Positions 1 to 64,000 of a DNA stretch of 64,000 nt are shown here, one piece after another (position 1 is the stretch's first letter; every line of letters begins with the position of its first letter). The notes beneath the pieces were generated by a model, which ran no database searches, was not told the origin of the DNA, and saw only the letters and a program-made list of their open reading frames with translations. The DNA lies in contig JAFMCM010000005.1 in assembly GCA_017857755.1 (NCBI GenBank), forward strand, positions 1-64,000, read 5' to 3'. Position numbers and translations under genes: made by a program. Source of the stretch: Methylophilaceae bacterium (lineage in GTDB: Bacteria > Pseudomonadota > Gammaproteobacteria > Burkholderiales > Methylophilaceae).

Positions 1-198
1 ATTAATCTGCATATGAATCACTGCCCGTTTTGTCATGCGGGTGTTGCCAATGTCGTGATTCCAAGCTGCCATCTTGCTTTTGCTTTATTTTTGGCACAGC
101 AAGAAAGTGTACAATCGTTTGACCGCGAGATTGTATTCATTCCCAGCATCATTCTATCAGCGCATCTCACGCGTGGCCCCCCTGTAATCACTCTTTAA
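1..198 (+). CDS. C-terminal part of a DUF2946-family protein (5' end outside window)
   Basis: The reading frame is open from the first base of the window to a TAA at 196-198, so this is the 3' end of a gene that starts upstream; an internal ATG at 13 is unlikely to be the real start. The visible part carries a CPFC pair near its beginning and ends in an RGPP motif followed by four residues. DUF2946 proteins typically combine a Cys-containing centre with an ARGPP-like C-terminus, and they commonly sit beside TonB-dependent copper receptors (family knowledge). The next gene is such a receptor, which supports the call. The molecular function is unknown; a role in copper handling is inferred from context. 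Confidence is moderate because only about 65 residues are visible. Confidence 0.6.
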   Translation: MNLHMNHCPFCHAGVANVVIPSCHLAFALFLAQQESVQSFDREIVFIPSIILSAHLTRGPPVITL

Positions 199-330
199 GT
201 TTTAAATGCCTCGCAAGCATAGCGCTTCATGTAAGTGCATGTTATTTGTTTCATTTAATCGCCTGTTGGTTGTATTTGACTGAAATAAATCATGTGAACG
301 CCTATGACCTGCTTGTAATTGAGTTAGATA

Positions 331-2553
331 ATGATGGGGATTAACGTTGTGAGATTGAATAAAATACAAGCTTTATTATGGGTTGAGATTGCCTTAATTT
401 GTAGCTCATGGGGGCCGAATGTCGCTTATGCAGACCATTTGCATTTGGATGTGATTGATGTGGTGTCGGATACTACGCCTGAACTCAGGCAAGTGAAAGC
501 GAATGAAACAAGTGATTCCGCTAAACTATTTAAAGATGAAGCGGGGATGAGCTTTTATCGTGCTGGCGGTGTTTCTAGTTTGCCAGCTATACATGGTTTA
601 GCTGACGATAGAGTGCGCGTGCAAGTGGATGGCATGAATTTGATTTCCAGTTGTGCCAACCATATGAACCCTCCACTATCCTATATATCTCCATCCGCTG
701 TAGAGCAATTGACCGTATTTAAGGGCTTGTCCCCTGTTAGTCTAGGTGGCGACAGTATTGCTGGTACGATTTTAGTTAACTCGGCAACGCCAGAATTTGC
801 GGCGGCAGGTGAAGGTCTATTGACCCATGCTTCATTGAACACGTCCTATAAAAGTAATAATGATGAACGTGGTGTTAATGTTTCAGCAAGTGTGGCGAAT
901 GAAGAAGCCTATGTGCGCTATATCGGGTCATCAGTTGAAGCCAATAATTACCGTGCCGGTGGTAATTTTAAACCTGCAGGTTCTGCCGCAGCAGGCAGAG
1001 ACTTTTTAGATGCGGATGAAGTAGGCTCCAGCGCTTTCCGAGCGATTAACCATGCATTAGCCTTTGGCGCCAAACGGGACAATCACTTGTTTGAGGTTAA
1101 ATTAGGTTTGCAAAATATGCCCCAACAAGGCTTTCCTAATCAACGGATGGATATGACGGGAAACCAAGCCCAGCAATATAATTTTCAATATAAAGGCAGT
1201 TATGATTGGGGTCAATTAGAGGCGCAGGTTTATCATGAGCGTGTGCGACACAGCATGCAGTTTGGTGAAGATAAGCAGTTTGTTTACGGCAATGCACCTG
1301 GTATGCCGATGGATACCTTGGGTAGAACCACAGGCTTAAAGGTTAAAGCCAGTATGGAGATTTCCCAACGTGATTTTTTACGGATTGGTGCAGAGTATCA
1401 GCGCTACCGTTTGGATGATTACTGGCGCGCATCGGGGACTGGCATCATGATGTCTCCGAATACGTTCCTGAATATCAACAATGGCCAACGTGATCGATAT
1501 GACGTGTTTGCTGAAATCGACTCTCAGTGGACTCAGCAATGGTTTACCCAAGCAGGGTTGCGCAGTAGTCACGTCAAGATGGACGCAGGTTCTGTGCAAG
1601 GGTATAACAACACTACAACTGGCATGGCGCCTTATGGTGTTGCTGCTAACGCGTTCAACGCGGCGGATAGAAATGAGACTGACCACAATGTTGATATCAC
1701 TTTGTTGGCACGGTTTACCCCAAACAACTCGGAAAGCTATGAGGCTGGTTATTCGATGAAGACACGTTCTCCTAACGTATATGAACGCTTTGCATGGTCA
1801 AATAGCAATGGGATGGTCATGAACATGAATAATTGGTTTGGTGATGGCAATGGGTATGTTGGTAATCTCAACTTGAAGCCAGAAACTGCACATACGGTCA
1901 GCATGACAGCAAAGTGGCATGCTACCGAAGATAAGCATTGGCTACTTACAACCACGCCATATTTCACTTATGTCAATGACTTCATTGATGCTACTAGCTG
2001 TGCCGCTGTTGGTAAAACTTGCTCCTCTAGAAGCGATGGATTCTCTAACCTGAGTTTGTCTAATCAGTCTGCAAAACTCTATGGTGTTGATTTAAGCGCT
2101 AAAAAAGAGCTAAAAAAAGGTGGTGCGTTTGGTGGATTAAGTGCCAGTGCTTTAATTAGCTATGTTAGAGGTGAGAACACTACAACCAATGACGACTTGT
2201 ACAACATTATGCCACTCAATGCCAAGTTGGGCTTGAATCATCATTTGGGCGCTTGGAAAAACCAATTAGAATTAGAAATGGTAGCGGCAAAAAATCGTGT
2301 GCAAGCGATTCGTCATGAGGTTGAAACAGGCGGCTATACGCTACTGAATTTCTACACCAGCTATGAATGGAAGCAGGCGCGGTTTGATTTGGGCTTTGAA
2401 AATATTTTTGATAGAAAATATGCCGACCCACTTGGTGGCGCCTATCTAGGACAAGGTAAAACAATGTCTACAGATCAAACGGCGCCGCAACAAGGCGTGC
2501 AAGTGCCAGGTATTGGCCGCTCAGTGAATGTGGGACTTACTTTGTTTTATTAG
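331..2553 (+). CDS. TonB-dependent copper receptor, OprC/NosA type
   Basis: A 740-residue outer-membrane receptor expected to take up copper using TonB/ExbBD energy. Residues 1-35 form a signal peptide with likely cleavage after AYA, leaving a mature end beginning DHLHLD. The plug domain spans about 60-155 (RVRVQVDGMNL, then SAVEQLTVFKG) and the 22-stranded barrel fills the rest, ending in aromatic Y740 as porins do. A plug CxxxM motif (C108, M112, in the context CANHMNPPLSYI) and an HSM motif (H307, M309) correspond to the CxxxM-HxM copper site described for Pseudomonas OprC. It lies downstream of a DUF2946 gene and upstream of an Asp-box protein, a context seen with copper receptors. Two ATGs (331 and 334) are possible; a weak GAG lies 7 bases before the first. 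Confidence 0.88.
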   Translation: MMGINVVRLNKIQALLWVEIALICSSWGPNVAYADHLHLDVIDVVSDTTPELRQVKANETSDSAKLFKDEAGMSFYRAGGVSSLPAIHGLADDRVRVQVDGMNLISSCANHMNPPLSYISPSAVEQLTVFKGLSPVSLGGDSIAGTILVNSATPEFAAAGEGLLTHASLNTSYKSNNDERGVNVSASVANEEAYVRYIGSSVEANNYRAGGNFKPAGSAAAGRDFLDADEVGSSAFRAINHALAFGAKRDNHLFEVKLGLQNMPQQGFPNQRMDMTGNQAQQYNFQYKGSYDWGQLEAQVYHERVRHSMQFGEDKQFVYGNAPGMPMDTLGRTTGLKVKASMEISQRDFLRIGAEYQRYRLDDYWRASGTGIMMSPNTFLNINNGQRDRYDVFAEIDSQWTQQWFTQAGLRSSHVKMDAGSVQGYNNTTTGMAPYGVAANAFNAADRNETDHNVDITLLARFTPNNSESYEAGYSMKTRSPNVYERFAWSNSNGMVMNMNNWFGDGNGYVGNLNLKPETAHTVSMTAKWHATEDKHWLLTTTPYFTYVNDFIDATSCAAVGKTCSSRSDGFSNLSLSNQSAKLYGVDLSAKKELKKGGAFGGLSASALISYVRGENTTTNDDLYNIMPLNAKLGLNHHLGAWKNQLELEMVAAKNRVQAIRHEVETGGYTLLNFYTSYEWKQARFDLGFENIFDRKYADPLGGAYLGQGKTMSTDQTAPQQGVQVPGIGRSVNVGLTLFY

Positions 2554-2762
2554 TTTTTTTAAATCATTCGGCGTCTATTTTTGAGTGTGAGTTAGACGAA
2601 GTTGTTCAATAGACAACAGTTAGCTACGCGGTTTAGAAAGGAGTCTGGCGCATCAAAGTCAGTTTCGATTATGGACAGTGTTGGGCTAACTGCTGAGATG
2701 TTAGAGTGAGCAAGTGTGCACATAGTTTGAGCATCTTTAGGCTTTACAAATGGAAGTAGACA

Positions 2763-3977
2763 ATGGAGTTAGGTTATACGATGAAAAATAGCATATTAAG
2801 CATAATGATAGTCGTAATCACTTTGCTAGTTGGCAAAGGATTTGCGCACGAAGGTCATATCAAAAACGATGCATCCAACCTAGCAGTTAGCCTTGTCTTT
2901 GATCAACAAGGGCAGTTGTGGCGTGCTCATGTGCTTGATGGATTTGTTTTTGTTGATCAAAGTAGCGATCGAGGCAAAACTTTCTCCAAGCATGTGAAGG
3001 TCAATCAGCGCCCACAAAAAATTGCAGCAAAAGGAGAGGAGCGCCCTAAAATCGCCATAGCACCTAATGGGGATGTTTACTTGACATGGACACAAGGACT
3101 AAGTAAGCCTTCTAGTGGCTACATATGGTTTTCACGCTCAAGTGATGGTGGTGAGCATTTTGATGAGCCAATGATTGTGCATCAAGATCGTGCGGAAATT
3201 ACCCATCGGTTTGACGCGCTTAATGTTGCACCTAATGGTGTGATTACAGTGGCATGGGTGGATGAACGGGATCTAGCATTAGCCGAAATAACAAAAGACA
3301 GATCTGCTGGTGCAGCAATTTATTACGCGCGTTCTTTTGATAGAGGTGCGACCTTTGAAAAAGAACAAAAGTTAGCGGATAGTAGTTGCGAGTGTTGCCG
3401 AATTGCCATGACGAATAAGCCTGATGGGACTGCTGTTGCAATGTGGCGGCATGTATTTGAAGGAGGTGAGCGCGATCATATGATCGCTGAAGTACCAAAA
3501 GCGGGTATGGTACCGCAACTAAATCGCGCAACATTTGGGCACTGGAAAATAAATGGTTGTCCGCATCATGGCGGTGCGCTTGCCATCGGTGAGAATGCTT
3601 CAGGCTGGTGGGGTTACCACTTAGCCTATTTTGACGGAAAAGATAAAAAACCGGGGCTGTATTATAGCCGTATGGATGGCAATGCTTGGGTGACATCCCC
3701 CGCTAAGAAATTTGGTAATCATACTCAGCAAGCTAGATATCCCACTGTGTTGAGCATGGGCGATAAAGTTTGGCTGGCTTGGTTGGAAACAGGAGCAGAT
3801 AATATGAATAAGGTGATGGGCTTGACTTCATTAGATGGAGGCAAGACTTGGTCCGATGCTGGTATTTTGTTGAATGCTGGTCTCCAGACGGATGATCCTC
3901 AGTTGCTACAGTTTAAAGAGACGGTTTTTTTGGTTGTTAACACTAAAGAAGGGCTTAAAGTGCGCGCGCTGCAGTAA
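2763..3977 (+). CDS. Secreted Asp-box (BNR-like) beta-propeller protein of a copper-receptor locus
   Basis: A 404-residue exported protein of sialidase-like beta-propeller fold. Four Asp-box repeats are visible: SDRGKTF (from residue 68), SSDGGEHF (126), SFDRGATF (191) and SLDGGKTW (356). A hydrophobic signal peptide ends at about residue 28, and the mature end begins HEGH. Cysteine/histidine clusters CECC (C209, C211, C212) and CPHH (C266, H268, H269) are plausible metal-binding sites (inference). No FRIP motif is visible near the N-terminus, so true sialidase activity is unlikely despite the generic annotation such proteins receive. Start 2763 has a GGAAG six bases upstream; an in-frame ATG at 2781 would give a more canonical signal peptide (MKNSILSI). 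The 209-base gap to the receptor gene has no clear terminator, so co-transcription is possible. Confidence 0.75.
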   Translation: MELGYTMKNSILSIMIVVITLLVGKGFAHEGHIKNDASNLAVSLVFDQQGQLWRAHVLDGFVFVDQSSDRGKTFSKHVKVNQRPQKIAAKGEERPKIAIAPNGDVYLTWTQGLSKPSSGYIWFSRSSDGGEHFDEPMIVHQDRAEITHRFDALNVAPNGVITVAWVDERDLALAEITKDRSAGAAIYYARSFDRGATFEKEQKLADSSCECCRIAMTNKPDGTAVAMWRHVFEGGERDHMIAEVPKAGMVPQLNRATFGHWKINGCPHHGGALAIGENASGWWGYHLAYFDGKDKKPGLYYSRMDGNAWVTSPAKKFGNHTQQARYPTVLSMGDKVWLAWLETGADNMNKVMGLTSLDGGKTWSDAGILLNAGLQTDDPQLLQFKETVFLVVNTKEGLKVRALQ

Positions 3978-4113
3978 TTAGCTTTAAGCGGCTGTTAAGC
4001 TTAGGCTTCTGTAACAGGCATTGCAATTAACAGGGTCACGCCATGTAGACGAAATGTCGGCTGCTACGGAAGTGTTCGCCAAATCTTTAATAACCCTAAT
4101 ATAGATATTGCTA

Positions 4114-4138
4114 TTGAAAATAATCCAATCATCCGCAT
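4114..4138 (+). promoter_or_regulatory. Candidate heat-shock (sigma-32) promoter of clpB
   Basis: TTGAAA at 4114-4119 is followed, after a 13-base spacer, by CCGCAT at 4133-4138 and then GT. The Escherichia coli sigma-32 consensus is CTTGAAA, a spacer of about 11-16, then CCCCATNT, so this is a close match with one mismatch in the core -10. Transcription would start near 4145, about 35 bases before the clpB ATG. Heat-shock control of clpB is well established; the assignment here rests only on the motif match. Confidence 0.6.
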
Positions 4139-4179
4139 GTTATAAATAAGTTAATTGTATTGTTATAAGGAGATTGGAT

Positions 4180-6780
4180 ATGCGTTTTGATAAGCTTACG
4201 ACAAAATTTCAGCAAGCACTTGCTGATGCACAAAGCATAGCACTTGGTGCAGATAACCCAACCATCGAACCTCAACACTTATTATTCGCCTTATTAAATC
4301 AAGAGGACAGTAGCGCAGCAGCGCTACTCAGGCGAGCTGGAGCACAGGTCAACGCAATTAAAAAGGCGCTCAATGATGCAATTGAGCAGCTCCCAAAGAC
4401 AGCAGATAGTAATGGCGAAATCGCTATTTCTCGTGATTTGAATAACCTACTGAACATCTCAGATAAGTTCGCCCAGAAGCGAAATGACGCTTATATTGCT
4501 AGCGAAATGTTTTTGCTAGCTTTAGCTAACGATAAAGGTGAAGCAGGCCAGTTACTCAAAAAAAATGGACTCACTCAAACGGCACTTGAGGCCGCTGTTA
4601 TGGCTGTCCGTGGCAATGAGAGTGTCGACAATCAGGAGGCGGAAGGGCAACGTGAGGCGCTTAAAAAATATACGGTTGATTTAACAGAACGTGCTCGTGC
4701 GGGTAAATTAGACCCAGTCATTGGACGGGATGATGAGATTCGTCGCACTATCCAAATTCTCGGACGCCGTACCAAAAATAATCCAGTATTGATTGGTGAG
4801 CCAGGTGTTGGTAAAACGGCAATTGTAGAAGGATTGGCGCAAAGAATTATTGATGGCGAGGTGCCTGACTCTCTTAAAAATAAAAAAGTATTGACGCTCG
4901 ATATGGCTGCTTTATTAGCTGGGGCTAAATATCGAGGTGACTTTGAGGAGCGGTTAAAATCTGTGCTAAAAGAGTTAGCACAGGATGAAGGCCAGACCAT
5001 TGTCTTTATTGATGAGATTCACACGATGGTCGGTGCTGGTGGTGCTGAAGGTGCGATGGATGCAGGCAATATGCTCAAACCTGCTTTGGCACGTGGTGAG
5101 TTGCACTGTGTGGGTGCGACAACACTGAATGAGTATAGGCAATATGTTGAAAAAGATGCGGCTTTAGAACGTCGCTTTCAAAAAGTCTTAGTGGATGAGC
5201 CGAGCGTAGAGGCAACAATTGCTATTTTGCGCGGCTTACAAGAAAAATACGAGGTGCATCATGGCGTTGAAATTACCGACCCTGCGATTGTAGCGGCGGC
5301 AGAATTATCTCATCGCTACATTACCGATAGATTTTTGCCTGATAAGGCGATTGACTTAATTGATGAGGCAGCAAGTCGTATTAAAATGGAAATAGATTCT
5401 AAACCTGAGGTAATGGATAAACTGGAACGTCGCTTGATTCAGCTCAAAATTGAGCGTGAGGCGGTGCGTCGTGAAAAAGACGAAGGAAGTAAAAAACAGT
5501 TTGAACTAATAGAGGAAGAAATTAATAAATTAGAAAAAGAATATGCTGATTTAGAAGAGATTTGGAAGGCGGAGAAAGCACATGTGCAAGGCTCTGCTCA
5601 AATTAAAGAAGCTGTTGAAAAGGTCAGATATGAGATGGAAGAAGCTACCCGTAAAGGTGATTGGCAAAAGGTCTCTGAGCTACAATATGGCAAATTGCCA
5701 CAGTTGGAAGCGCAATTAAATCAGGCTATTACTTCGGAGCATGACACCTTAGCCTCCGACCATTCGCAGATCAAACACAGAATGCTTCGTACTGAGGTGG
5801 GTGCGGAAGAAATTGCGGAGGTTGTGAGCCGTGCAACTGGTATTCCAGTAAGTAAGATGATGACTGGAGAGCGTGACAAATTGCTTACTATGGAAGCAAA
5901 ATTACATGAGCGAGTGGTGGGGCAAGATGAAGCGGTTCGCTTAGTATCAGACGCAATTCGTCGTTCTCGTTCTGGGTTAGGTGATCCTACACGTCCTTAT
6001 GGTAGTTTTTTGTTTTTAGGTCCAACAGGCGTAGGTAAAACAGAGTTGTGTAAATCGTTGGCCAACTTCTTGTTTAATTCAGAAGAGCATTTAATTCGAA
6101 TTGATATGAGTGAGTTTATGGAGAAACACTCTGTTGCACGGATGATAGGTGCGCCTCCAGGTTATGTCGGTTATGAAGAAGGGGGAACGCTAACGGAAGC
6201 TGTGCGTCGTAAACCTTACTCGGTTATTTTGCTAGACGAAGTAGAAAAAGCGCATCCAGATGTGTTTAATGTGCTGTTGCAGGTGTTAGATGATGGACGC
6301 TTAACCGATGGGCAAGGGCGTACTGTAGACTTTAAAAATACTGTGATTATTATGACCAGCAATCTTGGTAGTCAAATGATACAAAGTATGAGCGAGCAAG
6401 ATTATCATGTGGTGAAGTTGGCGGTAATGGGTGAAGTCAAAACTCACTTTAGGCCTGAGTTCATTAATCGCATTGATGAAGTCGTTGTATTCCACGCTTT
6501 AGGTGAGGAAAATGTTCGTGAGATTGCTAATATCCAATTGCAATATTTAGCCAAGCGTTTAAATGCGATGGATATGACACTAACGCTGACAGATGAGGCA
6601 GTAACCGAGATTGCTAATGCTGGGTTTGATTCTATTTATGGCGCAAGGCCTTTAAAACGCGCGATACAAAGTGAAATTGAAAACCCATTAGCACGAGAGA
6701 TTTTGGCAGGTCACTTTGTAGCCAAAGATACCATCAATGTTGACGTGAAAGCGGGTAAGCTCATCTTTAATAAAGCTTAA
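4180..6780 (+). CDS. clpB: ATP-dependent disaggregase ClpB
   Basis: ClpB is a hexameric AAA+ chaperone of the cytoplasm that pulls polypeptides out of aggregates together with DnaK. The product is 866 residues. An N-terminal Clp repeat domain (about 1-145) precedes AAA-1 with Walker A GEPGVGKT at 206-213 and a Walker B containing FIDEIH. A long charged coiled-coil middle domain (about 410-520) precedes AAA-2 with Walker A GPTGVGKT at 614-621, and the C-terminal D2 small domain contains GARPLKRAI. The ATG at 4180 is preferred over a TTG two codons earlier because AAGGAG lies seven bases before it and the product then begins MRFDKLT, the usual ClpB start. It stands alone, behind a candidate heat-shock promoter. 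Confidence 0.98.
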
Positions 6781-6979
6781 ATATTGCAACACACCAAAAA
6801 TAAGGTACAAAAGATTGGCAATTAACTTGAATGTACAATTCGTGTTGGCGTAATGAATATCCTTACTTACGCCTTGCCGTATCTTGTGTAGCTTAAATTG
6901 GCTTTACAGATAGTCTGTTGGTCTTCGACAGCTTGATGGTCGTCTTATTTTAACCAGCTCCAATTATAGGGAGGTCGAA

Positions 6980-7501
6980 ATGGTAATAAAACAAACATTA
7001 TTGATGTTGCTATTCAGCTTGCTTTTAAGTGCCTGTGCGTCAATGGGGCAATCTTCACAGTCATCAATCAAGCGTATATCTCCAGAAGCGCTGCAAGCCT
7101 TGATTCCCGAGGCTGTTGCAAGTTATACACTAGAGGAAATCGTGCAAGATACAAAACAAGCCAAATCGCCTGAGGATATTATTGAAAAAATCAAGGCGAG
7201 TGATTCACGTTATGAATTAAGTGTAAAAGAAATACTAGCTTTAAACCAACAGGGTGTTGATGTTAGCGTGTTAAATTACATCCAAGAAAATAATGAACTC
7301 GCTAAACAAAACTATATAGCTGATGAGATTAATAAGGCAAACAATGAAAAAGAACAAGCGTTGAATAGATTAAATCAGGAGCGTCTATGGCAGATGAATC
7401 GTTTTTATGACCCGTTTTGGGGCCCTTTTGGCGGACCATTCATGAGTCCTTTTGGTAGGCGGTTTGGTGGTGCTTATTTTCAATATCCATTTTTTAGATG
7501 A
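6980..7501 (+). CDS. Putative lipoprotein with Phe/Gly/Pro-rich C-terminus
   Basis: A 173-residue predicted lipoprotein of unknown function. The signal peptide ends in a good lipobox (LLSAC, with the modified Cys at residue 19). A helical, charged middle follows (about 30-125) including KSPEDIIEKIKASDSRYEL and NEKEQALNRLNQERLWQ, and then a C-terminal tail of about 30 residues rich in Phe, Gly, Pro and Trp (WGPFGGPFMSPFGRRFGG) ending PFFR. The lack of a basic residue at position +2 suggests outer-membrane sorting (inference). A GGGAGG sequence 7 bases before the ATG is a strong ribosome binding site. It sits between clpB and yjbQ with gaps of about 200 and 65 bases, so it may be its own unit or be cotranscribed with yjbQ. 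Confidence 0.8.
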   Translation: MVIKQTLLMLLFSLLLSACASMGQSSQSSIKRISPEALQALIPEAVASYTLEEIVQDTKQAKSPEDIIEKIKASDSRYELSVKEILALNQQGVDVSVLNYIQENNELAKQNYIADEINKANNEKEQALNRLNQERLWQMNRFYDPFWGPFGGPFMSPFGRRFGGAYFQYPFFR

Positions 7502-7566
7502 ACCCGAAGCGAGAATTTCGCTTTGCTATTTGAAGCAGAGGATTCCGTTTAATTTATAGAGTAAAA

Positions 7567-7989
7567 ATGATGCGACAATTTACGAATACCATAGCAGTCA
7601 AAGCAGAGGGTCGTCGGCTTTATGACATCACATCGGATGTGTTAAGTTGGGCACATCAACATTCTGTCGGGACAGGTTTGTTAACCTTATATATCCAGCA
7701 CACTTCCGCGAGTTTATTAATCAACGAAAATTACGATAGTGATGTATTGGTTGATATGGAGGCGTTTTTTAATCGATTAGTCCCAGATGGAAATGATTTA
7801 TTTATTCATACAATTGAAGGCCCTGATGACATGCCTGCACATGTGCGGACAGCATTGACACAAACTAGCTTATCTATTCCTCTCGTTGATGGAAAGTTAG
7901 CGATTGGACAATGGCAGGGCATATTTTTGTTTGAACATAGACATATGCCAGCCACACGCCGAATCGTGATGCATTTAATCGGTGAGTAA
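7567..7989 (+). CDS. yjbQ: YjbQ / UPF0047 family protein
   Basis: A 140-residue member of the UPF0047 family, annotated in databases as a secondary thiamine-phosphate synthase-type enzyme because some members complement thiE mutants weakly; the physiological reaction is not settled. Family marks are HTSASLLINEN with the conserved His, then DMEAFFNRLVPDG, HTIEGPDDMPAHVR, and GQWQGIFLFEHR near the C-terminus. Length matches the family (about 135-140). Two adjacent ATGs (7567 and 7570) are possible. No thiamine genes are nearby, so context gives no support for a role in thiamine synthesis. Confidence 0.9.
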   Translation: MMRQFTNTIAVKAEGRRLYDITSDVLSWAHQHSVGTGLLTLYIQHTSASLLINENYDSDVLVDMEAFFNRLVPDGNDLFIHTIEGPDDMPAHVRTALTQTSLSIPLVDGKLAIGQWQGIFLFEHRHMPATRRIVMHLIGE

Positions 7990-8331
7990 TCTTATTCAAG
8001 TATCAAGTATCTGATTTATCGGATACTTAAAAGGGGTATAAAATTGTTTCGGTATCAATCGGTATGACGTCGTGCACGTTTCCTTAACTTTGACATACTA
8101 TGAGTGAGTTAATGTGTGGATGGATATGTCGAAAAGATTGTCGAAATAGTTGTTTTGAAATAGGTGCTTAAGTAAAAGGAAGTCGCATTTAGGCAAATTA
8201 CCAACAAATTAAGGACATCTGACTACGAAATTTGTAAAATACTAGTGTGGGACAGTTGTAAAGTGACATTAGTTTTGTTATTGTCGTAAGGGAAGTGCGG
8301 TTTTTTAATAAAAATTATTGGGAGATGATTA
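7990..8331. other. 342-base intergenic region
   Basis: No gene is apparent on either strand. A short inverted repeat (AAGTATC at 8005-8011 and GATACTT at 8022-8028, loop of 10) lies just after yjbQ and is followed by A-rich sequence on the plus strand, so it is not a convincing terminator. The heptamer TTGTAAA occurs twice further down (near 8230 and 8258). A TTGACA near 8093 has no fitting -10 element. The end of the region must carry the promoter and leader of the small lipoprotein gene, with GGGAGAT just before its ATG. Confidence 0.5.
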
Positions 8332-8562
8332 ATGAAATTAACTTATAAATTATTAGTCCCTGCGTTATTGGCAGGTTTGTTATTAGTAGCGTGTGGCGAA
8401 AAAGAGACTGCTCCAGTTGAAGAGATGGCAACAGAAGCAGTTGCGCCAGCCGAAGAAATGGCAACTGGCGATGCTGCACCAGCTGAAGAAGCGGTTTCAC
8501 AAGAGCCAGGAGGTTATGTACCAACACCTGATGAGCTTATTCCAGGTGAAACAAGAGAGTAA
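8332..8562 (+). CDS. Small acidic lipoprotein with 11-residue repeats
   Basis: A 76-residue predicted lipoprotein. The signal peptide (MKLTYKLLVPALLAGLLLVAC) ends in a good lipobox with Cys at 21. The mature part is short, acidic and low in complexity: PVEEMATEAVA, PAEEMATGDAA and PAEEAVS form three imperfect copies of an 11-residue unit, followed by a Gly/Pro/Glu tail. Such proteins are usually surface tethers or of unknown role, and no function can be assigned. GGGAGATGATTA before the ATG gives a good ribosome binding site. A strong terminator follows 30 bases downstream, so this is a monocistronic gene. The alternative reading in the overlapping +1 frame is rejected because it lacks a signal and is highly basic. 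Confidence 0.75.
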   Translation: MKLTYKLLVPALLAGLLLVACGEKETAPVEEMATEAVAPAEEMATGDAAPAEEAVSQEPGGYVPTPDELIPGETRE

Positions 8563-8593
8563 TTTTTATTTAGTTTAACCTAAGTAAGAAAAC

Positions 8594-8622
8594 AAAAAAC
8601 GCACTTTTTAGTGCGTTTTTTA
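8594..8622. terminator. Bidirectional rho-independent terminator
   Basis: ACGCACT (8599-8605) pairs with AGTGCGT (8610-8616) around a four-base loop, flanked by an A run on the left and a T run on the right, so it can work on both strands. It closes the small lipoprotein gene on the plus strand and the envC-gpmI unit on the minus strand. Confidence 0.9.
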
Positions 8623-8643
8623 TAGATGCTCGAGTCATAGATC

Positions 8644-9888
8644 TTAACGTAATTTACTCCATCCTAAAGGGTCGAAAGGGATGCTTTTTTTGCGTAGTTC
8701 GTAATAAAGGCCATGGGTTTCATTACCGCCAGTATTGCCAACGGCAGCAATTGTATCTCCGCCTTCTACCTCTTCTCCTACATTTTTAAGTATCGATTGA
8801 TTATTGCCATATAAACTCATATAACCGCTGCCGTGATCGATAATCACTAAATTACCAAAACCTCTCATCCACTCTGCAAAAACGATACGGCCGCTGGCAA
8901 CCGATTTGACAGGAGAGCCTTCTTGCGCACGAATAAATAATCCTTTCCATGAAAGACCGCCATCTTGTCGATTTCGACCAAATTGATTCGTTATTTCGCC
9001 TTTAACTGGTAAAGCTAATTTCCCTTTCAGGGTCGCGAATGCTCTGCCTGAGTAGCTGTTGTCTGGTGTTGCTTGGTTGGTCGCGACGATGGTTGATGAT
9101 GTTTGTGAGTTTTTAGGTGTCGCTTTTTTCTTTTTTGCTTTTTTTGCTAGTGTGACCACAAGTTGAGAAAGACGCTTTTCATCTCGTTTTAGTTTGCTGA
9201 TTTGTCCACGTTGTGCCGCGATTTCCTTGGCAATAGTTTTTAATACCAAGGATTTTTCTATTTTTTGTTTTTGTAGCGCTTGCCGTTCATTTTCTTGCTG
9301 CATCTTTAATTCAGCTGCTTTTTGTAAGGTAGCTGTTGTCTTGCTATTGAGTTGATTAATTTCATCAAGATTGTTTTGCATATCATGGATGAGTTTGGTG
9401 TGTGCTTTGGCAATGTAGGCTTGATATTTTAGGTCGCGTGAGATTTTGCTGGGATTTTTGCTTTGTAATATTAGCTTGGTATAACTTTGATTGCCTAATG
9501 TATAGCGTTGAGCCAATAATTGGCTTAATTGCTTTTGTTGCGCCGCAAGTTGATTACTAATCAAAAGCGATTGCTTTTTGAGTTGATTGAGCTTGGATTC
9601 GTTTTGTTTTTGCTCAAGCTGAATATTATGTAAGGCTTTATTTGCAAGGCTAATAGCCGTTTCTGATTGTTTTAAAGCATCCGTAACATCGTTCTTTTCC
9701 TTTTGAGATTGACTGAGTTTTTGCTTAATCTGATTAATTTTTTGTTGAATGCCACTAATATCTTGTTTGGTTGCATCTATTTTGTCAACGGCGTAACTTG
9801 ATTGTGACGTCAGTGACAGACAGGCAACAATCATGCACGCGAAGACAGGGCTAAAATAAAAACGACCTTTAAATAAAGTGCTAATCAT
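8644..9888 (-). CDS. envC: Murein hydrolase activator EnvC (degenerate LytM/M23)
   Basis: A 414-residue exported coiled-coil protein that activates cell-wall amidases at division. A signal peptide occupies about the first 33 residues, a long coiled coil rich in Gln/Lys/Glu runs over about 38-250, and the C-terminal 125 residues form a LytM (peptidase M23-like) domain. The zinc ligands of active M23 enzymes are missing: SWKGLFI stands where the first His is expected and GLYYELR replaces the HxH motif. This is the known non-enzymatic EnvC pattern. The ATG overlaps the gpmI stop codon by one base (TAATG), so translation is probably coupled. A shared terminator follows. Confidence 0.92.
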   Translation of the reverse strand: MISTLFKGRFYFSPVFACMIVACLSLTSQSSYAVDKIDATKQDISGIQQKINQIKQKLSQSQKEKNDVTDALKQSETAISLANKALHNIQLEQKQNESKLNQLKKQSLLISNQLAAQQKQLSQLLAQRYTLGNQSYTKLILQSKNPSKISRDLKYQAYIAKAHTKLIHDMQNNLDEINQLNSKTTATLQKAAELKMQQENERQALQKQKIEKSLVLKTIAKEIAAQRGQISKLKRDEKRLSQLVVTLAKKAKKKKATPKNSQTSSTIVATNQATPDNSYSGRAFATLKGKLALPVKGEITNQFGRNRQDGGLSWKGLFIRAQEGSPVKSVASGRIVFAEWMRGFGNLVIIDHGSGYMSLYGNNQSILKNVGEEVEGGDTIAAVGNTGGNETHGLYYELRKKSIPFDPLGWSKLR

Positions 9889-11438
9889 TAAGTATTGACA
9901 GTAAATGTAATTAAATTCCTGCCTGTCATTTCAATTGGTTGCGGAATGCCCATTAGGTGTAGCAAGGTTGGTGCGATGTCGGATAGAGCACCATTTTCTG
10001 CTAATTTGGCTGGACGACCAACATAAATCAGCGGCACTAAATTGGTGGTATGTTGAGTATGTGGTTGATTATTTTGATAATCACACATCAGTTCGGCATT
10101 ACCATGGTCTGCAGTAATGATTACTTCACCACCAGCAGACTGCATCGCTGTAACAACGCGACCAATGCAGGTGTCTAAGGCTTCGACTGCTTGAATAGCG
10201 GCATCTAAAAAGCCAGTATGACCAACCATGTCGCAGTTAGCATAATTACAAATAATCGCATCATATTTTTTTGCGTTAATGGCTTCGACTAGCTTGTCGG
10301 TGACTGCAGGCGCGTTCATTTCTGGTTGCAAATCATACGTGGCAACCTTGGGAGATGGAACGAGGATTCTATCTTCTCCTTCAAAAATATCTTCCTCGCC
10401 ACCGTTGAAGAAGAACGTCACATGTGGATATTTCTCTGTTTCTGCAATACGTAACTGAGTTAATCCTAGGTTTTGTATGTGTTCGCCAAATGTATTTTTT
10501 AATGAAAACGGTGCAAAGATAGGCGTTGCTTTTTTTTGTTTTTGGTCATGTTGCGTTAGTGTGAAGAAGTGCGCAAGTTGCGGCGTCTGCTTGCGATTAA
10601 AGCCATCGAAGTCATGATTCAGGATTGCATCGGCAATTTCTCTAGCGCGATCGCCACGGAAATTCATGAAGACGACGCTGTCGCCGTCTTGTAGTTGAAT
10701 GGCTGGCTTTTCTAAATCATGGATGGCAGTGCATTTGACGAACTCATCATTTTCATCACGAGCATAAGCGTTTTCTAATGCTTGGCTAGCAGAAGTGGCT
10801 GAAAATTCAGCTTCACCTTCCACAATGACTCTGTAGGCAGGTTCAATGCGCTCCCAACGTTGATCTCTATCCATCACATAAAACCGACCACAGATGCTGG
10901 CAATTTGCCCAACACCAATAGCGGCTATTTTGGCTTCAAGGGCCTTAACATAAGGTGCAGCACTGACAGGGGGGGTGTCCCTTCCATCTAAAAAAGCATG
11001 TACATAAACTTTTTTAAGGCCTTGTTTAGCTGCCATCTCAAGCATTGCATAAATATGATCTTGATGGCTATGTACGCCGCCGTCAGACAATAAGCCAAAA
11101 ATATGCAGTGCTTTATTGTGAGACTTCAGAGATTCGATGGCGCTTAGGAGCGCTGGAAGCTTAAAAAAGTCTCCCGTTTTGATGCTATTGTTAATACGTT
11201 CAAAATCTTGAAAAACAACCCTGCCTGCGCCAATGTTGAGATGACCGACTTCAGAGTTACCCATTTGTCCCTTAGGCAATCCAACATAGTGTTCTGAAGC
11301 ATTAATGAGTGTGTTTGGATAGTCACGTCTAAGTTTGTCTAGATTGGGAGTCTTGGCTAATGAAATGGCGTTGTCTTGGCTATCTGCGCGATAACCAAAG
11401 CCGTCTAAGATTAATAAAATGACAGGAGTAGTCGACAT
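9888..11438 (-). CDS. gpmI: 2,3-bisphosphoglycerate-independent phosphoglycerate mutase
   Basis: Interconverts 3- and 2-phosphoglycerate in lower glycolysis/gluconeogenesis, using two Mn ions and a phosphoserine intermediate. The 516-residue product has the metal-binding start VILLILDGFGYR (D12), the catalytic Ser62 in GQMGNSEVGH, HAFLDGRDTPP and the metal-binding ITADHGNAE near the C-terminus. Length fits the family (about 510-515). It is the first gene of the gpmI-envC unit and is divergent from the rhodanese gene across a 148-base gap. This pairing next to a rhodanese-grxC-secB cluster is common in betaproteobacteria. Confidence 0.98.
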   Translation of the reverse strand: MSTTPVILLILDGFGYRADSQDNAISLAKTPNLDKLRRDYPNTLINASEHYVGLPKGQMGNSEVGHLNIGAGRVVFQDFERINNSIKTGDFFKLPALLSAIESLKSHNKALHIFGLLSDGGVHSHQDHIYAMLEMAAKQGLKKVYVHAFLDGRDTPPVSAAPYVKALEAKIAAIGVGQIASICGRFYVMDRDQRWERIEPAYRVIVEGEAEFSATSASQALENAYARDENDEFVKCTAIHDLEKPAIQLQDGDSVVFMNFRGDRAREIADAILNHDFDGFNRKQTPQLAHFFTLTQHDQKQKKATPIFAPFSLKNTFGEHIQNLGLTQLRIAETEKYPHVTFFFNGGEEDIFEGEDRILVPSPKVATYDLQPEMNAPAVTDKLVEAINAKKYDAIICNYANCDMVGHTGFLDAAIQAVEALDTCIGRVVTAMQSAGGEVIITADHGNAELMCDYQNNQPHTQHTTNLVPLIYVGRPAKLAENGALSDIAPTLLHLMGIPQPIEMTGRNLITFTVNT

Positions 11439-11586
11439 ATTTAAGTATTCACATAAAGCATGGGTTTACTTGCATTATAATGGCTGGGTCGGTAAAAAAA
11501 CATCAATCATCAATAAAACTTGTTTGAACGATTTAAAATCCGATAAAAATCAATTGATCAACTAAATAAATAAGTGAAAAGATACT

Positions 11587-12000
11587 GTGGAATTTATAAC
11601 GAGTAATGCAATTTTTATTGGATTGGCTGTGGTTTCTGGCGTGGCTTTGATTTGGCCAATGCTAACAAATAACCATTCAGGTGTGCCTAGTGTTTCAGCG
11701 TCTGAGGCTGTGTTATTAATGAATCGAGCAAGGTTGTTTATCTTGGATGTGCGCGATGAGGGTGAATTCGTCCAAGGTCATATTAATGGTGCGAAGCATA
11801 TTCCCTTAGCAAACTTAGAAGTAAGAATAAAAGAGCTTGTTAAACAGAAAAATAAGCCTGTGTTAGTTTATTGTCAAAGAGGCGGGCGTTCAACTAATGC
11901 CTGCAAAATATTGGCTAAGCATGAGTTTGCACAAGTGAGCAGTTTGCAGGGTGGTTTAGATAAATGGACTGAGGCTAATATGCCTTTAGTAAAGGATTGA
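11587..12000 (+). CDS. Membrane-anchored rhodanese-like protein (YibN type)
   Basis: A 137-residue single-domain rhodanese with an N-terminal membrane anchor (about residues 8-26). The rhodanese domain spans about 38-135 and carries the likely catalytic Cys96 in the loop CQRGGRS, with LDVRDEGEF upstream as the usual CH2A motif and LQGGLDKW at the end. It probably acts as a sulfurtransferase or persulfide carrier at the inner membrane; the true acceptor is unknown. No ATG is available before the domain, so GTG at 11587 is the start. It leads a plus-strand cluster rhodanese-grxC-secB, the order seen in many proteobacteria. Confidence 0.9.
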   Translation: MEFITSNAIFIGLAVVSGVALIWPMLTNNHSGVPSVSASEAVLLMNRARLFILDVRDEGEFVQGHINGAKHIPLANLEVRIKELVKQKNKPVLVYCQRGGRSTNACKILAKHEFAQVSSLQGGLDKWTEANMPLVKD

Positions 12001-12003
12001 ATG

Positions 12004-12267
12004 ATGGCAAACATTACTATGTATACAACAGCTTATTGTCCATATTGTAATAACGCAGAGCGGTTATTGCAAAGCAAAGGGGTGACGGAAATTAACAAAA
12101 TTCGCGTGGATGAGTCGCCAGACTTAAAGCTAGCAATGATGGAAAAAACTGGCCGTCGTACCGTTCCACAAATTTATATTGATGAGCGACATGTAGGCGG
12201 TTTTGATGATTTGCGAGCATTGGACTTAGCTGGCGAGCTTGAGCCTTTGCTGGCTGGATGTGCTTAG
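12004..12267 (+). CDS. grxC: Glutaredoxin 3
   Basis: A small dithiol glutaredoxin (87 residues) reducing disulfides with glutathione in the cytoplasm. The active site CPYC is at residues 12-15, the cis-proline is in RRTVPQIYI, and the glutathione-binding GGFDDL follows. The start at 12004 is preferred over an ATG directly before it (12001) because AAAGGA then lies 7 bases upstream rather than 4. It follows the rhodanese stop codon with only a few bases between, so the two are cotranscribed. Confidence 0.95.
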   Translation: MANITMYTTAYCPYCNNAERLLQSKGVTEINKIRVDESPDLKLAMMEKTGRRTVPQIYIDERHVGGFDDLRALDLAGELEPLLAGCA

Positions 12268-12389
12268 GTTAATAATAAACATATTCGATATTAATGCGAA
12301 TATTTAGATGATTAAAGTGACATAAAAAGCTAAAATAGTGAGTTAAAAATAAACGAGCTTAAATTCATTACAAATTAACAGGACATAAC

Positions 12390-12881
12390 ATGGCAAAAGA
12401 TAATCAAGCAACAGAGAATCAAGCAGCAGAAGAACAGCAAAATGGGCAGGCAGGCTTTGCAATTGAGAAGTTGTATGTGAAGGATGCCTCTATTGAGGTG
12501 CCATCTGCACCACAAATTTTTACCAATAGAACTGCGCCTCAGATTAATGTTGAGCTTGCTAATAGTGCTAGCCGATTAGATGAAGGTGTTTTCGAAGTGT
12601 CAATCAAGGTAACTGTGACGGCTAAAATTGAAGAGACAACAGCTTTTTTAGTAGAAGTGACTCAATCAGGTATTTTTGCGATTCGCGGCATTCCTGATGA
12701 TAATTTGGAGGTGGTATTGGCTATTACCTGCCCAAATATCTTATTCCCATACGCAAGAGAAGCAGTTTCTGATATGGTGACAAGAGCTGGATTTATGCCA
12801 GTATTACTCAATCCAATCAATTTCGAAGCCTTGTATGCACAACAAAAGATGGATCAAAATACATCGCAAACACCAAGTTAG
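12390..12881 (+). CDS. secB: Protein-export chaperone SecB
   Basis: Tetrameric cytoplasmic chaperone that keeps preproteins unfolded and delivers them to SecA. The 163-residue product has an acidic, Gln-rich N-terminus, then FAIEKLYVKDASIEVPSAP, the family start of the core, CPNILFPYAREAVSDMVTRAGF and the hallmark PVLLNPINFEALY near the C-terminus. An AACAGGACATAACATG context gives a usable ribosome binding site. It lies 122 bases after grxC and 19 bases before the SH3-domain gene. Confidence 0.97.
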   Translation: MAKDNQATENQAAEEQQNGQAGFAIEKLYVKDASIEVPSAPQIFTNRTAPQINVELANSASRLDEGVFEVSIKVTVTAKIEETTAFLVEVTQSGIFAIRGIPDDNLEVVLAITCPNILFPYAREAVSDMVTRAGFMPVLLNPINFEALYAQQKMDQNTSQTPS

Positions 12882-12900
12882 ACATCTGAAAGTTGAGTGC

Positions 12901-13392
12901 GTGAAATTTTTACTTTCTAAATTCAAATCTTTTTTATTATGCTTAAACCCAAGCTTTGTTTTTTTGAGCTTGGGTTTTTCATTGTTTGCGCCCATACATG
13001 GGTATGCCGCTGAATTTCGTTCCATACAATCACCTAAAGTGATTGCCTACGATGCTCCTTCAGTAGAAGCAACAAAGGTTTATATTATGATGGAAGGCTA
13101 TCCAGTTGAGATTGTGGTGAATCTAGGTGCATGGGTAAAGGTACGAGACCAAGCGCGTGGTTTAAGTTGGGTAGAAGGTAAGGATTTGTCAGATAAGCGC
13201 ACGGTTTTGGTAACCGATAACGCTGAAATTAAAGCCTCAGAAAATATGAATTCAACCTTATTAGCGACGGTAGAAAAAGGCGTTATCCTTGAGCTATTAT
13301 CCCCAAATATTAATCATGGTTGGGTCAAAGTGAAGCATCGTGATGGAATTATTGGTTATATCCAAAGTAGTGCAATTTGGGGGCTATTTTGA
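12901..13392 (+). CDS. Exported SH3-domain protein
   Basis: A 163-residue exported protein with bacterial SH3-like modules, expected in the periplasm and probably binding peptidoglycan or partner proteins; the role is unknown. A signal sequence of about 36 residues ends in HGYA. Two SH3-like stretches follow, with WVKVRDQARGLSWVEG and WVKVKHRDGIIGYI as the typical ends of such modules. GTG 12901 is chosen because it gives a normal signal peptide; an in-frame ATG at 12835 would overlap secB by 47 bases and add a basic leader. The stop TGA overlaps the TTG start of gpsA, so the two are translationally coupled, as in many betaproteobacteria. Confidence 0.82.
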   Translation: MKFLLSKFKSFLLCLNPSFVFLSLGFSLFAPIHGYAAEFRSIQSPKVIAYDAPSVEATKVYIMMEGYPVEIVVNLGAWVKVRDQARGLSWVEGKDLSDKRTVLVTDNAEIKASENMNSTLLATVEKGVILELLSPNINHGWVKVKHRDGIIGYIQSSAIWGLF

Positions 13393-14381
13393 AAAAAATT
13401 GCAGTGTTGGGCGCTGGGGCATGGGGTACGGCGTTAGCGATTCATATTAGCCAGCAACATCAGGTAACGTTGTGGGGCCGCAATGCGGGCCATGTTTCAG
13501 GCATGCGTAAGGCACGTGCTAATCCTCTTTATCTTGGTGATTTTGTTTTTAACGACCATTTGGCTGTTGAAGCGAATTTAGAAGCGGCGATTGCTGGTGC
13601 CGATTTAATTCTATCAGTAGTGCCCACTGCAGGATTTCGCGATTTACTAAAGGAATTAAAAAGAATTGGTTCCAAACAACCTTTGATTTGGGCGCATAAA
13701 GGGCTAGAGCCAGTCTCAGCATTATTACCGCATGAAGTGGCGATAGAAGAGTTAAGCATGAGTCAGCAGTGGGGTGTTTTATCTGGCCCAAGTTTTGCTG
13801 CAGAATTAGTGCGCGGGCTACCTACAGCAGTCACGTTGGCGGCAAATGACACGGCATTTTCTTTAGAGGCGGCTAAGTTGTTGCATGGTGGCAGCTTGCG
13901 TGTTTATAGTAGTGCAGATGTGATTGGCGTTTCTGTTGGTGGTGCGGTGAAAAATGTCATGGCGATTGCTGCTGGCATTTCTGATGGAATGGGGTTTGGC
14001 AATAATGCACGTGCCGCTATGATTACACGTGGTTTAGCAGAAATCACTCGGTTTGGTGTGGCATTGGGCGCAAAAGCAGAAACATTTATGGGTTTGGCTG
14101 GTGCTGGGGATTTGATTTTAACCTGTACTGGGCAATATTCGCGTAATCGCGAAGTCGGGTTGCAGTTGGCCTCTGGTCAATCATTGGAAGCAGTGCTGTC
14201 TGGCTTGGGGCATGTGGCAGAAGGTGTGAACACAGCGCGTGAAGTCATGCGTAGGGCTGAAAAAATTGACGTTGATATGCCTATTACCTATGAAGTCAAT
14301 CAAGCGCTGTCAGCAGGTAAAACAGCCAAAGAGGCTGTTATGGATTTATTAGGACGGGAACAAAAGCCCGAGGATGTTTAA
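13389..14381 (+). CDS. gpsA: NAD(P)-dependent glycerol-3-phosphate dehydrogenase
   Basis: Makes sn-glycerol 3-phosphate from dihydroxyacetone phosphate for phospholipid synthesis. The 330-residue product begins with the dinucleotide-binding GAGAWG at 8-13. Other marks are LSGPSFAAEL, the catalytic-lysine region GGAVKNVMAIAAGISDG, and GLAGAGDLILTC. No ATG is available; TTG at 13389 gives the usual MKKIAVLG start and has a GGGGG block five bases upstream. It shares two bases with the TGA of the preceding SH3-domain gene. A second TTG at 13377 is less likely. Confidence 0.95.
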   Translation: MKKIAVLGAGAWGTALAIHISQQHQVTLWGRNAGHVSGMRKARANPLYLGDFVFNDHLAVEANLEAAIAGADLILSVVPTAGFRDLLKELKRIGSKQPLIWAHKGLEPVSALLPHEVAIEELSMSQQWGVLSGPSFAAELVRGLPTAVTLAANDTAFSLEAAKLLHGGSLRVYSSADVIGVSVGGAVKNVMAIAAGISDGMGFGNNARAAMITRGLAEITRFGVALGAKAETFMGLAGAGDLILTCTGQYSRNREVGLQLASGQSLEAVLSGLGHVAEGVNTAREVMRRAEKIDVDMPITYEVNQALSAGKTAKEAVMDLLGREQKPEDV

Positions 14382-14441
14382 AGGCTCCAAATGCTAAGAT
14401 TTAATGGTGTGTTGGCAAGCGCGAGCTGCTTGATATGTATA

Positions 14442-14906
14442 TTAAACGCCGCCTTCAAAATCAATCTGACGCCAAGCTTCATAAAGCAAGACCGCCGCAG
14501 AGTTCGATAAATTTAAACTTCTACTGTCAGTAAGCATCGGCAGCCGCACTCGCCGACCATCAGGAAAGGTGTTTAGGATCGCATCTGGCAAGCCGCGTGT
14601 TTCTGGCCCAAACACAAATACATCATCCGCTTTAAATTCGATGTTGCTATGACGTGTACTACCTTTGGTGGTAATTGCAAATAATCGTTTTCCCGCCAAT
14701 GCCGTTTTGCAGTCCTCCCAACTTTGATGCACCAGCATCGTGGAGAACTCATGGTAATCAAGGCCAGCGCGCTTGAGCTGTTTATCTTCTAGTTTAAAGC
14801 CTAGCGGTTCAACCAAATGTAAATGCGCGCCAGTGTTGGCACATAGACGAATGATATTGCCTGTGTTAGGTGGAATTTCTGGTTCAAATAGGACGATATG
14901 GAACAT
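14442..14906 (-). CDS. trmL: tRNA (cytidine(34)-2'-O)-methyltransferase TrmL
   Basis: SPOUT-class enzyme that methylates the wobble base ribose of certain leucine tRNAs. The 154-residue product shows PEIPPNTGNIIRLCANTGAHLHLVEPLGF at its start and the knot motifs FGPETRGLP and LSNSAAVLLYEAWRQ near its end, all diagnostic for TrmL. It converges on gpsA and lies downstream of comF on the minus strand, 38 bases away. Confidence 0.96.
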   Translation of the reverse strand: MFHIVLFEPEIPPNTGNIIRLCANTGAHLHLVEPLGFKLEDKQLKRAGLDYHEFSTMLVHQSWEDCKTALAGKRLFAITTKGSTRHSNIEFKADDVFVFGPETRGLPDAILNTFPDGRRVRLPMLTDSRSLNLSNSAAVLLYEAWRQIDFEGGV

Positions 14907-14944
14907 TCGATAATTTTACCGTATGAACGAAGGGTGCAGTTAAA

Positions 14945-15649
14945 TTACTGCGTTCTAGCTAGAACATAACAACTTACTTTACTCGCGCCCGCCTTTTTAA
15001 TTACTTTAGCCAGTTCGTTTAGGCTAGCTCCAGTTGTCATAACGTCATCCAGCAGCGCTACATGTTGGCCCATGTAAGATTGTTTGCATTGAAAAGCGCC
15101 TCTCATATTATTAAGTCGGCGCTTGAGTGAAAGACTGGCTTGTGGTGGAGTGTTTTTAACCCGATAGCAGCCGATACTATCAACAGTTCGGTGTGTTCGT
15201 CTTGCAATGATTTTTGCGATTTCCAAAGATTGATTGAAGCCCCTTTCTTTGACGCGCTCGTCATGTAAAGGCATTGGAATAATGAGATCAATATCCGTTT
15301 GTAGCTTGTGGATGAGTAGTTCTGCAAAGGTTGCGCTGAGGTATAAAGCATTACGGTATTTATAATGTTGGATAATCGCGTCTGCAGGATAGGTATAAGT
15401 GAAAAGCGCGTGTGTTTCATCAAAGTGTGGCGGTTGTTTCATGCACTTGCCACAAACCTCGCCTGAAGTGCTAATGCCACAGGTTGGGCAGCACGGCCAA
15501 GTGGCTGGCGGAAAATCTGCTATGCATGCTGCGCATAGACTGAGATTGGTGTGCGTTGGTGCGGTACATAATAGACAATTTTGCTTGAATATTAATGTAG
15601 TTAAATGATCTAAATTTAACAGTTGATTATTTTTTAACCAGTTGTTCAT
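14945..15649 (-). CDS. comF: ComF family phosphoribosyltransferase-like protein
   Basis: A 234-residue ComF/GntX-type protein, linked in naturally competent bacteria to uptake of transforming DNA; in others the role is unclear. The N-terminal third has CxxC pairs (CLLC, CAAC, CPTC, CGKC) forming a probable zinc domain. The C-terminal domain has the phosphoribosyltransferase type-I fold with the PRPP loop VALLDDVMTTGAS and the family motif RGFNQSLEIAK. It is divergent from the biotin operon, a neighbourhood (comF beside bio genes) common in proteobacteria. Confidence 0.93.
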   Translation of the reverse strand: MNNWLKNNQLLNLDHLTTLIFKQNCLLCTAPTHTNLSLCAACIADFPPATWPCCPTCGISTSGEVCGKCMKQPPHFDETHALFTYTYPADAIIQHYKYRNALYLSATFAELLIHKLQTDIDLIIPMPLHDERVKERGFNQSLEIAKIIARRTHRTVDSIGCYRVKNTPPQASLSLKRRLNNMRGAFQCKQSYMGQHVALLDDVMTTGASLNELAKVIKKAGASKVSCYVLARTQ

Positions 15650-15666
15650 TATGTTTTTATTATTGC

Positions 15667-15695
15667 TTTACAGTTAATAATTAATTGATTAATAT
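15667..15695 (+). promoter_or_regulatory. Candidate sigma-70 promoter of the bio operon
   Basis: TTTACA at 15667-15672 and TAATAT at 15690-15695 are separated by 17 bases, giving 5/6 and 4/6 matches to the consensus. Transcription would start near 15702, about 22 bases before the bioB ATG. No sequence like the BirA operator of enterobacteria (TTGTAAACC with its inverted partner) is visible in the comF-bioB gap. Confidence 0.5.
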
Positions 15696-15723
15696 AGCAA
15701 AAATTTACTTAAAAGGGCACTTT

Positions 15724-16758
15724 ATGCGCAAGGACACACCTATGCAAGCACAAGAGAATATTATAAACGTGGATGCATTAAATGCGAATAAACCAACAGA
15801 ATGTCAATCGGCTAAAAGAAATACCGTACAGCGGTGGTCGATTGAAGAAATTGTCGCTTTATATGAACTGCCATTGAATGATTTGCTATATAAAGCACAT
15901 ACCATACATAGAGAAAATCACGACCCTAACGCCGTGCAGGTCAGCACTTTGTTGTCGATTAAAACAGGTGGTTGTAGTGAGGACTGTGGCTATTGCCCGC
16001 AGGCAGCGCGCTATCATACTGAGGTTGAGAATGAGCCGATGCTGCCCATAGCAGAGGTGTTGAAAGCGGCGCAAGCAGCTAAGGATAGTGGTGCAAGTCG
16101 GTTCTGCATGGGGGCGGCATGGCGTAGTCCAAAACAAAGAGATTTAGAGCCTGTGCTCAAAATGATTTCGGAAGTCAAAGCAATGGGTTTAGAAACCTGT
16201 GCCACCTTAGGTATGCTCAAAGAAGGCATGGCTACGCAGTTAAAAGAGGCTGGCTTAGATTATTACAATCATAATTTAGATACAGCACCAGAATTTTATG
16301 GCGATGTGATTAGTACGCGTACTTATGAAGATCGTTTAGACACTTTAGACAGTGTTCGAGAAGCCGATATTAATGTCTGCAGCGGTGGCATTATTGGTAT
16401 GGGTGAAACGCGCCAACAGCGTGCGGGATTATTGGCGCAATTTGCCAATATGGAGCGTCCTCCTGAAAGTGTGCCAATTAATTTATTAACTCAAGTTGAG
16501 GGCACACCATTACATAGAACAGAGGAGCTTGATCCATTTGAGTTTGTACGGACCATCGCCGCAGCACGCATCGTGATGCCCAAAAGTTTTGTGCGTTTAT
16601 CTGCTGGCCGTCAAACTATGCATGAAGGTATACAAGCGATGTGTTTTATGGCGGGCGCAAATAGTGTTTTTTACGGTGAAAAGCTCTTAACCACTGGAAA
16701 TCCAGAAGCGGAAACAGATAAAATGCTGTTTGCAAAATTGGGTATTCACGCTATTTAA
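15724..16758 (+). CDS. bioB: Biotin synthase
   Basis: Radical-SAM enzyme that inserts sulfur into dethiobiotin. The 344-residue product has the 4Fe-4S cluster motif CSEDCGYC (C84, C88, C91) and the 2Fe-2S ligand region, including FCMGAA, ETCATLG, NVCSGG and RLSAGR. ATG 15724 has AAAAGGG six bases upstream and lies just after the predicted transcription start; ATG 15742, with AAGGA seven bases upstream, is an equally possible start. The N-terminal 35 residues before QRWSIEEI are not conserved. It is the first gene of bioB-bioF-bioH-bioC-bioD; bioF starts two bases after its stop. Confidence 0.97.
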
Positions 16759-16759
16759 T

Positions 16760-17920
16760 ATGTTAGCTGAACTGCAAAAAAGCTTGGACCAGCGCGCAGC
16801 CGATGGTTTGTTGCGACAGCGTCGTTTATTGGATTCTCCGCAAGCTGAATTTATCGAAACTAATCAGCAGCGATATCTATCTTTTTGCAGCAATGATTAT
16901 TTGGGCTTAGCCAACCACCCGCATCTAATTAAAACCATGCAAGAAGCCACTGGCAAAGCGGGGGTTGGTAGTGGGGCTTCAAATTTAATTACTGGCCATC
17001 ATCGTTACCATGATTTGCTAGAAAAACAGCTTGCGCAGTTTGTAGAGATGCCCGCTGCCTTGGTTTTTTCGACAGGGTATATGGCCAATATTGGTGTATT
17101 AGGTGCGCTTGCCGGGCGTGAAGATGCTATTTTTGCAGATAAGTTAAATCATGCTTGTTTAAACGATGGTAGTTATTATTCATTAGCGGCTTTTCATCGA
17201 TTTGCCCATAATGATGTTGCTGCTTTAGAAAAGCTCCTGAAATCTAGTACAGCAAAACGTAAATTAATTGCGGTTGACGCTGTCTTTAGCATGGATGGTG
17301 ACCTGGCACCTTTACGCCAATATTTAACATTATGTGAGCGGTATGATGCTTATTTGTATGTTGATGATGCCCATGGTTTTGGTGTGCTGGGTAAGCATGG
17401 GCAAGGTTCACTTAATCATCTGCAACTAAAATCTTCACGTATTATAATGATGGCAACGTTAGGTAAAGCGGCAGGTGTTGCTGGCGCATTTGTTGCTGGC
17501 GAGCAAGTTGTGATTGACTATTTAATTCAAACAGCCAAAAGTTATGTTTACAGCACCCCAGCGCCGCCAGCGTTATCAGCAACCTTATCAGCCTCAGTAA
17601 TGCTAATTAAGCAGGGGGATGGCTTAAGGTTGCAATTACAACAATTAATATTAACTTTAAAATCACATCTCAAATTAACTAAATGGCAGTTAATGCCATC
17701 GGAAACAGCTGTGCAACCACTATTAGTAGGTAGTAATCATGACGTACTTAAAGTCAGTGCGTACTTGCAGGGAAAAGGCATACTTGTCCCAGCGATTAGG
17801 CCCCCAACCGTGCCTAAAAATACAGCACGCTTACGTATTTCACTTTCGGCCGCACATCGCGAGGAAGATGTGATCAAACTAGCGCATATGCTGAACGATG
17901 CAGAAAGCGCATTAGCATGA
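16760..17920 (+). CDS. bioF: 8-amino-7-oxononanoate synthase
   Basis: Pyridoxal-phosphate enzyme condensing pimeloyl-ACP with alanine. The 386-residue product has FCSNDYLGLANHP near the start, GSGASNLITGHH, the cofactor-binding DDAHGFGVLG, and the Schiff-base Lys236 in ATLGKAAG. ATG 16760 directly follows the bioB stop, and the frame upstream only overlaps bioB. It ends ATGA, overlapping the start of bioH by four bases, which indicates coupled translation. Confidence 0.97.
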   Translation: MLAELQKSLDQRAADGLLRQRRLLDSPQAEFIETNQQRYLSFCSNDYLGLANHPHLIKTMQEATGKAGVGSGASNLITGHHRYHDLLEKQLAQFVEMPAALVFSTGYMANIGVLGALAGREDAIFADKLNHACLNDGSYYSLAAFHRFAHNDVAALEKLLKSSTAKRKLIAVDAVFSMDGDLAPLRQYLTLCERYDAYLYVDDAHGFGVLGKHGQGSLNHLQLKSSRIIMMATLGKAAGVAGAFVAGEQVVIDYLIQTAKSYVYSTPAPPALSATLSASVMLIKQGDGLRLQLQQLILTLKSHLKLTKWQLMPSETAVQPLLVGSNHDVLKVSAYLQGKGILVPAIRPPTVPKNTARLRISLSAAHREEDVIKLAHMLNDAESALA

Positions 17921-18693
17921 CTTGCCAAGTAGAAGTGATTGGGAAAGGGCCGCCGCTTGTCTTGATTCATGGCTGGGGAATGCACGGTGGTGTATGGAAG
18001 CCGCTAGTCAAGCGCTTATCTAAAAATTACATGCTTTATATTATTGATTTGCCTGGCATGGGGCATAGTAGGTCTGTTGAGCCTTATCATTTATACCGTT
18101 TAGGTGAAGACGTGGCCGAGGTTATTCCTGGTGTTTCTCATATTCTGGGGTGGTCTCTTGGTGGCTTGGTGGCGCAAAGTATTGCGCTAAGCCAGCCTGA
18201 CCGAGTAAAGAAATTAATACTGGTCGGGTCATCACCTTGTTTTATCGAAAAGCCAGATTGGCAAGATGGTATTCGTCGTGATTTTTTTCTAGATTTCTCG
18301 CTGAGTATAGAAACAGACTATCACCAGACCATGATGAAGTTTTTAACGTTGCAGTGTATGAAGGCGAAAGATGCGAGACAAACCATTAAGCTGCTACGTC
18401 AAAGCTTTGATGCAAAGCCAGCCCCATCACAAAAAACTTTACGGGAAGCATTGCATATTCTGCTCGAGACCGACTTGCGTGAGGACGCTTTGAAAATACA
18501 TAAGCCTACCCTATTGATTCATGGCGATAGAGACACCCTAGCGCCAGTACAAGCTGCACATTGGATGATGATGCATTTACCAAAAGGTGTTTTGCGTGTG
18601 ATATCAGGCGCTGCACATGCACCTTTCTTATCCCATAGTGAACAGTTTATCGAATCCATCAATCAATTCTTAAAGCCAGTCGAAAACGAATAA
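17917..18693 (+). CDS. bioH: Pimeloyl-[ACP] methyl ester carboxylesterase BioH
   Basis: Alpha/beta hydrolase that removes the methyl group from pimeloyl-ACP methyl ester and so ends the BioC/BioH pimelate route. The 258-residue product has the nucleophile elbow GWSLGG (Ser80), the acid in HGDRD (Asp206) and His234 in GAAHAPF, closely matching the E. coli triad positions (82/207/235). The oxyanion-hole motif HGWGMHGGVW lies near the start. It overlaps bioF by four bases and bioC by one. Confidence 0.95.
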   Translation: MTCQVEVIGKGPPLVLIHGWGMHGGVWKPLVKRLSKNYMLYIIDLPGMGHSRSVEPYHLYRLGEDVAEVIPGVSHILGWSLGGLVAQSIALSQPDRVKKLILVGSSPCFIEKPDWQDGIRRDFFLDFSLSIETDYHQTMMKFLTLQCMKAKDARQTIKLLRQSFDAKPAPSQKTLREALHILLETDLREDALKIHKPTLLIHGDRDTLAPVQAAHWMMMHLPKGVLRVISGAAHAPFLSHSEQFIESINQFLKPVENE

Positions 18694-19559
18694 TGGATCA
18701 ATATGTCATTGATAAAGCACGTGTTCGTGCTGCTTTCGACCGTGCTGCACAAACCTATGATGCTGCTGCTGTCTTGCAGAAACTCGTGCGTGATGAAATG
18801 TTCAGTCGCTTAGACCTGATTAAGATTGCACCCCATCGCATTTTAGATGCAGGTTGTGGTACTGGTCATGGTAGTTTTGAACTACAAAAACGTTTTAAAG
18901 CAGCACAAGTTTTTTCTTTAGATTTGGCAATGGGGATGTTAGAAAAAACCCATGCGCAACAGTCATTGTTAAATAAATTATTCCGACCTAAGCGTTTGAT
19001 TTGTGCGGATATTGAGAACTTGCCTATTGCCGATAACAGCATGGATGTCGTATGGTCTAACCTAGCGATACAGTGGTGTAATGATTTAGATAAAAGTTTT
19101 ACCGGAGTTGCTCGGCTATTAAAGCCGAACAGCTTATTTATATTTAGTACTTTTGGACCTGATACGTTAAAAGAGCTACGTGCTGCCAGTAACAATGGGG
19201 ATACGCATGTGAGCCGCTTTATTGATATGCATGATATTGGTGATGCATTAACACGCCATGGCTTTAATGCGCCTGTACTGGATGTTGAACGCTATACGTT
19301 GACCTATGACAATGTGCGCGCTGTCATGCAAGACTTGAAGTCAATAGGTGCTAATAATGCAACACAGGGCCGAGGTCGTGGTTTAACGGGCAAAGGTTTT
19401 TTTAAACAACTCGCAGCCCAATACGAACAGTTCCGTATAGCGGGTAAGCTTCCTGCTACCTTTGAAGTCATCTACGGACATGCTTGGACGGCAGAAGCTA
19501 AAGTAGATAATGGTTTAGGTGAAGGCGTTTCACCCGTTAGCTTTAGGCCAAGAGGCTAA
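18693..19559 (+). CDS. bioC: Malonyl-[ACP] O-methyltransferase BioC
   Basis: SAM-dependent enzyme that methylates malonyl-ACP to start pimelate synthesis by the fatty-acid machinery. The 288-residue product begins KARVRAAFDRAAQTYDAAA, the family signature, followed by the SAM-binding ILDAGCGTGHG at 50-60 and then DVVWSNLAIQWC. The ATG overlaps the bioH stop (TAATG). Having bioC and bioH side by side shows the organism uses the E. coli type of pimeloyl route. Confidence 0.96.
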   Translation: MDQYVIDKARVRAAFDRAAQTYDAAAVLQKLVRDEMFSRLDLIKIAPHRILDAGCGTGHGSFELQKRFKAAQVFSLDLAMGMLEKTHAQQSLLNKLFRPKRLICADIENLPIADNSMDVVWSNLAIQWCNDLDKSFTGVARLLKPNSLFIFSTFGPDTLKELRAASNNGDTHVSRFIDMHDIGDALTRHGFNAPVLDVERYTLTYDNVRAVMQDLKSIGANNATQGRGRGLTGKGFFKQLAAQYEQFRIAGKLPATFEVIYGHAWTAEAKVDNGLGEGVSPVSFRPRG

Positions 19560-19563
19560 AGGC

Positions 19564-20190
19564 ATGACCACTGCATTTTTCGTTACAGGTACTGACACCG
19601 AGATTGGAAAAACCCATGTGTCTTGCTTGCTATTAGAACAATTTGCTGCACAGGGTTTAAATGTCATCGGTATGAAGCCTGTTGCTGCTGGGTGTGAGCT
19701 GGTGGATGGTGAATGGACAAACGATGATGTGCAAAGGCTGGTCGCCGCTAGTAATGTCCATGCACCAATGGATTTAATCAATCCTTATCGCTTTAAAGAA
19801 CCCATTGCCCCGCATTTAGCTGCAGAAAAAGCAGGTGTTAGGATTGATATTCAGCATATTGTGAAATGTTTTGAGAAGCTGAAAACCCAAGCAGATGTGG
19901 TGATTGTTGAAGGGGCGGGTGGTTTTTTAGTGCCCTTGAGCGCGGATGGTGACTTGGCAGATTTGGTCGTTGCTTTAGGCATTCCTACTATTTTAGTTGT
20001 TGGTATGCGCTTAGGATGTATTAATCACAGCTTATTGACTGCTGAAGCGATTAACTCACGTGGATTAGCACTGCATGGCTGGGTCGCCAATCATATTGAT
20101 GCAAAGATGGATGTGCAAAAAGAGAATATACAAACGATTAGCCAGCAGCTTGGGTTGGAGCCGATGCTAATTTCGGAGTGGCTTGGATAA
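19564..20190 (+). CDS. bioD: Dethiobiotin synthetase
   Basis: ATP-dependent enzyme closing the ureido ring to form dethiobiotin. The 208-residue product has the P-loop GTDTEIGKT at 9-17, KPVAAGC, and VEGAGGFLVPLS. ATG 19564 is chosen: it has AGAGG eight bases before it and gives the usual MTTAFFVTGTDT start; a longer frame would only overlap the end of bioC. It is the last gene of the cluster. The aminotransferase bioA is not in this window. Confidence 0.96.
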   Translation: MTTAFFVTGTDTEIGKTHVSCLLLEQFAAQGLNVIGMKPVAAGCELVDGEWTNDDVQRLVAASNVHAPMDLINPYRFKEPIAPHLAAEKAGVRIDIQHIVKCFEKLKTQADVVIVEGAGGFLVPLSADGDLADLVVALGIPTILVVGMRLGCINHSLLTAEAINSRGLALHGWVANHIDAKMDVQKENIQTISQQLGLEPMLISEWLG

Positions 20191-20347
20191 TCGTAGCTTG
20201 GTTCATCCAAACTAAACGTAGCTTTCCCGTCTGTTGTTATTGCCTAGATGACACGTGAGAAGCGTTTATCATTTTCTGATGGCGTTGTTTCAGCAACTAT
20301 AAATTAGAACCATTTCGTCAGATACGTTAAGTTTTCGCGTGATTGTT

Positions 20348-20986
20348 TTATTGATAGAGATGATGTTGCTGAATATAGATAGCTACTTCTTCAGGTAATA
20401 AATGCTTCACCGACAAACCATGCTTTAAATGTGCTCTAATTTGCGTTGCACTGATGTCAAGTGCAGAAATCGCTTGCATATTGATTAATCCTGCATGGTT
20501 TCTGCTTAATTCACTCCTGTTTTCTGTGTAGTGGTCATGCATCAGTGTTTGCAGTTGGTTGGGCAACGCTTGTTGTGGTTTTCCAGGTCTTTGTACCAAG
20601 ATGATATGCGCATAATCGAGTAACTCCTGCCAACGGTGCCATGTATCCAAGTTAATAAACACGTCACTGCCCATCATTAAACAAAGTGCAGTTTCTTTAC
20701 CTAACGATTGGCGTAAGCTAATCAAGGTGTCAATGGTATACGACACTCCTGCTCTGTTGCGTTCTAGCTCATCAATTGAGAACAGTGGGTTTTTGGCAAT
20801 GGCCAGTTTGATCATGGCGGCGCGATGCTCAGCAGCTACAGTTACATGGTCTTTGTGTGGTGGATTGGCAGAAGGGATAAATTTGACTTCATCCATTGTT
20901 AAGGCATCGGCCAATGCTTGCGCCATGTGCAAGTGACCGTAGTGAATCGGATTAAATGTACCGCCAAAGATGCCGACTAAACGCAT
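20348..20986 (-). CDS. nadD: Nicotinate-nucleotide adenylyltransferase
   Basis: Adenylates nicotinate mononucleotide in NAD synthesis. The 212-residue product starts with the nucleotidyltransferase motif FGGTFNPIHYGHL and carries the second signature SATQIRAHL near its end. It lies 12 bases after proA on the minus strand, a pairing common in proteobacteria, where it usually continues to rsfS and rlmH; here the downstream side faces the convergent bio operon instead. Confidence 0.97.
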   Translation of the reverse strand: MRLVGIFGGTFNPIHYGHLHMAQALADALTMDEVKFIPSANPPHKDHVTVAAEHRAAMIKLAIAKNPLFSIDELERNRAGVSYTIDTLISLRQSLGKETALCLMMGSDVFINLDTWHRWQELLDYAHIILVQRPGKPQQALPNQLQTLMHDHYTENRSELSRNHAGLINMQAISALDISATQIRAHLKHGLSVKHLLPEEVAIYIQQHHLYQ

Positions 20987-20998
20987 GGAGTTTCTGGA

Positions 20999-22264
20999 CT
21001 AACTGCGAATGTGACCATCACCTAATACAACGTATTTGAGTGAGGTAAGGCCTTCTAACCCAACAGGGCCGCGTGCATGAAGTTTATCAGTTGAGATCCC
21101 AATTTCAGCCCCTAAACCGTATTCAAACCCATCGGCAAACCGAGTAGAGGCATTGACCATGACGCTACTTGAGTCGACCTCTCGTAGAAAGCGGCGAGCG
21201 TTAGTATAGTTTTCGGTCACAATGCTTTCAGTATGTTGTGATGAGTGTTGATTAATGTGGGTGATTGCCTCATCTAAACTAGAGACCACTTTGCATGAAA
21301 TAATGGCATCTAAATATTCTGTATAAAAGTCTTCATCCGTTGCTACTTTGGCGGCTTTGACTAAATCACATGTTTCTTTACAGCCTCTAATTTCAATGCC
21401 TTTACTCAATAGCATATCGGCAATTTTTGGTAAAACATCGTTCGCAATGCTACGGTCAATCAATAACGACTCTGCTGTGTTACAAGTACCTAAACGTTGT
21501 GTTTTACTGTTTTCAACAATTCGTAGCGCTTTTTCCACATCCGCTTCGCTATCGATCAAAACATGGCAGTTGCCATCTAAGTGTTTAATTACTGCGATGC
21601 GCGCATCATTAGAAACGCGTTCAATTAAACCTTTGCCACCGCGTGGCACAATCACATCTACATAATCCTTCATCGTAATGAGTTCGCCGACTGCTGCGCG
21701 GTCAGTCGTTTCCACAACTTGGACTACATCTTTTGGTAAACCTGCTTTTTCTAAGCCTTCGTGCACGAGTTTGGCCAAGGCCTGATTACAATGAATTGCT
21801 TCTGAACCACCACGTAAAATGGCTGCGTTACCTGACTTAATGCATAAACCTGCTGCATCAGCTGTCACATTGGGGCGTGCCTCGTAAATAATGCCAATCA
21901 CACCAAGGGGAACGCGCATTTGTCCGACTTGGATACCACTTGGCATGTATTTAAAGTTGTTCATTTGACCAATCGGATCAGCCAAACTGGCAATTTGTAA
22001 TAAGCCATCTGCCATACTATCCACTGTTTTTTCAGTTAGGGTTAATCTATCCACTAAGGCGCTCTCCAAGCCGTTGGCTTTCGCTGCTGCAAGGTCTTTG
22101 GCATTGGCCGCTAATAAAGCTTCTTTTTCTCTTAAAATGGCATTGGCAATATTCGTTAGTGCCATGTTTTTGATCTTCGTGTCCGCATTAGCAATGTGGC
22201 GAGAAGCTTTTCTAGCATTATTGCCTAGGGTATCCATATAGATTTTTATATTGAGGTCTGTCAT
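20999..22264 (-). CDS. proA: Gamma-glutamyl phosphate reductase
   Basis: NADPH-dependent second step of proline synthesis, reducing glutamyl 5-phosphate to the semialdehyde. The 421-residue product shows [42 protein letters not shown], the catalytic cysteine in [10 protein letters not shown] and [18 protein letters not shown]. No clear ribosome binding site precedes ATG 22264; an internal ATG (MDTLGNNAR) is an alternative start. A partial proC is at the far end of the window, so two proline steps are nearby but not linked. Confidence 0.97.
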
Positions 22265-22304
22265 ATCGTTTACACAGTTTTCTTTATCAATTAAGCTTGT
22301 TGAT

Positions 22305-23321
22305 TTAATGTTTACTACGGATTTTAGCTAATCCAAAACACAGTCTTGAGAGCTCTAGCCAAGCATCGCCTACCATAATCCCTTTAGCGATTCTATCAAT
22401 ATCGCACAGCTTTTGTAAGGCGGCTTCCAATTGGCGCAAACTCAAACGAGATAATGCGCGTAGCGTCAGCTGCTGACGGTCGCCGTAAATACGTGCATTA
22501 CTCATGGCTGAATTGATATTTTCGCCATTGGTTTGTGCACGTTTAATGCTAAGCAAAGGCCGTAATACCCAAATGAGAGGATTCATCACTGCGACGGCTT
22601 GTTCGCCCTCATCTTGCAAGCCTTGTAAAATACGTGAGGTGCGCCCTGCATCACCAGCCAATATGGCTTCGCCTAATTTGAAAGCGTCATAGCGAGAAAC
22701 GTTCAGTACAGCGGTTTGAATGTCTTCGGCGCGTATTTCTCCAGCTGGATAGAGTAAACTGAGTTTTTGGATTTCTTGATGTGCCGCTAGTAAATTACCC
22801 TCGACTTGGTGTGCCATGAAATCAAGTGACGCCTGATCTGTGCTTTGGCCTTGTCGTGATAGACGGGTGCTGATCCATTGTGGCAATTGTGCTGGGCTAA
22901 CATCATTAAGTGCTATTAGTGTTGCTGCACTTTGCAGCTTGTTATACCAAACACTTTTTTTGACCTCATGCGCTAAGGCTGGCAGGATAATAATTGTGGT
23001 GGTGTCAGGTATTGGCTGTTGGGCTAATTCGGCTAAGGCTTTGCCGCCGTCAACCCCTGGTTTGCCGTTCGGGATGGCAATTTCTAAGATTCGTTTGGAT
23101 GCAAAAAGTGACAAAGCTTGCCCAAACTGCTGAATGGATTGCCAGTTAAAATTGCGCTCAACAATAAAGCTAGAACGCTCTTCAGCGCCCGCTTTTCTTG
23201 CGGCTTTTCTGATGACATCCAAACATTCAGCCTGCCCCAAAGCCTCATCACCAATTAACACATAAAGCGGCGATAAGGTTTTGCTTAAGTGAGGTTCGAG
23301 TTGAGTAACAGCTAATTGCAT
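22305..23321 (-). CDS. holA: DNA polymerase III delta subunit
   Basis: Clamp-loader subunit that opens the beta sliding clamp. The 338-residue product shows the family features: [27 protein letters not shown] at the start, a degenerate AAA+ fold without Walker A, the [17 protein letters not shown] helix, and the C-terminal collar region [25 protein letters not shown]. It starts three bases after lptE; the leuS-lptE-holA order is conserved in betaproteobacteria and gammaproteobacteria. Confidence 0.95.
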
Positions 23322-23324
23322 GCC

Positions 23325-23819
23325 TTATTGCACTTGTTTTTTCAGAGAAGTGATTTTGCGCATGATCCGGTCAATGACATCTCTATGCATGTTTTCGTTA
23401 AGTTTTTCTTCTTCCTGATTCTTTGCTAAAAGCGCTTGATTGCTATACGTAAAATCCCGTCTTGATTCTATTGTATTGATTTGGCTCCAAGTAGGCTCAC
23501 CTATTAATTTGGTACGATAATGTACGCGATAATACAGCTCATATTCGTTCACAGTACCAGTGCCGGCAAGGGAAAGAATCCGTTTTTCATTTTCTTCACC
23601 AACGAGCTCAAGGAGCAGTTCGGCCCCTTCAGCTGATGGCAACAGCATGACATTACTAATATTGAGCGATTTTTTAAGATCTGTTGAAATGGTTAACGTG
23701 TTGCCTTGAATGTAAACAGATTTGAACGGGATTTCACTTGGTCCACGCAAATGAAAGCCACAGGCTGTCAAGCTGGCGATGGTGTAGGCTGTTAAGATGA
23801 AATAAGAGAAAGTTCTCAA
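23325..23819 (-). CDS. lptE: LPS-assembly lipoprotein LptE
   Basis: Outer-membrane lipoprotein that plugs LptD and helps insert lipopolysaccharide. The 164-residue product has a signal peptide ending in the lipobox SLTAC (Cys20) followed by GFHLRG, the near-universal LptE start. No ATG is available; TTG 23819 has GGA six bases upstream and lies three bases past the leuS stop. Its partner lptD is encoded at 31249-33735 in this window. Confidence 0.93.
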   Translation of the reverse strand: MRTFSYFILTAYTIASLTACGFHLRGPSEIPFKSVYIQGNTLTISTDLKKSLNISNVMLLPSAEGAELLLELVGEENEKRILSLAGTGTVNEYELYYRVHYRTKLIGEPTWSQINTIESRRDFTYSNQALLAKNQEEEKLNENMHRDVIDRIMRKITSLKKQVQ

Positions 23820-23822
23820 AGT

Positions 23823-26435
23823 TTATCCAATCACGACATTAATGAGTTTGTTCGGGACTACAATGATTTTACGCACAGTTTGTCCATCAACCAAGAATTT
23901 CGTTACACATTCTTGGGTAATCGCTAACTGTTCAATTTCTGCCTTGCTTGTTGTTTGCGAGACTTGTAAATCACCGCGCAATTTGCCATTCACTTGAATC
24001 ATGAGTTTAACCTCATCTTGTACCATGGCGGATGCCAAAGCTTCAGGCCAGCTTGCATTTAGGATGTCATCGCCATAAGCCAGTTCTTTCCATAATGTTT
24101 GTGCGATATGCGGTGCTAATGGGGATAATAAACGCAGTAAAATTGAAAAGCCTTCATGTGCAACACTTTGCCAATCTGGTTCTGCTTCTTTTTGCATTTT
24201 TTCTAAGGTATTTAATAACTTCATGCTACCAGAAGCGACAGTATTAAATTGTTTTCTGTCCAAATCATAGCTTGCTTGTTTTAAGCCTAGGTGGATGTCA
24301 CGCCTCGCAGCAGCTAAGTGGCTACTGAGCTTTTCTGGTAATGCTGCTCTTGTTTCTTTAGTGAGTGCATACCCAAATCCCCATACTCTTTTTAAAAAGC
24401 GATGAGAGCCCTCCACACCACTATCTGACCATTCTAATGTCTGTTCAGGCGGTGCCGCAAACATCATAAAGAAACGTGCTGTGTCAGCACCATATTGTTC
24501 GATTAAGGATTGCGGGTCAACGCCGTTACGTTTTGATTTAGACATCGTGCCCATGCCTTGAAAGTCAACAGGCTTGCCGTCAGCGAGTAAAGTGGCTCCT
24601 ATCGTTTTGCCATGAGCATCATTTACTAATGCAACTTCTTCTGGAGCAAAGTATTCAATACCACCTTTATCCGTTCGTCGTGAGAATATATGGTTGAGTA
24701 CCATGCCTTGTGTCAGTAAATTAGCAAATGGCTCATCGTAATTCACTAAGCCAAGATCGCGCATGACCTTGCTCCAAAAGCGCGAGTAAAGCAAATGCAA
24801 AATCGCATGCTCAATTCCGCCGATATATTGGTCGACAGACATCCAATGGTTTGTTTGTGCATCCACCATGGCTTGATCTGTTTGGCCACTTGCGTAGCGC
24901 GCATAATACCAGCTTGAATCGACAAAAGTGTCCATGGTATCCGTTTCGCGTTTGGCTGGTTTACCGCAACTAGGGCAGGCACAATTAATGAAACTGTCCA
25001 GTTTATGGAGTGGATTGCCTGAGCCATCAGGAACGCAGTCTTCAGGTAATTGAACAGGCAATTGATGATCTGGTACGGCTACATCGCCACAATCGTCGCA
25101 ATGAATAATTGGAATTGGACAGCCCCAGTAACGCTGACGAGAAACCCCCCAATCTCGTAGGCGCCAATTGATTTGTTTGTCGCCTAATCCTTTTGCATGT
25201 AAATCGCTAGCGACAGCTTCCACTGCCGCTTCATGATGTAAGCCATTATATGGACCCGAATGAACACAAATCCCTTTGTGGCCGTACCACTCCTGCCAAG
25301 CCACATCTGAGAAGCTTGTTTCAGCTAAAGCAATGACTGGTTTAATTGGCAAGTTGTATTTTTTTGCAAAACCAAAGTCACGCTCATCATGTGCTGGTAC
25401 TGCCATTACTGCACCTTCGCCATATGACATTAACACATAGTTGCCTACCCAAATTGGGATAGCTTCACCAGTGAGTGGATGGCTGACCAGCAAGCCTGTG
25501 TCCATGCCTTCTTTTTCCATGGTTGCCATATCGGCTTCAGTTACTGAGCCTAGTTTACATTTTTCAATAAAAGTAGCTAGCGCTGGGTTGCTTTGTGCGG
25601 CTAAAGTTGCCAGCGGATGCTCTGCGGCAACTGCGCAGAATGTAACACCCATAATGGTATCAGCGCGTGTGGTGAACACCCAAAGTTTGCCATCATCAAT
25701 TAATGCGTCATCATTATTTTTGATGGTGTGTGTAAAGGCAAAACGAACGCCGACACTTTTGCCTATCCAGTTCGCTTGCATGGTTTTAACACGCTCAGGC
25801 CAACCTGGTAGCTTGTCTAGGTCGTCTAATAATTGCTGCGCATAGCTGGTAATATTGAAGTAGTAGCCTGGTATTTCACGCTTTTCTACCAATGCACCTG
25901 TGCGCCAGCCGCGACCCTCAATTACTTGTTCGTTTGCAAGCACAGTTTGGTCAACGGGGTCCCAATTAACGGTTTGGGTTTTTTTATAAGCAATGCCTTT
26001 TTCTAACATGCGTAAAAATAACCATTGATTCCATTTGTAATATTCAGGTTGGCAGGTGGCTAGTTCACGTGACCAATCAATTGCGAACCCAAGTGATTTG
26101 AGTTGCTTACGCATGTAAGCAATATTGTCATAAGTCCATTTAGCAGGCGGTACATTATTTTGAATAGCCGCATTTTCAGCAGGTAGGCCAAAGGCGTCCC
26201 AGCCCATTGGTTGCAAAACATTAAATCCCTTCATGTGGTGATAGCGACTTAATACATCACCAATCGTGTAGTTGCGCACGTGACCCATATGCAACTTGCC
26301 GCTTGGGTATGGAAACATGGATAGGCAGTAGTACTTTGGTTTTGCGCTATCAACGTTGGCGGCAAAAACTTGATTTTCGTCCCAATCATGTTGCGCTTCT
26401 TTTTCGATGGTTTTAAATGGGTATTGCTGTTGCAT
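23823..26435 (-). CDS. leuS: Leucyl-tRNA synthetase
   Basis: Class I aminoacyl-tRNA synthetase of 870 residues. It has the HIGH-type motif LHMGH at 48-52 ([19 protein letters not shown]), the editing domain (roughly 225-420, with [15 protein letters not shown]), Cys-rich zinc segments (CDDCGD, CACPSCG), and the second signature [11 protein letters not shown]. It leads the leuS-lptE-holA unit, each gene separated by three bases. Confidence 0.98.
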
Positions 26436-26532
26436 AGCGTATGTTGAAGGGTTTAAATAAAAGCATCATTATACTGCAAGGACTGCGCTTTGGTATGCTA
26501 ATACCTAGCGTGGAATTTCTGAAAGCTTAGGG

Positions 26533-27309
26533 TTAAATTGGCTCGACTAAATCACGATAGACGTGCCAGCTTGCATGACCTACTATCGGCATGGTGATTA
26601 TTAAGCCGATAAAATGGGTAGTAAAACCAATAGCAACGAGCGTCACAATAGTAATAGCCCATAGCAGCATGGGAATAAAGTTACGCTTAACAGCAATGAG
26701 ACTAGCAATCGCGGCAGTTACTGCATCTGTATTTCTATCGGACATCAATGGAATGGCGATTACGCTGACAGCATAAACAAAAACGGCAAAAAATCCACCA
26801 ACTGCAAAGTAAGCGATGGCAAAATTTGGTTGTGTAAACGCAAAAACAACTTGCACAATTTCTAGAAAAGTGGGTAGCCCACCATGAAAAAATAAGGCAA
26901 AAATAACCAATGAGGCGCGTGCCCAAATCAATAAAATGACAATCAAAACACCAGCAAAGATGGCAACATTCATCAAGTTGGAACGCCAAGAAAATAAACT
27001 GGGAATTAATGTTGGTTTTTGTGATTGCTCGATGCGGCGACTTAAGTCGTATAAGCCCATTGCAAGAAAGGGGCCGAGGAGTAGAAAGCCAGTGGTTAGC
27101 GAGGACAAAAGCCAGCTTGCCTCAAATAACACCATATGCATTGCAACTCCTGCGCTTGCAAAAACAAGCCCATAAAACAGGCTGGCCATCTTGGCCTGCA
27201 GGAGGTCGCTTATGCCATATTGAAGCCACTGAATGATATTGCATGCTTCAATTTTTCGGATAACTGGAAAGTCTTCAATGGAAGTTTGCGTTTTGTTAAC
27301 TTCGTTCAT
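26533..27309 (-). CDS. DUF2189 multi-spanning membrane protein
   Basis: A 258-residue inner-membrane protein of the DUF2189 family, with about six hydrophobic segments and the family features DLLQAKMASLFYGLVFASAG, GPFLAMGLYDLSRRIE and FTTHFIGLIITMPIVGHASWHVYRDLVEP. The function is unknown. In some members the domain lies near cytochrome oxidase or heme genes, but here the neighbours are leuS and adk. ATG 27309 is preferred over a TTG seven codons upstream; a GGGGCGCAGG stretch precedes it. Confidence 0.88.
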   Translation of the reverse strand: MNEVNKTQTSIEDFPVIRKIEACNIIQWLQYGISDLLQAKMASLFYGLVFASAGVAMHMVLFEASWLLSSLTTGFLLLGPFLAMGLYDLSRRIEQSQKPTLIPSLFSWRSNLMNVAIFAGVLIVILLIWARASLVIFALFFHGGLPTFLEIVQVVFAFTQPNFAIAYFAVGGFFAVFVYAVSVIAIPLMSDRNTDAVTAAIASLIAVKRNFIPMLLWAITIVTLVAIGFTTHFIGLIITMPIVGHASWHVYRDLVEPI

Positions 27310-27377
27310 TGACCTGCGCCCCTGTAACAAAATAAACCATTATCAAATCATGTTTATTTATACAGGGGATTAGATGC

Positions 27378-28052
<675 letters not shown>

Positions 28053-28084
28053 TTAATAAATAGCAAAAAAATGAAACAAAATAA

Positions 28085-28873
28085 TTAGTCAGCACTATAC
28101 AGATAATTGCACATGACAACAAACTCAGCAACGCTGAGGGTTTCAGCTCGGCGTTGCGGGTCAATTCCCAGCTTTGTGAAGTCATCATCGTTTAAAAAAG
28201 ATTTTAAGGTGTTGCGGATGGTTTTACGTCTTTGCGAAAATGCAGCTAGCACTAATTCGGCAAATAAAGTCGTATCTTTTGCCACGAATGGTAAGGTGGC
28301 GTGCGGTATGCAGCGCACAAAAGCAGACTCCACTTTTGGTGCTGGATTAAAGGCTTCTGGCGGAACAGTGATTAAATATTCCATTTGTAAATAATATTGC
28401 AACATAACACTTAATCGTCCGTAAGCGGACGTTGACGGCGCTGCGACCATGCGCTCAACCACTTCTTTTTGCAACATAAAATGCATATCTTGTATGCAGG
28501 ATAAATGGTCAAGCAGATGAAAGAGGATAGGAGTTGATATGTTGTAAGGCAAGTTGCCAGTAATGCGTAAATGACTGCCAATAGCCGAGAAATCAAATTT
28601 CAACGCGTCTACGTTGTGAACGGTGAGCTTGTTTTTCGCATAGGCTGGCATTTGATATTCAAGATGCATCCAATTCACGATGTCGCGATCAATTTCGACT
28701 GCTTGTAATGCTGTGACGCGGCTGAGTAGCGGTTTAGTAAGCGCACCTAAACCAGGACCAATTTCAATTAGTGTTTGTCCTTCCTGTGGGTGGATTGCAT
28801 CCACTAGACTATTGATCACACTTTGGTCAGTTAGAAAGTTCTGTCCAAATCTTTTTTTTGCTTGATGCTTCAT
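28085..28873 (-). CDS. rsmA: 16S rRNA (adenine(1518/1519)-N6)-dimethyltransferase
   Basis: KsgA-type enzyme that dimethylates two adenines near the 3' end of 16S rRNA late in 30S assembly. The 262-residue product begins KKRFGQNFLTDQSV, followed by the SAM site IEIGPGLGALTKPL and the catalytic motif NLPYNIS. The ATG overlaps the pdxA stop by four bases (ATGA). The order lptD-surA-pdxA-rsmA is strongly conserved in proteobacteria. Confidence 0.98.
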   Translation of the reverse strand: MKHQAKKRFGQNFLTDQSVINSLVDAIHPQEGQTLIEIGPGLGALTKPLLSRVTALQAVEIDRDIVNWMHLEYQMPAYAKNKLTVHNVDALKFDFSAIGSHLRITGNLPYNISTPILFHLLDHLSCIQDMHFMLQKEVVERMVAAPSTSAYGRLSVMLQYYLQMEYLITVPPEAFNPAPKVESAFVRCIPHATLPFVAKDTTLFAELVLAAFSQRRKTIRNTLKSFLNDDDFTKLGIDPQRRAETLSVAEFVVMCNYLYSAD

Positions 28874-29886
28874 GGTTTGCCCAGTTGATTGCTCGCTAAA
28901 GTAATAGCTAGATCGATGGCTGTTTGTATACTGCTAGAATGGATGCGACCAGTACCAGCTAAATCTAGCGCAGTACCATGATCAACGGATGTGCGAATAA
29001 TAGGTAAACCTAAGGTGATATTGACGCCTTTACCAAAGCTAGCATACTTGAGAACAGATAACCCTTGATCATGATACATGGCTAAAACCGCATCAGCATG
29101 AGCGAGATGATGTTGCGTGAATAAGGTGTCAGCAGGCAATGCCCCAATGAGTTGCATGCCCTCTGTACGTAGCTTTTCTAATACGGGGTTGATGACAGTG
29201 ATTTCTTCATCGCCTAAGTAACCACCTTCACCCGCATGCGGATTGAGTCCAGCCACTAGGATGCGTGGCTGATGGATGTTGAATTTGTTGACTAAATCTT
29301 CATATAAAATGCGAATAGTTGCTTCTAATGCAACTTTGTTAATTGCGGCTGGGACTTGAATAAGCGGTAAATGTGTTGTCGCCAGTGCAACGCGTAAACC
29401 ACCACCAACTAACAGCATAACCACTTGCTTGGTCTTTGTTTGTTCTGCTAAAAATTCTGTGTGGCCGCTAAAGTTGATGCCTGCTTCATTAATAATGCCT
29501 TTATGGACTGGCGCAGTCACTAATGCATCAAATAGATTGTTCTCACATCCTTTAATTGCTGTATGAAGCGTATCAAGCACATATGGGCTATTTTTTGCGT
29601 TTAAGATGCCAGCCTGCACGGCTTGTGCTGTTGGCCGATGTAAAACTGATAGCCTAGGTTTTTGCGGTGCCATTGCCGCAGTGGGAGCCTTGGATAAGGT
29701 CGCCTGAAAAGGCGCTAGCGTAACATCAATATTAAGATCGCGAGCTCTGGCTGCGAGCATATCGATATCTCCGATAATCGTGATCTCCGCAGCAAATGAT
29801 TGTTGTGCGAGCATTAAGCACAAATCAGGTCCAATGCCAGCAGGCTCGCCAGAGGTGATGGCAATACGAGGAAGGTTGGCTTTCAA
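28870..29886 (-). CDS. pdxA: 4-hydroxythreonine-4-phosphate dehydrogenase
   Basis: NAD-dependent enzyme of the long pyridoxal 5'-phosphate pathway. The 338-residue product shows ITSGEPAGIGPDL, VTAPVHKGIIN, the metal-binding SGHTEFLA, GLNPHAGEGGYLGDEE and MYHDQGLSVLKY. TTG 29886 is the only usable start between an in-frame stop upstream and the conserved N-terminus. It lies 34 bases after surA and overlaps rsmA. Confidence 0.96.
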   Translation of the reverse strand: MKANLPRIAITSGEPAGIGPDLCLMLAQQSFAAEITIIGDIDMLAARARDLNIDVTLAPFQATLSKAPTAAMAPQKPRLSVLHRPTAQAVQAGILNAKNSPYVLDTLHTAIKGCENNLFDALVTAPVHKGIINEAGINFSGHTEFLAEQTKTKQVVMLLVGGGLRVALATTHLPLIQVPAAINKVALEATIRILYEDLVNKFNIHQPRILVAGLNPHAGEGGYLGDEEITVINPVLEKLRTEGMQLIGALPADTLFTQHHLAHADAVLAMYHDQGLSVLKYASFGKGVNITLGLPIIRTSVDHGTALDLAGTGRIHSSSIQTAIDLAITLASNQLGKP

Positions 29887-29920
29887 GGCGGGCTTAACTC
29901 AACTTATTTAAGATAAATGA

Positions 29921-31252
29921 CTAAAAAGTGTCTTCTAGTCTAAGCTCTACAAACGCACGGTCACGTAGCTCGTGTAACCAATCTTGATAGGCTTCTTCTG
30001 ATTTTCGTGTAAAAATTTCTTTACGCGCCTGAAAACGTGCCGCTTGGTCAGTCATGTCTTGCTTTCGGCGTTCCAGTACTTGAATAATATGCCAGCCGAA
30101 TGGTGTTCGGATTGGTGAGCTAACTTCTTCTTCTGCTAGACCATTCATTTCTTTTTCAAACTCAGGCAGGGTATCACCCGGATTCACCCAGCCTAAATCT
30201 CCACCTTTACTGGCTGAACCATCTTCAGAGTATTGACGAGCGAGTTCTGCAAAGTCTGCACCATTATCTAAACGTTCTTTAAGGGTAAGCATTTTTTGCT
30301 TGGCCTCTTGTTCTGAAACCACTTCATTTAGCTTGATTAAGATGTGACGCACATGCGTTTGCTCCACAATTAAAGTCGAGTCAGCGCTACGTTTTTCATT
30401 GATTTTAATAATATGGAAACCGTTAGGGCTGCGGATAGGTTTTGATACTTCGCCAACGGTTAGGTTTTTTAGAAATTCTAAAAATGCAGGTGGAATTTGA
30501 TTGCTACTTCGCCAACCCATATTCCCACCTTCAAGTGCATTTGGCGCATCTGAGAAGGTTGCGGAGACTTGTTCAAAGTTTTCACCTTTACTTAATTCAG
30601 ATAATGCTTGTTCGACTTTAACTCGTGCTTTTTCTAAATCTTTAGGCGAACTCTCTTCAGGAGTTCGAATTAAAATGTGCGAAAGATTAAACTCTTCTTG
30701 TGAGCCATCCTTGCTATTTTCTTGTGTGGTGAGATAGTTGTCTACTTCACCATCACTAACGTTAACGCGACTACTGATTTCCATCTCTTTCAATCTAGCT
30801 ATCGTAATTTCATCGCGCATATCTTCACGGAAAGCACTATAAGAAATGCCATCATTGGATAAAGCAGCACTAAACTCTTGAACACTCATTTGATTTTGTT
30901 CTGCGATTCGTTCTATGGTTTTATCAAGCTGCATTTCATTGACTTTGATGCCTCTTTGCTCAGCCATTTGTAGTTGTATGCTGTCGATAATGAGTCGCTC
31001 TAAAATTTGTTTTCTGAGCACGCGCGCATTTGGCAGTTGTTTGCCCTGCTTTTCCAACTGTTCTGATACAGTTCGTACTTTATTTTCGAGTTCTTGTTCA
31101 GTGATGGCGTTTTTGTCAACAATGGCCACAATCCGGTCAAGCTTGACAACGTCGTTCATTGCGTTGGTAGTTGGTGCCAAAAGGCTTGTTGCCACGTAGA
31201 TGCCGACGAGGGTCAGTTGTTTCAATTTGTATTTAAGGTTCAATAATTTCAT
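29921..31252 (-). CDS. surA: Periplasmic chaperone/peptidyl-prolyl isomerase SurA
   Basis: Chaperone that escorts outer-membrane proteins, including LptD, to the BAM complex. The 443-residue product has a signal peptide ending near TTNA, the N-terminal SurA domain (about 35-175: DRIVAIVDKNAITEQEL), and two parvulin-type PpiC domains (about 185-285 and 295-395), each with a GGDLGW- or GGNMGW-like motif and a GFHIIKI/GWHIIQV end. The ATG overlaps the lptD stop by four bases, so synthesis is coupled to one of its main clients. Confidence 0.97.
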   Translation of the reverse strand: MKLLNLKYKLKQLTLVGIYVATSLLAPTTNAMNDVVKLDRIVAIVDKNAITEQELENKVRTVSEQLEKQGKQLPNARVLRKQILERLIIDSIQLQMAEQRGIKVNEMQLDKTIERIAEQNQMSVQEFSAALSNDGISYSAFREDMRDEITIARLKEMEISSRVNVSDGEVDNYLTTQENSKDGSQEEFNLSHILIRTPEESSPKDLEKARVKVEQALSELSKGENFEQVSATFSDAPNALEGGNMGWRSSNQIPPAFLEFLKNLTVGEVSKPIRSPNGFHIIKINEKRSADSTLIVEQTHVRHILIKLNEVVSEQEAKQKMLTLKERLDNGADFAELARQYSEDGSASKGGDLGWVNPGDTLPEFEKEMNGLAEEEVSSPIRTPFGWHIIQVLERRKQDMTDQAARFQARKEIFTRKSEEAYQDWLHELRDRAFVELRLEDTF

Positions 31253-33735
31253 CGCGTGTTTTGTTGCCTATAAAAATTGGGTAGCTCTCCAGAGCTCAAA
31301 TATCCAGGAATATCACGCCGTAACAAGTTTAATGGATTTGAGCCGATTGAGCTGAGTCCGCCCAGTTCAAGCTGAATGAAGAATCCGTAGTTGGCATTGG
31401 CAGTTGCTGTTTCAACGCGCTGCACAACAGCTCTAGTTTGCCAGCAACCGGCATCATATTCTAGTCCCGCTAAGCTTTCAATGAGTGTTTTATCACGGAT
31501 TGAATAGTTAAAACGACCTACGCCATACCAGCCTTGCCCGATAGGCCATTGACCAGATAAATTAATTTGTTCTAAAAATTGCTGGGTATAGCGATAACCT
31601 GCATTAATCAGCTTCCCTGGTTCTGGATTGTATCGCGTATATAGATTTGTTCGAACCATGCCGCTTTCCTCTGTATTGTATTGCCAGAAGGCATTCAAAT
31701 CCCATTTATTATTGAGTCGGGCTGTCGTGACTGCAATAATGTCGGAAGAGTTGACTTTTGAAACAACAGACCCTGGCAAGGTCACTTCTTGGTCTGCAAA
31801 GTAGTAACGTTGCCCAACTGTTGCAACCAATCGTTCTGTTCCAGTGTTGCTGTCTATGATTCGCGAGGTCATTGCTAAGCTGACTTGGTTGGCATCGTTA
31901 ATTCTGTCATTGCCCGCAAACTGGTTCTCGCTAAAGAGCGTGGTCATGTTTAAGTTTGTGACAGCTGAATCAAAAACGGGTAGCAAATTCTGCTGTTTAT
32001 TCGGAATGTAAACATAAAACAGTCTTGGTTCTATGGTTTGAATGTAGCTGTTTTCCTTAACATGGACATCCCGTTCAAAATATAGCCCGCTATCTAAACT
32101 AAAAATAGGTAGAGTACGCGTGGCTGAGTTGTTGGCAATATTGAGTCCGTTAAGCTGAATATTATTGTCTTTCAAATCGTAGTAAGTTGCATTAACCCCA
32201 AGCTTGGGCGTTATAAATCCATATGATGCAGTTAGCGGCAAGCTTATGCTGGGATAAACGACTAGGCGACTACCAGTTGCTGCAACTGGTGCGGAACCGT
32301 TTCGATCAAAAAAGGTGTATTGACTATACAAATCAGTCTGAATATTTTTCCAGTCTTTGTCTGCCGTCAGAGTAAGTTGCGGTAAACGTTCATACGGAAA
32401 GCTGATTTTATCTAAAGTTTGGTATTTTTGTACTAAACCATTAAAGCGCCAAATGTCACCAACATAATCGACACGACCAGCTTGGGGTAAGTTAACTTGA
32501 CTGGTGCTAATAATACGGGTCGACATGTCGGAAAAATATTCATTATCAGATACTTTTTCTATGTTATAGCCTGCAGACCAGCCATTACCAAATAGATGGG
32601 TATGGTTAAAGTTAGCAAAATATCGTTGTTGACCAGTAATGCCATCGTTGTTTAAATATTCGATGTTGTCGGTGCCAGAATAAGCTTCATCCAAGTATCT
32701 AAAGGTGCCTTGTAGCTGGGTGCCGCGGCGACTCAAATAGCGTAAGCCTAATGTGGCGTCTTTGTTAGGTGCGATATTTAAATAGTAAGGTACCGATGTT
32801 TCAAAACCACTACGGCTTGTTGAACCGACTGTTGGAGCAAGAAAACCTGACTTTCGCTCTTCATTAAAAGAGAAATTCATGTATGGCGTATACAAAAGTG
32901 GTATCCCTTTAAACTCTACATACGCATTTTTAGCAGATCCAGATTCAGTCAGTTTGTCTAATTCAATCTCATTAGCTTTGATGTACCAATCGTCAACCCC
33001 AGCCGCACAGGTAGTGTAACGTGCGTTTTTTAATCTTGTTTTTGATTGACCTTCAAAAAAAACAGCTTTTGCATCACCTCTTGATGCGCTGAGCCTTGGG
33101 TCAATTACTGGTTGCTCTGGGAGTGGTGTATTTCGATAATTGTCCTGATAAAGTTTTGGATCGTCGGTAATAGTTGTTTGCGTGTTGAGCAATTTTGATT
33201 GTGCATAAACGCTTGGGTCGTTGTATGGCTTGAGTTGTTTGCTTGTATTGCTCAGAATCTGTTTTTCTAGGACGACGCTCGCATCTTTCATCTCGCCGAT
33301 CGTATCGGTTAAGCGCATTTTTAGTGCTGGCCCAGTAATGACGGTGTCACCAAAATCAATTTTTACGTTGCCTTCTGCACGCAACTCATCATTGAGCAGA
33401 TTGTAGGTGAGTGTATCGCCATATATTTTCTGATTATTCCGAGTCATGACTGCATTGCCGACCGCATGCATTTTTCTATCGAGATATAAATCAAGACTAT
33501 CCCCTTCAATTTCAACTGCGCCAGGTAATGCTACTGGCTGAATAGTTTCTGGGATTTTAAATAAAAATCGGGTCAAAGTTTCAGCCATTGAAGAAGCGCT
33601 AAAGCTTAATAAATACAGCGCAATTGCTTTTGTAATTAATTGGTTAGAGCGCTTTTGATGTATACGGAGAAGTGTCAATGATATTTGAATGATAATTTTT
33701 AATAGAAATAGAGATGAATACAGTATTATCCTCAC
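31249..33735 (-). CDS. lptD: LPS-assembly protein LptD
   Basis: Outer-membrane beta-barrel that inserts lipopolysaccharide into the outer leaflet with LptE. The N-terminal OstA-like domain (DLYLDRKMHAVGNAVM, LRAEGNVKI) is followed by the LptD barrel (about 300 to the end). Only two cysteines are present, one in TTCAAG near the domain junction and one in AGCWQTR near the C-terminus, enough for a single interdomain disulfide where E. coli LptD has four cysteines. No ATG is available at the N-terminus: GTG 33735 is given, but TTG 33678 would yield the most typical signal peptide (MTLLRIHQKR up to SSMA) and TTG 33771 is also open. The start is therefore uncertain. Confidence 0.93.
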   Translation of the reverse strand: MRIILYSSLFLLKIIIQISLTLLRIHQKRSNQLITKAIALYLLSFSASSMAETLTRFLFKIPETIQPVALPGAVEIEGDSLDLYLDRKMHAVGNAVMTRNNQKIYGDTLTYNLLNDELRAEGNVKIDFGDTVITGPALKMRLTDTIGEMKDASVVLEKQILSNTSKQLKPYNDPSVYAQSKLLNTQTTITDDPKLYQDNYRNTPLPEQPVIDPRLSASRGDAKAVFFEGQSKTRLKNARYTTCAAGVDDWYIKANEIELDKLTESGSAKNAYVEFKGIPLLYTPYMNFSFNEERKSGFLAPTVGSTSRSGFETSVPYYLNIAPNKDATLGLRYLSRRGTQLQGTFRYLDEAYSGTDNIEYLNNDGITGQQRYFANFNHTHLFGNGWSAGYNIEKVSDNEYFSDMSTRIISTSQVNLPQAGRVDYVGDIWRFNGLVQKYQTLDKISFPYERLPQLTLTADKDWKNIQTDLYSQYTFFDRNGSAPVAATGSRLVVYPSISLPLTASYGFITPKLGVNATYYDLKDNNIQLNGLNIANNSATRTLPIFSLDSGLYFERDVHVKENSYIQTIEPRLFYVYIPNKQQNLLPVFDSAVTNLNMTTLFSENQFAGNDRINDANQVSLAMTSRIIDSNTGTERLVATVGQRYYFADQEVTLPGSVVSKVNSSDIIAVTTARLNNKWDLNAFWQYNTEESGMVRTNLYTRYNPEPGKLINAGYRYTQQFLEQINLSGQWPIGQGWYGVGRFNYSIRDKTLIESLAGLEYDAGCWQTRAVVQRVETATANANYGFFIQLELGGLSSIGSNPLNLLRRDIPGYLSSGELPNFYRQQNTR

Positions 33736-33776
33736 GATTGCTAAAGTTTCAGAAAATTGAGGCTTTAACAATAAAA

Positions 33777-33809
33777 AATGTAGCTTTTTAACAACATCTT
33801 AGCTACATT
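33777..33809. promoter_or_regulatory. Inverted repeat in the lptD/amgK divergent promoter region
   Basis: AATGTAGCT (33777-33785) and AGCTACATT (33801-33809) form perfect 9-base arms around a 15-base centre. The right arm overlaps a TATAAT hexamer read on the minus strand (33807-33812) that could be the -10 of lptD; its -35 is poor. The element could be an operator or an mRNA hairpin at the very start of the lptD transcript. No regulator is known for it. Confidence 0.4.
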
Positions 33810-33843
33810 ATAAAGGCTAATTTTACATTAAAGAAAGTTGTTT

Positions 33844-34836
33844 GTGGATAGAAATAAAGAATTAGAGCAATGGTTAGCTGGTGTGCTTGCTGGAGAGATG
33901 TTTTCCTTGACTACTGCCTCGGCTGATGCAAGTTTCCGTCGTTATTTTCGTGTACATTTAGATGACAGAACATTCATCGCGATGGATGCGCCGCCTCATC
34001 AAGAAAATTGTCAGACCTTTGTGGCTGTTGCGCAATTGTTTTTAGACTGTGGTTTAAATGTGCCTGAGGTGCTTGCGCAAGATTTGCAACAGGGTTTTTT
34101 ACTACTAAGTGATTTAGGTAATGACACTTATTTATCAAAATTGACTAAAGAGAGCGCCCCATTATTATATGGGGATGCGAGCAAGGCTTTAATCAAATTA
34201 CAAGTAGCTAGCTTGCCAGGTGTGCTGCCAGAGTATGATGCTGAGTTACTCATGCGCGAAATGCAGCTATTTCCAGATTGGTATATTAAACAGCACTTAG
34301 GGACTGAGTTGGATGAGGCGCAGCAGGCAGTCCTACATCAGACGTTCACGACCTTAGTTAATCATATTATGCGACAGGGGCAGGTTTATGTGCACCGCGA
34401 TTATCATTCGCGCAATCTAATGGTGTGCGCTAACAATCCTGGTATTTTGGATTTTCAAGATGCGGTTTATGGACCCATTACCTACGATTTAGTGTCTTTG
34501 CTAAAGGATGCTTATATCAGTTGGGAAGAGGCTGATATGATGGACTGGGTTGTGCGCTATTGGGATGCGGCCAGAAAAGCAAAGTTGCCAGTGCCTAGTG
34601 ATTTTAGTGAGTTTTATCGTGACTTTCAGTGGATGGGAGCACAGCGCCACATTAAAGTATTAGGAATATTTGCACGATTATCACATCGTGATGGAAAAGA
34701 TGGTTATTTGAAAGATATGCCTTTGGTCATGGACTATTTGCGTCGGGTATGCGGGCGGTATTTAGAGTTGCGTCCTATGCTAAAACTGCTTAATACGCTC
34801 GAAGGCTATCAAGAAAAAGCAGGTTACACTTTCTAA
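33844..34836 (+). CDS. amgK: N-acetylmuramate/N-acetylglucosamine 1-kinase AmgK
   Basis: Aminoglycoside-phosphotransferase-like kinase that phosphorylates the anomeric position of MurNAc (and GlcNAc) in the cell-wall recycling route that bypasses MurA. The 330-residue product has ASFRRYFRV near the start, the catalytic HRDYHSRNLM and the metal-binding LDFQDAVYGP. No ATG is available upstream; GTG 33844 has GAAAG six bases before it, and TTG 33838 is the alternative. It is divergent from lptD and 46 bases before murU; the lptD-amgK-murU arrangement is known from pseudomonads. Confidence 0.93.
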   Translation: MDRNKELEQWLAGVLAGEMFSLTTASADASFRRYFRVHLDDRTFIAMDAPPHQENCQTFVAVAQLFLDCGLNVPEVLAQDLQQGFLLLSDLGNDTYLSKLTKESAPLLYGDASKALIKLQVASLPGVLPEYDAELLMREMQLFPDWYIKQHLGTELDEAQQAVLHQTFTTLVNHIMRQGQVYVHRDYHSRNLMVCANNPGILDFQDAVYGPITYDLVSLLKDAYISWEEADMMDWVVRYWDAARKAKLPVPSDFSEFYRDFQWMGAQRHIKVLGIFARLSHRDGKDGYLKDMPLVMDYLRRVCGRYLELRPMLKLLNTLEGYQEKAGYTF

Positions 34837-34867
34837 GAGGCTTGATTTAACTAATGTGTCTGATTAA

Positions 34868-35560
<693 letters not shown>

Positions 35561-35669
35561 AAAGGCCAAGCAAACTATTTGAACCTAATGCACAAGCAGC
35601 GACCAAATAGGCTAGAATGTGTTTGTCGGTTGCGTGCGCAAGCAGGGATATAAAATTAAGGGGTTTTAG

Positions 35670-36983
35670 TTGAGTTTTTCAATACATGAGTTCACTACCA
35701 GGCGTGAAAAATTATTGGCTAGCATGGGCGAGGGGATTGCGATTGTGCCCACCGCTGCAGAGGCGTTGAGAAACCGAGATAGTCATTACCCTTATCGATT
35801 TGATAGTTATTTCTATTACCTCACTGGGTTTAAAGAACCAGAAGCGCTGGTGGTATTAATCGCTGGAAGCGCGCCAAAATGTATTCTTTTCTGCCGTGAG
35901 AAAGACATGGAACGTGAGATTTGGGATGGCTTTCGTTATGGGCCTGCAGCGGCGCAAGAAATATTTGGATTTGATGAAGCCTATCCGTTTAGCCAACTAG
36001 ACCAAATGATGCCGCAATTGATCTCAAATAAAGCGCAGTTATTCCACAGCTTGGGTGCGAATGCGCATTGGGATATTAAAGTAACACATTGGTTGAATCA
36101 GGTGAAGGATTTAGCTCGCACAGGCATTTCAGCGCCTGAAGTGATTAGAGATGTTCGCCAATTGGTCGATAAGCAACGCTTGCTAAAAACACCTTTTGAA
36201 ATAGATTTGATGCGCTGTTCTGCCAATATTGCTGCCCACGCGCATAATCGTGCAATGCAAAAAACCAAAGTCGGTAAAAGTGAAAATGAAATAGAAGCGG
36301 AATTTTTACACGAGTTCTACCGCAAAGGCGCTCAAGCACCCGCTTATACCAGTATTGTGGCTGGCGGCTCAAACGCCTGTACTTTACATTACAATGCGAA
36401 TAATGCTTTGTTGAATGCTGGGGATTTGTTATTAATTGATGCTGGTTGTGAGTTAGATGGCTATGCATCAGATATTACGCGTACCTTTCCTGTGAATGGT
36501 AAATTTAGTGCGGTGCAAAAAGATTTATATGAGCTGGTCTTAGCCGCACAACTAGCCGCAATTGACGTGGCAAAACCGCAGCAGCATTGGAATAAAGCGC
36601 ATGAAGCCGCTTTGGAGATATTAGCGCAAGGCTTTATTGACTTTGGTTTGTGTCAAGGTAGCAGAGATGAAGTTTTAGAGAGCGGAAGTTACCGCCAGTT
36701 TTATATGCATCGTACTGGGCATTGGTTAGGTTTGGATGTGCATGATGTTGGTGACTACAAAGACCCGCAAGGGAGTTGGACGATATTAGAGGCGGGGCAT
36801 GTGCTGACAGTAGAGCCTGGCTGTTACGTGCGCCCAGCGGAAAATGTCCCCGAACATTTTTGGCATATCGGTATTCGAATAGAAGATGATGTGCTGATTA
36901 CATCCAGTGGCAATGAAGTGTTAAGCCATGAGGCAATTAAGACTGTTGCTGATATTGAGGCACAGATGGCGAGTGGCAAATAA
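35670..36983 (+). CDS. pepP: Xaa-Pro aminopeptidase
   Basis: Mn-dependent M24B peptidase that removes an N-terminal residue before proline. The 437-residue product has an N-terminal AMP_N domain (FTTRREKLLASMG, YPYRFDSYFYYLTGF) and a pita-bread catalytic domain with metal ligands in LIDAGCELDGYASDITRTF, HRTGHWLGLDVHD, EPGCYV and IRIEDDVLI. TTG 35670 is the start, with AAGGGG six bases upstream. Its stop is directly followed by the next start, so it forms an operon with the two ubiquinone hydroxylase genes, as in many proteobacteria (pepP-ubiH-ubiI). Confidence 0.96.
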   Translation: MSFSIHEFTTRREKLLASMGEGIAIVPTAAEALRNRDSHYPYRFDSYFYYLTGFKEPEALVVLIAGSAPKCILFCREKDMEREIWDGFRYGPAAAQEIFGFDEAYPFSQLDQMMPQLISNKAQLFHSLGANAHWDIKVTHWLNQVKDLARTGISAPEVIRDVRQLVDKQRLLKTPFEIDLMRCSANIAAHAHNRAMQKTKVGKSENEIEAEFLHEFYRKGAQAPAYTSIVAGGSNACTLHYNANNALLNAGDLLLIDAGCELDGYASDITRTFPVNGKFSAVQKDLYELVLAAQLAAIDVAKPQQHWNKAHEAALEILAQGFIDFGLCQGSRDEVLESGSYRQFYMHRTGHWLGLDVHDVGDYKDPQGSWTILEAGHVLTVEPGCYVRPAENVPEHFWHIGIRIEDDVLITSSGNEVLSHEAIKTVADIEAQMASGK

Positions 36984-38150
36984 ATGGCAATAGTTGAGAA
37001 TAAACAAGCGGTAGTGATTGTCGGTGGCGGTCCAGTGGGCTTGGTTTTGGCCTTGTCTATGCAACAACAAGGCTTGCCATTTAAAGTGCTAGAGGCGCAT
37101 AAGCAAGGCGCTAATTATCAAGATAAGCGCGCATTGGCGCTTTCTTATGGTTCCAAAATGATTTTGGAAAGTTTAGGTGTTTGGCAGCAGCTCGCGCCGC
37201 AGGTGACCATGATTAAAACGATTCATGTTTCACAAAGAGGTAGCTTGGGTCGGACGAAGTTGCAGGCCGCAGAATATGATTTACCTGCATTGGGTTACGT
37301 CGTTTCTTACGGGGCAATGATACAAGCTTTGGATAGCGCATTTGATGCGGACCATATTTTGTACGAAGCTAGCGCCACTGCGATTTATCAAGACAATCAA
37401 GTGGCAAGGGTTGATTACTGCATTGCTGGTAAGGACGCTTTTTTTGAAACGCCACTATTAGTAATTGCTGAAGGTGGTCGTGGTCTGAATAATATGCCAA
37501 GTCTCAAGCGTGATATGAAAGCGTATGGACATGATGCGCTGGTGAGCAAGGTGCGTTGCGAGGCCTCTCATCATCATATTGCATATGAACGCTTTACTCC
37601 ATCAGGGCCAATGGCACTTTTGCCGAACGGCGAGCATGACTTTTCCTTGGTATGGACTGGCGAAAAAGCCCTGATTGACCGCTTATTAAGTTTAGATGAT
37701 GCAACATTTTTAGCTGAGTTACATGGGGCGTTTGGCAATCGGGTTGGTCGTTTTTTATCTGTCCAAAAACGCTTAAGCTTTCCACTGATTAAATCACAAT
37801 TATCGGATAACACAACACCACATATGGTCGTGATTGGTAATTCTGCACAAACAATGCACCCGGTTGCTGGCCAGGGTTTTAATGTTGGATTGCGGGATGC
37901 TACGACGCTGATGAGACAGCTGTCAGTCTCACCCCAAGTCGATTGGGGAAGTCCAGCCATGCTAGAAATTTATGCGAAAATGAGAGCTCGTGACACCAAA
38001 GGTGGGCTATTATTTACGGATTTTTTAGTCAGCACTTTTAATAACGATTTGATAGGCATCTCTGGACTACGTAGTTTTGGATTAGGGCTATTAGATGTAT
38101 TACCATCAGCAAAGCAGTGGCTAGTGAGTAAAATGAGTTATGGTAAATAA
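36984..38150 (+). CDS. ubiH: UbiH-family FAD monooxygenase (ubiquinone biosynthesis)
   Basis: A 388-residue flavoprotein hydroxylase expected to hydroxylate a ring position of a ubiquinone precursor. The N-terminal FAD fold has VVIVGGGPVGL, and the second FAD motif reads VIGNSAQTMHPVAGQGFNVGLRD, characteristic of the UbiH/UbiF family. The ubiH name rests on position between pepP and a second family member and is less certain than the family. ATG 36984 follows the pepP TAA with no gap, and its end overlaps the next gene by 11 bases. Confidence 0.85.
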   Translation: MAIVENKQAVVIVGGGPVGLVLALSMQQQGLPFKVLEAHKQGANYQDKRALALSYGSKMILESLGVWQQLAPQVTMIKTIHVSQRGSLGRTKLQAAEYDLPALGYVVSYGAMIQALDSAFDADHILYEASATAIYQDNQVARVDYCIAGKDAFFETPLLVIAEGGRGLNNMPSLKRDMKAYGHDALVSKVRCEASHHHIAYERFTPSGPMALLPNGEHDFSLVWTGEKALIDRLLSLDDATFLAELHGAFGNRVGRFLSVQKRLSFPLIKSQLSDNTTPHMVVIGNSAQTMHPVAGQGFNVGLRDATTLMRQLSVSPQVDWGSPAMLEIYAKMRARDTKGGLLFTDFLVSTFNNDLIGISGLRSFGLGLLDVLPSAKQWLVSKMSYGK

Positions 38151-39330
38151 AACAGCAATAGACTGTGACGTGGTTGTGGTTGGCGCTGGTTTGGTTGGCC
38201 TCACAGCTGTTGTCGCGTTGGCCCAACAAGGGAGGCGGGTGGTGTTGGTTGATGCGAAGCCTAAGCCAGTCTATCAAATGCAAGATTGGGATGCTCGTAT
38301 TTATGCACTGACCCCAGCAACAGAATCTTTTTTAAAAACAATCGGTGTTTGGGATGCTGTTGATTTATCACGAATCAATCCAGTTCATGCAATGACGCTT
38401 TGGCATGTTGACGGCGACAGTTCACAGCAAAACCCACTTAATCTGTTAGCTGAAGATGCCAATATTACTCAACTGGCTTGTATTGCAGAAAGTAGTAATT
38501 TGTTACAGGCTTTATGGCAACAAATAGACGCTTTAGCCGTTCCCGTAGTCATGGGTGTTCCCAGTCATGATCTGCAATATACTGATGATAAGATCGTTTT
38601 AGTTTTGGATAATCATGCGTCAATTGCTGCTCGTTTATTAGTCGCCGCAGATAGCGCACATTCTTTTGTAAGGCAACACCTTGCAATATCGACCAAAGTG
38701 AAGGATTTTAATCAATTAGCCTTGGTAGCCAATTATCAAATTGAAAAACCACACGGTAATATTGCTTATCAATGGTTTTCATCACATGAAACTTTGGCTT
38801 TATTGCCATTGCCAAACCAACACGTATCAATGGTTTGGGCGTTAGCTAGAGCAGATGCAGAGCGTTTGTTGATGCTTAAGGGTGCTGAATTAGCACTAAC
38901 ACTGGAAAAACAGATAGACTACTTATTGGGTAGCTTAAAGCCAGTTAGTCAAACTTTTTCTTTCGAGTTGCGTCAAGTCACTGCACGTGCGTTAATCGCT
39001 AATCGTGTTGTTTTGATTGGTGATGCTGCGCATCAAGTCCATCCAATGGCTGGCCAAGGTGCTAATTTGGGTTTCAGAGATGTGATTGGCTTGGTGGATT
39101 TAATCGCGCATACTCATGCACTTCAAGATATTGGTGATCAGGCTTTTTTAAGAGGATACGAGCGTGCTAGAAAAACAGACATTGCGGGTATGAATGTATT
39201 AACCTCTGGTTTAGACTCTTTGTTTGCTACTGATTCACCATTACTCAAGCGAATGACAGCTGTTGGTATGCGACAGTTGTCTAACCTTCCTCGCTTGAAA
39301 GCATTTTTAATTAAACAAGCGACTGCATAG
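38140..39330 (+). CDS. Second UbiH/UbiI-family FAD monooxygenase
   Basis: A 396-residue flavoprotein of the same family as its upstream neighbour, with VVVVGAGLVGL at the start and LIGDAAHQVHPMAGQGANLGFRD as the second FAD motif. It is probably the C5 hydroxylase (UbiI-like) or a broader UbiM/UbiL-type enzyme of ubiquinone synthesis; sequence alone does not decide which position it attacks. It overlaps the preceding gene by 11 bases and lies 24 bases before dsbC, as part of pepP-ubi-ubi-dsbC. Confidence 0.85.
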   Translation: MVNKTAIDCDVVVVGAGLVGLTAVVALAQQGRRVVLVDAKPKPVYQMQDWDARIYALTPATESFLKTIGVWDAVDLSRINPVHAMTLWHVDGDSSQQNPLNLLAEDANITQLACIAESSNLLQALWQQIDALAVPVVMGVPSHDLQYTDDKIVLVLDNHASIAARLLVAADSAHSFVRQHLAISTKVKDFNQLALVANYQIEKPHGNIAYQWFSSHETLALLPLPNQHVSMVWALARADAERLLMLKGAELALTLEKQIDYLLGSLKPVSQTFSFELRQVTARALIANRVVLIGDAAHQVHPMAGQGANLGFRDVIGLVDLIAHTHALQDIGDQAFLRGYERARKTDIAGMNVLTSGLDSLFATDSPLLKRMTAVGMRQLSNLPRLKAFLIKQATA

Positions 39331-39354
39331 CACCGCGTGACAGAAAGAGATTAG

Positions 39355-40074
39355 ATGAAACTGCAATATTTAGTACTAACGACATTAGGCATGATTAGCC
39401 AACTCGCCTGTGCGGATGAAGCTAGCCTTAAAAAAAGAATTGAAGCTGCCTATCCAAAATTTGCAGTAGAGAGCGTGGTTAAAACGCCATATACTGGGTT
39501 GTATGAAGTCTTTATGGGCGGCCAAATTATTTATACAGATGAAAAGCTCACATTTTTAATTGCTGAAGGGCATCTGGTCGATCCGAAAACAAAAAAAGAT
39601 ATTACAGGCGAGCGACTAGAAGAATTAACAAAAATCGATTTCAATCGCTTGCCTTTAGAAAAGGCTATTAAAGTCGTCAAAGGCAATGGCAGTCGAAAAG
39701 TTGCTGTTTTTTCAGACGTGGATTGCCCTTTTTGTAAACGCTTAGAGCAGAACGAGTTAAGTCAAATTACTGATGTAACGATTTATACATTCTTGTATCC
39801 TTTAGCGCAGTTGCATCCAAATGCGGTAGCAAAGTCAAAGTTAATTTGGTGTGCTGATAATCGTGTTGAGGCTTGGAACAACTGGATATTCAACAATCAA
39901 TTACCTAAATCAGCTGGTAATTGTAAGGTGCCTTTGGAGGAGATTGGCGACTTGGCGAGCAAGATTGGTGTTACCAGCACTCCAACGCTGATTTTCGCCG
40001 ATGGAAAGCGCATGATGGGTGCGCAACCATATAAAGCAATTGAGTCCGCTTTGAAAGAAGCGGCTAAACGCTAA
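39355..40074 (+). CDS. dsbC: Thiol:disulfide interchange protein DsbC
   Basis: Periplasmic disulfide isomerase, kept reduced by DsbD. The 239-residue product has a signal peptide (about 1-20, ending LACA), an N-terminal dimerisation domain, and a thioredoxin-fold domain with the active site CPFC (C124-C127) in FSDVDCPFCKRLEQ, a second Cys pair (C164 region and the Cys of AGNCK), and the cis-proline motif TSTPTLIFADGKR. DsbC-family proteins correct disulfides in proteins such as LptD. Two hairpin terminators follow. Confidence 0.95.
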   Translation: MKLQYLVLTTLGMISQLACADEASLKKRIEAAYPKFAVESVVKTPYTGLYEVFMGGQIIYTDEKLTFLIAEGHLVDPKTKKDITGERLEELTKIDFNRLPLEKAIKVVKGNGSRKVAVFSDVDCPFCKRLEQNELSQITDVTIYTFLYPLAQLHPNAVAKSKLIWCADNRVEAWNNWIFNNQLPKSAGNCKVPLEEIGDLASKIGVTSTPTLIFADGKRMMGAQPYKAIESALKEAAKR

Positions 40075-40093
40075 GTTTAACGGTAATCAGGGG

Positions 40094-40127
40094 AAAAAAA
40101 AGACCAGCGAGCGCTGGTCTTTTTTTA
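40094..40127. terminator. Rho-independent terminator after dsbC
   Basis: AGACCAGC (40101-40108) and GCTGGTCT (40113-40120) pair around GAGC, with seven A residues on the left and a T run on the right (40121-40126). It ends the plus-strand pepP-ubi-dsbC unit and could also act on the minus strand. Confidence 0.93.
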
Positions 40128-40159
40128 GATTATGGTAGTGAACTAAACAATTTTGATCA

Positions 40160-40188
40160 AAAGGCCTCTGCAGATTGCAGAGGCCTTT
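40160..40188 (-). terminator. 13-base perfect hairpin after icd
   Basis: AAAGGCCTCTGCA (40160-40172) and TGCAGAGGCCTTT (40176-40188) form a perfect stem with a three-base loop, 20 bases past the icd stop on the minus strand. The T tract on that strand is short (TTTT), but the stem is very stable. Together with the terminator at 40094-40127 it insulates icd from dsbC. Confidence 0.8.
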
Positions 40189-40208
40189 GTGAGCAAACGT
40201 GTGTATGA

Positions 40209-41447
40209 CTACATATTTTCGATAATCACATCGCCAAATGCAGCAGTACCTACTTTAGTTGCCCCTTCCATTTGCGATGAAAAGTCACCTGTAACGCGTT
40301 TAGACTGAATCGCTTTACCCACGCCATGAAAGATTAAATCAGCAGCTTCAGTCCACCCGATATGACGCAACATCATCTCTGCCGAGAGAATCAATGAGCT
40401 TGGATTTGCAATATCTTGACCTGCGATATTTGGTGCTGTGCCATGTGTCGCCTCAAACATGGCAGTGCTGTTACTTAAATTGGCGCCAGGTGCAATACCG
40501 ATACCACCAACCTGAGCAGCTAGTGCATCGCTCATATAATCACCGTTTAAGTTTAAAGCGGCAACTACATCATAATCACTTGGATGTAACAAAATTTCTT
40601 GCAAGAAAGCATCGGCAATACAGTCTTTAATGATGATGCCATTGGGTAACTGACACCACGGACCGCCATTAATTTCCACCGCGCCAAACTCTTCTTTTGC
40701 TAAGGCATAACCCCAATCTCGAAAGCCACCTTCAGTGAACTTCATGATATTGCCTTTGTGGGTAATCGTGACTGACCGACGGTTATTGTCAATGGCATAT
40801 TGAATTGCTTTGCGAATGAGGCGTTTACTTCCATCAATCGATACAGGTTTGATACCAATTGCTGATGCTTCTGGAAAGCGAATCTTTTTACGCATGCCCA
40901 TGTCGCTCAAAAATTGAATGACTTTTTTAACTTCATCCGTACCCGCAGCCCACTCAATACCTGCATATATATCTTCTGTATTTTCGCGGAAAATAACCAT
41001 ATCAGTTTTTTCTGGATGTTTAACAGGACTTGGCACACCATTGAAATATTGAATAGGGCGTAAGCAAACAAACAAATCAAGTTCTTGACGCAATGCAACG
41101 TTTAATGAGCGAATGCCTCCGCCTACAGGTGTTGTTAATGGGCCTTTGATCGAAATGACATATTCTTTTAAAGCGGCCATTGTTTCAGCCGAAAGCCAAG
41201 TGTCTTCATCATAAATTTTCGTTGATTTTTCACCAGCATAAACTTCCATCCAAGAAATTTGACGTTTTTTGCCATAGGCTTTATTGACGGCCGTATCAAC
41301 GACTTTAATCATCGGTGGGGTAATATCAACGCCAATGCCATCACCCTCAATAAATGCGATAATTGGGGTGTCAGGTACAATGAGATTATTATGCTCATCG
41401 ACGGTAATTTTTTCGCCCGTACTTGGGACCTTAATTTTTGAAGCCAT
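40209..41447 (-). CDS. icd: Isocitrate dehydrogenase (NADP)
   Basis: TCA-cycle enzyme giving 2-oxoglutarate and NADPH. The 412-residue product matches the E. coli type: [16 protein letters not shown], the substrate-binding [18 protein letters not shown] with the serine that is phosphorylated in enterobacteria, [14 protein letters not shown], the metal-binding [18 protein letters not shown] and the NADP-site ATHGTAP. ATG 41447 has AAGGA eight bases upstream and is preferred over a TTG two codons earlier. Only 17 bases separate it from the divergent rluE start, so its promoter must lie inside rluE. Confidence 0.97.
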
Positions 41448-41464
41448 TGCCAATTTCCTTACTT

Positions 41465-42010
41465 ATGATAATTTTGTTTAATAAGCCATTTAATGTGGTC
41501 TGCCAGTTTAGTCCGCATGAAAAACATCCAACACTAAAAGACTTTATTGATATTCCGAATGTATACGCAGCTGGAAGGCTGGACACAGATTCCGAGGGTT
41601 TGCTTATTTTAACCGATGATGGCGCTTTGCAACATCGTTTAAGTCACCCAAAACATAAAGAAATCAAAACTTATTGGGTTCAGGTGGAAGGTGTCCCAAC
41701 GATGGAAAATTTGCAGCCATTATTAACTGGTGTTGACTTGGGTGATTTTATTACACAGCCAGCAAAAGTACGCATAATGGATGTACCAGCAAATTTATGG
41801 TCAAGAACACCACCAATTCGTGAGCGAAAGGCGATTCCTACTACATGGTTAGAAGTGAAAATTGCTGAAGGTAAAAATCGTCAAGTTAGACGTATGACTG
41901 CTAAAGTAGGCTTTCCTACTTTACGTTTGATTCGATATGCGATTGGCGATTACTCCATTGAACATATCCCCTTGGGACAATGCCGTGAAGTGGTTAATAC
42001 ATCGTTATAA
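41465..42010 (+). CDS. rluE: 23S rRNA pseudouridine synthase, RluE-like
   Basis: RsuA/RluE-type pseudouridine synthase; RluE modifies U2457 of 23S rRNA. The 181-residue product has ILFNKPFNVVCQF at the start, the catalytic-Asp motif YAAGRLDTDSEGLLILTDDG, and GKNRQVRRMTAKVGFPTLRLIR near the end. It lacks an N-terminal S4 domain, which fits RluE rather than RsuA or RluB. ATG 41465 is chosen; a longer frame would overlap icd. No ribosome binding site is obvious in the 17-base gap to icd. Confidence 0.9.
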   Translation: MIILFNKPFNVVCQFSPHEKHPTLKDFIDIPNVYAAGRLDTDSEGLLILTDDGALQHRLSHPKHKEIKTYWVQVEGVPTMENLQPLLTGVDLGDFITQPAKVRIMDVPANLWSRTPPIRERKAIPTTWLEVKIAEGKNRQVRRMTAKVGFPTLRLIRYAIGDYSIEHIPLGQCREVVNTSL

Positions 42011-42082
42011 GCCAATTTCTGCGAACAATCTCATGCATGAATTATGATAAAATGAGCTAAATTATTTAAAAGTGTACATGCT

Positions 42083-43168
42083 ATGTCTGGTAATACGATA
42101 GGTACTTTATTCACACTCACTTCATTTGGTGAGTCGCACGGCGCAGCCATTGGCGGTGTGGTTGACGGTTGCCCGCCAGGCTTGGAAATTTGCGCGGAAG
42201 ATTTACAGATTGATTTAGACCGTCGAAAGCCAGGAACTTCGCGCCATGTTACCCAGCGGAAAGAAGATGACTTAGTTGAAATATTATCTGGTGTCTTTGA
42301 GGGTAAAACGACAGGTGCACCGATCGGTTTGTTAATTCGCAATACCGACCAACGCAGTCAAGACTACAGTAAGATTAAAGATACCTTTCGGCCAGGCCAT
42401 GCGGATTATACTTATAGCCAAAAATATGGTATTCGAGATTACCGTGGTGGTGGCCGCTCTAGTGCACGTGAAACAGCAGTACGCGTGGCGGCTGGTGCGA
42501 TTGCTAAAAAATGGCTCAAAACAAGATTCGGTGTTGAGGTGCGCGCTTATATGAGTCAACTTGGGGAGATTCGGATTCCATTTCACAGTTGGGCACACGT
42601 GAATGAAAATCCATTCTTTTCACCCAATGTGGAAGTCTTGCCTCAATTGGAAGAATATTTGGATAAAATCAGAAGTGAGCGTGACTCTGTTGGTGCCCGC
42701 ATTAGCATTGTTGCAGAAGGTGTGCCAGTAGGTTGGGGTGCTCCAGTATTTGATCGCTTAGACGCTGATATTGCGCATGCGATGATGAGTATTAATGCCG
42801 TAAAAGGTGTTGAAATTGGGGCTGGTTTTGACAGTATAGGGCAGCGTGGAACCGTGCATTCAGATGAAATGACATCCACGGGCTTTGTGACGAATCACGC
42901 GGGTGGTATTTTGGGCGGCATTTCAACTGGTCAAGCGATTCATGTTGATATTGCGCTTAAGCCTACCTCTAGCATTCCACAAGCAAGACGCTCTATTGAT
43001 AAGGCTGGAAACGATGTCGATATGCAAACAACAGGTAGACATGATCCATGTGTTGGTGTGCGCGCTACGCCAATAGCGGAAGCGATGTTGGCATTGGTGT
43101 TGATGGATCATGCTTTGCGTCATCGTGGGCAGAATGCTGATGTAGTTGCTACAATGCCAACTATTTAG
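42083..43168 (+). CDS. aroC: Chorismate synthase
   Basis: Final step of the shikimate pathway, needing reduced FMN. The 361-residue product has all family signatures: [19 protein letters not shown] at the start, [37 protein letters not shown] and the C-terminal [22 protein letters not shown]. It is followed 18 bases later by an MFS transporter gene on the same strand. Confidence 0.98.
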
Positions 43169-43186
43169 TCGGCATCTAATTTTCCA

Positions 43187-44350
43187 TTGAGTCATTCTTT
43201 ACATAAAAACTTTTCGCGTTTTTATTTTATTTATTATTTTTTTGTTGGCGTATTTGTCCCTTATTGGGGGCTTTATTTACAATCCGAGCAATTTACGCCT
43301 GTAGAAATTGGCATTTTAATGTCTGTATTTCAGATTAGTCGGATTTTCGCACCAAATTTCTGGGGCTGGCTGGCGGACCATACAGCTAAACGCACGGTTT
43401 GGATTCGACTCAATACTATATTAGGTGTTTTAGGCTTTATTGCGGTATTTTGGGCCAAAGGTTTTTGGCCAATGTTATTGGTGATGAGCGCTTTAAGTTT
43501 ATTTACAAGCTCCACCATGCCGCTGTCGGAATCACTTACATTAGCGCATTTAGCGAACACAAAAGGGCATTATAGTCGTATTCGGATGTGGGGCTCAGTT
43601 GGCTTTATTGTGGCGTCTATTACTCTGGGCTATTTAATTGATTGGGCGGGTATATCTAGCCTACTTTGGGCGATATTGATTGTGCAAATCACCTTATTTT
43701 TGCTCACGTTCTCGCTGACTGAGGTCAAAGTAGCGCCTCATCACACCGACCACTCTTCAGTTTGGAAAATCTTATCAAATCCCGCCGTTGTTGCACTGTT
43801 ATTGGGTTGCGCCTTAATGTTGACTGCGCATGGTGTACTTTATAATTTTTATTCAATTTACTTAGCCGAGCATGGATACAGTAAGGGGATGATTGGTTGG
43901 CTTTGGTCTGTTGGTGTGATCTGTGAGATTGGCGTGTTTATGCTGATGCCAGCCATGATGCGTCGTTTTAGCCTGAAGAAAATCATATTAATCAGTTTGG
44001 CGTTGGCCGTATTACGCTTTTCAATCATAGGGCTTGCGGTTGACTATCTGATATTAATTTTGATTGCACAAAGTTTGCATGCGGCCACCTTTGGTAGTTT
44101 TCATGCAGCAACGGTTGAGTTGATTGCCCGGTTCTTTAATGGCCGGCATCAAGCAAAAGGACATGCGATTTACAATAGTGTTACTTATGGTTTAGGTGGG
44201 GCAATTGGTGGAATAGCAGGGGGCTATGCTTTACAAGGATTAGGTGGAAAGCTAACTTTCTTATTAGCAGCCGTCTTCCCATTAATCGGTTTTGTTGTTA
44301 TCGCGTTAGGCTTAACAATCACAGAAAGTAAAAGTGATAGACATGATTAA
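43187..44350 (+). CDS. MFS transporter, MFS_1-like/HcaT type
   Basis: A 387-residue inner-membrane protein with about 12 transmembrane segments. The first part (FVPYWGLYLQSEQFTPVEIGILMSVFQISRIFAPNFWGWLADHTAKR) matches the family of the E. coli 3-phenylpropionate carrier HcaT and related sugar-proton symporters. The substrate cannot be told from sequence. TTG 43187 is the only start that includes the first helix. It lies 18 bases after aroC, an association found in other betaproteobacteria, but no role in aromatic metabolism can be claimed. Confidence 0.88.
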   Translation: MSHSLHKNFSRFYFIYYFFVGVFVPYWGLYLQSEQFTPVEIGILMSVFQISRIFAPNFWGWLADHTAKRTVWIRLNTILGVLGFIAVFWAKGFWPMLLVMSALSLFTSSTMPLSESLTLAHLANTKGHYSRIRMWGSVGFIVASITLGYLIDWAGISSLLWAILIVQITLFLLTFSLTEVKVAPHHTDHSSVWKILSNPAVVALLLGCALMLTAHGVLYNFYSIYLAEHGYSKGMIGWLWSVGVICEIGVFMLMPAMMRRFSLKKIILISLALAVLRFSIIGLAVDYLILILIAQSLHAATFGSFHAATVELIARFFNGRHQAKGHAIYNSVTYGLGGAIGGIAGGYALQGLGGKLTFLLAAVFPLIGFVVIALGLTITESKSDRHD

Positions 44351-44580
44351 TGATGCTGGATTTGTCAGGCTGCTAAAAGCAATAGTAAAAATGGCGGCTA
44401 AATATGCTGATCGACTTGTTAAACAGCTCATTGCCGTTATGCTTCTCATGCTAAGGATAAGGCTGGCTGCGTCAGGATAAAAACCATACGATCTTGCCTG
44501 AGTACAAACCATCTTTTGTTAGTGAGTGTCATCATTTTGATAAGTCTATTTTTTCTGATTAAAACAGACTTACCGCTATC

Positions 44581-44799
44581 CTAGCTTAATTGATTAATGG
44601 CTAAATTCACAAGGGATATGACTGAAAATACAAAAATAATCGCACCAATAATACCTGCAATAATGGCTTGTTTTGGCGTGATTTTAGCTATATCGTCTTC
44701 ATATCCTTTTTGCGCTCTAATGCCAATCATGGTCCAAAGTACCATTTTAGTTACTTGAAAAATGGAAGCTTTCTCTTTGCTAACGATGTTTTCTGACAT
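44581..44799 (-). CDS. DUF2970 family small membrane protein
   Basis: A 72-residue protein with a conserved amphipathic start (KMVLWTMIGIRAQKGYEDDIAKITP) and one C-terminal transmembrane helix (about 45-68), matching DUF2970. The function is unknown. Members are common in betaproteobacteria and gammaproteobacteria, sometimes beside cytochrome oxidase genes; here it is downstream of folE2 by 58 bases. The 230 bases between it and the MFS gene hold only an imperfect hairpin (arms 44541-44547 and 44566-44572). Confidence 0.85.
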   Translation of the reverse strand: MSENIVSKEKASIFQVTKMVLWTMIGIRAQKGYEDDIAKITPKQAIIAGIIGAIIFVFSVISLVNLAINQLS

Positions 44800-44857
44800 T
44801 ATATTTTCCTATTAAAATCGGTGAAACTTGTTGTTGAATCAGTGAATAGCAAGACGA

Positions 44858-45676
44858 TTATTGCATTCTTTTGTCATGCTCAATTAACGCATAGGCTGAA
44901 TGATTATGAATCGATTCAAAGTTCTCACTCTCAACCACATAAGCATCAATACGCTTTTCTGCATTCAAAGCTGAAGCCACATCACGTACCATATCTTCTA
45001 CAAATTTAGGGTTGTCATAGGCTTTTTCAGTCACGTATTTTTCATCTGGGCGCTTCAATAGACCATAGAGCTCACAAGAAGCTTGTTTTTCAACTAAGGT
45101 AATAATATCTTCTACCCATATAAAATCATTAATCTTAGCCGTAACGGTGACATGGGAGCGCTGATTATGCGCACCATAGTCCGAAATCTTCTTGCTACAA
45201 GGGCATAAGCTGGTTACGGGCACTAATACTTTAACGGTGATGCTAAATGTATTGTCTTTAATTTCACCGATAAAAGTCACGTCATAGTCTAATAAACTGT
45301 TCACACCTGAAATCGGTGCGGCTTTGTTTACAAAGTAAGGAAAGCGCATTTCTACATATCCAGAGTTTGCTTCTAAACGCTGTACCATTTCACGCAGGAT
45401 TGTTTCAAATGATTCAATAGAAATCGCGTGTTCATTGGTGTTGAGGATTTCAACAAAACGCGACATATGTGTGCCTTTGAAGTTATGGGGCAAATGCACA
45501 TACATATCAAACATAGCAACGGTATTTTGCTCACCACCATTTTTATCTTTAACGACAACAGGATGGCGGATGGATTTAATGCCAACTTTATTAATGTCTA
45601 AATGGCGGACATCAGGCGTGTTTTGCACATCTTCGATGCCTTCTAGTGGATTGTTAGGCAGATTTGGTTGATTCAT
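44858..45676 (-). CDS. folE2: GTP cyclohydrolase I, FolE2 type
   Basis: Metal-promiscuous (zinc-independent) GTP cyclohydrolase that starts folate synthesis. The 272-residue product has the family features [37 protein letters not shown] and [26 protein letters not shown], with the metal-binding Cys in that last motif. It follows dxs on the minus strand by 141 bases. FolE2 is common in bacteria that face zinc limitation or lack folE. Confidence 0.97.
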
Positions 45677-45817
45677 AACAGAGATAATTTTCCAAGATTA
45701 AGCATATTCAAATGCAATGTTTAAAATTTATTGTTCCGTACTTTTAGTTTGTTCGTCTATTCATGACAGTGTAATGGATTATCATTGCGATGAATACACC
45801 ACTTGCAGTGTGGTTAA

Positions 45818-47701
45818 TTACGACTTGTTGGGGTGAATGGCAGCTAACTTAGCATGAATTGCATTCGCAATCCCCTCACTGTCGAGTCCGCATTGTGCCA
45901 GCATCGTTTCATGCACGCCATGCTCGATAAAAGTATCTGGTAAACCCAAGCACATTGTTGGCGTTGATAAATGTAATGCTTGCATAGTCTCCATGACTGC
46001 AGAACCAGCACCACCCATTAGGCTATTTTCTTCGACGGTGACAATTAAGTCATGCGTGCTCGCCATTTCGGCAATTAGTGCTGTATCTAATGGTTTAATA
46101 AATCGCATGTTGACTAGGGTGGCATCAATCATGTTTGCTGCTGTTAGGCTTGGCCCCACCATGCTACCAAAGGCAAGAATAGCCACTTTTTTTCTTGCTG
46201 TAATGGATGACACTCTTAGCTCTTTACCTTTGCCAATTGGCAGTATGTCTAATGATGGGTCAATCTGCGCGCCTGGGCCAGCACCGCGAGGATAGCGAAT
46301 CGCTGCCGTCCCTTTATGACGATAGCCTGTTGATAGCATAGCTCTACACTCACTCTCATCACTTGGCGCCATAATAATGAGGTTAGGAATACAGCGCAGG
46401 AACGACAAATCAAAACTACCTGCATGGGTAGGGCCGTCCGCACCCACAAGACCTGCTCGATCAATGGCGAGCAACACATCTAAATCTTGTAAGGCGATAT
46501 CATGAATCAATTGGTCATACGCCCGTTGTAAAAAGGTACTGTAAATTGCAATCACTGGCTTTAGGCCATCACATGCCATCCCAGCCGCGAAGGTTAGTGC
46601 GTGTTGTTCAGCAATGCCGACGTCAAAGTATCGATCTGGATATTGCGCGGCAAAGGCATTTAAACCGCTACCATCGCACATTGCAGGTGTGATGGCGACC
46701 AGTTGCTGATCAATTGCCGCCATATCAACCAACCAATCACTGAAAACTTGAGTATAGGTTTTTTTGTTACTGTGGTTCGTTGATATGCCGTTGCTAAGGT
46801 CAAACTTACTCACACCGTGATATTTATTTGGGTCCACTTCTGCAGGTTCAAAACCTTTGCCTTTTTGCGTCACAATATGCAAAAATTGCATCCCTTCGAG
46901 GGCGCGAATGTTGGTCAGGGTATCAATCAGTACATCCATATCATGACCATCAATTGGACCAATATAGTTAAAGCCAAACTCTTCAAACAAAGTTCCGCCA
47001 GGGGAAACCATGCCTTTTGCATGCTCTTCAGCACGGCGAGCAAACTCCTTAATCGGTGGCATAATATCCAGGACCTGTTTACCCGTTTTACGCACACTGT
47101 CATAAAACCGACCAGATAATAGTTTAGCTAGATAGTTATTGAGCGCTCCGACATTTTTAGAGATGCTCATATCATTGTCATTTAAGATGACCAAAAGATT
47201 CGCGTTAGTTTCACCCGCATTGTTCAATGCTTCAAAAGCCATGCCTGCTGTCATCGCGCCATCACCAATAATCGCGACACTATGTCTGTCCAATCCAGCT
47301 TGTTTCGCGGCTACCGCCATGCCTAGGGCAGCCGATATTGATGTACTGGAATGACCAGTTCCAAAAGTGTCATATTCGCTCTCTGATTTTCGTGGAAAAC
47401 CAGCAATGCCATTTGGCTTGCGTAAGTTAGCCATCTGCTCGCGCCGACCCGTTAGGATTTTGTGCGGATAGGTTTGATGTCCAACATCCCAGACCAATCG
47501 ATCATTTGGCGTATCAAATACATAATGTAGTGCAATTGTGAGTTCTACCACGCCTAAATTAGAAGCTAAATGTCCACCTGTTTTTGAAACACTATCGATT
47601 AAGAAAAGGCGTAACTCGTCAGCTAATGCCTTGAGTTCATTACGGTCTAAATAGCGTAAATCAGTCGGAGAATGAATGGATGAGAGTAATGAGGATGTCA
47701 T
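45818..47701 (-). CDS. dxs: 1-deoxy-D-xylulose-5-phosphate synthase
   Basis: First enzyme of the non-mevalonate isoprenoid pathway, using thiamine diphosphate. The 627-residue product has [18 protein letters not shown], the cofactor-binding [18 protein letters not shown] with NDNDMSIS, the transketolase-like middle ([13 protein letters not shown]) and [15 protein letters not shown]. It lies 17 bases after ispA in the conserved xseB-ispA-dxs unit. Confidence 0.98.
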
Positions 47702-47718
47702 GCTGATTAACTCAGTCG

Positions 47719-48666
47719 TTAGAAACGACGCTGGGTGATAAAATGCGCTAAATGTCTTAATGGATCAGCTTCTTGCCCAAAAGGAGCTAACGCAGTTAGC
47801 GCGTTGGCATGTAACTCATAAGCCAAAGCTTTGGCTTTGTTTAAACCCAACAAAGTCACATAGGTCGATTTCTTGGCTTGCGCGTCTTTGCCAGCCGTTT
47901 TGCCTAAAGTGGCAGTATCAGCCTCACTGTCTAAAATATCGTCAATCACTTGAAATGCTAAGCCGATGGCCTTAGAAAAATGATCAGCCGCACGTCTTTT
48001 TTCTAGTTGTTCTTGATCGCTACTGTAAGCACCCATTAAAGTTGCTGCATGAATCAAAGCGCCTGTTTTGTGCAAATGCATTACTTCTAGTTCAGCTTGT
48101 GACACTGATAAGCCCGTATTTTCTAAATCAATTGCTTGACCGCCTGCCATGCCTCTCGAGCCTGTTGCGACGGCTAATAAATGTAGCATATTAATTTTTT
48201 GCGCTTCTTGCAAATGGGTATCTTTGGCGATTAATTGAAAAGCCAAGCTTTGCAAGGCGTCGCCAACTAATAAAGCGGTTGCATCATCATATTGTTTATG
48301 GGTGGAAGGTTTGCCGCGGCGCAAGTCATCATTGTCCATACAAGGCAGATCATCATGCACTAGGGAGAAGGCATGAATCAGTTCAACAGCTACGGCTGCA
48401 CAATCTGTTTTGGTAATATCTGCTTGGCAAAACAGACCAGTAGCATAAGCTAATAGTGCGCGCACACGCTTGCCGCCACCTAAGGTTGCATAACGCATAG
48501 CGGCATGCAATCGTTGTGGAACAATGTCAGCGCTTGGCATGTGTTGGTCGAGCACTTGCTCAATACGCAATTGCATATCGCCAACCCAAGCATTAAAAGC
48601 TTGGGTGTTGACGGGTGTTAATAATGCTTCTGTAGAGGCTGCGGAAGCTGAAAATAGGTTAGACAT
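47719..48666 (-). CDS. ispA: Farnesyl diphosphate synthase
   Basis: Polyprenyl synthase joining DMAPP and two IPP into the C15 precursor of ubiquinone, undecaprenol and others. The 315-residue product has both Asp-rich motifs: [18 protein letters not shown] and [18 protein letters not shown] and GGQAIDLE are further family marks. It lies 9 bases after xseB and 17 before dxs. Confidence 0.97.
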
Positions 48667-48675
48667 TAAAGCGTT

Positions 48676-48912
48676 TTATTCTTTGTCTGGGTTGAATGAA
48701 ATCAGTTTGTTCTCTTCAGAAACAATGCGGATTTGTTGTTCAGCCTCTGTGAGCGATTTTTGGCAAAGCATTAATAATTCAGAGCCTCGTTGATAGGCGG
48801 ACAACGATTGGGCTAGCGTTAAATGCTCAGATTCCATTTGACGGACGATACTTTCCAATTCTGCAATCGCTTCTTCATAATTAGGAAAGCTTTGGTGTTT
48901 GTTCTTTTGCAT
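48676..48912 (-). CDS. xseB: Exodeoxyribonuclease VII small subunit
   Basis: A 78-residue subunit that assembles in several copies on XseA. The pattern NYEEAIAELESIVRQMESEHLTLAQSLSAYQRGSELL is diagnostic for the family. It heads the xseB-ispA-dxs unit; xseA is not in the window. Confidence 0.95.
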   Translation of the reverse strand: MQKNKHQSFPNYEEAIAELESIVRQMESEHLTLAQSLSAYQRGSELLMLCQKSLTEAEQQIRIVSEENKLISFNPDKE

Positions 48913-48995
48913 GTTAGTGCGCCTATTCGACGTCGTTCATAGACGTAATCACTTGAGTGGCTATTTTAACAAAAAATCATCAAGACTTGCGGCTT

Positions 48996-49658
48996 TTACC
49001 TGCATGAATTCAGCCGACTAGTTAAAAAAGTGCGAATGTCATCGATTTCCGCCATTGATACGCTATGTGCTATTGCGTACTCATGCCATTTCACTTGATA
49101 ACCTTCGGCTTGTAGGACAGATAAAGAAGCCTGGCTCGTGGTGAGACTAATCACCTCATCTTGCGTACCATGCGCCATAAAGATGGATATTGATTGATTA
49201 GCGGTTGACTTTTCTAAAGCTAGCGACGCTTTTAAAGGCAAGTAAGTTGATAAGGCAATGACGCCAGCTAATGGTTTGTGGTAGCGCAAGGCGGTATGTA
49301 AGGCCATCGCGCCCCCTTGCGAAAATCCTGCAATGACGATTTGATGGCTGGGAATGCCTTGATCAATTTCTGCTTGAATAAGCTGCTCAAGTGTTAACTG
49401 AGTTGCCGCAATACCAGTGGCATCTTCGGGGCTACCCATGGCTAAGCCGAATAAATCATACCAAGCACGCATTTCATAGCCATTATTCATGGTGACGGGG
49501 CGGTGAGGGGCATGCGGTAAAATAAAGCGTAGCATAGGTAGATTAAGCAACTCAACGACGGGTGAAAAATCATGCCCATCCGCGCCTAAGCCATGTAGCC
49601 AAATTACACTGCCTATAATATCGTCGGTATTGTTTATTACAATTGCTGATTCACTCAT
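48996..49658 (-). CDS. Alpha/beta hydrolase, phospholipase/carboxylesterase family
   Basis: A 220-residue soluble esterase of the family that includes Pseudomonas carboxylesterase II and acyl-protein thioesterases. It has the oxyanion region VIWLHGLGADGHDF, PHAPHRPVTMNNGYEMRAWYD, the nucleophile elbow GFSQGG, the acid in HGTQDEV and the His in HEYAIAHSVS. ATG 49658 gives the usual short start (MSESAIVI); a GTG at 49697 adds 13 unconserved residues. It precedes xseB by 83 bases. Confidence 0.92.
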   Translation of the reverse strand: MSESAIVINNTDDIIGSVIWLHGLGADGHDFSPVVELLNLPMLRFILPHAPHRPVTMNNGYEMRAWYDLFGLAMGSPEDATGIAATQLTLEQLIQAEIDQGIPSHQIVIAGFSQGGAMALHTALRYHKPLAGVIALSTYLPLKASLALEKSTANQSISIFMAHGTQDEVISLTTSQASLSVLQAEGYQVKWHEYAIAHSVSMAEIDDIRTFLTSRLNSCR

Positions 49659-49795
49659 CTGCTGGCTTTCATCCTGCTTAAAAATCTGGTTAATCACAAA
49701 TACGCTTAAACCCGTTGAAGGGTGATAGAATATTATCCAATAAAACCATTTATTATATGGTTAGTGCGTTAAATTAATTTAAAGATGATAAACCT

Positions 49796-50248
49796 ATGGT
49801 GCAAACAGGCGCAAATAAACCTTTGAATGCAAGTAAAGTATTATTACAACAATTAGTACCTTTATTGTCTCTATCCCCTGCATGTTTAGACGCCTTGGCC
49901 AATGTGCTGGTTATTGAAAAAATCAGTTTAGGCATTGACCCAACCAAAATGCGTGTGAATCAAACCGAAGCACTCTATTTAATATCAGGTGATTTGGGTG
50001 TGCGTTATCAAAATGGTAAAAAATTGATATTGCGTGGAGGCACTGCCGCCGCTAATTATCCGATTAACACAGCACGTCTTGCTATTCAAGATACTATAGC
50101 ACTCACACCGATTGAGATTGTACGCATTGATTTGGATGTACTAAATGTTACTAAAACATGGGATCAAATGATTGCGTTGACTAACCGCATGCATGGACAG
50201 CTAAAAAATGTGCTTTCTAGAGTGGCAATGGAGCAGAGGCATTGGTAA
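49796..50248 (+). CDS. Small protein resembling a cyclic-nucleotide-binding domain
   Basis: A 150-residue cytoplasmic protein not confidently assigned. The stretch ALYLISGDLGVRYQNGKKLILRGG followed by ALTPIEIVRIDLDVLNVT is reminiscent of the jelly-roll core of Crp-type cNMP-binding domains (LYLLEGEV..., then a second strand ending in LRID). The phosphate-binding GE...R pattern is not seen, so ligand binding is doubtful, and there is no DNA-binding helix-turn-helix. It may be a degenerate sensor or the surviving N-terminal part of a longer protein. It is flanked by an esterase on the opposite strand and a terminator 150 bases downstream. Confidence 0.65.
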   Translation: MVQTGANKPLNASKVLLQQLVPLLSLSPACLDALANVLVIEKISLGIDPTKMRVNQTEALYLISGDLGVRYQNGKKLILRGGTAAANYPINTARLAIQDTIALTPIEIVRIDLDVLNVTKTWDQMIALTNRMHGQLKNVLSRVAMEQRHW

Positions 50249-50388
50249 TTATTCACCTATAGGGGCATGCGCTCCTGACATATGGTGGATGATGATTTTC
50301 TGATAGCAATAATCTCAACCATACTGATGACGGGTCTTGCTTTAATCGGCGATGCGTTGGGCGAGGGTGGTTATGCGCATTCAAAGCT

Positions 50389-50417
50389 AAAAAAGCGGGG
50401 AAAATCCCCGCTTTTTT
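50389..50417. terminator. Bidirectional rho-independent terminator
   Basis: GCGGGGA (50395-50401) pairs with TCCCCGC (50405-50411) around AAA, with six A on the left and six T on the right. It can end the plus-strand gene at 49796-50248 and the minus-strand YVTN/MxaD-like unit. Confidence 0.92.
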
Positions 50418-50437
50418 ATGGTATTAAAATAATCTGA

Positions 50438-50560
50438 TTACCAAAATTGCCACCATGGTTGTACTTGCTTAATGGCAATAATCGGCGCTTGTTGTGCTAC
50501 TGCGCTAGCTTTTATCGCTTTAGAAGTTGCGCTAACTTCTGAGCGCGTTACTTTGCGTTT
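50438..50560 (-). pseudogene. Possible frameshifted C-terminal tail of the MxaD-like gene
   Basis: Directly after the end of the MxaD-like frame, the neighbouring frame is open for 40 codons (starting KRKVTRSEVS) and ends in QPWWQFW before TAA at 50440-50438. Adding one A to the AAAA run at 50558-50561 would join the two frames and place the stop 21 bases before the terminator stem. Without this, 137 bases of apparently noncoding sequence separate the gene from its terminator. A 40-codon open frame can occur by chance, so this is a candidate only. Confidence 0.35.
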
Positions 50561-51069
50561 TCAAGCACCTTTTTGAGATTTTCATTGCCAGGTACGTAAG
50601 TATCATTAATGAATTTAATGGCTGAAGCTTCATCTTGACCTTCTGGAATCGGTGGGTTGTTAGGGTACTGACGATAGAAACGATGGAAGAAGCGCACTTC
50701 GCTTTCACCTGCATTTGGACCTTTGTCTACAGAAATGTATGGATTGTAATTGCTGAATGGACCACCTTCAATGACTTCAAATTTGATTTTCATGTTGGCG
50801 TCGTCAACTTGTTTAATCTTGTCTTTTAGTTTGATGCCATTTTTAAGAACGATGGTTCTAACGATGTCAGCCCCTTTTTTTTCAACTGAAACGCTTTTAA
50901 CAGTCGGTAACCATTTTTGCACATTCTCGTAATCCTTAACCATTGCCCATACTTTTGCTGGTTCAGCTTTGATAATAACTCGGTTGTCAATTTTTTGTGG
51001 TGTTGGGCCGTGAGCGATTGCGCTTAATGAAAATACTGCCATGGCGATGAGGGCTAAAAACTGCTTCAT
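50548..51069 (-). CDS. Periplasmic SRPBCC protein, MxaD-like
   Basis: A 173-residue exported protein with a signal peptide (about 1-19, ending AIA) and a START/SRPBCC fold: HGPTPQKIDNRVIIKAEPAKVWAMVKDYENVQKWLPTVKSV is the usual beginning, and NPYISVDKGPNAGESEVRFFHRFYR the core. The AHGPTPQK start is shared with MxaD of methylotrophs, a periplasmic protein linked to methanol dehydrogenase (family knowledge); its role here is inferred. The last residues are LENAK, but an open frame continues in the -1 frame and may be a lost tail. It is downstream of the YVTN gene by 137 bases. Confidence 0.8.
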   Translation of the reverse strand: MKQFLALIAMAVFSLSAIAHGPTPQKIDNRVIIKAEPAKVWAMVKDYENVQKWLPTVKSVSVEKKGADIVRTIVLKNGIKLKDKIKQVDDANMKIKFEVIEGGPFSNYNPYISVDKGPNAGESEVRFFHRFYRQYPNNPPIPEGQDEASAIKFINDTYVPGNENLKKVLENAK

Positions 51070-51206
51070 GTGTGGTCTCCAATTATGATCAATATACTTA
51101 AAACTAGATATGCTTAAGCTAATTGTCCATTATAAATGACTTCTTAGCATAAGCATACGCTTAACAATAACGTATTTTATTGTCATGCGTTGACGCTAAG
51201 CGACAA

Positions 51207-52166
51207 TTATCTTGCTATGATAAATTGGCCGAAAGCGCGCGGCCTATCACCAACAGTAATCGTGCTAATTATTTTATGGGTCTTTGCATCTATGATGCTG
51301 ACGTTGTTTTCGCCCCAGTTAGAGACAAGAATTCGTTGGTGATTGGCATCAAAGTTAATGCCTTCTGGTGTTTCGCCAACGTTGATAGTAGCCACGATTT
51401 GTTTGCTTGCGATGTCAATGACGGAAACGCTTTCATCGAGCGTATTTGTCACATACAGGGTCTTGTTATCTTGGCTTGCTGTAACACAATAGGGGTGGTC
51501 ACCCACACTCACTTTTGTTTGCTGCCAATCATGCGTGTCAATAATCGATACGGTATTGTCATATACATTGGCACTAAATAAAATGTTGCCATCTGAAGTA
51601 AGCGCTATGCCGAAGGGATGTTCACCAACTGATAGACGTTTAAGTGTGCTTAAGTCTTTGGTGTTTAGGACCGCGATTTCATTGCTATCGCGCACGGCAA
51701 TATAAAGGCGCAAGCTGTCTGGACTGACGATGATGCCAGCAGGTGCTTTCTCTACAACTGTCTCATTAATGATGTGGTATGTCATTGGATTGATTGCTAA
51801 CACACGATTGCTGTACCAATCGGCGATATAAAGTCTTTTGTGATCAGGTGAAATAGCAATACCAACTGGGGAACCGTTCACGGGAATGGTGTGTATGACT
51901 TGATTGGTGTTGGTATCAATTACCGAGACATTTTGACTATCTACATTGGTGACAAAAAGTCGTGCCAATTCAGCAGAGCCAGCAATTCCAACAGGTGCAT
52001 GGTCCACGGCAATAGTATTGGTCACTTTCTGTTGCTTAATATCAATAACTGAAATGCTGTTATCCCCTTGATTGCTGATATAAGCAAGCGAAGTCGATGG
52101 CTTTTGGCAGGCGAGTAGCAGGCAAGCAAGGAATGAAAGCGTTCCTAAACGGCGTATTGGATACAT
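51207..52166 (-). CDS. YVTN-type beta-propeller lipoprotein
   Basis: A 319-residue predicted lipoprotein: the signal ends in the lipobox CLLLAC (Cys20). The rest consists of about seven YVTN/NHL-like propeller blades of roughly 42 residues, each with a variant of the pattern SVIDxxxxxVxxTIxVGxxPxGIAxSPD, for example YISNQGDNSISVID and YVTNTLDESVSVID. Such proteins scaffold or bind partners in the periplasm; relatives occur beside PQQ-dependent alcohol dehydrogenase systems. An AGGGAGTTATT ribosome binding site precedes the ATG. It is divergent from rppH, and its nearest downstream gene is MxaD-like, which suggests a shared periplasmic role (inference). Confidence 0.85.
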   Translation of the reverse strand: MYPIRRLGTLSFLACLLLACQKPSTSLAYISNQGDNSISVIDIKQQKVTNTIAVDHAPVGIAGSAELARLFVTNVDSQNVSVIDTNTNQVIHTIPVNGSPVGIAISPDHKRLYIADWYSNRVLAINPMTYHIINETVVEKAPAGIIVSPDSLRLYIAVRDSNEIAVLNTKDLSTLKRLSVGEHPFGIALTSDGNILFSANVYDNTVSIIDTHDWQQTKVSVGDHPYCVTASQDNKTLYVTNTLDESVSVIDIASKQIVATINVGETPEGINFDANHQRILVSNWGENNVSIIDAKTHKIISTITVGDRPRAFGQFIIAR

Positions 52167-52272
52167 AATAACTCCCTAATAATCAATAATATTATAGGTT
52201 AAATTTAAAGGGATACTTTCATTCATGACCAAAGTGTGAAAAAATCACTATAAATATTATAGGCAGTAAATT

Positions 52273-52824
52273 ATGTTAGATCGTGACGGTTTTCGTCCGA
52301 ATGTGGGTATTATTTTGTGTAATGCGCAAAATAAAGTGTTTTGGGGTAAGCGGATTAGAGAGCATGCTTGGCAATTCCCACAGGGTGGCATTGATTATGG
52401 AGAGAGTCCTGAGGTAGCGATGTATCGCGAGCTAATGGAAGAGGTAGGGTTGCGACCTGAGCATGTCGAAATTTTAGGACGCACCCGTGATTGGTTGCGC
52501 TACGAAGTGCCTAGTCACTGGGTCAAGCGTGAATTTAGGAGTAATTATCGCGGGCAAAAACAAATTTGGTTTTTGTTACGTTTAGTTGGAAGAGATAGTG
52601 ATATCTGCTTGAGGGCAACGCCGCATCCTGAATTTGATGCTTGGCGCTGGAGTGAGTATTGGGTGCCATTACAAGATGTGGTTGAGTTTAAACGTGATGT
52701 TTATAAATTGGCATTAAATGAATTAGCGACTTATTTACATCATAAACCAAAAAATCATGCACAAAAGAAAACACAAAAGTTGACTCAGCAAATCGTCGCT
52801 GAACAGCAAAAAGCCGATTCTTAG
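52273..52824 (+). CDS. rppH: RNA 5'-pyrophosphohydrolase
   Basis: Nudix enzyme that removes pyrophosphate from mRNA 5' ends and so triggers decay by RNase E. The 183-residue product starts [16 protein letters not shown], followed by [28 protein letters not shown], a complete Nudix box, and GQKQIWFLL. Length exceeds E. coli RppH (176) by a basic, Gln/Lys-rich tail. It is divergent from the YVTN gene by 106 bases and convergent with psd. Confidence 0.97.
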
Positions 52825-52850
52825 CTAGGTTAATGCTGATTGCGCATTGT

Positions 52851-53699
52851 CTAGGCTAGTGGCTTTGTTCCCATCGTTTCACCTAATTGAATTGTTTGAG
52901 CGGGCTGCCACGAAGGATTAAACGTTAAAGTCGTTTGCTCAAACAGCATTACAACTGTAGACCCAAGTAAGAAGCGGCCCATTTCTTCGCCTTGCGCGAG
53001 ACTAATTTCTTGATTGCTATAATCCCATTTTTTTACAGTTTTGCTACGTGGTGGATTAATCACGCCATGCCAAACGGTCGCCATGCTACCAACAATGGTT
53101 GCGCCCACCAAAACCATGACAAACGTACCATGTGAGGCTGATTTAAACTCGCAAACCACACGCTCATTCCGTGCAAATAAATTGGGTACATTGGCGGCAG
53201 TGGTTGGGTTGACCGAGAATAAATCGCCAGGCACATAAGTCATGCTGATTAGCTTGCCAGCACAAGGCATATGAATGCGATGATAATCTTTCGGGCTTAA
53301 ATATAAGCAAGCAAATTGGCCGTCTTCAAAATGGCTGGCCAATGGCACGTTACCTGCAACTAGGGCTAACGTCGAGTAATCATGGCCTTTCGCTTGAAAA
53401 ATCTGGTTTCTTTGAATGGGGCCAAACTGGCTGATGGCACCATCTACTGGGCAAATAAAGTCTGTTTGTGCGATTGGTCGCGCATCAGCTTTTAACGCAC
53501 GGGTAAAAAAATCATTAAAGCATTTATAGCTATGGATATCTGTACGGGCTGCTTCTTGCATATTGACTTGGTAGCGATTGACAAACCAAGCGATGATTTT
53601 AGGCGTGAGCGATGGACACTCAAGGTTAGCCAGCTTGCCCACAATCACAGTAATGAGTTGTTTTGGTGCGATGTGTTGTAAAAGGATAGCGAGTTTCAA
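52851..53699 (-). CDS. psd: Phosphatidylserine decarboxylase
   Basis: Membrane-associated pyruvoyl enzyme making phosphatidylethanolamine. The 282-residue proenzyme has FNDFFTRALKADARP, SPKDYHRIHMPCAGKL, and the self-cleavage motif LGST in RFLLGSTVVMLFE, where the Ser becomes the pyruvoyl group. TTG 53699 (start MKLAILLQHIAPKQL) fits the family; a GTG at 53759 would begin inside the ilvC terminator and is rejected. It is downstream of ilvC but cut off from it by that terminator, so it is expected to have its own promoter. Confidence 0.94.
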   Translation of the reverse strand: MKLAILLQHIAPKQLITVIVGKLANLECPSLTPKIIAWFVNRYQVNMQEAARTDIHSYKCFNDFFTRALKADARPIAQTDFICPVDGAISQFGPIQRNQIFQAKGHDYSTLALVAGNVPLASHFEDGQFACLYLSPKDYHRIHMPCAGKLISMTYVPGDLFSVNPTTAANVPNLFARNERVVCEFKSASHGTFVMVLVGATIVGSMATVWHGVINPPRSKTVKKWDYSNQEISLAQGEEMGRFLLGSTVVMLFEQTTLTFNPSWQPAQTIQLGETMGTKPLA

Positions 53700-53748
53700 T
53701 GCGGTCTTTCTGTAGATTAGATGATGGCATTTTACCAAAATAATAAAT

Positions 53749-53785
53749 AAAAAAAGCACAGCAATCCGTCTGCTGTGCTTTTTTT
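53749..53785. terminator. Rho-independent terminator after ilvC
   Basis: AGCACAGCA (53755-53763) and TGCTGTGCT (53771-53779) pair around a seven-base loop, with A residues on the left and a T run on the right. It lies 41 bases past the ilvC stop and separates ilvIHC from psd. Confidence 0.93.
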
Positions 53786-53825
53786 GGCAATTAAAACAAT
53801 TTAACTTAACTAATTGAATTAAAAA

Positions 53826-54842
<1,017 letters not shown>

Positions 54843-54875
54843 TTATTTTCCTTTAGATACAATAACTTGTTTTGA

Positions 54876-55367
54876 TTATAGTTTGAGAATTCTATCGCCG
54901 CGTCCAATGCCAGACGCGCCAGTTCGTACGGTTTCTAAAATTGCGCTTTTGTCTAAGCTTTCAATAAAGGCATCTAGTTTGTGACCAGAGCCAGTTAACT
55001 CTATGGTGAAGCTACCATCGGTAACATCAATAATGCGTCCGCGAAAAATATCACACATTCGTTTCATTTCATCGCGATGGGATGCTGAGGCTTTAACCTT
55101 AATTAGCATCAACTCCCGTTCAATATGTTTGCCGTCGTTTAAATCAAGCACCTTGACGACATCAATCAATTTGTTTAATTGCTTGATGATTTGTTCAATC
55201 ACCGCATCATTGCCGCTGGTAACAATGGTCATACGAGATAAGGTTGCGTCTTCTGTTGTGGCAACGGTGAGTGACTCGATATTGTAACCGCGGGCTGAGA
55301 ATAATCCAGCTACCCGTGAAAGCGCACCTGGTTCGTTTTCCATTAAAATTGAAATGATATGACGCAT
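54876..55367 (-). CDS. ilvH: Acetolactate synthase small (regulatory) subunit
   Basis: Regulatory subunit that binds valine for feedback control. The 163-residue product starts with the ACT domain MRHIISILMENEPGALSRVAGLFSARGYNIESL and has the C-terminal LDAFIESLDKSAILETVRTGASGIGRG. Its ATG overlaps the ilvI stop by one base (TAATG), so the subunits are made coupled. Confidence 0.97.
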   Translation of the reverse strand: MRHIISILMENEPGALSRVAGLFSARGYNIESLTVATTEDATLSRMTIVTSGNDAVIEQIIKQLNKLIDVVKVLDLNDGKHIERELMLIKVKASASHRDEMKRMCDIFRGRIIDVTDGSFTIELTGSGHKLDAFIESLDKSAILETVRTGASGIGRGDRILKL

Positions 55368-57121
55368 TATGAGTTCTTTCCTGTAATCATCTCAGACAAG
55401 CCTTTTCCATTCGGCACCATAGGGAAGACGTTTTCAGATTGGTCTGTAATGATGTCCATAAACACCATACGATCTTTTAGTTTTGGACCAAACGCTTCTT
55501 TCATTGCGTCCTCTACGTCAGCAGGGTTGGTCACTTGTATGCCAACATGACCATAAGCCTCTGCTAATTTAATAAAGTCAGGTAATGCATTCATATAAGA
55601 CTCTGAGTAGCGATTCTCATAGAAAAATTCTTGCCATTGTCTTACCATGCCCATGTAGCGATTATTTAAAGTAATCACCTTAATTGGTAGCTTGTACTGT
55701 TGGCAAGTTGAAAGTTCTTGAATACACATTTGTATAGAGGCTTCGCCTGTAACACAAGCAACTTGTGCATCTGGGTAAGCTAATTGCACACCCATTGCAT
55801 AAGGTAAACCAACCCCCATAGTGCCTAACCCGCCAGAGTTAATCCAGCGGCGTGGTTTATCGAATGGGTAATATTGTGCTGCCCACATTTGATGTTGACC
55901 AACATCTGAAGTAATCCAAGCATCACCTTTAGTCACTTCATACAAAGTTTTGATGACTTGTTGTGGCTTAATTAATTTGTTATCTAGGACAAAATCTGAA
56001 AAGCGTTTACCGCGCCAAGCTTCAATTTGCTGCATCCAGTCAGCTAGAGCGGCAGTATTTTGCACTGGTTTTTCAGTTTCAATAAGCGTATTTAAATCAG
56101 CAAGTACTGATTTCACGTCGCCAACAATCGGCACATCAATCTTGACGCGCTTAGAAATGGAGGATGGATCAATATCAATATGAATAATTGTACGTGGACG
56201 GCTTAAGAAATGCTCAGGGTTGCCGATCACACGATCATCAAATCTTGCCCCGACTGCAATCAGCACATCGCATTCTTGCATGGCCATATTAGCCTCATAA
56301 GTGCCGTGCATGCCCAGCATGCCTAGTGACTGCTTATCCGTTGCAGGGAAGCCACCTAATCCCATAAGTGTGCTTGTTGTTGGCAGACCTAAAGATCGAA
56401 CAAACTGTGTCAGCTCTTCTGATGCATTACCCAAAACAACACCACCGCCAGTATAGACCATCGGACGTTTTGCTTCAGATAGCAACTTAAGCGCCTTTTT
56501 GATTTGACCGCTATGCCCTTTGGTAATGGGGTTGTAAGAGCGGATCTCTACTGTTTCTGGATACTCGAACTGATTTAAAGTTGCCGTAATATCTTTAGGG
56601 ATATCAACCAAAACCGGACCTGGACGACCAGTTGCCGCGACATGGAATGCTTTTTTCATGACAGGCGCGATGTCGTTAATATCTTTAATTAAAAAGTTAT
56701 GTTTAACGCAAGGGCGTGTAATGCCAACCGTATCACACTCTTGAAAAGCATCTTCACCAATGGCGTAAGTGGGCACTTGGCCGCTAATCACCACCATCGG
56801 AATAGAATCCATATAAGCCGTTGCGATGCCTGTTACCGCATTTGTGGCGCCTGGGCCTGAAGTAACGAGGGCAACGCCAACCTTGCCTGTGGCCCGTGCG
56901 TAAGCATCTGCCGCATGTAATGCCGCTTGCTCATGACGAACGAGAATATGCTCGAATTGATCCTGTTGATAAATCGCATCATAAATATTAAGGACTGCAC
57001 CGCCTGGATAGCCAAAGACAAATTGGACGTTTTCCGCATGCAAACATTTAATTAAAATTTCCGCGCCAGTAAATTGTGGCGTCGTTTCATCTTGCTGGTC
57101 AGTTATAGAGGCTTGATTCAT
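55367..57121 (-). CDS. ilvI: Acetolactate synthase large (catalytic) subunit
   Basis: Thiamine-diphosphate enzyme that condenses pyruvate with pyruvate or 2-oxobutyrate. The 584-residue product has FGYPGGAVLNIYDAIY, the catalytic glutamate in VRHEQAALHAADAYARATGKVG, GVALVTSGPGATN, VITLNNRYMGMVRQWQE and WITSDVGQHQMWAAQYY. It is first in ilvI-ilvH-ilvC, behind a promoter with an inverted repeat across the -10. The 479-base gap upstream shows no leader peptide typical of attenuation. Confidence 0.98.
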   Translation of the reverse strand: MNQASITDQQDETTPQFTGAEILIKCLHAENVQFVFGYPGGAVLNIYDAIYQQDQFEHILVRHEQAALHAADAYARATGKVGVALVTSGPGATNAVTGIATAYMDSIPMVVISGQVPTYAIGEDAFQECDTVGITRPCVKHNFLIKDINDIAPVMKKAFHVAATGRPGPVLVDIPKDITATLNQFEYPETVEIRSYNPITKGHSGQIKKALKLLSEAKRPMVYTGGGVVLGNASEELTQFVRSLGLPTTSTLMGLGGFPATDKQSLGMLGMHGTYEANMAMQECDVLIAVGARFDDRVIGNPEHFLSRPRTIIHIDIDPSSISKRVKIDVPIVGDVKSVLADLNTLIETEKPVQNTAALADWMQQIEAWRGKRFSDFVLDNKLIKPQQVIKTLYEVTKGDAWITSDVGQHQMWAAQYYPFDKPRRWINSGGLGTMGVGLPYAMGVQLAYPDAQVACVTGEASIQMCIQELSTCQQYKLPIKVITLNNRYMGMVRQWQEFFYENRYSESYMNALPDFIKLAEAYGHVGIQVTNPADVEDAMKEAFGPKLKDRMVFMDIITDQSENVFPMVPNGKGLSEMITGKNS

Positions 57122-57152
57122 AAGTTACTTATCGGAATGGTCGTTTTATACT

Positions 57153-57189
57153 AACCGTACACAATAACGGTTTGGCTATATTTGGTCAA
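57153..57189 (-). promoter_or_regulatory. Candidate ilvI promoter with overlapping inverted repeat
   Basis: Read on the minus strand, TTGACC (57189-57184) and TATTGT (57166-57161) are separated by exactly 17 bases; transcription would start near 57154, about 33 bases before the ilvI ATG. AACCGT and ACGGTT (57153-57158 and 57167-57172 on the plus strand) form a perfect inverted repeat around the -10 and start site, a position suited to a repressor site. The binding protein is unknown. Confidence 0.5.
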
Positions 57190-57600
57190 GATGTGAGGGT
57201 GTTAAAGTTGCAGATATAGCGTCTCTTTCTATGGACAGTGACAATTATTGGCATTTCAACAATCTAACGCCCAAAGGCGTTCAAGACGATGAACAACAAT
57301 GGCGTAACTAGTCAAACAAGGCTGCTCAGTAACGACTTATATTAAGTGATTGATACAGCGGCAGGCTTGTATTACTTTACAGCTTAGACTGGCTTCTTTA
57401 GTCTTGCGTGCCAACAACTTCATCATGATGCCTGATCGGCTGTGAAAGATGGCAACAAGATTCATGATTAAAACGCATTAAACACACAAATAATACGTTA
57501 ATTAAGTCTAGCCATTGTTTTTGATAGCAAAGTGATGGATATTTTGAATCGTTTGGTTGCTTCGTGGTTGACGCTTTTGAGTGGTTAACTGGCTTAGTTT
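57190..57600. other. Intergenic region between nadC and the ilvI promoter
   Basis: About 410 bases without a supported gene. A short perfect hairpin, AACGCC-CAAA-GGCGTT (57266-57281), has no T tract on either strand. A 42-codon frame on the minus strand (57465-57337, start MNLVAIFHS) lacks a ribosome binding site and is not rich in branched-chain codons, so it is not proposed as a leader peptide. No tRNA or repeat family is visible. Confidence 0.5.
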
Positions 57601-58467
57601 CTATTCAATTCTCATCGATAAATCAATCGCTTGTATATTTTTTGTTAAAGCGCCAATTGAAATGCGATCGACACCTGTTTCTGCAATTTGACGAACGGTA
57701 TTTAGATTCACATTGCCAGATGCTTCTAATAAGGCTTTGCCATTGCTAATGGCGACTGCAGCACTTAAGTCAGCTAAGCTAAAATCATCAAGTAAGATAC
57801 TTGTCGCGCCTGCAGCGATGGCTTCATTTAATTCATTTAAATTTTCGACTTCAATTTGTATATTAGCTGTGGTATCCAAGGCGAAAGCTTGTTGTAATGC
57901 TGCGGCAATACCACCAGCCGCTGCAATGTGATTTTCTTTAATCAAAATGCCGTCATAAAGCGCAATGCGTTGGTTAATTCCACCACCGACCGTGACGGCA
58001 TATTTTTGAGCCAAACGTAAACCTGGAAGCGTTTTTCGCGTATCTAGTATTTGTGCTTTTGTACCTTTAACTAATTCGACATATTGGTGGGTCTGTGTGG
58101 CTACTGCGGAGAGTGTTTGCAAAAAGTTCAATGCACAACGCTCTGCGCTGAGTAGCGCACGGGTATGACCGTTGATTTCACATAATAAGTCATTGGCTTG
58201 AGCGATTTGTCCTTCCTCAATATGCCAATCAATGCTGATGTTTGCATCTACTTTTGTAAAACAGGCATTCACCCAATCGATGCCACAGATTACGGCTTTT
58301 TCACGTGAAATAATGGTGGCATGGCTTTTTGTATCTGGTACTAGCGATGCTGTCAAATCACCTGTGCCAATGTCTTCAGCCAGTGCGTGCGTGACTAAAG
58401 TGTCAACTAAGGCATGATATTGCTGGCTGCCACGAGGAAAATATTTTGTTATGAGGGATAGGTTCAT
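57601..58467 (-). CDS. nadC: Nicotinate-nucleotide pyrophosphorylase (carboxylating)
   Basis: Quinolinate phosphoribosyltransferase of de novo NAD synthesis. The 288-residue product has ALAEDIGTGDLTASLV, SAERCALNFLQTLSAVAT, ILDTRKTLPGLRLAQKYAVTVGGGINQRIALYDGILIKENHI, EVENLNEL and SGNVNLNTVRQIAETGVDRISIGALT, all family signatures. ATG 58467 is the right start; the frame is open further upstream but that part reads across the gst start region and is not conserved. A TATAAT six bases before the ATG suggests a possible leaderless transcript. Together with nadD, two NAD genes are in the window. Confidence 0.96.
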   Translation of the reverse strand: MNLSLITKYFPRGSQQYHALVDTLVTHALAEDIGTGDLTASLVPDTKSHATIISREKAVICGIDWVNACFTKVDANISIDWHIEEGQIAQANDLLCEINGHTRALLSAERCALNFLQTLSAVATQTHQYVELVKGTKAQILDTRKTLPGLRLAQKYAVTVGGGINQRIALYDGILIKENHIAAAGGIAAALQQAFALDTTANIQIEVENLNELNEAIAAGATSILLDDFSLADLSAAVAISNGKALLEASGNVNLNTVRQIAETGVDRISIGALTKNIQAIDLSMRIE

Positions 58468-58514
58468 AATTGCATTATAATTCAGCTCAGAATGAAAAAC
58501 TTGGTCTTGAACGC

Positions 58515-59126
58515 ATGAAATTGTTATATACCCCAAATAGTCCTTATGCACGCAAGGTGCGTATTGTTGCCCTTGAAAAGCATATTGATTTGTCATTACA
58601 AGAAGTGGTGCTTGGTGATTCGGCGTCGCCATTGTTTCAATATAACCCGTTAGGGAAGGTCCCCACTTTGGTTTTGGATGACGAAACCGCTTTATATGAT
58701 TCTCGAGTGATTGTTGAATACCTTTCTGCGCGTACGCCAGTGAACCACCTTCTGCCAAGTGAGCATAAATTTAAAGTAGAAGTTCTACGTTGGGAAGCAT
58801 TGGCAGATGGTGTTTGTGACGCGGCGGTTGCCATCATGATTGAACAGCGCAAGCCGCTAGGCGAGCAATCAACTGCGACATTAAATAAACATTTACTCAA
58901 GGTAGTAAACGGCTTGGCAACCCTAAATAAGGATATCAGCAAAAAGAAATGGTGTGTGAACGAAACTTTTAGCCTTGCGGATATTGCGGTTGGTTGTTTA
59001 CTTGGTTTTATCGATTCACGGTTGAAGCAAGTGAACTGGCAAAATGATTATCCAGCTTTAGCTAAACATTTTACTGTTTTAACTAAGCGCCCAAGCTTTA
59101 AAGAAACAGCACCTGTAGCAAGTTAG
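58515..59126 (+). CDS. Glutathione S-transferase family protein
   Basis: A 203-residue cytosolic GST-like protein. The N-terminal thioredoxin-fold domain (MKLLYTPNSPYARKVRIVALEKHIDL, with Ser9 and the cis-Pro region GKVPTLVLDDETALYDSRVIVEYL) precedes the helical domain (NETFSLADIAVGCLLGFIDSRL). Substrate unknown. It resembles the YibF branch. It begins 47 bases from the divergent nadC start, and ATG 58515 gives the canonical N-terminus. Confidence 0.9.
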   Translation: MKLLYTPNSPYARKVRIVALEKHIDLSLQEVVLGDSASPLFQYNPLGKVPTLVLDDETALYDSRVIVEYLSARTPVNHLLPSEHKFKVEVLRWEALADGVCDAAVAIMIEQRKPLGEQSTATLNKHLLKVVNGLATLNKDISKKKWCVNETFSLADIAVGCLLGFIDSRLKQVNWQNDYPALAKHFTVLTKRPSFKETAPVAS

Positions 59127-59207
59127 GGATATCTAAGCTAGCTGGCTTTAAATGCGACAAAGCACTTATTCAAACATTTTCAACGTCATTTTGAGGGCTG
59201 TTGGCTT

Positions 59208-60302
59208 TTACATAGCGCCAGTAATTATCCCGCCACCTAAACACACATTGCTTTCGTAAACTACGGCTGATTGTCCTGGCGTGATTGCCCATTGCTTCTG
59301 TCCAAAACGTATATCCATTTCTTCATTGCTAATTGCATCAATCTCACAAGGTGCATCTGGTTGGCGATATCGAGTTTTGGATGCATACACCCAATTGGTT
59401 TCAGGTGCTTCTCCACTAATCCAATGCAGTTGACTTGCTTTCAATCCATCATTGAGTAGCAGTGGATGGTCATGACCTTGAACCACAATTAATTCGTTAT
59501 TCACCATGTCTTTTGCGGCAACAAACCAAGGCTCGCCATTACTATCGCGACTACCACCGATTTTTAAACCTTGGCGTTGTCCCAATGTGTAGTACATTAA
59601 GCCCTCATGTTGGCCAATGACTTTGCCTTCTGGTGTTTTCATTTCGCCTGGATTTTTGGGTAAATAGCGTTGTAAAAACTCTTGAAATGGACGCTCACCA
59701 ATAAAGCAAATGCCAGTGGAATCTTTCTTTTCTGCATTGATTAAGCCAGCTTGACGCGCCATTTCACGTACTTCACGTTTTAAATATTGGCCTAAAGGGA
59801 AGAGTGTTTTACTCAGTTGCGCTTGGTTTAGACGGTGTAAAAAATAGCTTTGGTCTTTACTACCATCATCAGCTTTTAATAATTGGTAGTGACCAGCTTT
59901 AAGCGGATTTTCACGAACTTGCGCATAATGGCCTGTGGCAATTAAATCGCCACCCATCTCCATTGCATGGTCTAAAAAAGCTTTAAATTTAATCTCAGCA
60001 TTACACAGAATATCTGGATTCGGTGTACGGCCAGCTTTATATTCAGCGAGAAAATTAGCAAATACGCGGTCTTTATACTCTTTAGTAAAATTAACAGCTT
60101 CAATTTCAATATCCAGTTTATCGGCAACCGCAACTGCATCAAGCAAATCTTGTTTACTTGAGCAGTATTCATCATTGTCATCGTCTTCCCAGTTTTTCAT
60201 GAAAAGACCTGTCACCTCATAGCCTTGTTGTTTCAATAGCATGGCAGTGACGGATGAATCAACGCCACCTGATAAGCCAACGATTACTTTTTTAGATTTC
60301 AT
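59208..60302 (-). CDS. mnmA: tRNA-specific 2-thiouridylase MnmA
   Basis: ATP-dependent enzyme that thiolates U34 in tRNAs for Lys, Glu and Gln using sulfur relayed from IscS/Tus proteins. The 364-residue product has the PP-loop [10 protein letters not shown] at 9-18, the two catalytic cysteines C100 (PDILC) and C199 ([10 protein letters not shown]), and GHYAQV. It overlaps the upstream Nudix gene by four bases (ATGA), an arrangement typical of nudJ-mnmA pairs in proteobacteria. Confidence 0.97.
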
Positions 60303-60751
60303 AAATGTGTGATTGTTTCTAGAGGATAATGTTTACCCGTTAGGTAATCTTCAAAACAAGCGAGCACTTGCTCACTGCGCATAAAGTGTTTTTTTTCACG
60401 AATCTCATCGATGCTCATCCATACAGCCCGAATGATGCCATCGTCCAAGGCTTGTTCAGGGTGGTGTTTACCGACGGTGCCAATAAAAGCGAAGCGTAAA
60501 TAAGTGGTGTTATTATGTTCATGCTTCCAATGATAAATCCCTAACAATGCCTCCGGCGTGAAATCGTAGGCAGTTTCTTCTAAGGTTTCTCTTATCACTG
60601 CGTTCAGAATCGTTTCGCCGTCTTCTAAATGCCCAGCAGGCTGGTTAAAACGCATGCCACGACTCGTGGTTTCTTCTACCAATAAAAACAGGCCATCTTT
60701 TTCAACAATCGCTGCGACTGTTGCATGAGGTTTCCAAATTTGTTTATTCAC
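60299..60751 (-). CDS. nudJ: Nudix hydrolase, NudJ-like
   Basis: A 150-residue Nudix protein; in E. coli NudJ hydrolyses phosphate from thiamine pyrophosphate intermediates and nucleotides. The complete Nudix box [25 protein letters not shown] is at about 40-64, after [22 protein letters not shown], which is the typical NudJ start. Its stop overlaps the mnmA start, in the conserved nudJ-mnmA order. The gene symbol rests on similarity and this order. Confidence 0.9.
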
Positions 60752-60881
60752 TTTGCTTTTCTTAAAGGCTACATCTGTTATTTTACGCTAAGCTGCCCAC
60801 TACGGATAGCGTCATAAAATACTTAATGCATTAAAGAAGTAATCATTTGGTAAACTGAAGCTAGTCAATTAAAGTATCGAC

Positions 60882-61475
60882 ATGACAGCACAAAATAAAC
60901 AGATGGTGATATTGGCATCAAGAAGTCCGCGCCGTATAGCGTTGCTAAAACAAGTCGGTATTGCGTCTATTGTCTTGCCAGCCGATATTGATGAATCCTT
61001 TTATTCAGGCGAGTTGCCGAGCCAATATGTAAAGCGATTGGCAAAAGAAAAAGCATTGGCCGTATCAGCCAATTTAAAAAAAGAGTATTCCCACTTAGTC
61101 GTTTTAGCAGCTGATACCACTGTAAGTATAGGTGACGAGGTATTGGGTAAGCCTGAAGATGATGCCGATGCGCTTCGCATGCTGAAAAAATTATCCGGAA
61201 CAAAGCATGAAGTGCACACCGCAGTGGCGGCATTTTTTGATGGGAAAATACAAGTTGTCCTGAACACAACGCAGGTAACGATGGTCAGATTATCCACTCA
61301 AACTATTCAAGCTTATATTGCTTCAGGAGAGCACCGTGATAAGGCTGGCAGTTATGGTATACAAGGCAAAGCAGGCGCTTGGATTCAACATATCGCAGGC
61401 AGTTACTCTGGAGTCATGGGCTTGCCTTTGTTTGAAACGATGCAGTTGATTAATCAAGCGAATAGCAAGCGTTAA
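60882..61475 (+). CDS. maf: Maf-family nucleoside triphosphate pyrophosphatase
   Basis: House-cleaning pyrophosphatase (YhdE type, dTTP/UTP) of 197 residues. It has ILASRSPRRIALLKQVG, the catalytic region ADTTVSIGDEVLGKPEDDADALRML, HEVHTAVA, and the C-terminal DKAGSYGIQGKAGAWIQHIAGSYSGVMGLPLFET. It precedes rng by 32 bases; the maf-rng pair is conserved in proteobacteria, usually with nadD, rsfS and rlmH upstream, which are not here. Confidence 0.95.
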   Translation: MTAQNKQMVILASRSPRRIALLKQVGIASIVLPADIDESFYSGELPSQYVKRLAKEKALAVSANLKKEYSHLVVLAADTTVSIGDEVLGKPEDDADALRMLKKLSGTKHEVHTAVAAFFDGKIQVVLNTTQVTMVRLSTQTIQAYIASGEHRDKAGSYGIQGKAGAWIQHIAGSYSGVMGLPLFETMQLINQANSKR

Positions 61476-61507
61476 AAATTTAGATAATCGTTAAAGAAGA
61501 GTACACA

Positions 61508-62965
61508 TTGGGACAAGAAATTTTAATTAATGTAACACCACAGGAAACACGTGTGGCAGTCTTAGAGCATGGGGTCGCACAGGAGCTACATATTGAACGT
61601 AGCTCATCATTAGGCATTGTGGGCAATATCTACTTTGGTAAAGTGTGTCGTGTATTGCCAGGAATGCAATCAGCTTTTGTTGAAATTGGAATGCAACGAG
61701 CCGCTTTCCTGCATGCAGCGGATGTAAGAGAATGTCAATTTGAAGGTGAAACGGAAGCAAGACCAATTCAAGAGGTGTTGCATGAAGGTCAGCTTATCAT
61801 TGTACAAGTGATCAAAGAGCCAATAGGGACTAAAGGTGCACGATTAACAACAGAAGTGAGTATTGCTGGTCGCTTTTTAGTCTTTCTCCCACATCAAACG
61901 CATATCGGCGTTTCACAGCGAATTGAGGATGAAGATGAGCGTGATCTGCTACGTAATCGCTTAATTGGTTTGTTGCCAGATGATAGAAAAGGTGGCTTTA
62001 TTATCCGTACGATGTCTGAAAGTGCAACCGATGCAGAGCTTTTGTCCGATATTGCGTATTTGGAAAAAGTTTGGTCAAAAATTCAAGTAGATAGCAAGGT
62101 GGCGACTGAGCGCTCTTTAATTTTTTATGATTTAAGTTTGCCCAGGCGCGTGCTGCGTGACATTGTCAATGCTGATACTGTCAGTATACGAGTAGACTCA
62201 AAAGAGACGCATGCATTGATGAAGGAGTTTGCAGAGTTGTATGTAGTCAATGCCGTTAAATTGCTGAGTCATTATCAAGGAAAGCGACCCATATTTGACT
62301 TTTATAATATTGAAAAAGAGTTTGAACTCGCCTTTTTACGTAAAGTAGACTTGAAGTCGGGCGGCTATTTGATTTTTGACCAAACGGAAGCGCTGACTAC
62401 AGTTGATGTGAATACAGGGAGTTTTGTTAGTGGTAAAAGTCTTTCAGATACCATCTTTAAAACCAACTTAGAAGCGGCACAAGGTATTGCGCAACAATTG
62501 CGTTTGCGTAATTTAGGCGGCATTATCATTATTGACTTTATTGATATGGATGAAGAAGAGCAGCGTGAAAAAGTGCTTGAAGAGCTGAATCGTGCCTTGA
62601 GTATCGATCGTGCAAGAACCAATGTGAATGGTTTTACCCAGCTCGGTTTGGTTGAGATGACGCGTAAACGGACGCGTGAAAGTTTGGCGCATTTATTATG
62701 CGAAACATGTGATGTGTGTTCTGGTCGTGGTGAGTATAAAACAGCGCAAACCATCGCTTATGAAATTATGCGTGAATTGTTACGTGAATCGCGACAATTT
62801 GAGGCCAAGGAATTTAAAGTGATTGCTTCGCCTCGTGTGATTGAGTTACTACAAGACGAAGAGTCGCAAAGTTTGGCTAATTTATCTGACTTTATCAATA
62901 CGCGGATTGTGCTTCAAGTGGATACCCAATATCCGCGTGAAGTATTTGATATTGTCTGGAGCTGA
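61508..62965 (+). CDS. rng: Ribonuclease G
   Basis: Endoribonuclease that matures the 5' end of 16S rRNA and helps turn over mRNA. The 485-residue product has the S1 domain at about 35-125 (GNIYFGKVCRVLPGMQSAFVEIG, RAAFLHAADV), the catalytic Asp segments TTVDVNTGSFVSGKS and IIIIDFIDMDEEEQRE, and the zinc-link CETCDVCSGRG. TTG 61508 is forced: it gives the standard start (ILINVTPQETRVAVLE) and the next Met is at residue 55. It is coupled with maf. Confidence 0.97.
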   Translation: MGQEILINVTPQETRVAVLEHGVAQELHIERSSSLGIVGNIYFGKVCRVLPGMQSAFVEIGMQRAAFLHAADVRECQFEGETEARPIQEVLHEGQLIIVQVIKEPIGTKGARLTTEVSIAGRFLVFLPHQTHIGVSQRIEDEDERDLLRNRLIGLLPDDRKGGFIIRTMSESATDAELLSDIAYLEKVWSKIQVDSKVATERSLIFYDLSLPRRVLRDIVNADTVSIRVDSKETHALMKEFAELYVVNAVKLLSHYQGKRPIFDFYNIEKEFELAFLRKVDLKSGGYLIFDQTEALTTVDVNTGSFVSGKSLSDTIFKTNLEAAQGIAQQLRLRNLGGIIIIDFIDMDEEEQREKVLEELNRALSIDRARTNVNGFTQLGLVEMTRKRTRESLAHLLCETCDVCSGRGEYKTAQTIAYEIMRELLRESRQFEAKEFKVIASPRVIELLQDEESQSLANLSDFINTRIVLQVDTQYPREVFDIVWS

Positions 62966-62987
62966 TGGGCTTGTAAAATCAGCGTTG

Positions 62988-63563
62988 TTAAAGCATGCTA
63001 GCCATACTTCTTGCTAAATGATTCAACACCGAAACGTTTAACATTTGCAGTAAGAGAATCGCAATCATGGGTGAAAAATCGATGCCGCCCATGCTCGGTA
63101 TAATGCGTTGAATCGGATCTAGAATAGGTCGGGCTAAACTGTGTAAGACTGGTGCAATTGGGCTATGCGGATTAACCCAACTTAAAATCACATGCAAAAT
63201 AAGCGCATAAAAGAAAATATCAAAAACAGTCCGAATAACACCTAATAGGCTAAGCCCTAAAATGCTGGGCCAAACTGGCACATCGGCAACAGCAAAAGGA
63301 AAGCCACTTAATCCTAGCAAGGTGAGATGCAATAAGAATTGGGCAGCAAAAGCGAGCACGAGTGTTGATAAGTCGTTTTTTTTCCAGCTTGGAATATAGC
63401 GACGTGCAGGTTTGACCGCGAAATCAGTTAATGCAATCACGATTTGTCCAATGGGGTTATAAAAAGAGGTTTTAAGTATTTGCATCATAAACCGCAGTAA
63501 AAACACCATGGTGAGTAAGCTAAAAATAGTACTGAGTAAAAAATGGGTAGCGCTTTGAATCAT
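62988..63563 (-). CDS. YggT family membrane protein
   Basis: A 191-residue inner-membrane protein with two YggT repeats. Each repeat ends in PL-x-P-x-RR-x-IPS or PILDPIQRIIPSMGG, the family mark. About five hydrophobic segments are seen. The function is not fully known; family members are linked to osmotic shock and cell shape. It is convergent with rng (22 bases) and lies downstream of proC, the conserved proC-yggT order. Confidence 0.92.
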   Translation of the reverse strand: MIQSATHFLLSTIFSLLTMVFLLRFMMQILKTSFYNPIGQIVIALTDFAVKPARRYIPSWKKNDLSTLVLAFAAQFLLHLTLLGLSGFPFAVADVPVWPSILGLSLLGVIRTVFDIFFYALILHVILSWVNPHSPIAPVLHSLARPILDPIQRIIPSMGGIDFSPMIAILLLQMLNVSVLNHLARSMASML

Positions 63564-63643
63564 ATCAATTGACCTTTGTTGGCTTGTTTAAACTGGTAAA
63601 ATAGTAATTTTTTTAATCAGTCAGGCGTGAGACAGTGGCTGTT

Positions 63644-64000
63644 TTATGGAGTATTTTTATCTGCTGAAGCAGTTTGGCCTAACTCATCACCTAATGTTTT
63701 TGCCCGTGCATAAGCCTTTTTTGCAGCGAGCATAATCGCTTCTTTTACTTTCGACTCTTCTAAACTGCGTAATCCTTGCTCAGTTGTTCCTCCTTTAGAA
63801 GTGACTTGAGCACGTAATTGCGCAACTGGCGTTTCGCTCGTGTCAGCCAATAAGCTCGCCCCTTTAAAGGTTGCAATGCTTAATTGTTTTGCCTCTGCTT
63901 CGGTTAAATTGAGCGACTGTGCGGCGGCCTGTAAGGCCTCAATTAAATAAAAGACATAAGCAGGACCGCTTCCCGAAATGGCCGTTACAGCATCTAACTT
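63644..64000 (-). CDS. proC: Pyrroline-5-carboxylate reductase, C-terminal part (5' end outside window)
   Basis: Final step of proline synthesis. The frame is open from the window edge at 64000 to the stop at 63644, covering 118 residues of the C-terminal dimerisation domain: the catalytic region AVTAISGSGPAYVFYLIEAL and then SKGGTTEQGLRSLEE, both diagnostic for ProC. The start is not visible. It lies 80 bases upstream of yggT on the same strand. Confidence 0.95.
   Translation of the reverse strand, partial: KLDAVTAISGSGPAYVFYLIEALQAAAQSLNLTEAEAKQLSIATFKGASLLADTSETPVAQLRAQVTSKGGTTEQGLRSLEESKVKEAIMLAAKKAYARAKTLGDELGQTASADKNTP

Follow-up and report, generated by a model that had tools for sequence, protein, structure and literature searches.

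A candidate copper-acquisition locus with a CruR-like leader, an OprC-like receptor and a secreted Asp-box propeller in a Methylophilaceae bacterium

We analyzed a 64,000-nucleotide stretch of DNA from a Methylophilaceae bacterium (GCA_017857755.1, contig JAFMCM010000005.1, positions 1 to 64,000; hereafter the window), whose edge (positions 1–3977) carries three genes. All three lie together on the plus strand, at the coordinates that a preliminary description of this DNA had given them. The features are:

1–198, plus strand: C-terminal part of a CruR-like/DUF2946 leader gene (CPFC at 22–33, RGPP at 172–183, stop at 196–198; 5′ part on contig C23)
135–212, plus strand: C-rich, G-poor stretch, a candidate Rho-loading region from base composition
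199–330, plus strand: 132-bp spacer separating cruR from the receptor gene
331–2553, plus strand: OprC-like TonB-dependent receptor gene (CxxxM, C108/M112, at 652–666; HxM, H307/M309, at 1249–1257)
2554–2762, plus strand: 209-bp gap between receptor and propeller genes, an inferred deletion junction from comparison with the same-genus locus L033
2763–3977, plus strand: secreted Asp-box propeller gene (CECC at 3387–3398, CPHH at 3558–3569, alternative start codon at 2781)

An Rfam search of the window returned no matches. Promoter-like sites showed no excess over shuffled sequence (5 versus 8.1) and terminator-like sites a moderate one (9 versus 4.3); neither count is decisive.

The contig end cuts the first gene on its 5′ side, leaving the last 65 codons of a DUF2946 protein, and this fragment alone scored 16.9 bits against PF11162, below the cut-off of 23.7. 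The missing 5′ part opens contig C23 (L031), where it is encoded on the minus strand; the two contig ends have 6 bases in common and form one continuous reading frame. The joined protein (143 aa) reached 47.6 bits, above the gathering score, confirming the DUF2946 end proposed earlier, and the joined gene agrees with an unbroken DUF2946 gene in a genome of the same genus (L133). Its motifs run in the order CPFC, 46 residues, RGPP and a C-terminal VITL. In Bordetella, CruR is a DUF2946-type upstream open reading frame (uORF) that acts as a copper-sensing nascent peptide, with 45 residues between its CxxC and its C-terminal proline motif (PMC9426467), and the RGPP variant gives the strongest ribosome arrest (PMC12992588). 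In B. pertussis, the CruR leader shuts the operon when copper is in excess, and 162 bp separate cruR from the receptor gene, versus 132 bp in the window (PMC9426467). DUF2946 had been described as lacking a known function and as a member of a copper relay. The first statement is wrong, and a relay role was rejected, as the closest studied homologue, CruR, works as a regulatory nascent peptide.

The C-rich end of cruR (78 nt, C exceeding G by 20.5 percentage points) may be a Rho-loading region, a reading that is only suggestive since 3.8% of the window's 330-nt stretches contain a comparable peak. Among the DUF2946 ends examined (L034 included), 35 of 50 finish in RAPP or RGPP, a slightly low count, as L084 and L103 were mislabelled by the pattern and are both RGPP. 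Methylophilaceae DUF2946 proteins ahead of the other receptor type often terminate in QAPP, so arrest by these leaders may be weak.

The operon type in which CruR precedes a receptor has already been published (PMC9426467). The window resembles B. pertussis cruR-bfrG(crtA)-bp2921 (PMC9426467, PMC12914433) in its DUF2946 leader with CxxC and a RAPP-type motif, followed by a long gap and a copper-linked TonB receptor. It differs in that its receptor is OprC-like and its third gene encodes an Asp-box propeller, whereas the third gene of B. pertussis encodes a PepSY_TM protein; a search of the window's genome for PepSY_TM gave 0 matches. Rhodobacter capsulatus CutF is likewise an exported nascent copper sensor with a proline-rich end, but it carries CxxxC, and copper switches its downstream gene on and not off (PMC9973294).

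The second gene encodes a 740-aa TonB-dependent receptor. Its description as OprC/NosA-type holds in that OprC is its nearest PDB match (E 8e-23) and TIGR01778 its best NCBIfam model, but at 158.3 bits it falls far beneath the model's cut-off of 472.45, so "TIGR01778-type" denotes resemblance and not membership. The Cys and Met of the plug CxxxM align with those of OprC (phmmer), and within the receptor's own clade (support 1.0, 9 members) the HSM sequence sits where several members have HxM. With these OprC-type motifs for ionic copper, the receptor probably transports copper. One clade member adjoins genes for DUF2946, MbnP and MbnM. Pseudomonas aeruginosa OprC and NosA share with the window receptor the plug-and-barrel layout and the aligned plug CxxxM, and its HSM may correspond to their barrel HxM motif (PMC8610252), though the window receptor lies well under the family threshold. 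The operon partner of oprC (PA3790) is PA3789, which encodes a FoxB-like inner-membrane protein and not a propeller (PMC8610252).

The third gene encodes a 404-aa protein that is predicted to be secreted and, as described earlier, combines CECC with Asp boxes: it has four exact boxes, against a mean of 0.017 and never more than one in 2,000 composition shuffles. Its four cysteines (C209, C211, C212 and C266) are the only ones in the protein and are invariant across 51 sequences. The structure model (pLDDT 87; Z 29.8 to PLL4) has PLL-type lectins and sialidases as its nearest folds and a predicted seven four-stranded blades, counted from predicted strands. From strand order in the model we infer that the four cysteines and most of the conserved histidines share one face, on neighbouring loops of blades 3–5, where the propeller would bind metal. 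The N-terminal histidine of the mature protein was rejected as a universal copper ligand, as the H29 column is histidine in 37 of 54 rows. The GH33 sialidase motif [FY]RIP occurs in 0 of 51 propeller sequences. The window propeller shares a predicted propeller fold and Asp boxes with PLL-type lectins and GH33 sialidases, but is only ~12% identical to them, has invariant CxCC and CPH, and is without [FY]RIP. It has no NCBIfam match, and the propeller seems to have no described function. Alignment A1 was built without the partial or broken L100, L102 and L105; four short relatives (L049–L052) were left out of a propeller alignment, and some frames overlong at the 5′ end were trimmed to the aligned part.

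In Betaproteobacteria, with scattered cases in other classes, the propeller gene comes after that of a TonB receptor. Of 48 loci where 1 kb or more of sequence precedes the propeller gene, 37 have a TonB receptor gene immediately 5′ of it, as do 8 of 9 loci sampled evenly across the phylum; some loci may represent one genome counted twice (e.g. L037 and L062, whose contigs are equally long), so locus counts are not fully independent. Among 43 loci that extend 5 kb or more upstream, only 19 have DUF2946 there on the same strand; of 17 genomes that encode a full-length propeller, 9 have DUF2946 no more than 10 kb away. Presence of the two is only weakly linked across 61 genomes (DUF2946 in 14 of 17 with the propeller versus 20 of 44 without; Fisher p 0.009, kinship ignored; inside the family, p 0.07, kinship likewise ignored). 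A secreted thioredoxin gene follows the propeller gene in 30 of 51 loci and is absent at the window locus. An SCO-like identity for this small downstream protein was rejected, as CxxC is present in 48 of 50 and CxxxC in 1 of 50. No published description of a propeller-thioredoxin module was found in the literature.

Copper genes recur near the propeller, including YcnI/DUF1775 and CopC-CopD (L124), PCuAC (L126) and NF033672, "copper uptake system-associated" (L036). In the 10 of 42 records of distant plasmid relatives that were read, all 10 retain CxCC and CP, and 9 lie no more than 5 kb from a copper-named gene. Plasmid relatives carry the annotation "sialidase family protein". That label and the nearest folds favour a carbohydrate enzyme or lectin whose location is incidental, but we regard this as highly improbable, given the missing [FY]RIP, the lack of an NCBIfam match and the recurring context of receptor and copper genes. 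Very unlikely, too, is a periplasmic copper sponge that serves tolerance and not uptake. Some of the distant relatives do sit in copper-resistance islands, near genes for multicopper oxidases, CopC, CusA or P-type ATPases; against this, the islands are plasmid-borne (in the records read) and plasmids are enriched for metal resistance, the betaproteobacterial propeller is tied to uptake receptors, and part of its loci have the leader that in B. pertussis turns the operon off in copper excess.

The preliminary description had paired the propeller with OprC-type receptors. In a receptor tree (at least 480 aligned residues; without L034, which shares a contig with L053), only 1 of 53 propeller-adjacent receptors, the window's own, is OprC-like, and an ancestral pair of OprC and propeller was rejected on this ground. 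The pairing is particular to the window and not a general rule; an OprC-type partner is rare, yet a TonB receptor is usual, so the earlier expectation is only half overturned. The adjacent receptors belong to several unrelated clades, and their scores lean towards models for haem, siderophores or PqqU. The TonB receptor 9rvq matched two of these partner receptors. Such diversity could mean that the receptors import a copper chelate or chalkophore (or haem, another metal complex or a PQQ-like compound) that the propeller binds or strips in the periplasm. The related CrtA takes up chelated copper (PMC12914433), MbnP and MbnM genes adjoin an OprC-like relative, and the propeller fold is common to sugar-binding lectins. 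We nevertheless consider chelate import fairly unlikely here, as the window receptor has the CxxxM and HxM motifs for ionic copper and four invariant cysteines fit metal better than an organic ligand.

Where the window has its 209-bp gap, L033 of the same genus has three further genes, for a second DUF2946 protein, a small HTH protein and a receptor from a different clade. The window's genome lacks the receptor with which the propeller is usually paired, and two genomes of the same genus suggest that the other-clade receptor was deleted at this locus. Following such a deletion the propeller could lie outside the operon, expressed alone or not at all, with cruR governing the receptor only. The gap and the absent partner speak for this arrangement, which we judge unlikely: the propeller frame is intact, with 58–64% identity to four same-genus copies, and none of the listed promoter-like sites falls within the gap.

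Together, the leader's match to a proven copper-sensing uORF, the OprC-type motifs and the relatives beside copper genes support a role of the locus in copper acquisition, as the preliminary description had held. A copper relay via the propeller is plausible. We lean, by a little, towards a copper-starvation operon of leader, OprC-like receptor and periplasmic Cu(I)-receiving propeller. By analogy with CruR, scarce copper would stall the ribosome at RGPP of the nascent DUF2946 protein and allow downstream transcription, and copper on CPFC would relieve the stall, so that Rho halts transcription. The receptor would then move copper over the outer membrane through its CxxxM-HxM site; the propeller would take it as Cu(I) on its Cys/His-bearing face and may hand it on, for instance to SCO1 and heme-copper oxidases, genes for which are present. 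In many other lineages the neighbouring secreted CxxC thioredoxin may keep the propeller cysteines reduced.

More tentatively, the CxCC/CPHH propeller could represent a new class of periplasmic copper receiver, with its own thioredoxin, that has been combined with many unrelated TonB receptors. The periplasmic path of copper after import by a TonB receptor is poorly known; for OprC, a possible reductase is the only proposal for this step in the part of the source available (PMC8610252). A recurrent receptor neighbour that has invariant cysteines and often a dedicated thioredoxin offers a concrete candidate for it. If the proposal is right, the propeller would supply the post-import step left unexplained in the OprC and CrtA systems, and would found a wider copper-linked family presently called "sialidase", correcting a widespread label.

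The window opens inside a DUF2946 gene, and its first four kilobases hold the following features.

1–198, plus strand: 3′ end of the DUF2946 gene, which continues on contig C23
135–212: C-rich, G-poor stretch
331–2553, plus strand: OprC-like TonB receptor gene
2763–3977, plus strand: Asp-box propeller gene

The source genome (1.6 Mb) is split into 67 contigs, and the window covers contig C16 from its start to base 64,000. The missing 5′ part of DUF2946 lies on the minus strand at the start of C23; the two ends have six bases in common, and joining them gives a single uninterrupted frame of 143 aa that scores 47.6 bits against PF11162. In the same-genus locus L133 the DUF2946 protein is whole and shows the same stretch at the join, and the gene that C23 carries divergent from DUF2946 adjoins DUF2946 in L133 as well as in three other loci (L033, L034, L038). 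On these grounds C23 very probably adjoins C16, and only the assembly interrupts the gene. Both contigs end, at bases 1–6 of the window and of L031 (the start of C23), in the palindrome ATTAAT inside this cruR gene.

DUF2946 had been taken to lack a known function, which is contradicted by its description in Bordetella pertussis as CruR, a copper-responsive upstream ORF at which copper leads to Rho-dependent termination ahead of the downstream receptor gene (PMC9426467). CruR has 45 residues between CxxC and RAPP (PMC9426467); the window leader reads CPFC, 46 residues, RGPP, VITL. Arrest by CruR is demonstrated in vitro, with RGPP the strongest of the RAPP-like motifs tested (PMC12992588). The stretch at 135–212 is a weakly supported candidate Rho-loading region, since a comparable peak occurs in 3.8% of the window's 330-nt stretches. 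Before non-OprC receptors, Methylophilaceae DUF2946 proteins often end in QAPP rather than RAPP (L033, L034/L053, L036, L038, L043, L054), or carry LAPP (L059). In B. pertussis, expression is lost when RAPP is altered at its R and A (PMC9426467); these leaders would either have lost arrest or represent new arrest variants. A second, weaker DUF2946-like gene with CILC, and LRPP close to its end, lies at L032 6145–6480 (G000, contig C42); next come genes for a predicted secreted protein and for a small one in which CAFC forms a heavy-metal-type motif.

The 740-aa receptor, one of six TonB receptors in the genome, contains plug and barrel domains, and its closest solved structure by sequence is OprC. 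The Cys and Met of its CxxxM line up with those of the OprC copper site (described in PMC8610252), and an HSM motif falls where several clade members have HxM, a position judged within the clade. Because its TIGR01778 score is one third of the cut-off, we call it OprC-like rather than OprC. A relative on an Ideonella plasmid is preceded by DUF2946, MbnP and MbnM genes.

The 404-aa propeller has a hydrophobic, signal-like N-terminal stretch and four exact Asp boxes. A structure model built from 51 aligned sequences (mean pLDDT 87, pTM 0.85) matched PLL-type lectins best (Z 29.8; 2.8 Å over 305 residues), with sialidases also among the top matches; we read its strands as forming seven blades of four strands each, of which the last is incomplete. 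The motif [FY]RIP marks sialidases, and none of the 51 sequences carries it. Invariant in all 51 are C209, C211, C212 and C266, the only cysteines of the window protein, together with H148, H230, H268 and H286; H140, H239 and H269 are nearly so. Read from strand order, H140, H148, CECC, H230/H239 and CPHH would occupy loops or adjoining strand ends along a single face of blades 3 to 5, with H286 inside a predicted strand. Short secreted proteins in L049, L050, L051 and L052 (about 174–198 aa) match later blades only and contain neither CECC nor CPHH. They look like reduced relatives, and in L049, L050 and L052 they are divergent from DUF2946 and receptor genes.

A genome contig search gave 53 propeller loci, mostly betaproteobacterial as judged by title. 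A TonB receptor lies immediately upstream in 37/48 loci (≥1 kb upstream), DUF2946 upstream on the same strand in 19/43 (≥5 kb upstream), and a small secreted thioredoxin/AhpC-TSA-type protein next downstream in 30/51 (≥600 bp downstream). CxxC is present in 48/50 of these downstream sequences; the one scanned gave a weak TlpA score. Additional neighbours are YcnI (DUF1775) and CopC-CopD at L124, and PCuAC at L126. An evenly drawn phylum sample held propeller relatives (E 1e-10 or better) in 9/299 genomes, the window's own included, and among nine non-window loci a receptor adjoined in eight, a thioredoxin in eight and DUF2946 in two. Among 61 close genomes, 17 encode a full-length propeller, with DUF2946 within 10 kb in nine; DUF2946 is present in 14/17 of these vs 20/44 others (Fisher p 0.009; 0.07 within family; kinship ignored).

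Distant relatives occur in 42 plasmid records, 'sialidase family protein' being the main name among the matches listed. Ten, picked to span different organisms, all keep CxCC and a CP motif, and nine have a copper-named gene within 5 kb, the exception being Sulfitobacter mediterraneus; this sample has no control and is biased, since metal islands abound on plasmids.

The preliminary description had joined DUF2946, an OprC/NosA-type receptor and the CECC propeller into a copper-acquisition locus and suggested a relay. The receptor tree has 82 members, 53 of which adjoin a propeller gene. Its OprC-like clade (nine members, support 1.0) contains a single propeller-adjoining receptor, the window's, so that an Asp-box gene is rarely beside an OprC-type receptor. 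Several other loci have an OprC-like receptor in the same cluster as the propeller. Genome G005 carries, in order, DUF2946, an OprC-like receptor (71% identical to the window's), a second DUF2946, a small HTH gene, a receptor from another clade and the propeller. G004 has DUF2946, an OprC-like receptor and a second DUF2946 up to a contig end, and its propeller lies where a different contig starts. The other-clade receptor was not found in the window's genome, where the top match is another receptor (27% identity, 21.9 bits). The simplest reading of these gene orders is that a deletion put the OprC-like receptor beside the propeller gene, and that the window's pairing is secondary.

In titles and abstract starts of the open-licence literature we found no report of a copper-receptor operon that contains an Asp-box, BNR or sialidase-like protein. 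The words propeller, sialidase and BNR are missing from the main text of the CruR paper (PMC9426467), as are propeller and sialidase from that of the CrtA paper (PMC12914433).

What the analysis shows is gene content, motifs, conservation, neighbourhoods and a predicted fold. In our reading the operon would be under copper control, with copper transported by the OprC-like receptor, bound by the propeller and handed on to SCO1 (one gene in this genome) and the heme-copper oxidases (three); thioredoxin, where encoded, would reduce the propeller cysteines. The Bordetella-type cruR-crtA operon usually has PepSY_TM as a neighbour, at >75% of crtA loci (PMC12914433), whereas the window's genome gave no PepSY_TM match; the propeller may therefore fill that slot by other means.
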